Positions 1-33,196 of a stretch of DNA of 33,196 nt are shown here, in pieces. Under the pieces are notes generated by a model. That model was given only the letters and a program-made list of their open reading frames with translations. It searched no databases and had not been told where the DNA came from. The stretch covers positions 1 through 33,196 of the forward strand of contig ONHI01000030.1 of assembly GCA_900317565.1 (NCBI GenBank), written 5' to 3'. The translations under genes were made by a program, and so were the position numbers. This DNA is from an uncultured Eubacteriales bacterium (GTDB lineage: Bacteria > Bacillota > Clostridia > Christensenellales > Aristaeellaceae). Positions within the stretch are counted from its first letter, which is position 1. Each line of letters begins with the position of its first letter.

Positions 1-10
1 TCTTATTTTC

Positions 11-40
11 TCTTTATCTTTCTCTTTATCTTTATCTTCC
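11..40. repeat. Pyrimidine hexamer repeat (TCTTTA-like)
   Basis: About five imperfect copies of a TCTTTA/TCTTTC hexamer run through this stretch, so one strand is almost pure pyrimidine. It lies just beyond the stop codon of the PHP-domain fragment. It looks like a simple-sequence repeat. Such tracts are prone to slippage and to assembly breaks. Confidence 0.6.
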
Positions 41-64
41 CTGCTTTTGCATGCAACTGCAGGC

Positions 65-376
65 TTAACCTTTTGGGCGGTTCAGGATGTTTATTACGCA
101 CTCCGCCGAGAGCTCCTCGAGCTCCATTGAATTTTCCGCGTCGCGCATATTTTCAAGGTAATGCGCGTCGGAATTCGTCACGATGTTCAGTGTGTCGAGA
201 ATCGGATGAAGCTTCCGAAGTCCTTCGAGCTTTGTTTTGTCGGCAAGCTCCGCGGTTGTAAAGCCGCAGTACTCGTCAATCTCACCGAGCACGGAAAGGA
301 TTGACAGGCTGTCGCGGTCGATGTGCGCAGGGTAGCAAATTCCGCCGAAGTCCGCGACGATTTTGTGGGCGTTCAT
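65..376 (-). CDS. PHP-domain protein, C-terminal fragment (N-terminus missing)
   Basis: The 103 residues match the C-terminal part of PHP-domain metal-dependent phosphoesterase-like proteins. They carry a GGICYPAHIDR stretch near residue 11 and a TNSDAHYLENM stretch near residue 67; these histidines and aspartates are the metal ligands of the last two PHP motifs. Full-length family members are normally over 200 residues and start with an HxH motif, which is absent. The first ATG at 374–376 is therefore unlikely to be the true start, and the reading frame continues a little further upstream before the sequence turns into spoIIIAH on the other strand. The base composition is visibly less GC-rich than that of the neighbouring operon. 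The gene appears cut at about 376–390. Substrate unknown. Confidence 0.6.
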   Translation of the reverse strand: MNAHKIVADFGGICYPAHIDRDSLSILSVLGEIDEYCGFTTAELADKTKLEGLRKLHPILDTLNIVTNSDAHYLENMRDAENSMELEELSAECVINILNRPKG

Positions 377-842
377 AATGCTGATTTCGCTCGCGGCGCT
401 GGGCGCATTGGCCGGGGACGCCGCGCTGACCTGGCGGCTGGCCGCAATGCGCGTGAACCGCGCCGGGAGCGCCCCGGCCTACAGCCCGGCGACTACTGAC
501 CCAATGGCCCGCTTCCGGCTGGAGCGCGAGCAGCTCCGCGCCCGGGAGGAGGCCCAGCTCAACGACATCATCCACGATCCCGGCGGGGACGAGGCCATCG
601 GCGCCCGGGCGCGGGAACAGCTGCTGAGCCTGCTGGACCGGTCGGAGAAGGAGCTTGCGCTGGAGGGCATATTGCAGAGCCGGGGGTTTGAGGACGCGCT
701 GGTGAGCCTGTCTGACGCCTCCGCCAACGTGCTGATTCGCCGCGAGGGCATGACCAGCGCCGAAACGGCGGTGATCCTGGAGCTGGTGATGCGCGAAACC
801 GGGCTGACCGGGGGCAATGTCAAAATCATTCCGGTAAAATAA
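363..842 (+). CDS. spoIIIAH: Stage III sporulation protein AH-like, 5' end disrupted
   Basis: From about residue 45 the protein follows the SpoIIIAH pattern: a FRLEREQLRAREEAQLNDI helix, a stretch with SEKELALEGILQSRGFEDALVSL, and a C-terminal ring-building domain ending in NVKIIPVK. SpoIIIAH is a mother-cell membrane protein that pairs with forespore SpoIIQ to form the channel across the sporulation septum. A hydrophobic segment at residues 6–18 would be its membrane anchor. The expected upstream neighbour, spoIIIAG, is absent. Instead the sequence switches at about 376–390 to a truncated gene on the opposite strand, so the ATG at 363 lies in foreign sequence and the native start is probably lost. 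The frame ends with TAA at 840–842, followed by the asp23 promoter. Confidence 0.75.
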   Translation: MWAFIMLISLAALGALAGDAALTWRLAAMRVNRAGSAPAYSPATTDPMARFRLEREQLRAREEAQLNDIIHDPGGDEAIGARAREQLLSLLDRSEKELALEGILQSRGFEDALVSLSDASANVLIRREGMTSAETAVILELVMRETGLTGGNVKIIPVK

Positions 843-852
843 CGGAAAGTAT

Positions 853-881
853 TTGCGCATTTGCATATTTTCTGTTATAAT
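853..881 (+). promoter_or_regulatory. Sigma-A promoter with extended -10, for the asp23–nusB operon
   Basis: A perfect TATAAT at 876–881 is preceded by TG one base upstream (873–874), an extended -10. A weak -35 TTGCGC lies at 853–858, with a 17-bp spacer. It overlaps the 3' side of the spoIIIAH stop region. The asp23 Shine-Dalgarno AAGGAGG follows at 893–899. The same TTGCGC-17-TATAAT layout occurs upstream of the lysR gene. Confidence 0.7.
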
Positions 882-907
882 AGATTCCGTATAAGGAGGT
901 ATGCAAA

Positions 908-1618
908 ATGAGCGAGAATTATCCTTCTGATGTCAAGCTGAACGAGAACCCCAATGGCACGGTTTCCTTTGCCACCGAGGTTGTGGCGACCATCGCAGGT
1001 CTCGCGGCCACAGAGGTTGACGGCGTCGCCAGCATGATCTCTCCTTCCGCAGGATTGGCCGACATGTTTTCCCGCAAGAGCAACCGCAACCTGACTAAGG
1101 GCGTTCGCATAGATTTGGTCGACAACCGTGTTTCCGTGGACATCACCATCACCGTGGATTACGGCTCTCCCGTGCCGGATGTCGCCCGCAACATCCAGGA
1201 GAACGTGAAGAAGGCCATCGAGACCATGAGCGGCCTGGACGTGAAGAACGTGGACGTGCACGTGACCGGCATCAGCTTCGAGCGCGAGCAGCGCGCCAAC
1301 GCGGAGCTGGACGAGCAGCACCGCAAGATGCTGGAGAAGAACGCCGAGGCCGAGGCCGCCGCCGAGGAGGCCCCCGCCGATCGGGACGAGGTCGTCGAGG
1401 TCGAGGAGGCCGTGACGGAGGAGGTCGAGCCCGAGGAGGCGGCCGACGCGGACGACATCGACGAGGAAGAGATCGACGAGGAAGAGATCGACGGGGACGA
1501 CGCCGACGAAGCGGAGCCCGAGGACGACGAGCTGCCCGGGGACGAGGACGGCTTCAACGAGCCCGAAGCGCTGGATGAAGAAGCGCCCAACGAGGAAGAG
1601 AAGGACGGGGAGATCTGA
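908..1618 (+). CDS. Asp23/Gls24 family envelope stress protein with long acidic tail
   Basis: Residues 16–122 form an Asp23/Gls24 (DUF322) domain: GTVSFATEVVATIAGLAATEVDGVAS, then the DITITVDYGSPVPDVARNIQENV core and the VNVHVTGI-like final strand (DVHVTGISF here). Members are abundant cytoplasmic proteins that collect at the membrane. Residues 145–236 are almost entirely Glu, Asp and Ala with no predicted fold, and include two tandem copies of an IDEEE unit encoded by a 15-bp repeat near 1457–1486. Such a long acidic extension is unusual for the family. AAGGAGG at 893–899 supports the start. The next gene encodes a membrane protein with the same domain, so the two may work as a pair, as Asp23 and AmaP do in staphylococci (inference). 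Confidence 0.85.
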   Translation: MSENYPSDVKLNENPNGTVSFATEVVATIAGLAATEVDGVASMISPSAGLADMFSRKSNRNLTKGVRIDLVDNRVSVDITITVDYGSPVPDVARNIQENVKKAIETMSGLDVKNVDVHVTGISFEREQRANAELDEQHRKMLEKNAEAEAAAEEAPADRDEVVEVEEAVTEEVEPEEAADADDIDEEEIDEEEIDGDDADEAEPEDDELPGDEDGFNEPEALDEEAPNEEEKDGEI

Positions 1619-1656
1619 TCCCATACCGATGATTCCCCGATGAAAAGAGGATAAGA

Positions 1657-2568
1657 ATGAAACTGACCGTTGGCAAGAGAATACTGCTGTTCTTCCATTG
1701 GCTGCTGTCCCTGCTGATCGTGGCCGCCTTTGCCGTATACCTGATCGCCCGGGATTTCGCCATGAAATACTATGACATGGCCGAGCAGGCGCTTGGGCTG
1801 TCGAAGGTGCAGATCATCGGCATCGCGCTGCTGGCCGTGTATGTGCTGCTGACCGTGGCCGCGGCGGTGATCATCTTCAAGCGCGGCAAGCGGCTGGACC
1901 GCGGCTTCATTACCGTGGATTCCAGCGATACCGGCAAGGTGCGCATCGCCATCTCCGCCATCGAGGCCATGGTGCGCCAGTCCGTGACCAACATCGACGG
2001 CATCACCGAGATGAAGATCGGCATCGAGAGCCGCGAGGACGCCATCGCCATCCGCGTGAACGCCACCATCGTCAACGGCAGCCACGTGCCCACCATCACC
2101 ATGAACATGCAGCGGGCCATCCGCCAGTTCGTGGAGATGAACTGCGGCGTGGCCGTGCGCGAGGTGTCCATCAGCATCAACGCCGTCACCAACGTCCAGG
2201 AGGCCGGCCATCGCCGCCGCCTTGGGCGCGGCAAGGCTGAGGCGGCCTCGCAGAGCGCCGCACCCGCCGTGCCCGTAGTGGACGATTACCAGGCCCCGGC
2301 TGTCGAGCCGCAGAGGTATGAGCCCGAGCCGCAGCCCTATGCGCCCGCCGCCGAGCCGGTGAGCGCGGACTACGCGCCCGTCACCCCGGAGCCGGAGCCC
2401 GCAGCCCAGCCCGCGGAGCCGGTTCAGCCCGCCTTTGACTTCGACAAGCCCTACGAATCGGAATTCGCCAAGGACCTTGCGGCGATGAAGGCCGCGGAGG
2501 CCGGCGAGGGCGCGGAGGCGCGGTACGACGCCGAGGGCGAGCCCGAGGACGCGAATGAGGCGCTCTGA
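1657..2568 (+). CDS. AmaP-like membrane-anchored Asp23-family protein
   Basis: This 303-residue protein has two hydrophobic helices, at about 8–30 and 52–74. An Asp23/Gls24-like domain follows at about 85–180 (SAIEAMVRQSVTNIDGI, VNATIVNGSHVPTI, VREVSISINAV). The tail from about 195 on is rich in Pro, Glu and Ala with repeated PEP/AEP units. The order of two membrane helices and then the DUF322-like domain matches AmaP, the membrane anchor of Asp23. It begins 38 bp after the Asp23-family gene with AGAGGA upstream of ATG, so the two are co-transcribed. The anchoring role is inferred from the family; the C-terminal tail is not conserved in known AmaP proteins. Confidence 0.75.
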   Translation: MKLTVGKRILLFFHWLLSLLIVAAFAVYLIARDFAMKYYDMAEQALGLSKVQIIGIALLAVYVLLTVAAAVIIFKRGKRLDRGFITVDSSDTGKVRIAISAIEAMVRQSVTNIDGITEMKIGIESREDAIAIRVNATIVNGSHVPTITMNMQRAIRQFVEMNCGVAVREVSISINAVTNVQEAGHRRRLGRGKAEAASQSAAPAVPVVDDYQAPAVEPQRYEPEPQPYAPAAEPVSADYAPVTPEPEPAAQPAEPVQPAFDFDKPYESEFAKDLAAMKAAEAGEGAEARYDAEGEPEDANEAL

Positions 2569-2594
2569 CCGCGTTGCGAAATGTGAATAAGGCC

Positions 2595-2628
2595 TATTGC
2601 GGCGGCATGCTTGCGTGCCACCGCAATA
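2595..2628 (+). other. Imperfect hairpin before nusB
   Basis: A 14-bp stem (2595–2608 with 2615–2628) with one mismatch and one G-U pair surrounds a 6-base loop. No T-run follows, so it is not a convincing terminator. It may process or stabilise the operon mRNA between the AmaP-like gene and nusB. Confidence 0.4.
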
Positions 2629-2697
2629 CTTGCGCTTATCGACAAATTGTTTTTCACACAACCCGCCGCCCCGCGGCGAAGAAAGCTGGTAGGAATT

Positions 2698-3105
2698 ATG
2701 GATAGAACGATGGCTCGCGCGCAGGCGATGAAGCTGATCTACGAATGGGAAATGGGCGGCGACGGCGGCGAGGAGACCCGCCTGAACCTGCTGGAGGTCG
2801 CGCCGAACGAGCATGAGTCGGACTTCATGAACCGCCTCTTTGAAGGCGTCGTGGCAAACGCGGAGAAGATCGACCAGAGCCTCGCCCCGTATCTGAGGGG
2901 CTGGACGCTGGACAGGCTGACTCGCGTGGACCTGGCCATACTGCGCCTGGCGACCTGGGAGCTGATGCAGGGCGAAACGCCCCATGGCGTCGTCATCAAC
3001 GAGGCCGTGGAGCTGGCCAACCAGTATTCCACGGACAAGGCCGGCGCGTTCGTCAACGGCGTGCTGGGCAGCATGGGCCGCGACATGGACGATGCCCGGC
3101 GCTGA
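2698..3105 (+). CDS. nusB: Transcription antitermination factor NusB
   Basis: The 135-residue protein is all-helical. It starts with the ARAQAMKLIYEWEM motif (compare RRxARExALQ-LYQ in other NusB proteins) and ends with the diagnostic INEAVELANQYSTDKAGAFVNGVLG block around residues 100–125. NusB binds boxA RNA with NusE/S10 and prevents premature termination in rRNA operons. The ATG at 2698 gives a length near the usual 130–145; an in-frame upstream ATG would add a non-conserved 29-residue extension. The ribosome site is weak (AGG at 2691–2693). It lies 130 bp after the previous gene and 16 bp before xseA. Confidence 0.93.
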   Translation: MDRTMARAQAMKLIYEWEMGGDGGEETRLNLLEVAPNEHESDFMNRLFEGVVANAEKIDQSLAPYLRGWTLDRLTRVDLAILRLATWELMQGETPHGVVINEAVELANQYSTDKAGAFVNGVLGSMGRDMDDARR

Positions 3106-3121
3106 CCGAGAGGAAAACGGC

Positions 3122-4345
3122 ATGTTGAACAATGTCGCCGCGCTCAGCGTCTCAGAGCTGAACGAATACGCCCGCAAGCTGCTGGCGGGCGATCCGCTGC
3201 TGCGCAACGTCGAGGTCACCGGCGAGATCTCCGGCTACAAGCACCACTACAGCGGCCACCGCTATTTTTCGCTGAAGGACGAGGCGGCCCGGGTGCAGTG
3301 CGTGATGTTCCGGCAGAACGCCATCGGGCTCGATTTCAAGCCCGCCGACGGCATGCGGGTGACGGTGCGGGCCTCCGCGTCGATCTTTCCCCGGAACGGC
3401 AGCTATCAGCTGTACGTCAGCTCCATGCGCCAGGCGGGACAGGGCGACCTGTACATCCGCTTTGAAAAGCTGAAGCAGAAGCTGATGGCCGAGGGGCTCT
3501 TCGACCCGGCCCGCAAGCGGGAGATCCCCGCCGTGCCCCGGACCATAGGCGTCGTCACCTCCCAGACCGGCGCGGCCATACGGGACATCATACATGTCGC
3601 CCGGCGGCGCAACCCGAATATCGGCATCGTGCTGTCGCCCTGCGCCGTGCAGGGGGAGGGCGCGGCGGCGCAGATCGTGCGCGCCATCGAGCGCCTGAAC
3701 GCGCGCGGCGGCTGCGACGTGCTGCTGGTCGGGCGCGGCGGCGGCTCCATCGAGGACCTCTGGGCCTTCAACGAGGAGATCGTCGCCCGGGCCATCGCCG
3801 CGTCGCGCATACCGGTGATCAGCTGCGTGGGCCACGAGGTGGATTTCACCATATCGGATTTCGTGGCCGACCTGTGCGCGCCGACGCCCTCGGCGGCGGC
3901 GGAGCTGGCCGTGCCGGAGCTCAGCCAGCTGAAGGCGGCCCTGGGCGACATGACCCGGCGGCTGGCCGGGGCGCTGGACGCCGCCCAGCGGGTGCGCAGG
4001 CTGCGGCTGGAAAGGCTGTGCGACAGCGCCGCGATGAAGGCGCCGGGGCAGCTGATCCTCGCGCCGCGGCAGCTGGCGCTCGGTCAATTGGCGCAGCGCT
4101 GCGACGCCGCCGTGCCCGCCCGATTGGAGCGGGCGAGAAACAGGCTGACGGCCGTCGAGGCGTCACTGCGGGCGCTGGACCCGGCGTCCGTGCTGGAGCG
4201 CGGCTATGCCGTCGTGCGCCAGGGCGACAGGATCGTTGAGCGCGTTCGCGCCGCCGATCCCAATGCGCCGATAACGGTGCGCTTTGCGGACGGCGCGCTG
4301 AAGGCCGATATCAAATCCGTTGTGACGGAGGATGATGCACGATGA
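3122..4345 (+). CDS. xseA: Exodeoxyribonuclease VII large subunit
   Basis: This 407-residue protein has the N-terminal OB-fold of XseA (ALSVSELNEYARKLL, NVEVTGEISGYKHHYSGHRYFSLKD, about residues 6–100). The catalytic region follows (IGVVTSQTGAAIRDI, LLVGRGGGSIEDLWAFNEE, PVISCVGHEVDFTISDFVAD, about 140–255), then a coiled-coil C-terminal half. Exonuclease VII degrades single-stranded DNA into short oligonucleotides from both ends. AGAGG at 3109–3113 precedes the ATG at 3122. Its stop overlaps the start of xseB (ATGA), so the two subunits are translationally coupled. Slightly shorter than the E. coli enzyme but with all motifs. Confidence 0.96.
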   Translation: MLNNVAALSVSELNEYARKLLAGDPLLRNVEVTGEISGYKHHYSGHRYFSLKDEAARVQCVMFRQNAIGLDFKPADGMRVTVRASASIFPRNGSYQLYVSSMRQAGQGDLYIRFEKLKQKLMAEGLFDPARKREIPAVPRTIGVVTSQTGAAIRDIIHVARRRNPNIGIVLSPCAVQGEGAAAQIVRAIERLNARGGCDVLLVGRGGGSIEDLWAFNEEIVARAIAASRIPVISCVGHEVDFTISDFVADLCAPTPSAAAELAVPELSQLKAALGDMTRRLAGALDAAQRVRRLRLERLCDSAAMKAPGQLILAPRQLALGQLAQRCDAAVPARLERARNRLTAVEASLRALDPASVLERGYAVVRQGDRIVERVRAADPNAPITVRFADGALKADIKSVVTEDDAR

Positions 4346-4563
4346 AGAAAAAGATAACCTTTGAAGCGGGCATGGAGGAGCTGGAGGCGCTGGTGAAGCA
4401 GCTGGAATCCGGCGATATCTCCCTGGAGGATTCCTTCAAGGCCTATGAGAAGGCCGTGGCTCTCCGGGACAGCCTGAACGCGCTGCTGGACGAGGGCGAC
4501 AAGCGCATCCGCGTGCTGACGGAGGCGGGGGAGGCGGAGCTCGCCCCGAAGGAGGAGCCATGA
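4342..4563 (+). CDS. xseB: Exodeoxyribonuclease VII small subunit
   Basis: This 73-residue protein has the typical XseB sequence: FEAGMEELEALVKQLESGDISLEDSFKAYEKA, forming a helical hairpin. Several copies of the small subunit decorate each large subunit in exonuclease VII. ATGA overlaps at both ends couple it to xseA upstream and ispA downstream. Confidence 0.95.
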   Translation: MKKKITFEAGMEELEALVKQLESGDISLEDSFKAYEKAVALRDSLNALLDEGDKRIRVLTEAGEAELAPKEEP

Positions 4564-5465
4564 AGAGCCTGAAGGATTACGCGCAGATCGTGAACCGCCG
4601 CCTGGAGCAGATCCCGGCGGTGATCGAGGACGGGCGCTTTGAGATCGGCGAAATGCCCTGGCTGCTGAGCCAATCCATGCGCTACAGCCTGTCCGCGGGC
4701 GGCAAGCGACTGCGCCCCTGCATGCTGCTGGCGGCAGTGGACATGCTGGGCGGCGACGGGGACGAGGCGCTGGACTTCGCCTGCGCCGTGGAGATGATCC
4801 ACACCTATTCCCTGATCCACGACGACCTGCCCGGCATGGACAACGACACGCTGCGCCGCGGCCGCCCCACCAACCACGTGGTGTTCGGCGAGGGCCAGGC
4901 GATACTGGCCGGGGACGGCCTGCTGAACTGCGCCTTCGAGACGATGCTCGCCCGGGCCTGCGAAAGGCCGGAGCGCGCCGCACAGTACCTGCTGGCCATC
5001 CGGGAGATCGCCACGGGCGCGGGCGTCACGGGCATGATCGCGGGCCAGGTGATGGACCTGCACTGCGAGCGCATGGGCAGCGGTGACGAGCGCGCGCTGG
5101 AATACATACAGCACGGCAAGACCGCCTGCATGTTCATCTATCCGCTGCGGGCCGCGGCCCGGCTGTGCGGCGCGGGCGAGGACGCGCTGGCGGCGCTCAC
5201 CGACTACGGCAGGGCCTTCGGGCTGCTGTTCCAGGCCACGGACGACCTGCTGGACGTCACCGGCACCCAGGAGGACATGGGCAAGACGCTGGGCAAGGAC
5301 GCCGAGAGCGGCAAGCTGACCTGCGTCTCCGCCTACGGCGTGGAGGGCACGCGGGCGCTGGTAGAGCGGCTGCACCGCGAGGCGCTGGACGCCATCGACC
5401 GCTTCGGCGGGGACGGCGCCTTCTTCCGCGCGCTGGTGGATTCCATGGTGGATCGCACGAAATAA
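4560..5465 (+). CDS. ispA: Farnesyl/geranyl diphosphate synthase (polyprenyl synthetase)
   Basis: This 301-residue all-helical prenyltransferase condenses isopentenyl diphosphate with allylic diphosphates, normally giving farnesyl diphosphate. The first aspartate-rich motif is D88-D89-L-P-G-M-D94 and the second D228-D229-L-L-D232. GGKRLRP at 47–53 and the GQ at 162–163 are also present. A charged-loop basic motif, LRRGRPTNH, follows the first Asp motif as usual. It is coupled to xseB by an ATGA overlap and followed by dxs, so precursor synthesis and chain building for isoprenoids lie side by side. Product length cannot be fixed from sequence alone. Confidence 0.93.
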   Translation: MKSLKDYAQIVNRRLEQIPAVIEDGRFEIGEMPWLLSQSMRYSLSAGGKRLRPCMLLAAVDMLGGDGDEALDFACAVEMIHTYSLIHDDLPGMDNDTLRRGRPTNHVVFGEGQAILAGDGLLNCAFETMLARACERPERAAQYLLAIREIATGAGVTGMIAGQVMDLHCERMGSGDERALEYIQHGKTACMFIYPLRAAARLCGAGEDALAALTDYGRAFGLLFQATDDLLDVTGTQEDMGKTLGKDAESGKLTCVSAYGVEGTRALVERLHREALDAIDRFGGDGAFFRALVDSMVDRTK

Positions 5466-5482
5466 ACTCTGGAGAACGACAG

Positions 5483-6190
5483 ATGCTACTCGAGCAGATA
5501 CACGAACCGGCGGACCTGAAGAAGCTGAACTACAGGCAGCTGCGGCAGCTGGCCGACGAGCTGCGCGCCGAGATCATGAAGGTGGTCTCGGACCGCGGCG
5601 GCCATCTGGCCTCCAACCTGGGGGTCGTGGAGCTGACGCTGGCCATACACTATGTCTTCGACGCCCCGGAGGACAAGCTGGTGCTGGACGTGGGCCATCA
5701 GTCCTACGCCCACAAGCTGCTGACCGGGCGCTATGAGGCCTTCCAGCGGCTCCGCCAGCAGGGCGGGGCCAGCGGCTTTCCCCAGATGGAGGAGAGCGAA
5801 TACGACGCCTTCACGGCGGGGCACGCCTCCACGGCGATCTCCGCCGCCCTTGGCATGGCCCGGACCCGGGACATCATGCGCGGGGATTACAACGTCGTGG
5901 CCCTGGTGGGCGACGGCGCGCTGACCGGCGGCATGTGCTATGAGGCGCTGAACGACGCCGGGCAGAGCAACACCCGCATGGTGGTGGTGCTGAACGACAA
6001 CGCCATGTCCATCGCGCCGAACGTGGGCGCCATGAGCCGGTATCTCACCGGCCTGCGCCAGAGCAAGGGCTACCTGGCCGTGACTTTCTGGAAAAGATCC
6101 GCAACGTCATCCGCTCGCTGTTCGTGGACGGCCAGTTCTTCGCGGCGCTGGGCTTCAAGTACATTGGGCCCGTGGACGGCCACGACCTGA
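5483..6190 (+). CDS. dxs: 1-deoxy-D-xylulose-5-phosphate synthase, N-terminal part (frameshifted)
   Basis: The frame encodes the thiamine-diphosphate-binding first domain of DXS: HLASNLGVVELTLAIHYVF, DVGHQSYAHKLLTGR, GHASTAISAALGMA, and the ThDP/Mg motif GDGALTGGMCYEALNDAG with the second ligand NDNAMSIAPNVGAMS. DXS joins pyruvate and glyceraldehyde 3-phosphate in the first step of the MEP isoprenoid pathway. GGAG at 5471–5474 supports ATG 5483. At about 6085, after SKGYLAV, the frame leaves the DXS sequence and runs out-of-frame to a stop at 6190, while DXS continues in another frame. Compared with B. subtilis DXS as remembered, about 20 residues of the linker are also missing. This is either a real internal deletion or a sequence/assembly error. 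Confidence 0.9.
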   Translation: MLLEQIHEPADLKKLNYRQLRQLADELRAEIMKVVSDRGGHLASNLGVVELTLAIHYVFDAPEDKLVLDVGHQSYAHKLLTGRYEAFQRLRQQGGASGFPQMEESEYDAFTAGHASTAISAALGMARTRDIMRGDYNVVALVGDGALTGGMCYEALNDAGQSNTRMVVVLNDNAMSIAPNVGAMSRYLTGLRQSKGYLAVTFWKRSATSSARCSWTASSSRRWASSTLGPWTATT

Positions 6191-7305
6191 AGCAGCTGAT
6201 CAAGGTGCTTCGGCGCTCGAAGGACGACGACCAGCCGCTGCTGATCCACGTGGTCACCCAGAAGGGCAAGGGCTACCAGCCCGCGGAGGACCACCCGGAC
6301 CACTTCCACGGCGTCGCGCCGTTCTACATCGAATCCGGCGCGCAGAAGAAGGAATCCGGCATCGCGGCGGGCAAGGTCGCGGCCCGGGAGCTGGCGGAGC
6401 TGGCGGAGAGCGACATCCGCATCTGCGCCATCACCGCCGCCATGCCCAACGGCACCGGCATGGACGAATTCCAGCGGGTCCACCCGGAGCGCTTCTTCGA
6501 CGTGGGCATCGCCGAGGAGCACGCCGTCACCATGGCGGCGGGCATGGCCAGCCAGGGCATGAAGCCCTATGTGGCCATCTATTCCACGTTCCTGCAGCGG
6601 GCCTACGACCAGATCATGATGGACGTTTGCCGCAACGGGCTGCCCGTGACCTTCCTGATCGACCGGGCGGGCCTGATCGGCGCGGACGGCGCGACCCACC
6701 AGGGCGTGTTCGACCTGAGCTATCTGCGCAGCATCCCCGACCTGATCGTGGCCGCGCCCCGGGACATCCGGGACCTCAAAAAGCTGGTGGAGCTCAGCCG
6801 GGAAGTCAACGCCCCCATGGCGATACGCTATCCCCGGGATATCGAGGACATGGGCCCGGGCATACAGAGCCAGCGGGACTTCGCCGTGGGCCAGTGGGAG
6901 CTGCTCAGCGCGGGCAGCGACGTGATGATATTCGCCGTGGGCCACATGGTCCAGCTGTCGATGCAGGCCGCCATCGAGCTGATGGGCAAGGGCATCTCCG
7001 CCGGGGTGGTGGACGCCCGCTTCGTCGCGCCGATGGACCTCAATATGCTCAGGGAGCAGGCGGGCAAGGTGCGCCTGGTCGTGACCGTGGAGGAGAATGT
7101 GATCTCCGGCGGCTTCGGCGAGGGCGTGCTGGAGGCGCTGTCCGCGGCGGGCATCGGCGTGCCCGTGATGACGCTGGGCGTGCCGGACCGCTTCATCGGC
7201 CATGCCCGCGTGTCCCAGCAGCTGGAGGCCTGCGGCCTGACGCCCCAGGGCATCGCCCGCAGCGTCCATAAGCGCTGGCAGGCGCTGGGGGAGGCGGGAC
7301 GATGA
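6083..7305 (+). CDS. dxs: 1-deoxy-D-xylulose-5-phosphate synthase, C-terminal part
   Basis: From about 6083 the second frame resumes DXS with DFLEKIRNVIRSLF, then FFAALGFKYIGPVDGHD. The pyrimidine-binding domain follows, with DVGIAEEHAVTMAAGMA (containing the glutamate that activates ThDP) and DRAGLIGADGATHQGVFDLSY, and then the transketolase C-terminal domain ending near VSQQLEACGLTPQGIA. An internal ATG at 6124 could start a fragment but would lack the cofactor domain. The stop at 7303–7305 overlaps the tlyA start. Because the pathway partner ispA is intact and DXS is usually essential where the MEP pathway is used, I favour a sequence error or a compensated small deletion over true gene loss. 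Confidence 0.9.
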
Positions 7306-8132
7306 AGAAGCGGCGCGCCGACGAGGCGCTGTACGCCGATCTGAACCTGGAATCCATCGAGCTGGCCCGGGCGCTGATCATGGAGGGCCGGGTGATGGCC
7401 GGGGACCGGAAGATCCTGCGGGCCAGCGAGATGCTGAAGGAGGGCGACGCACTGCGGGTGAAGGGCGAGCTGGACAGGTACGTCAGCCGCGGCGCGCACA
7501 AGCTGAAAAAGGCGCTGGACGTGTTTGACATCGACCTGACCGGCGCGATCTGCGTGGACGTGGGCGCGTCCACCGGCGGCTTCACGGACGTGATGCTGCG
7601 CGCCGGGGCGGCACGGGTGTACTCGGTGGACGTGGGCTACAACCTGCTGGACTACCGGCTGCGGAGCGACCCCCGGGTGGTGTGCATGGAGCGCACCAAC
7701 GCCCGCTTCCTGGAGCCGGGGGCCTTCGACCCGCGCCCTTCCTTCGGTGCGACGGACGTCTCCTTCATATCGCTGAAGGCGGTGCTCCCGGCGGCGCTGG
7801 GGGTGCTGGAGGGGCCGGACGCCCGGTTTGTGGCGCTGGTGAAGCCCCAGTTCGAGGCGGAGAAGGAGGAGGTCGGCCCGAAGGGCGTGGTCCGGGAGCG
7901 CGGCGTGCACGAAAAGGTGCTGCGGGATATCACGGACTTCATCCCAAGCCTGGGATGGCGGGTCAACGGGCTGGATTATTCGCCGATCCGCGGCCCCGAA
8001 GGTAACATAGAATTCCTTATGGACCTTGTACGGTGCGACAAGGTGACGAAAAATAGCGGTCAATATTCCATAGATGTTACAATTAGCCGAGCGTATGACA
8101 ATTTTTTTAAATCCTCGAAAGAGGGCTTGTAA
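7302..8132 (+). CDS. tlyA: TlyA family rRNA 2'-O-methyltransferase (S4 + FtsJ domains)
   Basis: This 276-residue protein has an N-terminal S4 RNA-binding domain (RRADEALYADLNLESIELARALIMEGRV-type start, to about residue 60) and a Rossmann methyltransferase domain. The SAM-binding motif CVDVGASTGGF is at 84–94. Residues of the K-D-K-E catalytic tetrad fit K67, D152, K181 and E237. Family members methylate ribose groups of 16S or 23S rRNA; some are named as hemolysins for historical reasons. Coupled to dxs by an ATGA overlap. A hairpin overlaps its stop codon. Confidence 0.92.
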   Translation: MKKRRADEALYADLNLESIELARALIMEGRVMAGDRKILRASEMLKEGDALRVKGELDRYVSRGAHKLKKALDVFDIDLTGAICVDVGASTGGFTDVMLRAGAARVYSVDVGYNLLDYRLRSDPRVVCMERTNARFLEPGAFDPRPSFGATDVSFISLKAVLPAALGVLEGPDARFVALVKPQFEAEKEEVGPKGVVRERGVHEKVLRDITDFIPSLGWRVNGLDYSPIRGPEGNIEFLMDLVRCDKVTKNSGQYSIDVTISRAYDNFFKSSKEGL

Positions 8133-8146
8133 CTCAGGCCCTCTTT
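8118..8146 (+). terminator. Weak terminator-like hairpin at the tlyA stop
   Basis: A perfect 9-bp stem (8118–8126 with 8138–8146) has an 11-base loop containing the tlyA stop codon. It ends in only three T residues, so termination is probably partial. It separates tlyA from nadK, where the operon may be attenuated or the mRNA stabilised. Confidence 0.4.
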
Positions 8147-8177
8147 GGTATATTGTATAAGTGAGGAGTGGTTTGCG

Positions 8178-9029
8178 GTGTCCCATCGCTGCATCGGTAT
8201 ACATTGGAATTCTTCCAAGCCCTCGGGGCTTGAGGTCGCCCGGAAGCTGATCGGGCTGTTGCGGCAAAAGGACGTGGAGATCTGCCTGAACGGCAGCCTC
8301 GATGCCCAGCTGAATGTATCCGGGTGCCTGGTGGACCGATTCGACCGCTGCCAGCTGCTGATTGTCCTCGGAGGCGACGGCACGATCCTCTCCGGCCTTG
8401 ACCGCGCGATTCCCTATGACACGCCCATATTGGGCGTCAACCTGGGACGTCTGGGATTTTTGACAGAAGTCGAGACAGACGAGCTGAACGAGCGCATCAT
8501 CGACAGACTTCTGGCCGGGGATTACGCCATCGACGCGCGCACAACCATGATGATCGAGGGGCAGGACCATCTTCGCTATTACGCCCTCAATGACATCGTC
8601 ATCACCCGCGCGACGCCCTCCGTAAGAATTCTTTCTCTCGAATACGAAGCCAACGGCACCCTTGTGGATTGCATTTCCGGCGATGGGCTGATCGTCGCTA
8701 CGGCGACCGGCTCTACCGCCTATTCGCTGTCCGCGGGCGGCCCGGTGGTCCTGCCGGGGCTCGACTGCTTTGTCCTGACTCCGGTATGCCCCCATACGCT
8801 GAACGCCAGGCCCGTGGTCGTGTCCGCCGACGAGCGCATCACCGTGCGCATGCTGGACGACCGGGGCGGCGCCCAGGCGGTGCTGGATGGCCGGCGGGTG
8901 ATCCCCATGACCCTTGAGAGGCCGGAGATCACCATATGCCGTTCCCCGAGACAGGCGCGCTTTGTTCGCTTCCATGAGAAGAATTATTTCGGGCTGCTCC
9001 GCAGCAAGCTGTCTGAATGGACTCACTGA
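8178..9029 (+). CDS. nadK: NAD kinase
   Basis: This 283-residue protein has the NAD kinase signature GGDGT at 65–69, where the Asp is the catalytic base. Further motifs are LGVNLGRLGFLTE, an ALNDIVI motif and the glycine-rich ATGSTAYSLSAGGP that closes the ATP/NAD site. It phosphorylates NAD to NADP. I chose GTG 8178 because GAGGAG at 8163–8168 sits 9 bases upstream and the protein then starts like its relatives; the longer frame from 8145 would run into the preceding hairpin. The first 500 bp are somewhat less GC-rich than the flanking genes. Confidence 0.94.
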   Translation: MSHRCIGIHWNSSKPSGLEVARKLIGLLRQKDVEICLNGSLDAQLNVSGCLVDRFDRCQLLIVLGGDGTILSGLDRAIPYDTPILGVNLGRLGFLTEVETDELNERIIDRLLAGDYAIDARTTMMIEGQDHLRYYALNDIVITRATPSVRILSLEYEANGTLVDCISGDGLIVATATGSTAYSLSAGGPVVLPGLDCFVLTPVCPHTLNARPVVVSADERITVRMLDDRGGAQAVLDGRRVIPMTLERPEITICRSPRQARFVRFHEKNYFGLLRSKLSEWTH

Positions 9030-9079
9030 AGAATCGAAAATGAATCCCCACAATCTGATGACTGGGAGGCTTCACCGGA

Positions 9080-9532
9080 ATGAAGAGCGCGCGCCATAAT
9101 CTTATATTGGAAATCATCGAGACGAAGGATATAGAGACCCAGGAGGAGCTGGCCGAGGAGCTGCTGAACCGCGGCGTCAAGGTCACGCAGGCGACGGTGT
9201 CCAGGGACATCAAGGAACTCAGGCTTTTGAAGGTGCTTTCGGAACACGGCGGCTATAAGTATGCCACCGTGGAACGGGCGGAGAAGGGCATGAACGACCG
9301 TTTTGCGCGCATTTTGGCGGATTCCATCGTCAGCGTGGAGCCCGTGAACAACCTGATCGTGGTCAACACGCTCACGGCCAGCGCCAACGCCGCCGGCGAG
9401 GCCATCGATTCCATGAAGTGGAGCGAGGTCATGGGCACCATCGCGGGCGACAACACGCTGCTGATCATCACCCGCTCCAACGAGGCCGCGGAGGCCCTGA
9501 TGGTCAAATTCAACGGACTCTTGAACGACTGA
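9080..9532 (+). CDS. argR: Arginine repressor ArgR
   Basis: This 150-residue protein has a winged-helix N-terminal domain (TQEELAEELLNRGVKVTQATVSRDIKEL, with the SR recognition pair at about 41–42). The C-terminal domain hexamerises and binds arginine, with GTIAGDNTLLIITR near residues 118–131. ArgR represses arginine biosynthesis genes and can activate catabolic ones. It lies between nadK and recN, the usual clostridial position, which says little about its targets; no arginine genes are in this window. Confidence 0.95.
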   Translation: MKSARHNLILEIIETKDIETQEELAEELLNRGVKVTQATVSRDIKELRLLKVLSEHGGYKYATVERAEKGMNDRFARILADSIVSVEPVNNLIVVNTLTASANAAGEAIDSMKWSEVMGTIAGDNTLLIITRSNEAAEALMVKFNGLLND

Positions 9533-9545
9533 TCGGAGCGGAAGC

Positions 9546-11243
9546 ATGCTGGTAGAGCTTACAATTAAAAATATCGCCCTCATTGAATCGCTGCGCATGG
9601 AATTCGCGCAGGGATTCAATGTGCTTACGGGCGAGACCGGCGCGGGCAAGTCCATCGTGGTGGACAGCATCAACCTGGCGCTGGGCGGGCGCGCGGACCG
9701 GGACATGATCCGCACCGGCGCGGAAAAGGGCATGGTGCAGGCGCTGTTCGACATCTCCGGCAACCCGAAGGCGCTGGAATTCGTGCGCGGGCTGGACATC
9801 GACGCCGAGGACGGGCTGATCGCCATCCGGCGGGAGCTGAGCCGCTCCGGGCGCAACATATGCCGCGTCAGCGACGTGGTGGTGCCGCTGAACACATTGA
9901 AGCAGCTGACCGCCATGCTGATGGACGTGCACGGCCAGCACGAGCACCAGGCGCTGATGAATCCCGCGCGGCATCTGGACTTCCTGGACGCCTTCGGCGG
10001 CGCGGCCCATGCGACGGCCTGCGCGGAGGTGGCCCGGCTCCACGCCGCTCGGGGAAAGATCGCCTCGGAGCTGAAGCGGCTGATGAGCGACGCTTCCGAA
10101 AAGGAGCGCCTGTCGGACATGCTCGCCTTCCAGGTCCAGGAGATCAGCGCCGCCAAGCTGAAGAGCGGCGAGGAGGAAAAGCTGGAGAAGAAGCTGGCGC
10201 TGCTGGAGAATTCCGAAAAGATCCGCCAGGGCGTCGAGACGGCCTACACGCTGGTCTACCAGGGCGACGGGCGCGCTCCCAGCGCCCAGGAGGGGCTGCT
10301 GCGCTCGGCGGAGGCCATGGAGCGCATAGGCGGCCTGAACGAGCGCTACGCCGCGCTGGCGGGCAGGCTGCGGGAGCTGTACTACGGCGCGCAGGACGTG
10401 GGCTATGAGCTCCAGGCGCTGCTGGACGATTTGGACTTCGAGCCGGAGCTGCTGGACAAGATCGCGGCGCGGCTGGACCTGATCAAGCGTCTCGAGCGCA
10501 AGTACGGCGCGACGCTGGAGGAGGTCATCGCCTTCGGCGCGCAGGCGGCGGACCGCCTGAACGAATTGAAGGGCAGCGACGAGGCCATATCGGAGCTGAA
10601 GAAGCGCTATCGCGAGGCCGACGCCACGCTGAAGGAGGCCTGCGGGCGGCTGACGGAGCTGCGCAAGGCCTCTGCGACGACCTTGGCCGAGCGCATCTGC
10701 GGGCAGCTGAAGGACCTGGGCATGGGCAAGACCCGCTTCGAGGTCCGGGTGGAGCCAGAGCCGAAGCCGACGGCCACCGGCATGGACCGTGTGGAGTTCA
10801 TGATCTCCCCGAATCCCGGCGAGCCGCTGCGCCCGCTGGCCAACATCGCCTCCGGCGGCGAGATCTCCCGGGTGATGCTGGCGCTGAAGGCCATCTCCGT
10901 GGATTCGGAGGGCGTGGACGCCATGATATTCGACGAGATCGACACCGGCGTCTCCGGCAGGATGGCCCAGGTGGTGGGCGAGAAGATGTGCCTGATCGCC
11001 AAGAGCCGGCAGGTGCTGAGCGTCACCCACCTGCCGCAGATCGCCGCGCTGGGGGACGCCCACTTCCTGGTGGAGAAGGTCGCCGGGGAGGACCGCACCG
11101 ACACCCACGTGCGCCTGCTGGACGAGGACGGCCGCGTGCGCGAGCTTTCACGGCTGGTGGGCGGCGCGTCGGACAGCGAGAGCAGCCTGTCCCACGGCGC
11201 GCACATGCTGAAGGAGGCCGCCGAGCGCAAGGCGGCGCTGTGA
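9546..11243 (+). CDS. recN: DNA repair protein RecN
   Basis: This 565-residue SMC-like ATPase has Walker A GETGAGKS at 29–36, two long coiled-coil arms (about 155–375), the ABC signature ASGGEISR near 434–441 and Walker B MIFDEIDTG near 459–467. RecN gathers and tethers broken DNA ends during recombinational repair. A GGAGCGGAAG site precedes ATG 9546, 13 bp after argR. It ends the operon: a strong terminator follows. In many clostridia spoIVB and spo0A come next; they are not here. Confidence 0.96.
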   Translation: MLVELTIKNIALIESLRMEFAQGFNVLTGETGAGKSIVVDSINLALGGRADRDMIRTGAEKGMVQALFDISGNPKALEFVRGLDIDAEDGLIAIRRELSRSGRNICRVSDVVVPLNTLKQLTAMLMDVHGQHEHQALMNPARHLDFLDAFGGAAHATACAEVARLHAARGKIASELKRLMSDASEKERLSDMLAFQVQEISAAKLKSGEEEKLEKKLALLENSEKIRQGVETAYTLVYQGDGRAPSAQEGLLRSAEAMERIGGLNERYAALAGRLRELYYGAQDVGYELQALLDDLDFEPELLDKIAARLDLIKRLERKYGATLEEVIAFGAQAADRLNELKGSDEAISELKKRYREADATLKEACGRLTELRKASATTLAERICGQLKDLGMGKTRFEVRVEPEPKPTATGMDRVEFMISPNPGEPLRPLANIASGGEISRVMLALKAISVDSEGVDAMIFDEIDTGVSGRMAQVVGEKMCLIAKSRQVLSVTHLPQIAALGDAHFLVEKVAGEDRTDTHVRLLDEDGRVRELSRLVGGASDSESSLSHGAHMLKEAAERKAAL

Positions 11244-11254
11244 CGCGGACAGAG

Positions 11255-11293
11255 AAGCGGGGTCATCCGAATCGCTCGGATGGCCCCGCTTTT
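11255..11293 (+). terminator. Intrinsic terminator after recN (convergent with udk)
   Basis: A 16-bp stem (11255–11270 with 11276–11291) with one G-T wobble and a 5-base loop ends in TTTT at 11290–11293. It lies between convergent recN and udk and should stop recN transcripts. The reverse strand has a poorer U-run. Confidence 0.85.
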
Positions 11294-11300
11294 ATGACGC

Positions 11301-11918
11301 TTATACCCTTGGATCGATCATGCCCGAATTGATGTAGTGGGCCAGTATGTCCACGATGCGGGCGTTCTTGCCGCCCCGGGCGACGATCAGGTCGGCGTAC
11401 TCCACATAGTTGCGGATGTGCTTTTCATACATCGGCTTGACGGTCTCCAGGTACTGCTTGTAGATGCTCTCGATGCTGCGCCCGCGGTCCCGCATGTCCC
11501 GCTTCACCCGGCGCAGCAGGCAGACGTCCGGGTCCACCTGGACGAAGATCTTGAAGTCCATCAGATCCCGCACCTCGGCGTCGTAGAACACGTGGATGCC
11601 CTCCAGCAGCACCACGTCCGCGGGCTCGATGATGGTGCCCGGGTCGCAGCGCCGGTGCTGGGTGTAGTCGTATTCCTTCGACGTGATGGCCTCGCCCCGC
11701 CGCAGCTTTATCAGATCGTCCCGGAGCACGTCGTGCTCGAAGATCCCGGGCTCGTCGTAGTTGAGGTTGGCCCGCTCCTCAAAGCTCATGTCCGGGTGAT
11801 CCTTGTAATAGGAATCCTGCTTGATGTAGACGCAGGGCTTCTCCAGCCTCGAGGCCAGCGCCTTCGCCAGCGTGGATTTGCCGCTGCCGCTGGCGCCGCA
11901 GATACCGATGATCAGCAT
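11301..11918 (-). CDS. udk: Uridine kinase
   Basis: This 205-residue P-loop kinase has Walker A GASGSGKST at residues 7–15, an IKQDSYYKDH substrate/lid motif, NYDEPGIFEHD, and PADVVLLEGIHVFYD. It phosphorylates uridine and cytidine to UMP and CMP in pyrimidine salvage. ATG 11918 is preferred over an upstream ATG because GGAGGG lies 8 bases before it and the protein then begins MLIIGICGASG as usual. Transcribed alone, divergently from the SSB-like gene; its stop faces the recN terminator. Confidence 0.92.
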   Translation of the reverse strand: MLIIGICGASGSGKSTLAKALASRLEKPCVYIKQDSYYKDHPDMSFEERANLNYDEPGIFEHDVLRDDLIKLRRGEAITSKEYDYTQHRRCDPGTIIEPADVVLLEGIHVFYDAEVRDLMDFKIFVQVDPDVCLLRRVKRDMRDRGRSIESIYKQYLETVKPMYEKHIRNYVEYADLIVARGGKNARIVDILAHYINSGMIDPRV

Positions 11919-11954
11919 GGTCCCATCCCTCCAAGCTCGCATTGGTGTGGCTTC

Positions 11955-11983
11955 ATTCTATCATATCCGCCGCATTTCTTCAA
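11955..11983 (-). promoter_or_regulatory. Probable udk promoter
   Basis: On the minus strand, -35 TTGAAG (11978–11983), a 17-bp spacer and -10 TAGAAT (11955–11960) lie about 37 bp upstream of the udk start. Confidence 0.55.
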
Positions 11984-12039
11984 GCGCGTTGAACAAAGCA
12001 TGTCCACAACGCGCCCAAATTTTTTTGCACGGTGTTCGA

Positions 12040-12067
12040 TTGCAATCCGGGGAAAAGGTGGTATAAT
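12040..12067 (+). promoter_or_regulatory. Promoter of the SSB-like gene
   Basis: -35 TTGCAA (12040–12045), a 16-bp spacer and a perfect -10 TATAAT (12062–12067). The 5' untranslated region to the start at 12178 would be about 105 bases and is AT-rich. No recognisable riboswitch was seen in it. Confidence 0.65.
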
Positions 12068-12177
12068 GTATATAAATCGAACAAACGTTCTATTACGCTT
12101 TTTGCGAATGACGGGGGAAGGAGCCGCATATATTTAAGATGCAAGATCAAAGCACAATGCAAAGCCGGAGGGATACG

Positions 12178-12870
12178 ATGGAAAATCCGAACAACAGAAT
12201 TATCGCCGTGGGCCGCCTGGAGGGCGGGCTGGAATTGAGCCACGAGGTCATGAACGAGCCCTTTTACACCGGAACGCTGTTGGTCAAGCGCCTGTCCGGC
12301 GCGGTGGACCGACTGCCGGTGACCATTCCCGGGAAGCTGATGGGCGCGCTGCCGGAGGAGGCGGACAGCCAGCTGCTGATGACGGGGCAGGTGCGCTCCT
12401 ACAACAAGGTGGTCGAGGGCGCGGGCCGGCTGATGGTCACGCTGTTCGCCCAGAGCATCGCGCCGTCGCCGGACAACGACACGCTGAACAAGGTGACGCT
12501 CACCGGGGCGCTGTGCAAGCCGCCGGTGTACCGCTCCACGCCCTTCGGGCGGGAGATCTGCGACATGATGCTGGCCGTCAACCGCGCCTTTGGCAAGAGC
12601 GACTACATCCCCTGCATCGCCTGGGGCCGCAACGCCCAATACGCCTCCCGCTTCGGCGTGGGGGACAGGGTGCGCCTCACCGGGCGGCTCCAGTCCCGGG
12701 AGTACCAGAAGCTGCTGGAGAGCGGGGAATACCTGTCCCGGAACGCCTACGAGGTCTCCTGCTTCACGCTGGAGGCCGCGGCGGAGGGGGACGTCTCCGC
12801 CATGCCCGCCTTCGCGGCGCAGGCGAACCGGTATGTGTTCGAGCCCGCCGGGCGCAGGCACATGAACTAG
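12178..12870 (+). CDS. Tandem OB-fold single-stranded-DNA-binding-like protein
   Basis: This 230-residue protein appears to contain two OB-fold units. The second, residues 104–200, resembles bacterial SSB closely: NKVTLTGALCKPPVYRSTPFGREICDM, then YIPCIAWGRNAQYA and GDRVRLTGRLQSREY. The first, residues 6–95, has the same spacing (NRIIAVGRLEGG, then a DSQLLMTGQVRSYN strand) but is more diverged. The acidic C-terminal tip of housekeeping SSB is absent (it ends in RRHMN). GGAGGG at 12167–12172 favours ATG 12178 over the upstream in-frame ATG at 12139. It is a single-gene unit with its own promoter and terminator. ssDNA binding is inferred from the fold; it is probably not the replicative SSB. 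Confidence 0.75.
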   Translation: MENPNNRIIAVGRLEGGLELSHEVMNEPFYTGTLLVKRLSGAVDRLPVTIPGKLMGALPEEADSQLLMTGQVRSYNKVVEGAGRLMVTLFAQSIAPSPDNDTLNKVTLTGALCKPPVYRSTPFGREICDMMLAVNRAFGKSDYIPCIAWGRNAQYASRFGVGDRVRLTGRLQSREYQKLLESGEYLSRNAYEVSCFTLEAAAEGDVSAMPAFAAQANRYVFEPAGRRHMN

Positions 12871-12886
12871 AGTGTGTTTCCAAAAC

Positions 12887-12927
12887 CAATGCCCCACGGA
12901 AAGAGAGCCGCGGGGCATTGCCTTTTT
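12887..12927 (+). terminator. Intrinsic terminator after the SSB-like gene
   Basis: The arms CAATGCCCC (12887–12895) and GGGGCATTG (12912–12920) form a perfect 9-bp stem, with a possible inner CGG/CCG pairing. A run of five T follows at 12923–12927. Confidence 0.85.
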
Positions 12928-12946
12928 CCGGGGATTGCAGTAAAAT
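12918..12946 (+). promoter_or_regulatory. Possible dipeptidase promoter overlapping the terminator
   Basis: -35 TTGCCT (12918–12923), a 17-bp spacer and -10 TAAAAT (12941–12946). The -35 lies in the 3' arm of the preceding terminator. Confidence 0.4.
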
Positions 12947-12979
12947 AAATACAGCTAACTTTGAAAGGGGAATTCAGCC

Positions 12980-14443
12980 ATGTCCTGTACAACCGTGCTG
13001 GTGGGCAAGAACGCCAGCAATGATCGCTCCACCATGATCGCCCGCACCGACGACGGCTCCTTCGACGTGAAGAAGCTGATCGTCGTGGAACCGAAGAAGC
13101 AGCCCCGCAAATACAAGAGCGTCATCTCCCACGTGGAGATCGAGCTGCCCGACGACCCGATGCGCTACACCGCCTGCCCCAGCGTGGACCCGAAGAACGG
13201 CACCTGGGCGGCCACCGGCATCAACGCCGCCAATGTGGGCATGACCGCCACGGAGACCATCACCTCCAACCCCCGCGTGCTGGCCGCCGACCCGCTGGTG
13301 GAATACCAAAAGGCGAAGAGCCGCCGGGAGAAGGACGTGCCGGGCGGCATCGGCGAGGAGGACATCGTGGTGCTGGTGCTGCCCTACATAAAGACCGCCC
13401 GGGAGGGCGTCATGCGGCTGGCGAGCCTGCTGGAGCAGTACGGCACCTATGAATCCAACGGCATCGCCTTCAACGACGCCGACGAGGTGTGGTGGCTGGA
13501 GACCATCGGCGGGCACCACTGGATGGCCCGGCGGGTTCCCGACGACGCCTGCGTGATCAACCCGAACCAGTTCGGCATGGACGCCTTCGACCTGGAGGAC
13601 GCCTTCGGCGCGCAGAAGGCCCACCTCTGCTCCGCTGACCTGCGGGAGTTCATCGCCGAGAACCACCTGGACCTGAACGTGAATGGCGCGTTCAATCCCC
13701 GGGACATCTTCGGCTCCCACACGGACATGGACCACATCTACAACACGCCCCGGGCCTGGTTCATGGGCCGCTACCTGACGCCTTATTCCCACCGGTGGGA
13801 CGGCCCGGACGCCGAGTTCGGCCCGGAGAGCGACAACATCCCCTGGGCGCTCATCCCCGACAGAAAGCTGGCCGTGGAGGACGTGAAGTACATGCTTTCC
13901 GCTCACTACCAGGGCACGCCCTACAATCCCTATTCCAACCAGGACACCGGCAAGCGGGGCATGTACCGCTCCATCGGCATCAACCGCACCGGCGTGACCT
14001 CCCTGTGCCAGATCCGCGGCGACGCGCCCGAGGCGCTGCGGGGCATCGAGTGGATCTGCTTCGGCTCCACCGCCTTCGACGCGATGCTGCCCGTCTACGC
14101 CAACGTGGAGCGCATGCCCAGGTACCTCAGCGCCGTCACGCTGGACACCTCCACCGAGAACTTCTACTGGGGTAGCCGGCTGATCGCCGCGCTGGCGGAT
14201 CACAACTATTCCAGCTGCATACAGCACATCGAGCGCTACCAGAACGCCGTGTTCACCAAGGGCAGAAGGCTGATCCTGGAGTACGACAGGAAGATGGCCG
14301 AGAGCGGCGATTACAGCCTCGCCGCCGAGGCCAACGAAAAGCTGGCCGACATGGCGAAGGAGCAGACGATATCCACGCTGAACAAGGTGCTGCTGGACGC
14401 CAGCCAGCACATGAAGAACGGCTACAACCGGGCGGACAATTGA
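12980..14443 (+). CDS. C69 family dipeptidase (PepD-like)
   Basis: This 487-residue protein starts MSCTTVLVGKNAS, with the nucleophilic Cys at position 3 exposed after processing, as in N-terminal-nucleophile peptidases of family C69. DRSTMIARTDD, WAATGINAANVGMTATETI, DADEVWWLETIGGHHWMARRVPDD and NPNQFG are the usual conserved blocks. There is no signal peptide, so it is probably cytoplasmic, cleaving dipeptides of broad sequence. AAAGGGG lies about 10 bases upstream of the ATG. It forms its own unit between two terminators. Confidence 0.92.
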   Translation: MSCTTVLVGKNASNDRSTMIARTDDGSFDVKKLIVVEPKKQPRKYKSVISHVEIELPDDPMRYTACPSVDPKNGTWAATGINAANVGMTATETITSNPRVLAADPLVEYQKAKSRREKDVPGGIGEEDIVVLVLPYIKTAREGVMRLASLLEQYGTYESNGIAFNDADEVWWLETIGGHHWMARRVPDDACVINPNQFGMDAFDLEDAFGAQKAHLCSADLREFIAENHLDLNVNGAFNPRDIFGSHTDMDHIYNTPRAWFMGRYLTPYSHRWDGPDAEFGPESDNIPWALIPDRKLAVEDVKYMLSAHYQGTPYNPYSNQDTGKRGMYRSIGINRTGVTSLCQIRGDAPEALRGIEWICFGSTAFDAMLPVYANVERMPRYLSAVTLDTSTENFYWGSRLIAALADHNYSSCIQHIERYQNAVFTKGRRLILEYDRKMAESGDYSLAAEANEKLADMAKEQTISTLNKVLLDASQHMKNGYNRADN

Positions 14444-14455
14444 TAAAATGTGGAT

Positions 14456-14512
14456 CCTTCGCTTTGCTCAGGATGACAGAACCGCGTCATCCCGGGTGAA
14501 GCGAAGGTTTTT
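14456..14512 (+). terminator. Terminator built from a dispersed intergenic repeat
   Basis: The outer arms CCTTCGCTT (14456–14464) and AAGCGAAGG (14499–14507) and the inner arms GGATGAC (14471–14477) and GTCATCC (14486–14492) pair; five T follow at 14508–14512. The sequence belongs to the GTCATCCTGAGCNAAGCGAAGGATC type of short repeat that recurs between genes in many gut bacteria (from memory). Here it also works as the dipeptidase terminator. Confidence 0.75.
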
Positions 14513-14540
14513 GTCTGTTTATTGGGTGAAGGAAAGACAC

Positions 14541-14568
14541 TTGAAATTTGACAAAATTGTGATATACT
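14541..14568 (+). promoter_or_regulatory. Promoter for the small membrane protein and downstream genes
   Basis: -35 TTGAAA (14541–14546), a 16-bp spacer and -10 TATACT (14563–14568), each one base from consensus. Genes from 14618 to about 18531 follow in the same direction with short gaps and could share this promoter. Confidence 0.65.
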
Positions 14569-14617
14569 ATAGGCTATGGTGAGGAATTGCGCGCTTGCGG
14601 CGCGGGGAGGGATGGCC

Positions 14618-14815
14618 GTGACGATGACCCAGAAGATCGTGCTGATCGCGCTGCTGGTGCTCGGCGGGCTGTGCCTGATCGTCGGCTTCACGCTGATGCA
14701 CCACATCGGCGGCTTCCTTCACACCGTGGAGGAGGAGGCCCGGGAGCGCGACGAGGAAGAAGAGCGCGCCGCCCGGACGGGCCAAGGCCCCGGGAGCGAT
14801 TCCCCCGAAACATAA
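14618..14815 (+). CDS. Small single-pass membrane protein, unknown function
   Basis: About 65 residues: a short basic/polar start, a hydrophobic helix (KIVLIALLVLGGLCLIVGF), and a charged tail rich in Glu, Arg and Asp (VEEEARERDEEEERAA). The start is uncertain. GGGGAGG at 14604–14610 suits GTG 14618 best, with ATG 14624 as an alternative; the ATGs at 14576 and 14612 are respectively upstream of that site and too close to it. The membrane helix with a cytoplasmic acidic tail suggests a small anchor or regulator, but nothing identifies its partner. It opens the transcription unit that leads into the sugar kinase. Confidence 0.55.
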   Translation: MTMTQKIVLIALLVLGGLCLIVGFTLMHHIGGFLHTVEEEARERDEEEERAARTGQGPGSDSPET

Positions 14816-14839
14816 TATGTATTCACACAGGAGCCTTAT

Positions 14840-15769
14840 ATGATCACATCTGTTTCACTGAACCCCAGCATCGACCGCACGCTGACGGTCGACGGCTTCA
14901 CCCCCGGCGGCCTGAACCGCGTGCTCTCCAAGAGCGACGTGGCGGCGGGCAAGGGCATCAACGTGGCGCTGACCGTCTCCGGCCTGGGCCTGGATTCCGA
15001 GTGCGTCGGCTTCATGTACCGGGACAGCGCGCCGCTGTTTGAAAAGCGGCTGATGATGAATTCCACGCCCTATGACTTCATATGGTGCGAGGGCAGCGTG
15101 CGCACGAACATCAAGGTGTTCGACCGCGCCGCCGGGGTCATCACCGAGCTGAACGAATCCGGCATGACCATCGAAGGGGCGGCGTTCGACGAGATGGTGG
15201 ACCTGGTGGTGCGCCACGCGGAGAACAGCGACTACCTGGTGCTGTCCGGGTCGCTGCCGCCGGGCTGCCCCGCGGATTTCTACCGCACGCTGATCAACGC
15301 CGTGGAGGGCCTGGGCTGCCACTGCGTGCTGGACGCGGACGGCGAGCGCCTGAAGTACGGTCTGGAGGCCAAGCCCTTCATGATCAAGCCCAACCGCTAC
15401 GAGCTGGAGATGATGACCGGCGGGCCGCTGAAAAGCCTTTCCGACATCCGCCGCGCCGCGATGCGCTACATCGACATGGGCGTGCGCGTGGTGGCCGTTT
15501 CGCTGGGGGCGGACGGCGCGATGATCACCGACGGCGATGATACGCTGTACGCGCCGCGGCTGAACATCGAGGTCAAGGGCACCGTCGGCGCGGGCGACGC
15601 CATGGTCGCCGGGCTCGCGGCGGGGTTCATGGGCGAGTGCGACCTGGAGCAGACCTTCCGCATGGGCGTGGCCTGCGCCTCCACCCGCTGCGTGACCGAG
15701 GGCTACAAGACCATCGACAGGACCGTCTACAAGGCCTTCCTGGACATGGTGAACATCGAGAGGGTGTAG
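14840..15769 (+). CDS. PfkB-family sugar kinase (1-phosphofructokinase/tagatose-6-phosphate kinase type)
   Basis: This 309-residue ribokinase-fold protein begins with the hexose-phosphate kinase pattern SLNPSIDRTLTV and the substrate loop AAGKGINVALTVSGLG. It has SGSLPPGCPADFY in the middle and the catalytic GTVGAGDAMVAG near residues 247–258, with Asp as base. The family members LacC and FruK phosphorylate tagatose 6-phosphate or fructose 1-phosphate. No PTS or lac/fru genes are adjacent, so the substrate is open. CAGGAG lies upstream of the ATG. Its stop is 2 bp before the TrkH start. Confidence 0.88.
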   Translation: MITSVSLNPSIDRTLTVDGFTPGGLNRVLSKSDVAAGKGINVALTVSGLGLDSECVGFMYRDSAPLFEKRLMMNSTPYDFIWCEGSVRTNIKVFDRAAGVITELNESGMTIEGAAFDEMVDLVVRHAENSDYLVLSGSLPPGCPADFYRTLINAVEGLGCHCVLDADGERLKYGLEAKPFMIKPNRYELEMMTGGPLKSLSDIRRAAMRYIDMGVRVVAVSLGADGAMITDGDDTLYAPRLNIEVKGTVGAGDAMVAGLAAGFMGECDLEQTFRMGVACASTRCVTEGYKTIDRTVYKAFLDMVNIERV

Positions 15770-15771
15770 CC

Positions 15772-17202
15772 GTGCTTTCAAATTGGAAGGGCCCCTCGAC
15801 CATCGGGGAGGGCGGCCCCGGCTCAGGGCGTCCCCGGGTCCTGACGGCCTTCATGCGGCGCATGTACGGGCGCTCCGGCTTCAGCGCGCTGCCGATGATC
15901 GCCGGGGGCTTTTTGGGCATCATACTGCTGGGCAGCCTGCTGCTGACGCTGCCGGTGGCCTCGGCCACGGGCGCGCGGGTGCCTTGGTTCGACACGCTGT
16001 TCACGTCCACCTCCGCCGTGTGCGTCACGGGCCTGGTGGTGCGGGACACCGGCACCGCCTATTCCACCTTCGGGCACGTGGTGCTGCTGGTGCTGATCCA
16101 GCTGGGCGGCCTGGGCTTCATGACCTTCGCCACGCTGATCTTCCGGCTGATGGGCCGCAGCTTTTCCATGCGCGAGCGCATGATCATGCGGGAATCCCTG
16201 AACGAGGACGACATGGGCGGCATGGTGCAGCTGGTGCTGTGGGTCGCCCGCAGCGCCTTCACCGTGGAGCTGGCGGGCGCGCTGCTGTTCGCCATACGCT
16301 TGATCCCCATCTACGGCCCGGGCAAGGGCGCGTTTTTCGCGCTGTTCCACGCGGTGTCCGCCTTCTGCAACGCCGGCTTCGACCTGTTCGGCGGCGGGCA
16401 GAGCCTGACGGGCTTCACCGGGGACGTGCTGATGAACCTGACCGCCATCGCCATGGTGGTCATCGGCGGCCTGGGCTTCAGCACGCTGCACGACATGCTG
16501 GACAAGCGCAGCTTCCGGCGCTTCCGGCTGCACACCAAGCTGGTGCTGGTCAGCTACGGCGCGCTGCTGCTGGGCGGCTTTCTGCTGACGCTGGTGCTGG
16601 AATGGTCCAACCCGGCCACGCTGGGCCCGCTGAGCTTCGGCGACAAGCTGATGGCGTCGCTGTTCCAGTCGGTGACGCTGCGCACCGCGGGCTTCAACAC
16701 CATCGACCAGGCCGGGCTGCGGGATTGCACCAAGCTGATCGGCGGCTTTTTGATGCTGATCGGCGCGGCGCCTGCCTCCACAGGCGGCGGCATCAAGGTG
16801 ACCACGCTGGCCATCATGGTGCTGACCGTGCGCATGGTGGCCAAGGGCGAGAGCAGCATCGTTGTGTTCGGGCGGCGCATCGACCGCGCCCTGATCCAGC
16901 GCACGGTGGCCATCACCTGCATCGCGGTGGCGGTGGCCTTTGTGGACGTGTGCGCGCTGTCGCTGATGCAGCCGGACGCGGCCTTCCTGGATCTCTACTA
17001 TGAATGCGTGTCCGCGGTGGGCACCGTGGGCATTTCAGCCATCGGCTCGGCCAACCTGAAGCCGCTGGCGCGGATACTGATCATCATCACCATGTACATC
17101 GGCCGCATCGGCCCGCTGACCATGGCGCTGCTGTTCTCGCGGCGGCAGAGCCGGGCCAAGGAGCTGCTGCGCTATCCCGAGGACCGGGTGATGATCGGCT
17201 GA
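15772..17202 (+). CDS. trkH: TrkH/KtrB potassium transporter, membrane subunit
   Basis: This 476-residue polytopic protein consists of four membrane-pore-membrane repeats. Pore-loop signatures are visible as TSTSAVCVTGLVV (first), FHAVSAFCNAGFDLFGG (second), SVTLRTAGFNTID (third) and ECVSAVGTVGISAIG (fourth), each with the selectivity-filter glycine. APASTGGGIKVTTL is the usual cytoplasmic-side loop. It takes up K+ (or Na+-coupled K+). GTG 15772 is chosen because GAGAGG lies about 8 bases upstream and 5' extension would overlap the kinase gene. trkA follows 24 bp later. Confidence 0.94.
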   Translation: MLSNWKGPSTIGEGGPGSGRPRVLTAFMRRMYGRSGFSALPMIAGGFLGIILLGSLLLTLPVASATGARVPWFDTLFTSTSAVCVTGLVVRDTGTAYSTFGHVVLLVLIQLGGLGFMTFATLIFRLMGRSFSMRERMIMRESLNEDDMGGMVQLVLWVARSAFTVELAGALLFAIRLIPIYGPGKGAFFALFHAVSAFCNAGFDLFGGGQSLTGFTGDVLMNLTAIAMVVIGGLGFSTLHDMLDKRSFRRFRLHTKLVLVSYGALLLGGFLLTLVLEWSNPATLGPLSFGDKLMASLFQSVTLRTAGFNTIDQAGLRDCTKLIGGFLMLIGAAPASTGGGIKVTTLAIMVLTVRMVAKGESSIVVFGRRIDRALIQRTVAITCIAVAVAFVDVCALSLMQPDAAFLDLYYECVSAVGTVGISAIGSANLKPLARILIIITMYIGRIGPLTMALLFSRRQSRAKELLRYPEDRVMIG

Positions 17203-17226
17203 CGCCGATACTTTGGAGGAATCGAC

Positions 17227-17886
17227 ATGAGCAGGAACAGGGGCAAGAGGCAATACATCGTCGTGGGCCTGGGTCGTTTCGGCCGGGCCATCGCGGAGAC
17301 GCTCTGCCAGGACGGCGCGGAGGTGCTGGGCGTGGACCGGCGCATGGATCTGGTGGAGGAGATGCGGGACGTGCTGACCCACACCATCCAGCTGGACGCC
17401 ATGGACCGGGACGCGCTGGCGGCGCTGGGCGTGCAGGACTTCGACATCGCCTTCGTCACCATGGGCTCCGACATCCGCGCCAGCGGCACCATTGTGCTGC
17501 AGCTGAAGGAGCTGGGCGCGAAGAAGGTCATCGCCAAGGCCCAGGACGAATTCCACGGCAGGATGCTGGAAAAGCTGGGCGCGGACCAGGTTTTGTTCCC
17601 GGAGCGTGACATGGGACGGCGGGTGGCGCATAACCTTGTATCGGGCAACATCATCGACTACCTGGAGCTGTCCTCCCAGTATTCCATGGCCGAGATCAGG
17701 CCGAAGCGGGAATGGGTCGGCAAGGCGCTGAAGCAGCTGGAGATGCGCAACAGGCTGGGCATCAACGTGGTGGCCATCCGCAGCGGCGACGAGCTGAATG
17801 CCATGCCCATGCCGGACACGACCCTGGGGGAGGACGACGTGCTGCTGGTGGTGACCAGCGAGGAGACGCTGAAAAAGCTCAGATGA
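17227..17886 (+). CDS. trkA: TrkA/KtrA potassium uptake regulatory subunit
   Basis: This 219-residue cytoplasmic protein has an RCK_N nucleotide-binding Rossmann domain (YIVVGLGRFGRAIAETL, GLGRFG at 14–19; acidic ligand in VLGVDRR) and an RCK_C domain (about 138–219). RCK proteins form rings that gate the TrkH/KtrB pore in response to nucleotides such as NAD(H), ATP or c-di-AMP. The single RCK_N–RCK_C unit is the KtrA-type size. TTGGAGG precedes the ATG. Confidence 0.94.
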   Translation: MSRNRGKRQYIVVGLGRFGRAIAETLCQDGAEVLGVDRRMDLVEEMRDVLTHTIQLDAMDRDALAALGVQDFDIAFVTMGSDIRASGTIVLQLKELGAKKVIAKAQDEFHGRMLEKLGADQVLFPERDMGRRVAHNLVSGNIIDYLELSSQYSMAEIRPKREWVGKALKQLEMRNRLGINVVAIRSGDELNAMPMPDTTLGEDDVLLVVTSEETLKKLR

Positions 17887-17902
17887 CGGGGCCGGCGCAC
17901 CG

Positions 17903-17924
17903 CCGCCCTGCGCAGGGAGGGCGG
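17903..17924 (+). other. Hairpin covering the Shine-Dalgarno of the next gene
   Basis: CCGCCCT (17903–17909) pairs perfectly with AGGGCGG (17918–17924). The 3' arm includes part of the GGGAGGG ribosome site of the gene starting at 17929. Folding would reduce translation of that gene. Confidence 0.4.
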
Positions 17925-17928
17925 ATCT

Positions 17929-18531
17929 ATGAACGATAAGCGCGGGCGGGCAGCCGTGGGCTGCCTATGCATCGACGCGATCACGTCCGGAAGTGAGCAT
18001 GCTTCCGGGCGCTTTATTGTCCCGGGGTCGACTTCGCTCCGGGCGGTCGGCTTTGTCCCTGAAAATGGGGAAGGGCTCTGGGACGGCCTGCGGACGGCGT
18101 ATCAGCGGCTGCGTTCCGGGTACGGGCTCGTCGCCGTCGCCGCCCGGGGCACCGGCTGCGCCGCGGCGCTGGCCCTGGCGGAGCAGCTGCCGGTGGACCG
18201 GCTGGCGCTGGTCGACCCCGCGCTCAGCCTGCCCCGAGGCGCAGACCGGCGGGGGGAGGCCGCCCGGCTGTGCGCCTTCGCCCGGCGAAACCTGTCCCTC
18301 GTCGCCTGCGACGTGCTGGCGGTCCAGACCGGCGCTTCCGCGGCGCTCCGGCGGGCTTGGTTCTCGCCCCGGTGCCGCCTAACGTGGCTGTCCTGTCCCG
18401 GCGAGGGGGACGGGGAAATGTATAGAAAACGTGAAATCGAGGTGAAACAGGCGATATCTTGTTTTTTACAGACGGGAGAATTGCCAAAATCCCTTGCGGA
18501 AAATCCCGAAATGTGTATAATATATGGGTAG
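17929..18531 (+). CDS. Unrecognised protein, possibly a degenerate alpha/beta-hydrolase
   Basis: I do not recognise this 200-residue protein with confidence. Residues 65–110 have a strand–turn–helix that looks like the nucleophile elbow of an alpha/beta hydrolase (LVAVAARGTGCAAALALAEQL followed by VDRLALVDPALS). The position of the usual Ser is taken by a GTGCA sequence, so the Cys may replace it or the enzyme may be inactive. No signal peptide or membrane helix. It follows trkA by 42 bp in the same direction; its Shine-Dalgarno GGGAGGG sits in a hairpin. The last 60 codons are less GC-rich and contain the promoter of the next gene. Confidence 0.5.
   Translation: MNDKRGRAAVGCLCIDAITSGSEHASGRFIVPGSTSLRAVGFVPENGEGLWDGLRTAYQRLRSGYGLVAVAARGTGCAAALALAEQLPVDRLALVDPALSLPRGADRRGEAARLCAFARRNLSLVACDVLAVQTGASAALRRAWFSPRCRLTWLSCPGEGDGEMYRKREIEVKQAISCFLQTGELPKSLAENPEMCIIYG
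18494..18521 (+). promoter_or_regulatory. Promoter of the foldase gene, inside the preceding gene
   Basis: -10 TATAAT (18516–18521) lies 16 bp after a weak -35 TTGCGG (18494–18499). It is within the last codons of the preceding gene. The local sequence is AT-rich compared with its surroundings. Confidence 0.55.
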
Positions 18532-18576
18532 ACTTATTTTTGGGTGATACTGCCCTGGATTGAGAGGAAGATTATT

Positions 18577-20076
18577 ATGAGACACGCGCTTGTTCGGCTG
18601 ACCGGACTTCTGATTGTGCTGATGCTGGTGCTGACCGGCTGCAACCTCATCGGCGTTGACCCGATCATGCAGCTCGACGAGGATTTCGCCAAGCTGAAGC
18701 AAAAGTACTCCGGCGTGATCGCCACCTATGACGGAGGCCAGGTCACCCAGGAGGACGCCATGGGCAGCTTCACCGCTCAGTACTCCTATCTCAGCCAGCT
18801 GTACAGCATGTACGGCCTGAACATGACCAGCGACGTGGTGTCGAACCTGGAGCAGTCCGTGGCCGAGGAGGCGGTGCAGAACATCGCCATCGCCAAGCAG
18901 ATCGAGAGCCGCGGCCTGAAGCTGGACGACGAGAAGCTGGCCGAGGTCCAGTCCGAAGCCGACGAGCACTACCAGCAGGCCTATGACGCCCTGTACGCCA
19001 ACGCCAAGGGCGAGACCGAAGAGGTCCGCGCGAAGCAGACCGAGTACGACCTGGCCGTGAACGGCTACACCAAGGAGTCGCTCTACAACATCGAGCTGGC
19101 CACCGCCAACGAGGAGCTGATCGAGCAGACCCTGCGCGACGAGATCACCGAGGTGACCGACGACGAGCTGAAGGCCGCCTACGACGAAAAGGTATCCTCC
19201 GACGAGGAGAGCTACGCCACCGCCCACGGCAGCTTCGAGTCCGCCATGTCCTCCGACGACGACGTCGTGTGCTGGATGCCCGAGGGCTATCGCACCGTGA
19301 AGCACATCCTGGTGATCCCGGAATCCGACGTGCTGAGCGCCGTGAGCACCGCCCGCAGCGAGCTGACCTCCGCCCAGAACGAGCTGAGCGACCTGCGCGA
19401 GGAGCTGGACGCGCTGAACAACCCGGAGCCCGCCGAGGAAGCGGAGGACGCCGAGGAGGCCGAAGACGCCGAGGAGGCCGAAGACACCGAGGAAGCTGAG
19501 AAAGCCGAGGCCGAGGAAGCCGAGGCTGAGGAGACCGAGGAGCCGGCCCGCACCGCCGAGCAGATCCAGGCCGACATCGACGCCGCCCAGACGCGGGTCA
19601 CCGAGCTGCAGAAGAACGTGGACCAGGCCCAGGTGGATTGCCTGCTGTCCGTGCAGGACAAGCTGGACGAGATCACCGCGAAGATCGAGGCGGGTGAGGA
19701 CTTCGAGGCCCTGATCGAGGAATACGGCGAGGATCCCGGCATGCAGAACGAGCCCACCAAGACCCGCGGCTACTATGTGTGCAGCGATTCCACCAACTGG
19801 GACAAGAACTTCACCGCAGGCGCGATGGCGCTGGAGAACGTGGGCGATGTGACCGAGACCCCGGTCATCAGCGCCAGCGGCATCCACATCATCCGCTACG
19901 AGTCCGACGTGACCCCCGGCGCGGTGCCCTTCGAGGACGTGAAGGACGCGCTGTACGACGAGACGCTGGAGGACATGAAGACTGACCATTACAACACCGA
20001 GCTACAGTCCTGGATCGATGCGCTGAACCCGCAGTACAGCATCGGCGGCTTCGACCTGAGCAGCGACGAGCAGTAA
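18577..20076 (+). CDS. Lipoprotein peptidyl-prolyl isomerase (PrsA/SurA-like) with acidic coiled-coil insertion
   Basis: A 499-residue exported lipoprotein. The signal peptide ends in the lipobox LTGC, with the lipidated Cys at 22. Residues 45–210 are the helical chaperone part typical of PrsA/SurA proteins. A parvulin-type domain begins with VKHILVIPESD at 241–251, but its next helix (KLDEITAKIEAGEDFEALIEEYGEDPG) appears only at 362–388; the domain then runs to SGIHIIRYESD at 434–444. The 110 residues between are two coiled-coil segments around a Glu/Ala-rich stretch (285–323) made of AEEAED-like repeats. PrsA-type proteins fold exported proteins outside the membrane. ATG 18577 has GAGAGGAAG upstream. 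A strong terminator follows. Confidence 0.85.
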   Translation: MRHALVRLTGLLIVLMLVLTGCNLIGVDPIMQLDEDFAKLKQKYSGVIATYDGGQVTQEDAMGSFTAQYSYLSQLYSMYGLNMTSDVVSNLEQSVAEEAVQNIAIAKQIESRGLKLDDEKLAEVQSEADEHYQQAYDALYANAKGETEEVRAKQTEYDLAVNGYTKESLYNIELATANEELIEQTLRDEITEVTDDELKAAYDEKVSSDEESYATAHGSFESAMSSDDDVVCWMPEGYRTVKHILVIPESDVLSAVSTARSELTSAQNELSDLREELDALNNPEPAEEAEDAEEAEDAEEAEDTEEAEKAEAEEAEAEETEEPARTAEQIQADIDAAQTRVTELQKNVDQAQVDCLLSVQDKLDEITAKIEAGEDFEALIEEYGEDPGMQNEPTKTRGYYVCSDSTNWDKNFTAGAMALENVGDVTETPVISASGIHIIRYESDVTPGAVPFEDVKDALYDETLEDMKTDHYNTELQSWIDALNPQYSIGGFDLSSDEQ

Positions 20077-20092
20077 TCAACAGATGATATCA

Positions 20093-20125
20093 AAAGGGCA
20101 ACCGCATCCACGCGGTTGCCCTTTC
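20093..20125 (+). terminator. Bidirectional terminator between the foldase and FTR-like genes
   Basis: A perfect 13-bp stem (20093–20105 with 20112–20124) has a 6-base loop. The stem starts with AAA and ends with TTT, so it can serve both convergent genes, though the U-runs are short. Confidence 0.75.
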
Positions 20126-20140
20126 TGCGCGCCGGGAAGG

Positions 20141-20338
20141 CTATTTCTCCTTGTAATACAGCATGCAGTGGCAATAGCCCTCGTAATCCGGGTCGGCGAT
20201 CTGCTCCCGGAACTCCTTGCACATGCATTTGTTCTCCGGCGTGCGCGCCAGACGGCAGGGACAGTAGCCGCCCGTGCGCTTGAGCCCTTCCTTGATGTTG
20301 TCGACGATCTCCTGGTTTTCGTTGAATCGGACCTTCAT
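20141..20338 (-). CDS. Ferredoxin:thioredoxin reductase catalytic-chain-like protein
   Basis: This 65-residue protein has six cysteines in the order CPC (26, 28), CMC (38, 40) and CHC (56, 58). The GGYCPCRLARTPENKCMC and GYCHCMLYY contexts match the catalytic beta chain of ferredoxin:thioredoxin reductase, whose [4Fe-4S] cluster sits next to a redox-active disulfide. Classical chains are about 110 residues, so this is a minimal version. ATG 20338 is preferred to ATG 20344 because AGGAGG at 20346–20351 is then 7 bases upstream. It is a single-gene unit with its own promoter. No variable (alpha) chain and no thioredoxin gene is nearby; the target is unknown. Confidence 0.8.
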   Translation of the reverse strand: MKVRFNENQEIVDNIKEGLKRTGGYCPCRLARTPENKCMCKEFREQIADPDYEGYCHCMLYYKEK

Positions 20339-20356
20339 GCGCATACCTCCTGTGTG

Positions 20357-20362
20357 ATTATA
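20357..20362 (-). promoter_or_regulatory. -10 element for the FTR-like gene
   Basis: A perfect TATAAT on the minus strand lies 18 bp upstream of the start codon. The best -35 candidate, TTTCCA at 20378–20383, has a short 15-bp spacer. Confidence 0.5.
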
Positions 20363-20396
20363 CAGCGCCTGCGACCGTGGAAATTCCGGCGCTGCG

Positions 20397-20425
20397 TTGA
20401 TTATTTTACCTCGGGGTCTTATAAT
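20397..20425 (+). promoter_or_regulatory. Amidohydrolase promoter
   Basis: -35 TTGATT (20397–20402), a 17-bp spacer and -10 TATAAT (20420–20425). The start codon is at 20456 with GGGGAG at 20441–20446. The same TTGATT-17-TATAAT pair occurs before the flavodoxin gene. Confidence 0.75.
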
Positions 20426-20455
20426 ATCACTGAAGCAACAGGGGAGTGATTGACC

Positions 20456-21328
20456 ATGCTCGGCGACTGCCACATTCACATGGTGCTGGACGGCGTCTAT
20501 TACAGGGACGCCATCTCCGCGCACCGGGGCCACGTGCGCGACGACCTGATCCGGGAGCGCTTGTCTGCCTACCGGGACGCCGGCGTCACCTATCTGCGGG
20601 ACGGCGGCGACGCCTTCGGTGTGTGCGAGCGCGCCCGGGAGCTGGCCCCGGAATACGGCATCGAATACCGCGTGCCCTGCTTTCCCATGTGCCTGCGGGG
20701 GCGCTACGGCATGTTCATCGGCATCGCCTACGACACCCTTGAGGACTACCGCGCCATGGTGGGTGAGGTCCGGCGCAGGCGCGGCGATTTCATCAAGCTG
20801 ATGATCTCCGGCATACTGGATTTCAACCACTACGGCAGCATCACCAGCGAGCCCCTGACCCCGGCGCAGATCCGCGCGCTGATCGACATCGCCCACGGCG
20901 AGGGTTTCTCCGTGATGGCCCACGCCAACGGGGCCCGGACAATCGCCGCGGCGGCAGAGGCCGGTGTGGACAGCATCGAGCACGGCGCGTACATGGACGC
21001 GGACACTGTCCGGGCGCTGGCCGGCTCCGGCGTCGTGTGGGTGCCCACGCTGGCCACCGTCGGGGACCTGATCGGAAACGGGCGCTATCCCGATTCCGTG
21101 CTGACGCGCATACTGGACGGCCAGCTGGAGAACATCGCCCAATACGTCCGCCTGGGCGGCAGTCTGGCCCTGGGCAGCGACGCCGGCGCGTATACCGTCT
21201 ACCACGCCAAAGGCGCGCAGGACGAATTTGAGCTGATCTCCCGCGCCCTGGGCGACGCTACCGAGGCGGTGCTGAAGGCCGGTGAGGACGAGATCCGCCG
21301 CCGCTTCCGCTGGGGCAGCGTGGGCTGA
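20456..21328 (+). CDS. Amidohydrolase-superfamily enzyme
   Basis: A 290-residue metal-dependent hydrolase of the amidohydrolase superfamily. The metal ligands fit H6 and H8 (DCHIHM), a possible bridging lysine K114 (FIKLM), H156 (MAHANG), H176 (IEHGAYMD) and D242 (LGSDAG). The layout resembles the imidazolonepropionase/prolidase-like branch, but the protein is shorter because it lacks the N-terminal beta-sandwich half. Substrate unknown. ATG 20456 is favoured by GGGGAG 9 bases upstream; an in-frame TTG at 20450 is possible. Divergent from the FTR-like gene. Confidence 0.85.
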   Translation: MLGDCHIHMVLDGVYYRDAISAHRGHVRDDLIRERLSAYRDAGVTYLRDGGDAFGVCERARELAPEYGIEYRVPCFPMCLRGRYGMFIGIAYDTLEDYRAMVGEVRRRRGDFIKLMISGILDFNHYGSITSEPLTPAQIRALIDIAHGEGFSVMAHANGARTIAAAAEAGVDSIEHGAYMDADTVRALAGSGVVWVPTLATVGDLIGNGRYPDSVLTRILDGQLENIAQYVRLGGSLALGSDAGAYTVYHAKGAQDEFELISRALGDATEAVLKAGEDEIRRRFRWGSVG

Positions 21329-21347
21329 CACCATTATACTTTGTTTT

Positions 21348-21371
21348 CGCGCGGGTGTAAATATCCGCGCG
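21348..21371. other. GC-rich hairpin between the amidohydrolase and GH42 genes
   Basis: CGCGCGG (21348–21354) pairs with CCGCGCG (21365–21371) around an AT-rich loop; a third copy of CCGCGCGG lies at about 21390. No clear T-run follows. The rest of the 175-bp gap (21329–21503) shows no convincing promoter. It could hold an operator for the glycosidase genes, but nothing proves it. Confidence 0.35.
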
Positions 21372-21503
21372 TCAAATTGAGCGTCGTCCGCGCGGACATA
21401 TGTGGACAGACGACCACGTTATATGAAGCTGATCGGCTTGCTATCGGACGGCCCGCCTATTTGAACGATCCAAGCACACAACATTGTTAAAGGAGGATGA
21501 GAC

Positions 21504-23534
21504 ATGTCGACGATCCTGGACGGAAAGCGGCTGGTGCTGGGCACCTGCTATTACCCGGAGCACTGGCCGGAAACCATGTGGCGGGAGGATCTGCAGCGGA
21601 TGCTGGCCTCGGGCATCGAGGTCATCCGCATCGCGGAGTTCGCCTGGAACAAGACCGAGCCCGAGGAGGGCGTCTTTACCTATGACTTCTTCGATCGCTT
21701 CCTGGACCTGTGCGACGAGGCGGGCATGAAGGTGATCTTCGGCACCCCCACGGCCACGCCCCCGGCCTGGCTGACGGAGCGCTATCCCGAGGTGCTGAAC
21801 GTGGACGTCGAGGGCAACACCTATCGCCACGGCGCGCGCAGGCACTACAACTACAACGCGCCGGTGTACCGCTATCTCACCGAGCGCATCGTCACAAAGC
21901 TGGGCGAGCACTACGGCCAGCGCAAGTGCATCATCGGCTGGCAGATCGACAACGAGCTGAACTGCGAGACCGATCAGTTCCACTCCGAGGCCGATTCCGC
22001 CGCGTTCCGGCTGTTCCTGCGGGACAAGTACGGCACGCTGGACGCGCTGAACACGGCCTGGGGCACGGTGTTCTGGAACCAGACCTACACCAACTGGGAC
22101 GAGGTGCACGTGCCGCGCAAGACCATCAGCAATTCCACCAATCCCCACGAGGTGCTGGACTACACCCGCTTCGTCAGCGCCAGCGCCCGCAGCTTCTGCA
22201 AGCTGCAGAGCGACATACTGCGCAAATTCATCAAGCCCGGCGATTTCATCACCACCAACGGCATGTTCGCCAGCCTGGACAACCACCAGATGACGCGGGA
22301 GAGCCTGGACTACTACACCTATGATTCCTACCCGAACTTCGCCTATTGCCTGGATGCCTACAACCCGGACGACCGGGACCTGCGGGACCGCCGCTGGAGC
22401 CGCAACCTGATCCAGGTGCGCAGCATCTCCCCGGAATTCGGCATCATGGAGCAGCAGTCCGGCGCGAACGGCTGGAACACCCGCATGGAGGCGCCCACGC
22501 CGCGCCCCGGCCAGATGACCCTCTGGACGATGCAGTCCATCGCCCACGGCGCGGATTACGTCAGCTACTTCCGCTGGCGCACCGCCACCATGGGCACTGA
22601 GATCTACTGGCACGGCATACTGGACTATTCCGGCCGGGAGAACCGCCGCCTGCGGGAGCTGAAGGACATCCACGCGAAGCTGGCGAAGCTGGCGCCGGTG
22701 GCCGGCCAGAAGTACCGGGCCAAGGTGGCACTGGTCAAGGATTACGACAACGAGTGGGACGCCGCGCTGGACAAGTGGCACGACCGCGTGAACTGGGCCA
22801 GCGAGAGCGCCCTGTTCGAGGCCTCCCAGCGCACCCACACGCCGCTGGACTTCGTGTTCATCGATCATGCCGACGACGCGCAGCTGGCGGGCTACGACGT
22901 GCTGTTCTATCCCCACGCCACGATCATGACCGCCGAGCGGGCGGACATGCTCCGGCGCTATGTGGAGCAGGGCGGCACGCTGGTGTTCGGCTGCCGCACC
23001 GCCTACAAGGACATCACCGGCCAGTGCGTGATGGACAAGCTGCCGGGGCTGGTGGCCGACCTGACGGCGGCGGACATCCCCGAATACTCCTTCATCGCGC
23101 CGGACGCCGGGAAGGTGACCGTCGACTGGAATGGCACGGAGCTGGAGGCCACCGTGTTCGCCGACCTGGTGGAGCCCACCGGCGACGGCGTGCGCGAGGC
23201 GACCTATACCAGCGACTACTACGCCGGCAGCGGCGCGCTGGTGTCCCACGCGGTGGGGAAGGGCAAGGCCTACTACTACGGCAGCGCCTTCAACGCGGCC
23301 TCCGCCCGGGTGTTCCTGGAGAAGCTGGGCGTGGCGAAGCCCTTCGGCGGCGATCTGGAGCTGCCCGAGACCTGCGAGCTGGCCGTGCGCGGCAAATATG
23401 CCTTCGTGCTGAACTACAAGAAGGAGCCCGCGACCGTCTGCGTCAAGCGCCCCATGCGGGAGCTGCTGAGCGGCGAGACCCTGCAGGGCGAGATCAGCGT
23501 GCCGGGCTACGGCGCGCTGGTGCTGGAGCTGTAA
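21504..23534 (+). CDS. GH42 beta-galactosidase
   Basis: This 676-residue protein has the three parts of GH42 enzymes: a TIM barrel (about 1–390), a trimerisation/glutaminase-like domain (about 395–600; DNEWDAALDKWHDRVNW, LFYPHATIMTAE) and a C-terminal beta domain. LGTCYYPEHWPETMW and RIAEFAWNKTEPEEGVF are typical N-terminal blocks. The acid/base is E151 in WQIDNELNC; the nucleophile is E316 in FGIMEQQSG. It has no signal peptide, so it acts in the cytoplasm, probably on imported galactosides. A perfect AAAGGAGG at 21490–21497 predicts strong translation. The GH2 gene follows 68 bp later. Confidence 0.95.
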   Translation: MSTILDGKRLVLGTCYYPEHWPETMWREDLQRMLASGIEVIRIAEFAWNKTEPEEGVFTYDFFDRFLDLCDEAGMKVIFGTPTATPPAWLTERYPEVLNVDVEGNTYRHGARRHYNYNAPVYRYLTERIVTKLGEHYGQRKCIIGWQIDNELNCETDQFHSEADSAAFRLFLRDKYGTLDALNTAWGTVFWNQTYTNWDEVHVPRKTISNSTNPHEVLDYTRFVSASARSFCKLQSDILRKFIKPGDFITTNGMFASLDNHQMTRESLDYYTYDSYPNFAYCLDAYNPDDRDLRDRRWSRNLIQVRSISPEFGIMEQQSGANGWNTRMEAPTPRPGQMTLWTMQSIAHGADYVSYFRWRTATMGTEIYWHGILDYSGRENRRLRELKDIHAKLAKLAPVAGQKYRAKVALVKDYDNEWDAALDKWHDRVNWASESALFEASQRTHTPLDFVFIDHADDAQLAGYDVLFYPHATIMTAERADMLRRYVEQGGTLVFGCRTAYKDITGQCVMDKLPGLVADLTAADIPEYSFIAPDAGKVTVDWNGTELEATVFADLVEPTGDGVREATYTSDYYAGSGALVSHAVGKGKAYYYGSAFNAASARVFLEKLGVAKPFGGDLELPETCELAVRGKYAFVLNYKKEPATVCVKRPMRELLSGETLQGEISVPGYGALVLEL

Positions 23535-23544
23535 ACAAAGTGAA

Positions 23545-23574
23545 TGTGCCGGGGCGGATCGCCGCCCCGGCACA
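23545..23574 (+). other. Intercistronic hairpin between GH42 and GH2 genes
   Basis: A perfect 13-bp GC-rich stem (23545–23557 with 23562–23574) has a 4-base ATCG loop and no T-run. It probably stabilises or processes the mRNA, so the two genes can differ in level, rather than ending transcription. Confidence 0.6.
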
Positions 23575-23602
23575 ATAGCGCGATCACGAAAGGAGCCGAT
23601 CC

Positions 23603-26044
23603 ATGCTTCCGATTTCCTTCAACCACGACTGGAGCTATTGCGAATCCAGCGGCAACATGATATTCGATCCCCGGGCGGCCCAGGCCGAGAGGATCCCCGT
23701 GACGCTGCCCCACGACGCGACGATCCACGAGAAGCGCAGTGCGGACGCCGCCAGCGGCACCGCCAAGGGCTATTATCCCAACAAGGACTACGACTACTTC
23801 AAGACCATCGACGTGCCCGCCGAGTGGGCGGACAAGCGCGTGTGGCTGCGATTTGAAGGCGCATACATGAACGCCCGCGTGTTCGTGAACGGGGCCTTCG
23901 CGGGCCAGAGGGTCAACGGCTACACGGAATTCTCTGTGCCGCTGAGCGACCATCTGCGCTTCGGCGAGAAGAACGAGATCAAGGTGTCCGTGCACTCCGG
24001 CGAGGATTCCCGCTGGTATGCCGGCGCGGGCATCTACCGCGAGGCGGCGCTGTTCGTGGCCGACCCGCTGCACATCGCCATGGATGGCCTGCGGCTGACC
24101 ACGCTGTCGGCTGACGGTGAAGTGGCGGCCATCCTCGCGGAGGTGGACGTGGTCAACGACGGCGTGCGCCCGCGCAAAATGTCGGTGGAGATCGAAATGA
24201 CCGACGCCGACGGCAGCGTGGCCTGCCGGGACACCCAGGTGCTGAACCTGCGCCCGCTGTCCCATGAGACGGTGCAGCCCCGGCTGTACGTCAAATCGCC
24301 CCGGCTGTGGTCCCCGGACGCGCCGAACCTGTACCGCGTGACGGCGCGGCTGGTGGAGAACGGCGCGGTGACGGACGAGGCCGTGGTCGAGACCTTCGGC
24401 ATCCGCGTGCTGACGCTGGATTCGGTGCGGGGCCTGGCCGTGAACGGCGAGAGCGTCAAGCTGTACGGCGGCTGCATCCATCACGACAACGGCGTGATCG
24501 GCGCGGCCACGCTGGCCGCCGCGGAGGAGCGCCGGGTGCGCCTGATGAAGCAGGCGGGCTACAACGCCCTGCGCAGCGCCCATCATCCCATGTCCCGGGC
24601 GCTGCTGGAGGCCTGCGACCGCCACGGCGTGATGGTGATGGACGAGCTGACCGACATGTGGAACACCTGCAAGACCCGGCGCGACTTCTCCTCCGCCTTC
24701 GAGGCCGAGTGGGAGGCCGACCTGCGCGCCATGGTGGCCAAGGACTACAACCACGCCTGCGTGGTGATGTACTCCATGGGCAACGAGATCCCGGAGAGCG
24801 GCTCTCCCGCGGGCGCGGCGATCTACCGGCGGCAGGCGCGGCTGACCCGGGCGCTGGACGGCACGCGCTACATCACCGCGGGCCTGAACAACATACTGGC
24901 GGGCGACGCGCTGGCGCAGATCTTCGGCGGCGAGCAGTCCGGCGGTGTCAACGACGCCATGGGCGGCGATTTCGGCGACATCATGGGCAAGCTGTCCATG
25001 CATCCGGGCATCGTGGCGGCGACCAATGAATCCTATGAGAGCATGGACATCTGCGGCTACAACTACGCCGCGGACCGGTACCTGCACGACTTCGCGAAAT
25101 TCACCAACTGGATCTCCGTCGGCGCGGAGACCTTCCCCAAGGACCTGGCCTACAACTGGAAGATCGTCCGGGAGAATCCCCACGCGCTGGGCGACTTCGT
25201 GTGGACCAGCTGGGACTACCTGGGCGAGGCCGGCATCGGCAAGGACCACTACACCAAGGGCGAGCAGACCGGCTTCGGCCAGAATCCCTTCCCGTGGCGC
25301 ATCGCCTGGGACGCGGATTTCGACATCACCGGCCGCCGCACGCCCCAGGGCTACTACCGCGAGATCGTGGTGGGCCATCGGGAAGCGCCCTATGTGGCCA
25401 TGCAGACGCCCGAGACCTACGACCTGGCCCCGAAGCCCGCGGCCTGGAGCTGGCCGGGCACCGTATCCTCCTGGAACTGGCCCGGCTATGAGGGCAAGCC
25501 CATTCGCGTGGACGTCTACGGGCGCGGCGACGAGGCGGAGCTGATCGTCAACGGCGAGAGCCTGGGCCGCAAGCCGCTGCCCAAAGAGACCGAGGGCGAC
25601 GCGCTGGCCTGCCTGGCGGTGTTTGAGACCACCTACAGGCCCGGCAGGGTGGAGGCCGTCGTATATGCTAACGGCGTCGAGACCGGCCGCTATGCCGTGG
25701 AGACCGCCGGCGACGACGTGCATGCCGACGTGGCCGTGGAGCGCGCGGAGCTGACCGACTGCGACGGCGATCTGGCCTTCGTCGACATCTGGCTGCGGGA
25801 CGGTGCGGGCCGCCTGAACAACGGCATCCAGCGCGACGTCACCGTGGCGGTGGAGGGCCCCGGCGCGCTGATGGGCCTGGGCAGCGGCAATCCCTGCACG
25901 GACGAGGATTACTTCGCCGACACCTGCAAGAGCTTCTTCGGCCATGCCTTCGCGGCGATCCGTCCCACCGGAAAGGGAACGATCACCGTGACCGTCCGCG
26001 TCGAAGGCTGCGAGGCGGTCAAAAAGGAAATCGTCGTAAAATAA
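23603..26044 (+). CDS. GH2 glycoside hydrolase (beta-galactosidase type)
   Basis: This 813-residue protein has the GH2 order: sugar-binding jelly roll (about 1–155; TLPHDATIHEKR, WLRFEGAYMNARVFVNG, RWYAGAGIYREAAL), an Ig-like domain (about 160–270), a TIM barrel (about 275–560) and C-terminal beta domains (about 590–813). The acid/base is E395 in YSMGNEIPE. The nucleophile fits E509 in SVGAETFPKD. NALRSAHHPMSRALLEACDRHGVMVMDE is the usual barrel block. No signal peptide. Family members cleave beta-galactosides or, less often, beta-glucuronides or mannosides; pairing with GH42 favours galactosides. AAAGGAG lies upstream of the ATG. Confidence 0.93.
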   Translation: MLPISFNHDWSYCESSGNMIFDPRAAQAERIPVTLPHDATIHEKRSADAASGTAKGYYPNKDYDYFKTIDVPAEWADKRVWLRFEGAYMNARVFVNGAFAGQRVNGYTEFSVPLSDHLRFGEKNEIKVSVHSGEDSRWYAGAGIYREAALFVADPLHIAMDGLRLTTLSADGEVAAILAEVDVVNDGVRPRKMSVEIEMTDADGSVACRDTQVLNLRPLSHETVQPRLYVKSPRLWSPDAPNLYRVTARLVENGAVTDEAVVETFGIRVLTLDSVRGLAVNGESVKLYGGCIHHDNGVIGAATLAAAEERRVRLMKQAGYNALRSAHHPMSRALLEACDRHGVMVMDELTDMWNTCKTRRDFSSAFEAEWEADLRAMVAKDYNHACVVMYSMGNEIPESGSPAGAAIYRRQARLTRALDGTRYITAGLNNILAGDALAQIFGGEQSGGVNDAMGGDFGDIMGKLSMHPGIVAATNESYESMDICGYNYAADRYLHDFAKFTNWISVGAETFPKDLAYNWKIVRENPHALGDFVWTSWDYLGEAGIGKDHYTKGEQTGFGQNPFPWRIAWDADFDITGRRTPQGYYREIVVGHREAPYVAMQTPETYDLAPKPAAWSWPGTVSSWNWPGYEGKPIRVDVYGRGDEAELIVNGESLGRKPLPKETEGDALACLAVFETTYRPGRVEAVVYANGVETGRYAVETAGDDVHADVAVERAELTDCDGDLAFVDIWLRDGAGRLNNGIQRDVTVAVEGPGALMGLGSGNPCTDEDYFADTCKSFFGHAFAAIRPTGKGTITVTVRVEGCEAVKKEIVVK

Positions 26045-26059
26045 TGGCAATAGACAAAT

Positions 26060-26085
26060 GGACCCGGGGCGCGCGCCCCGGGTCC
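26060..26085. terminator. Perfect 26-bp palindrome between convergent genes
   Basis: 26060–26072 and 26073–26085 are exact reverse complements, almost all G and C. It lies 15 bp after the GH2 stop and 30 bp before the end of the ABC ATPase gene on the other strand. The hairpin is very stable but lacks a T-run on either side, so its efficiency as a terminator is uncertain. Confidence 0.5.
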
Positions 26086-26115
26086 GCTCTGTGACGCCCT
26101 TGCAACGGGCGTATT

Positions 26116-26910
26116 TCAGGACAGCAGTATCCTGTCGTTGGCGAAGGCCTCGCCGCTGGCCCTGGCGAAGGCATCCATGAGCATCTCCACGGTGAGGTGC
26201 TTTTTTTCTTTTCTTGCGATGTCGAGGATCACGCAGCCCTCGTTCATCATGACCAGCCGGTTGCCGTAGCGTATGGCGTCGCGCATGTTGTGGGTGACCA
26301 TCAGCGTCATGAGGTGGTTCTCGGTCACGATCTGCTCCGAGAGCTCCAGCACCTTGGCCGCGGTGCGGGGGTCCAGCGCGGCGGTGTGCTCGTCCAGCAG
26401 CAGCAGCTTCGGCTTCTTCAGCGTCGCCATCAGCAGCGTCAGCGCCTGGCGCTGGCCGCCGGAGAGCAGGCCCACCTTTGTCGTCATGCGGTCCTCCAGA
26501 CCCAGACCCAGCTTCGCCAGCTTTTCCCGGTAGGCATCCCGCTCCTGGCGGGTGATGCCGACCTTCAGCGTGCGCTTCTGGCCGCGCCGGGCGGCGAGGG
26601 CCAGGTTTTCCTCAATCTGCATCGTGGCGGCGGTGCCGGTCATGGGGTCCTGGAATACGCGCCCCAGCAGCCCGGCCCGGCGGTACTCCGGCAGGTGGGT
26701 GATCTCATAGCCGTCGATGGCGATGTTGCCGCCGTCGATGGGCCACACGCCCGCGATGGCGTTCAGCATGGTGCTCTTGCCCGCGCCGTTGCCGCCGATG
26801 ACGGTCACGAAATCGCCGTCCGCCAGCTTCAGGTTCAGGCCGTTCAGCGCGATCTTCTCGTTGACCGTCCTCGGGTTGAAGGTCTTTCTCACATTCACCA
26901 GCTCAAGCAT
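26116..26910 (-). CDS. ABC transporter ATP-binding protein (amino acid-type importer)
   Basis: This 264-residue ATPase has Walker A GGNGAGKST at 39–47, a Q-loop VFQDPM, signature LSGGQRQ at 149–155, Walker B LLLLDEHT at 169–176 and the switch His in VTHNMRD. TMQIEENLALAARRG and MLMDAFARASGE are typical of the ATPase in the TrpXYZ-like systems. It powers the permease encoded upstream. Its start overlaps the permease end by 8 bp, so the two are translationally coupled. Confidence 0.92.
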   Translation of the reverse strand: MLELVNVRKTFNPRTVNEKIALNGLNLKLADGDFVTVIGGNGAGKSTMLNAIAGVWPIDGGNIAIDGYEITHLPEYRRAGLLGRVFQDPMTGTAATMQIEENLALAARRGQKRTLKVGITRQERDAYREKLAKLGLGLEDRMTTKVGLLSGGQRQALTLLMATLKKPKLLLLDEHTAALDPRTAAKVLELSEQIVTENHLMTLMVTHNMRDAIRYGNRLVMMNEGCVILDIARKEKKHLTVEMLMDAFARASGEAFANDRILLS

Positions 26911-27829
26911 GGCTCCCGCCTCCCTTCGCGCCGCGCATCGCCGCGATATTCGCCCGCCAGTAGGGCACGGCCAGGAACACGGCCACGATCAGCGCGCTAA
27001 GCAGCTTCAGCAGGTTCGTGTTCAGCCCCAGCCACAGCACCACCTGTATGACGATGTAATACAGCACCGCGCCGATGGCCACGCCGGTCAGCTTCAGCGC
27101 GAAGTTGCGGAACAGCTTGCCGAAGAGCACGTCGCTGATGATCACGGCGGCCAGGCCGATCACGATGGCCCCGCGGCCCATGTTCACGTCCACGAAGCCC
27201 TGGTAGTGGGAGAGCATCGCCGAGGACAGCGCGACGATGCCGTTGGAGATCATGAGGCCAAGTATCTTGCACACATTGGTGTTGATGCCCTGGGCGCGGC
27301 TCATGGCGGCGTTCGCGCCGGTGGCCCGCAGGGAGCTGCCCAGCTCCGTGCCGAAGAACCAGTACAGCACCGCGATCACCAGCGCCAGCACGATCAACGC
27401 CGTGAAGATCGGGTTGGAAAGGCTCAGCTCCCGCACGTTCCGCTGGCTGACGATCAGCGCGTACTTGGTGACGTTGATGCCCTGGTTGGCCTTGAAGCCC
27501 ATGATCGCCAGGTTGACGGAGTACAGCGACAGCTGGGTCAGTATGCCCGAGAGTATCGGCGGGATGCCCATGGCCGTGTGGAAGATGCCCGTCAGCAGTC
27601 CGGCCAGCATGCCCGCCAGCACCGCGCACAGCAGCGCAAGCCAGACGTTCACGCCGTTCAGCATCAGCATCACGCACACCGCGCCGCCGGTGGCCATGCT
27701 GCCGTCCACGGTCAGGTCCGCCAGGTCCAGCACCTTGTAGGTGATGTAGACGCCGATGGCCATGATGCCCCAGATCAGGCCCTGGGCCACCGCACCGGGC
27801 AGGGCGTTGAGGAGAGAGGTAATGTTCAA
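26903..27829 (-). CDS. ABC transporter permease (BPD_transp_2 family)
   Basis: This 308-residue protein has eight to nine hydrophobic helices. The family marker LRATGANAAMSRAQGI near residues 178–193 is the cytoplasmic coupling loop of the LivH/branched-chain-type permeases. GIYITYKVLDLADLTVDG-like sequence at about 26–43 is typical of the permeases that pair with TrpX-like binding proteins. A single permease gene implies a homodimer. AGGAACGACC lies upstream of the ATG at 27829, a fairly weak ribosome site. A palindrome separates it from the binding-protein gene. Confidence 0.9.
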   Translation of the reverse strand: MNITSLLNALPGAVAQGLIWGIMAIGVYITYKVLDLADLTVDGSMATGGAVCVMLMLNGVNVWLALLCAVLAGMLAGLLTGIFHTAMGIPPILSGILTQLSLYSVNLAIMGFKANQGINVTKYALIVSQRNVRELSLSNPIFTALIVLALVIAVLYWFFGTELGSSLRATGANAAMSRAQGINTNVCKILGLMISNGIVALSSAMLSHYQGFVDVNMGRGAIVIGLAAVIISDVLFGKLFRNFALKLTGVAIGAVLYYIVIQVVLWLGLNTNLLKLLSALIVAVFLAVPYWRANIAAMRGAKGGGSHA

Positions 27830-27857
27830 GGTCGTTCCTCCAATATCGAATCATCAG

Positions 27858-27891
27858 GAATTGGGAATAAACAGTTGTTTATTCCCAATTC
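27858..27891. repeat. 34-bp palindrome between binding-protein and permease genes
   Basis: A 16-bp perfect inverted repeat (27858–27873 with 27876–27891) around GT. Its centre is TAAACAGTTGTTTA (27868–27881), which occurs again at 32925–32938 upstream of pyrG. As RNA it would be a long AT-rich hairpin that may lower permease and ATPase expression relative to the binding protein. Confidence 0.65.
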
Positions 27892-27908
27892 GATCAGATG
27901 TTATAAAC

Positions 27909-28853
27909 TTATTCGGCGATCGCCACGTAGTCCTCCGGGATCTCGACGCCCAGCAGCTCGCACAGCTCGGCGTTGTACTCCTTGACCAGCTTGGGGGCCT
28001 TCTGGATGGGCATGACGGAGACGTCCGCGCCGTTCACCAGCACCTCGTAGGCCATCTCGCCGGTGGCGTAGCCCAGGTCATAGTAGCTGATGGTCAGGGT
28101 CGCCACGCCGCAGCCCTTGCAGATGCCCTCTTCGCCGGCGATGACCGGGGTGCCCGCGGGCTCCACCACGTTGCGGATGGCCTCGGTGCAGGAGGCGGCA
28201 GTGTTGTCGGTGGGGATGTAGAGCACGTCGCTGCCGTCGCAGGCGCTCTGGGCGACGGAGGCCACGTCGTTGCTGTCGGCGAAGGTGTAGTCGGAGCAGG
28301 TATAGCCCAGCGCCTCCAGATAGACGCGGATGGCGTCGGCCTGGAACTGGCTGTTTGGCTCGGCGGAGCAGTAGAGGATGCCCACCTTCACGGCGTCGGG
28401 GAACAGCTCGTTCAGCATCGCGGCCTGGTCCTCAAGGGTCGCCAGGTCGGAGGTGCCGGACACGTTGATGCCGGTGGCCTCGCCCATGTCTTCGATGTCA
28501 AGGGCGGTGGCGTAGTCCGTGACGGAGGTGCCCAGGATCGGGATATCGCCGGTGGCGGCCACGGCGGCCTGGAGCGCCGGGGTGGCGTTGGCCATGATCA
28601 GGTCCACGTTGTCGGAGACGAAGCCGTTCACGATGGTGGAACAGGTGTTGGAATCGCCGGAGGCGTTCTGCACGTCAAAGCTGACGGCCTCGCCCAGCTT
28701 TTCGGTCAGGGCGTCCTGGAAGCCCTGGGTGGCAGCGTCCAGCGCGGGGTGCTGCACCAGCTGGCACACGCCCACGGAGTACGTCTCTTCGGCGATTGCG
28801 GCCATGCCCAGGCAGAGCGTGACGGCGACGAGGATGGCAAGCATTTTCTTCAT
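27909..28853 (-). CDS. ABC transporter substrate-binding protein (TrpX-like, PF04392 type)
   Basis: This 314-residue exported protein has a signal peptide (MKKMLAILVAVTLCLGMAAIA, cleaved near residue 21). SVGVCQLVQHPALDAATQGFQDAL at about 27–50 is the hallmark start of the ABC_sub_bind family; GVATLTISYYDLGYATGEMAYEVL closes it. Some members bind tryptophan or tyrosine. The Cys at residue 15 lies in LCLG, not a good lipobox, so surface retention is unclear for a Gram-positive. ATG 28853 is supported by AGGAGG at 28863–28868. Its leader contains an apparent attenuator with a Phe-rich peptide, which points to phenylalanine or other aromatic substrates (inference). Confidence 0.9.
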   Translation of the reverse strand: MKKMLAILVAVTLCLGMAAIAEETYSVGVCQLVQHPALDAATQGFQDALTEKLGEAVSFDVQNASGDSNTCSTIVNGFVSDNVDLIMANATPALQAAVAATGDIPILGTSVTDYATALDIEDMGEATGINVSGTSDLATLEDQAAMLNELFPDAVKVGILYCSAEPNSQFQADAIRVYLEALGYTCSDYTFADSNDVASVAQSACDGSDVLYIPTDNTAASCTEAIRNVVEPAGTPVIAGEEGICKGCGVATLTISYYDLGYATGEMAYEVLVNGADVSVMPIQKAPKLVKEYNAELCELLGVEIPEDYVAIAE

Positions 28854-28885
28854 GATGGGGTTCCTCCTAAGTAAGAATATATCAT

Positions 28886-28916
28886 AAAAGCGGCCCTCCC
28901 ATCCGGGGAGAGCCGC
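28886..28916 (-). terminator. Attenuator terminator before the ABC importer
   Basis: On the minus strand, 28906–28916 pairs with 28890–28900 to give an 11-bp stem with one G-U pair and a 5-base loop; four U follow (28889–28886). It lies 20 bp upstream of the AGGAGG of the binding-protein gene, so it can only act as a conditional terminator. Eight bases at the leader-peptide stop codon (28947–28954) can pair with 28898–28905, the loop and first bases of the 3' arm, and so prevent it forming. Confidence 0.75.
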
Positions 28917-28945
28917 CTCGATGAACTTCACCTGTCGCGGTTTCC

Positions 28946-29101
28946 TCAGATGGGCGTCGGCATAAACACAAAGCTCCAAAAGCCAAAAAACAGCTGCGCG
29001 AAATAAAATCGCACAGCGTTGGAAATCGCGCGGAAAACGGGCATGACGGGGGCGTCATGGCGGCGGGAGACAGCCTGCGCGGAACGGATCGCGTGCATCA
29101 T
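28946..29101 (-). CDS. Phe/aromatic-rich leader peptide of the ABC importer
   Basis: A 51-codon open frame lies between the promoter and the attenuator. AGGTGG, 8 bases upstream of ATG 29101, can serve as its ribosome site. Residues 32–46 contain seven Phe, one Tyr and one Trp (FYFAQLFFGFWSFVF), like the pheST and pheA leader peptides of enterobacteria. The stop codon at 28946–28948 is part of the antiterminator sequence. Ribosomes stalled on the Phe codons would leave that sequence free; ribosomes that reach the stop would cover it. The first 30 residues are basic and otherwise featureless. A leader role is inferred; a small secreted or membrane peptide is the alternative. Confidence 0.65.
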   Translation of the reverse strand: MMHAIRSAQAVSRRHDAPVMPVFRAISNAVRFYFAQLFFGFWSFVFMPTPI

Positions 29102-29135
29102 GTCAAAACCCACCTTTCCCCTTTGTTTGCTACGC

Positions 29136-29163
29136 ATTATAGCACAAATCGGTGTAAAGTCAA
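29136..29163 (-). promoter_or_regulatory. Promoter of the ABC importer operon
   Basis: On the minus strand, -35 TTGACT (29158–29163), a 16-bp spacer and perfect -10 TATAAT (29136–29141). It is the closest to consensus in the window. Transcription would begin about 275 bases before the binding-protein start, leaving a long leader. ATTA-N6-TAAT (29170–29183) lies just upstream of the -35 and could be a LysR operator. Confidence 0.8.
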
Positions 29164-29240
29164 TACCGCATTACTTTGCTAATACGTTAAAATTTCATTG
29201 CAGTCATGGGGCGAAAAGGCGGCGTTTCGCGGAGAATGTG

Positions 29241-29269
29241 TTGCGCGGGGCTTTGCTGCCTGGTATAAT
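29241..29269 (+). promoter_or_regulatory. lysR promoter with extended -10
   Basis: -35 TTGCGC (29241–29246), a 17-bp spacer and TATAAT (29264–29269) preceded by TGG. Same design as the asp23 promoter. It is divergent from the ABC importer promoter about 100 bp away. Confidence 0.65.
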
Positions 29270-29291
29270 GTCGGCAGGGGAGGTGCGCGGT

Positions 29292-29918
29292 ATGATTCGG
29301 CAGATGCGGTATTACATTGCCGTCGTGGAGACGGGCAGCTTTTCCGAGGCCGCGGAGGCCTGCCACATCCCCCAATCGGCCATCAGCCAGCAGATCAGGG
29401 CGCTGGAGGACGAGCTGCAGGTCGAGTTGCTGGAGCGCAGGGGCAGGCGGTTTGCCGTCACGCCCGCGGGTCAGTGGTTCTATCAGCGTTCCAGGCGGCA
29501 CGTGGCGGAGATGGACTCCACCATCCGGGAGGTGCGCCGCATCGGCACGGGCGAGCATCAGCAGCTGCGCATCGGCGTGCTCACGGGCTTCAGCAGGAGG
29601 ATCGTGCAGAACGCCATCAGCGACTTCGTGGCGTCCCATCCCTGCGTGCAGACCTCCCTCGTCTCCGGGACCCACGAGGACATCTTCCAGAAGATCATGG
29701 CCGGGCAGCTGGACATGGTGATCAACGATCAGCGCCGGGCGCTGGCGGATCACTTCGTCAACGAGGAGCTGGGGGACCAGCCGCTCTACGCCATGCTGCG
29801 GCAGGACAGCCCCCAGGGCAGGCAGAATTCGGTGACGATGGACGGAGGGAGCAGCTCTGCATCGTCGTGTCCTCGCCGGAGCAGCGGGCCAACGAGGCCA
29901 CCTACTGGCGGGACGTGA
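29292..29918 (+). CDS. LysR-family regulator, N-terminal part (frameshifted)
   Basis: The frame begins with the LysR winged helix-turn-helix (MRYYIAVVETGSFSEAAEACHIPQSAISQQIRALEDELQVELLER-type, residues 5–50). The first half of the effector domain follows (LRIGVLTGFSRRIV, FQKIMAGQLDMVI). At about 29843 the LysR sequence leaves this frame, which then runs out-of-frame to 29918. GGGGAGG at 29278–29284 supports ATG 29292. It is divergent from the ABC importer operon, the classical place for a regulator of that operon, and its inducer may be the transported compound (inference). Confidence 0.85.
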   Translation: MIRQMRYYIAVVETGSFSEAAEACHIPQSAISQQIRALEDELQVELLERRGRRFAVTPAGQWFYQRSRRHVAEMDSTIREVRRIGTGEHQQLRIGVLTGFSRRIVQNAISDFVASHPCVQTSLVSGTHEDIFQKIMAGQLDMVINDQRRALADHFVNEELGDQPLYAMLRQDSPQGRQNSVTMDGGSSSASSCPRRSSGPTRPPTGGT

Positions 29919-30160
29919 TGACGGTGCAGGGCGACCTGCTGTTCGTGGACAGCGTGGAGGCCGCCTGCATGAACGCCGTGGCGGGCGTGGGCTGGCTGCC
30001 CTGCGACCACGATATGGAGGCCGGACCGGGCACAGCGCTGGTGCCGCTGATGCGCGGGGAAGCGCCCGTGACCCGCAAGATGTTCGCCTTCTGGCTGGAG
30101 GAGCGGGATTCCCCACTGCAATGGGAATTCTCCGCGATGCTCTCCCGGCATTTCAAATAA
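29843..30160 (+). CDS. LysR-family regulator, C-terminal part
   Basis: From about 29843 the second frame resumes the effector domain: RREQLCIVVSSPEQRANE, LLFVDSVEAACMNAVAGVGWLPCDHD, and the final TRKMFAFWLEERDSPL. It has no start of its own. Together the two parts give about 289 residues, the normal LysR length, so only one base (or 3n+1) seems to be missing. I read the gene as intact in nature with a single-base error, or as a recent pseudogene. Confidence 0.8.
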   Translation, partial: RREQLCIVVSSPEQRANEATYWRDVMTVQGDLLFVDSVEAACMNAVAGVGWLPCDHDMEAGPGTALVPLMRGEAPVTRKMFAFWLEERDSPLQWEFSAMLSRHFK

Positions 30161-30175
30161 GCACAGCTTATATTC

Positions 30176-30210
30176 AATCCCCGGAATTCGAATTGATTCC
30201 GGGGATTTTT
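30176..30210 (+). terminator. Intrinsic terminator after lysR
   Basis: An 11-bp perfect stem (30176–30186 with 30197–30207) with a 10-base loop runs into TTTTT at 30206–30210. Confidence 0.88.
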
Positions 30211-30221
30211 GTATATATAAT
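30193..30221 (+). promoter_or_regulatory. Flavodoxin promoter overlapping the lysR terminator
   Basis: -35 TTGATT (30193–30198), a 17-bp spacer and TATAAT (30216–30221). The -35 lies in the loop and 3' arm of the terminator, so promoter and terminator share DNA. Confidence 0.65.
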
Positions 30222-30274
30222 TAAACCAGACTTGAAGCTGCGCCGCAGTTTCGAATGAAACGGAGGACAAAAAC

Positions 30275-30784
30275 ATGGCAAACCTGATCGTCTATTATTC
30301 CCGCAAGGGGCAGAACTATTGGAACGGCAGCATCGTGGACCTGGCCAAGGGCAACACCGAGCGCGTGGCCGAGTTCATCCAGAAGGCCGTGGGCGGCGAC
30401 CTTTTTGAGATCGAGACCGTCCGCGAGTATTCCAAGGACTACATGGTCTGCATCGAGGAAGCCAAGGCTGAGCTGCGCGAGCACGCCCGCCCGGAGCTGA
30501 AGCGCTACCCGGATTCGCTGGATGGCTATGACACCATCTTCGTGGGCTATCCCAACTGGTGGGGCACCATGCCGATGTGCGTGTACACGTTCCTGGAGCA
30601 CTATGACCTGACCGGCAAGAAGATCGTGCCCTTCTGCACCAACGAGGGCAGCGGCATGGGCTCCAGCGAGCGGGAGCTCAAAAAGATCTGCAAGGGTGCG
30701 ACGGTGGTTTCCGGCCTCTCCGTCCACGGCGCGGAGGCCTCCAAGAGCGAGGCGAAGGTCGCCGCCTGGGCGAAAAAGCAGTGA
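30275..30784 (+). CDS. Flavodoxin
   Basis: A 169-residue flavodoxin-like protein. LIVYYSRKGQNYW at 4–16 is the FMN phosphate loop; FVGYPNWWGTMPMCVYTFLEHYDL near 89–112 carries the aromatic residues that stack on the flavin; FCTNEGSGMGSSERELKK follows. FMN proteins of this type carry single electrons or reduce quinones; the physiological partner is unknown. CGGAGG lies about 9 bases upstream of the ATG. It is a single-gene unit with its own promoter. It may supply electrons to redox enzymes such as the FTR-like protein, but they are 10 kb apart. Confidence 0.9.
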   Translation: MANLIVYYSRKGQNYWNGSIVDLAKGNTERVAEFIQKAVGGDLFEIETVREYSKDYMVCIEEAKAELREHARPELKRYPDSLDGYDTIFVGYPNWWGTMPMCVYTFLEHYDLTGKKIVPFCTNEGSGMGSSERELKKICKGATVVSGLSVHGAEASKSEAKVAAWAKKQ

Positions 30785-30824
30785 GCATCGCAAACGCAAT
30801 ACTGGACAGCGCTGACACAGGACA

Positions 30825-31230
30825 GTGACGAGGGACAATGGCAAGGCCTCCGACTGCCTCCAGTGCGGCAACCGCGCCATACTGGAAGCGATCCTCGAGC
30901 GGGACTACCGGGTTCTGATTGCTGAAGCGGGTGGCGGAGGTGCTCAAGTACAGCTTCCGCTCCACCGACCTGGTGTTCCGCCTGGGCGGCGACGAATTCG
31001 TGGTGATCATGTCCAACGTGGACAGCTCCATGCGGGACCAGGTCAAGCGCAAGATCGACCAGGCCAACGTCATGCTGCAAAAGCCCAAGGACGACCTGCC
31101 GCCGACCTCCCTCAGCGTGGGCGTGGCCTTCGCGGACCGGGAGAACCCGGAGGGCGATATATTCAAGGACGCCGATACCGCGCTGTACCGGGTGAAGGAG
31201 GCCGGGCGCTGCGGCTGCTATATCTATTAA
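30825..31230 (+). pseudogene. Decayed REC–GGDEF response regulator
   Basis: The start, in one frame, has NRAILEAILERDYRVLIAE, which resembles the first helix and second strand of a receiver domain. About 20 codons later another frame (from TTG 30919) enters the second half of a GGDEF domain: LKRVAEVLKYSFRSTDLV, the active-site RLGGDEFVVI near residue 22 of that frame, SLSVGVAF and DADTALYRVKEAGR, up to TAA at 31230. The receiver phospho-site region and the first half of the GGDEF domain, including the metal-binding aspartate, are missing. An internal deletion with a frameshift explains this. A free 103-residue fragment from 30919 would have no catalytic activity. It starts 40 bp after the flavodoxin gene. 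Confidence 0.65.
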
Positions 31231-31256
31231 AGCGGGAATGCCGCCCTGATATGTAG

Positions 31257-31297
31257 AAAAACCATAACCGCCGGTCTGACTGGCGGTTATGGTTTTT
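31257..31297. terminator. Bidirectional terminator between pyrG and the GGDEF remnant
   Basis: A perfect 16-bp stem (31257–31272 with 31282–31297) has A5 at one end and T5 at the other and a 9-base loop. It serves both converging units and touches the pyrG stop codon. Confidence 0.9.
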
Positions 31298-32895
31298 CAT
31301 CCCTTCATGGACGATCCTATGAAGCCCACGAACAGCGGATGGGGCTTGTTGGGGCGGCTCTTGAACTCCGGGTGGAATTGCACGCCGATGTGAAAGCGCT
31401 TGCCGGGAAGCTCCACGGTCTCTATCAGCCGCCCGTCGGGGGACAGCCCGGAGAGGACAAGGCCCGCGGCCTGCAGGCGCTCGCGGTAGGCGTTGTTGAA
31501 CTCGTAGCGGTGGCGGTGGCGCTCGCTGATCTGCGTCGCGCCGTAGAATCCGGCGATGGCGGTCCCGGGCCGCAGCACACAGGGATATCTTCCCAGCCGC
31601 AGCGTGCCGCCCTTGTCGATATCGTCATTCTGGTCGGGCATGTAGTGTATGACCTGGTGCGGGCTGCTCTCGTCGAACTCATGGGAGTTGGCGTTCTCCA
31701 GGTCCGCGACATGGCGCGCATATTCGATCACGGCGATCTGCATGCCCAGGCAGATGCCGAAGTAGGGCACGTGATGCTCCCGGGCGTACTTCGCCGCCAG
31801 TATCATGCCCTCGATGCCCCGGCTCCCAAAGCCGCCGGGAACCAGAATGCCCTGCACCTGTGACAGCACGTCCGCATGGTTCTCCTCCGTCAGTGCCTCC
31901 GAATCGATCCATTCGATCTCAACCCGCGCGTCCAGCGCGTAGCCCGCGTGGCGCAGCGCCTCGGCCACGGACAGATAGGCGTCGTGCAGCTGCACGTATT
32001 TGCCGACCAGGCCGATCTTCACGGCCTTCGACTGGTGGTGGATGCGCTCCACCAGCGCCCGCCATTCCGTCAGGTCCGGCTCCGGCGCGTGGATGCCCAG
32101 CTCCCGGCAGACGATGCCGGAGAGGTGCGCCGCCTCCAGCATCAGCGGGGCCTCATACAGGTTCGGCAGCGTCCGGTTCTCGATCACGCAGTCGGGCTTG
32201 ACGTTGCAGAAGTGGGCGATCTTGGAGAATATGGATGGGTCCGTGATGGGCTCGTCCGCACGCAGCACGATGACGTTGGGGATGATGCCCATACCCTGCA
32301 GCTCCTTCACGGAGTGCTGGGTGGGCTTCGACTTGTGCTCGCCGCTGGCCTTCAGGTACGGCACCAGCGTGACGTGGACGTACAGCGCGTTCTCGCGGCC
32401 CACCTCCAGCCCCACCTGGCGGATGGCCTCGATGAAGGGTTGGCTCTCGATATCGCCGATGGTGCCGCCGATCTCGGTGATGACCACGTCGGCGTCCGTG
32501 CGCTGGCCCACGGCATAGATGAAATGCTTGATCTCGTCGGTGATGTGGGGGATGGTCTGCACCGTGCTGCCCAGATAGCCGCCCTGGCGCTCCCGATGGA
32601 TGACGTTGGAATAGACCTTGCCCGTGGTCAGGTTCGAAAACTGGTTCAGGTCCTCGTCGATGAAGCGCTCGTAGTGGCCCAGGTCCAGATCGGTCTCCGC
32701 GCCGTCCTCGGTGACGTACACCTCGCCGTGCTGGTAGGGGCTCATGGTGCCGGGGTCCACGTTGATGTAGGGGTCCAGCTTCTGCGCGGCCACCTTCAGG
32801 CCGCGGGCCTTCAACAGCCGTCCCAGCGACGCCGCCGTGATGCCCTTGCCAAGGCCGGAAACCACGCCGCCGGTGACAAAGATGAATTTTGTCAT
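31297..32895 (-). CDS. pyrG: CTP synthase
   Basis: This 532-residue enzyme turns UTP, ATP and glutamine into CTP. The synthetase domain (1 to about 265) begins with [27 protein letters not shown], containing the P-loop, and has [38 protein letters not shown] and [13 protein letters not shown]. The class I glutamine amidotransferase domain has [15 protein letters not shown], the catalytic Cys near residue 382 in FGICLGMQ and the His/Glu pair in [12 protein letters not shown]. It ends at the terminator. GGGAG lies upstream of the ATG. No clear promoter was seen in the 130 bp upstream. Confidence 0.97.
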
Positions 32896-32924
32896 AGTTT
32901 ATTCTCCCGTGTTTGATTGGTTGG

Positions 32925-32938
32925 TAAACAGTTGTTTA
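32925..32938. repeat. Second copy of the TAAACAGTTGTTTA motif
   Basis: TAAACAGTTGTTTA, nearly palindromic, lies about 30 bp upstream of the pyrG start. It is identical to the centre of the palindrome at 27858–27891. Confidence 0.5.
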
Positions 32939-32948
32939 TCAGAGTGTA

Positions 32949-33019
32949 GAGTGAAGAGCGGAGATGTTTGCGTATTCAAGACGGTAGCATCTCAAATCTC
33001 CACTCTCAACTCTTCACTC
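32949..33019. repeat. Inverted repeat with GAGTGAAGAG arms, upstream of pyrG
   Basis: GAGTGAAGAG (32949–32958) pairs with CTCTTCACTC (33010–33019), and GGAGAT (32960–32965) with ATCTCC (32996–33001). The sequence on both sides is made of near-copies of a GAGTGAAGAG/ACTCTTCA unit. It lies between the CobN-like stop and pyrG and could act as an RNA hairpin or be a small mobile repeat. Confidence 0.5.
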
Positions 33020-33027
33020 TCCTTTTC

Positions 33028-33196
33028 TCACTCGTCCTCGTCGTCTTCCAACTCTCCCTCGATGGAGAGGTAAAGCTCCTGCAGTTTTTCTTTCGTCTCG
33101 TCGTCGGCGTTCCACATTTGCCGCTGTTCCGCTTCGAGAAGCGTCTCCGCGATATTCTGGAGTGCCCACGGGTTGACCTTTTTCATCCATTGCTGG
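33028..33196 (-). CDS. cobN: CobN/magnesium chelatase subunit H-like protein, C-terminal end
   Basis: The 55 codons up to the stop at 33028–33030 encode QQWMKKVNPWALQNIAETLLEA and then KLQELYLSIEGELEDDEDE in the last third. NPWALxNIAExLLEA followed by LYLxIEGELE is the known end of cobaltochelatase CobN/magnesium chelatase H-type proteins. These are large ATP-dependent enzymes that insert metal into a tetrapyrrole or serve cobalamin-related chelation. The rest of the gene lies beyond the window. The acidic end is normal for the family. The partial length limits certainty about which metal is inserted. Confidence 0.75.
   Translation of the reverse strand, partial: QQWMKKVNPWALQNIAETLLEAEQRQMWNADDETKEKLQELYLSIEGELEDDEDE

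Follow-up and report, generated by a model that had tools for sequence, protein, structure and literature searches.

A predicted leader-peptide attenuator on an aromatic amino acid importer of Clostridia and its recurrence before other genes

Leader-peptide attenuators control pheA, pheST and trp in enterobacteria. In the accessible sections of published papers, hisS/hisZ genes of Firmicutes have his leader peptides in place of T-boxes (PMC2965389), the ilv attenuator peptide of Staphylococcus aureus is Leu-rich and backed by mutants (PMC5794164), and the uORFC-13-1 motif, known from 24 sequences of one genus and one gene, lies upstream of aroF in Acholeplasma (PMC8632094). Amino acid leader peptides in Firmicutes and a Phe candidate in Acholeplasma are, as far as these sections go, already known. 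Importers appear in such sources under another sensor, the T-box: a Trp T-box sits on trpXYZ in Streptococcus suis (PMC9382623), and T-box-controlled transporters have been described in Firmicutes (PMC2494555). Here we analyze a 33,196-nucleotide stretch of DNA (the window, in its whole length) in which an ABC importer operon is, very probably, under a ribosome-mediated transcription attenuator that would respond to the charging of tRNA-Phe, and of Tyr as well in some relatives. An earlier note on this DNA had called such control unusual for a transporter in this phylum, a statement that the Firmicutes leaders already reported in the accessible parts of PMC2965389 and PMC5794164 weaken.

Leader gene and hairpins upstream of the importer

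The features of this locus lie on the minus strand unless stated otherwise. The promoter, TTGACT-16-TATAAT (29136..29163; -35 at 29163-29158, -10 TATAAT at 29141-29136), matches the consensus at 11 of 12 positions, with one such site found against a mean of 0.5 in shuffles. Downstream lies a leader peptide gene of 51 codons (28946..29101), preceded by AGGTGG and recurring in relatives, whose translation from 29101 to 28946 is MMHAIRSAQAVSRRHDAPVMPVFRAISNAVRFYFAQLFFGFWSFVFMPTPI, ending FYFAQLFFGFWSFVFMPTPI before the stop codon at 28948-28946. Its control codons, 32-46, include nine for aromatic residues (F32 Y33 F34 F38 F39 F41 W42 F44 F46), that is, seven Phe, one Tyr and one Trp. The 5′ strand of a predicted antiterminator, CCCATCTG (28947..28954), overlaps the stop codon, and its 3′ strand, CGGATGGG (28898..28905), falls in the loop and 3′ arm of an intrinsic terminator, GCGGCTCTCCC/GGGAGGGCCGC (28886..28916), composed of an 11-bp hairpin (28916-28890) and U4 (28889-28886) and supported by folding as well as covariation; a consensus terminator scan that demands 5 T in 8 does not list it. 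Promoter, leader with its AGGTGG and nine aromatics, terminator and the pairing of the two antiterminator strands were all located where the earlier note had placed them. Additional to that note is a hairpin inside the leader coding sequence, P1 (28993..29017), whose loop holds codons 32-33 and whose 3′ flank is a U-rich tract encoding Phe codons. The Shine-Dalgarno sequence and ATG (28853) of the binding-protein gene come after the terminator, and the operon encodes a TrpX-like substrate-binding protein (27909..28853; PF04392), an ABC permease (26903..27829; PF02653) and an ABC ATPase (26116..26910; PF00005). Divergent from it, on the plus strand, is a LysR-type regulator (29292-30160) with its DNA-binding half and C-terminal part in different frames; the frame change near 29850 is an assembly error or marks a pseudogene.

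The pairings were followed through 28 distinct window-type leaders, the window included, from which five duplicates had been removed and to which L080 was added by hand. The 8-bp antiterminator is paired in 96.8% of 221 cells, and sliding it by one column drops pairing to 57.4% and 39.8%. Four of its eight pairs change on both sides, U-A standing for C-G in two leaders and G-C for A-U in three, with further double changes in L080 (U-A for C-G) and L030 (A-U for G-C). Only 3 of 500 shuffles reach four both-sided pairs and none of 500 the covariation score; the number of further pair types, eight, is equalled by 129 of 500. When later finds, other genes included, extend the set to 45 leaders, 90.9% of cells are paired, six of eight pairs change on both sides (22 cells), and 0 of 500 shuffles reach the real values on all five measures. 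The comparison for compensatory changes that the earlier note had called for therefore bears the pairing out in both sets, with several double changes in each. The terminator hairpin covaries likewise (27 sequences), as does P1, with 84.8% of cells paired and seven of ten pairs changed on both sides (39 cells), its pair-count measure being matched by 27 of 500 shuffles. With three hairpin elements covarying and a leader model, R1, matching 64 of 308 genomes of the family, the predicted arrangement of leader, antiterminator and terminator exceeds what chance would give. R1 holds the P1 and terminator pairs only; the antiterminator pairs were left out, and the strand sequences were known to the model. 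Antiterminator complementarity lies above shuffles, as a set, both in 26 leaders found with R1 (Fisher 8e-12) and in the 13 of these on non-importer genes (Fisher 9e-8), P values that are overstated because the leaders are related and R1 knew the strand sequences; individually, 14 of the 26 stand above 0.05. One A-C mismatch interrupts the antiterminator of L226. Column-based counts were used in place of an automatic antiterminator search, which covers only the stretch around the stop codon and fails for leaders whose stop comes well after the strand.

In the window, the antiterminator overlaps the 3′ arm of the terminator by 3 nt, the nucleotides of the two being otherwise mostly different. 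The two should exclude each other on steric grounds, since, with both folded, a loop of 0-1 nt would have to span an 8-bp stem, and the locus would then possess the mutually exclusive antiterminator and intrinsic terminator that characterize leader-peptide attenuators. The minimum-energy fold retains the terminator even when only 6 nt of sequence are left upstream of CCCAUCUG; because the terminator is the stable fold, antitermination must be kinetic, the antiterminator forming before it. A classical 1:2 alternative is not evident, neither the window folds nor a reading of the alignments revealing a conserved upstream partner of CCCATCTG. P1 is self-contained and lies 5′ of most control codons; the window P1 together with TGTTTTTT scores as terminator-like, and 40 of 45 leaders have at least five U within the first 8 nt after P1, which is probably either a pause hairpin or a translation-coupled terminator hairpin.

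Two kinds of sensor on one importer gene

Between P1 and the antiterminator, the relatives carry a codon run that is Phe-rich, with Tyr and Trp, and that becomes eight Tyr codons (TAT/TAC) in L030 and YYYYYLYYY in L258; the N-terminal half of the peptide is variable. An open reading frame with Shine-Dalgarno sequence and start is kept in 27 of 28 importer leaders, the exception being L078 (the same place as L215), which is out of frame after its Shine-Dalgarno-linked start. These leaders thus appear translatable, with a run of codons for the amino acid that would be regulated. Conservation of the aromatic codons, on which the earlier note had staked its reading, holds on the importer in nearly all leaders; it does not hold in L057, where the run RFYLNGD offers few aromatics after P1.

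Of 150 family genomes searched for the binding protein, at least 107 gave a match, and the upstreams of 71 of the best-matching copies were read. Nineteen carry a window-type leader (the window and contig C64 included), five another aromatic leader (L025, L026, L035, L048, L052), 25 a T-box, and 22 have neither. The specifier of the 25 T-boxes is UUC (Phe) in 22, UAC (Tyr) in three (L054, L055, L069) and UGG (Trp) in none, as read mostly by script and, for L032, L041, L042, L051 and L071, by eye against neighbors. RF00230 matches every one of the 25 by E-value (15 of 20 loci, then 10 of 10), 11 of them above the gathering score; at that score, Rfam gave nothing on two T-box loci later matched by E-value, nor any match, RF00230 included, anywhere in the window. 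At L051, a cobalamin riboswitch match (RF00174, 56 bits; 176-374, minus strand) lies on the opposite strand beside the importer T-box. A quick tree of the 71 binding proteins, with SH-aLRT support only and with L025 and L032 labelled 'none', joins 16 leader-bearing rows in one set (support 97) and groups the remaining leader rows, L018, L020 and L030, with the Phe T-box rows L016, L017 and L019 at weaker support (83). Leader and Phe T-box thus appear to replace one another on the importer, and the Phe T-boxes that precede the same gene in sister genera are an independent pointer to charging of Phe-tRNA. The window's genome has 14 T-box model matches, four of them over the cutoff; one is on pheS, with a specifier read by eye as UUC, and both sensors therefore coexist in one genome. 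A second importer copy on contig C64 (G000:C64, L002) was not accepted as a sure paralog, since MAG RUG12424 has an identical leader (L074) and the window's genome is rated 5.25% contaminated, making a contaminant contig possible.

In a named collection of 80 loci, some of which overlap places from the genome searches, those nearest to the window come mostly from rumen and gut MAGs that carry the label Clostridiales or Clostridia. Among 62 more distant upstreams (L087-L152, full length), eight hold at least five aromatics in 10 codons, against a mean of 0.1 and a maximum of 2 in shuffles; L145 and L151 resemble membrane protein gene ends, L093 is doubtful, and the evidence for more distant aromatic leaders, on contigs labelled Lachnospiraceae, Oscillospiraceae or Sphaerochaeta, is no more than suggestive. 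Short aromatic-rich frames unrelated to the window leader precede the same importer, together with terminators, at L092, L095, L111, L113, L132 and L136, in other Clostridia and on one Sphaerochaeta-labelled contig, and are possibly independent leader attenuators. The automatic search around the stop returned no antiterminator above shuffles for L025, L026, L137 and L142.

What the importer carries can be narrowed from its binding protein, which scores 212.2 bits against the TrpX family NF041285 and does not reach its cutoff of 390. According to the accessible part of PMC6816091, three solved relatives bind Tyr (CD0873), Trp and Phe, and two positions govern side-chain choice: Gln (SP1069 Gln284) goes with Trp binding, and Glu binds the Tyr hydroxyl in CD0873. 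Mapped through alignment with the solved relatives (numbering counts Met), the window pocket has Glu241, as in CD0873, and Tyr257, where the Trp binder has Gln; Tyr stands at the site equivalent to SP1069 Gln284 in 70 of the 71 binding proteins, and L057 ends short there. Trp is, on this mapping, an unlikely substrate. Glu at the first position is shared by 21 of 22 UUC T-box orthologs (Asp in L070) and all three UAC orthologs, and therefore the pocket cannot separate Phe from Tyr.

The scaffold before other genes

The R1 matches in the family fall at 77 places, of which 68 were examined; the nine unopened ones comprise two strong (G265:C34 and G062:C22) and seven weak matches. Thirty places lie on the importer (29) or on a phenylacetate-CoA ligase gene (one), and five more, previously known, on the importer; the further 33 divide into 15 on the importer, 10 on phenylacetate-CoA ligase, two on DAHP synthase followed by trpE, one on a leuA-like gene, and five lacking the leader gene (L263, L265-L268). 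Of these five, L263 and L267 do precede an importer and retain the terminator. The leader gene was seen, once in broken form, in 55 of the 64 matched genomes. Under a stricter cutoff, a second model, R2, matched 59 of the 308 genomes and no place beyond those of R1. An order-wide search matched five of 396 genomes, four of them in the family, and a class-wide search one of 391, the window's own; these counts are lower bounds, with 7-8 candidates per genome scored in the wider searches and 10 in those of the family. The scaffold appears nearly confined, in the searches run, to one family of Clostridia.

Phenylacetate-CoA ligase follows the scaffold at 12 loci (L238, L241, L242, L244, L246-L248, L250, L254, L257, L225 and L282, the last from another family of the order). 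Downstream genes were named with NCBIfam on one example each: the PaaK example scores 554.6 bits against TIGR02155, below the cutoff of 646.3, the DAHP synthase example lies above its cutoff, and the leuA-like one, at 273.1 bits, far below; trpE was named by eye, on account of its resemblance to TrpE in the window's genome. Before the two DAHP-synthase-trpE operons (L253/L276, L264/L277) the run reads FFFGWWSW, with three Trp, and before the leuA-like gene (L255) FLLLGL, with four Leu, an apparent correspondence between codon run and regulated gene that is telling but thin (three loci, two alike). With Tyr, Trp or Leu runs occurring in relatives, the scaffold as such is not restricted to Phe, an adjustment to the otherwise supported reading of the earlier note. 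In the window's own genome, trpE carries a T-box match instead (L159), and a T-box match is also found there on a gene similar to the leuA-like one (L155).

For PHENYLACETATE-CoA ligase, control that opens when aromatics run short fits synthesis better than breakdown, and the scaffold before this gene suggests an anabolic role for the enzyme; the accessible part of PMC7356843 mentions Phe synthesis from phenylacetate in discussing rumen cultures. Such a route would also call for a 2-oxoacid oxidoreductase. At L280, the frame after the ligase gene resembles, by eye, an ACT-domain protein. We give even odds to a portable scaffold, all but restricted to one family of gut and rumen Clostridia, in which P1 would act as a translation-coupled terminator, the U-tract would supply the first control codons, the run would be rewritten (Phe, Tyr, Trp, Leu) for each gene, and paaK would be anabolic, leading to Phe from phenylacetate.

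Mechanism, alternatives and known systems

We posit that RNA polymerase would pause at the U-tract behind P1, awaiting the ribosome. When Phe-tRNA is plentiful, the ribosome would reach the stop codon and cover CCCAUCUG, the terminator would form, and the importer would be off. When Phe-tRNA is scarce, the ribosome would halt on the Phe/Tyr run 5′ of CCCAUCUG, and the free CCCAUCUG could pair with the emerging CGGAUGGG, delaying the terminator so that the importer is made; we infer importer induction on Phe limitation. The coordinates agree with this, as a ribosome at the stop should cover CCCAUCUG and one held on codons 32-44 should leave the strand free. Absent translation, the antiterminator would also be free, a gap that P1 would close by stopping or pausing polymerase unless a ribosome follows. 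The earlier note's reading of the locus as a leader-peptide attenuator draws its support from the conserved pairing, the aromatic runs, and the Phe T-boxes on the same gene.

Other readings of the same elements have to be weighed against control by Phe-tRNA charging. That the window's own copy senses Tyr or Trp is unlikely: its run does hold one Tyr and one Trp, its pocket Glu is that of CD0873, and orthologs include Tyr-rich leaders and UAC T-boxes, but Phe accounts for seven of nine aromatic codons, UUC for 22 of 25 ortholog T-boxes, and a Glu found in nearly every UUC T-box importer does not discriminate. Ligand-sensing arrest peptides of the TnaC or Erm type stall the ribosome through nascent chain and effector, and residues such as A-V/A-R-F..A-L/Q-x-F, recurring among the leaders, could be taken for such a signal; their recurrence, however, comes from encoding the P1 stem: the stem covaries as RNA, and where it differs between leaders the residues differ with it. 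With the run swapped for Tyr, Trp or Leu codons in some leaders and the N-terminal half variable, an arrest peptide is highly improbable.

Slightly less probable still is that P1 and its U-tract are a plain first intrinsic terminator, the Phe codons being a by-product and the frame incidental. The terminator-like score of P1 and its U-rich tail would fit this idea, as would codon choice: in 14 leaders Phe is written TTT 68 times versus TTC 25, against 23 TTT and 63 TTC in the importer genes at these loci. This bias fits the U-tract, a slow codon, or both, and part of the Phe content of the leaders comes from selection for the U-tract behind P1. An incidental frame would not, however, be expected to keep its Shine-Dalgarno sequence and start in all but one of the importer leaders, nor to place its stop codon where the antiterminator overlaps or closely precedes it; and the Tyr8, GWWSW and LLLGL runs extend beyond the U-tract, the latter two in keeping with the regulated gene.

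With its relatives, the locus offers a clear example in which T-box and predicted leader peptide, as unrelated sensors of tRNA charging, interchange on one gene within one family, and the binding-protein tree lets the changes of sensor be counted. The importer, otherwise filed as TrpX, is predicted to carry Phe or Tyr rather than Trp. With paaK behind a starvation-type switch, the rumen route to Phe from phenylacetate becomes open to genetic tests, and the natural runs of Phe, Tyr, Trp and Leu codons that share one scaffold are ready-made specificity swaps. A literature search that took in few subscription journals and did not have paaK as a query found, in the accessible text of its sources, no Phe leader on this importer or on paaK and no multi-gene scaffold.

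Enterobacterial pheA/pheST and trp likewise have a short leader with control codons, a stop beside an antiterminator strand, a terminator, and the structural gene downstream; the window system differs in serving an importer, in Clostridia, and in its self-contained P1, which precedes most of the run, with no conserved upstream partner of CCCATCTG seen. As far as the accessible sections describe them, S. aureus ilv similarly joins amino acid control codons to a terminator in Firmicutes but on a biosynthetic operon and for another amino acid (PMC5794164), and uORFC-13-1 is likewise a candidate upstream frame whose Phe codons lie in a U-run ahead of a terminator, in the aromatic pathway, for which those sections describe no multi-gene use (PMC8632094). 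The S. suis trpXYZ T-box and the transporter T-boxes of Firmicutes also subject amino acid importers to tRNA charging, and one such importer shares the superfamily of the window importer, but these are, in the parts consulted, riboswitches without a leader peptide (PMC9382623, PMC2494555). Closest in its exchange of leader peptide and T-box is the his system of Firmicutes, which, in the available portion of PMC2965389, concerns His and hisS-family genes, whereas the window type is found on an aromatic importer and other operons, with covariation in the switch itself.
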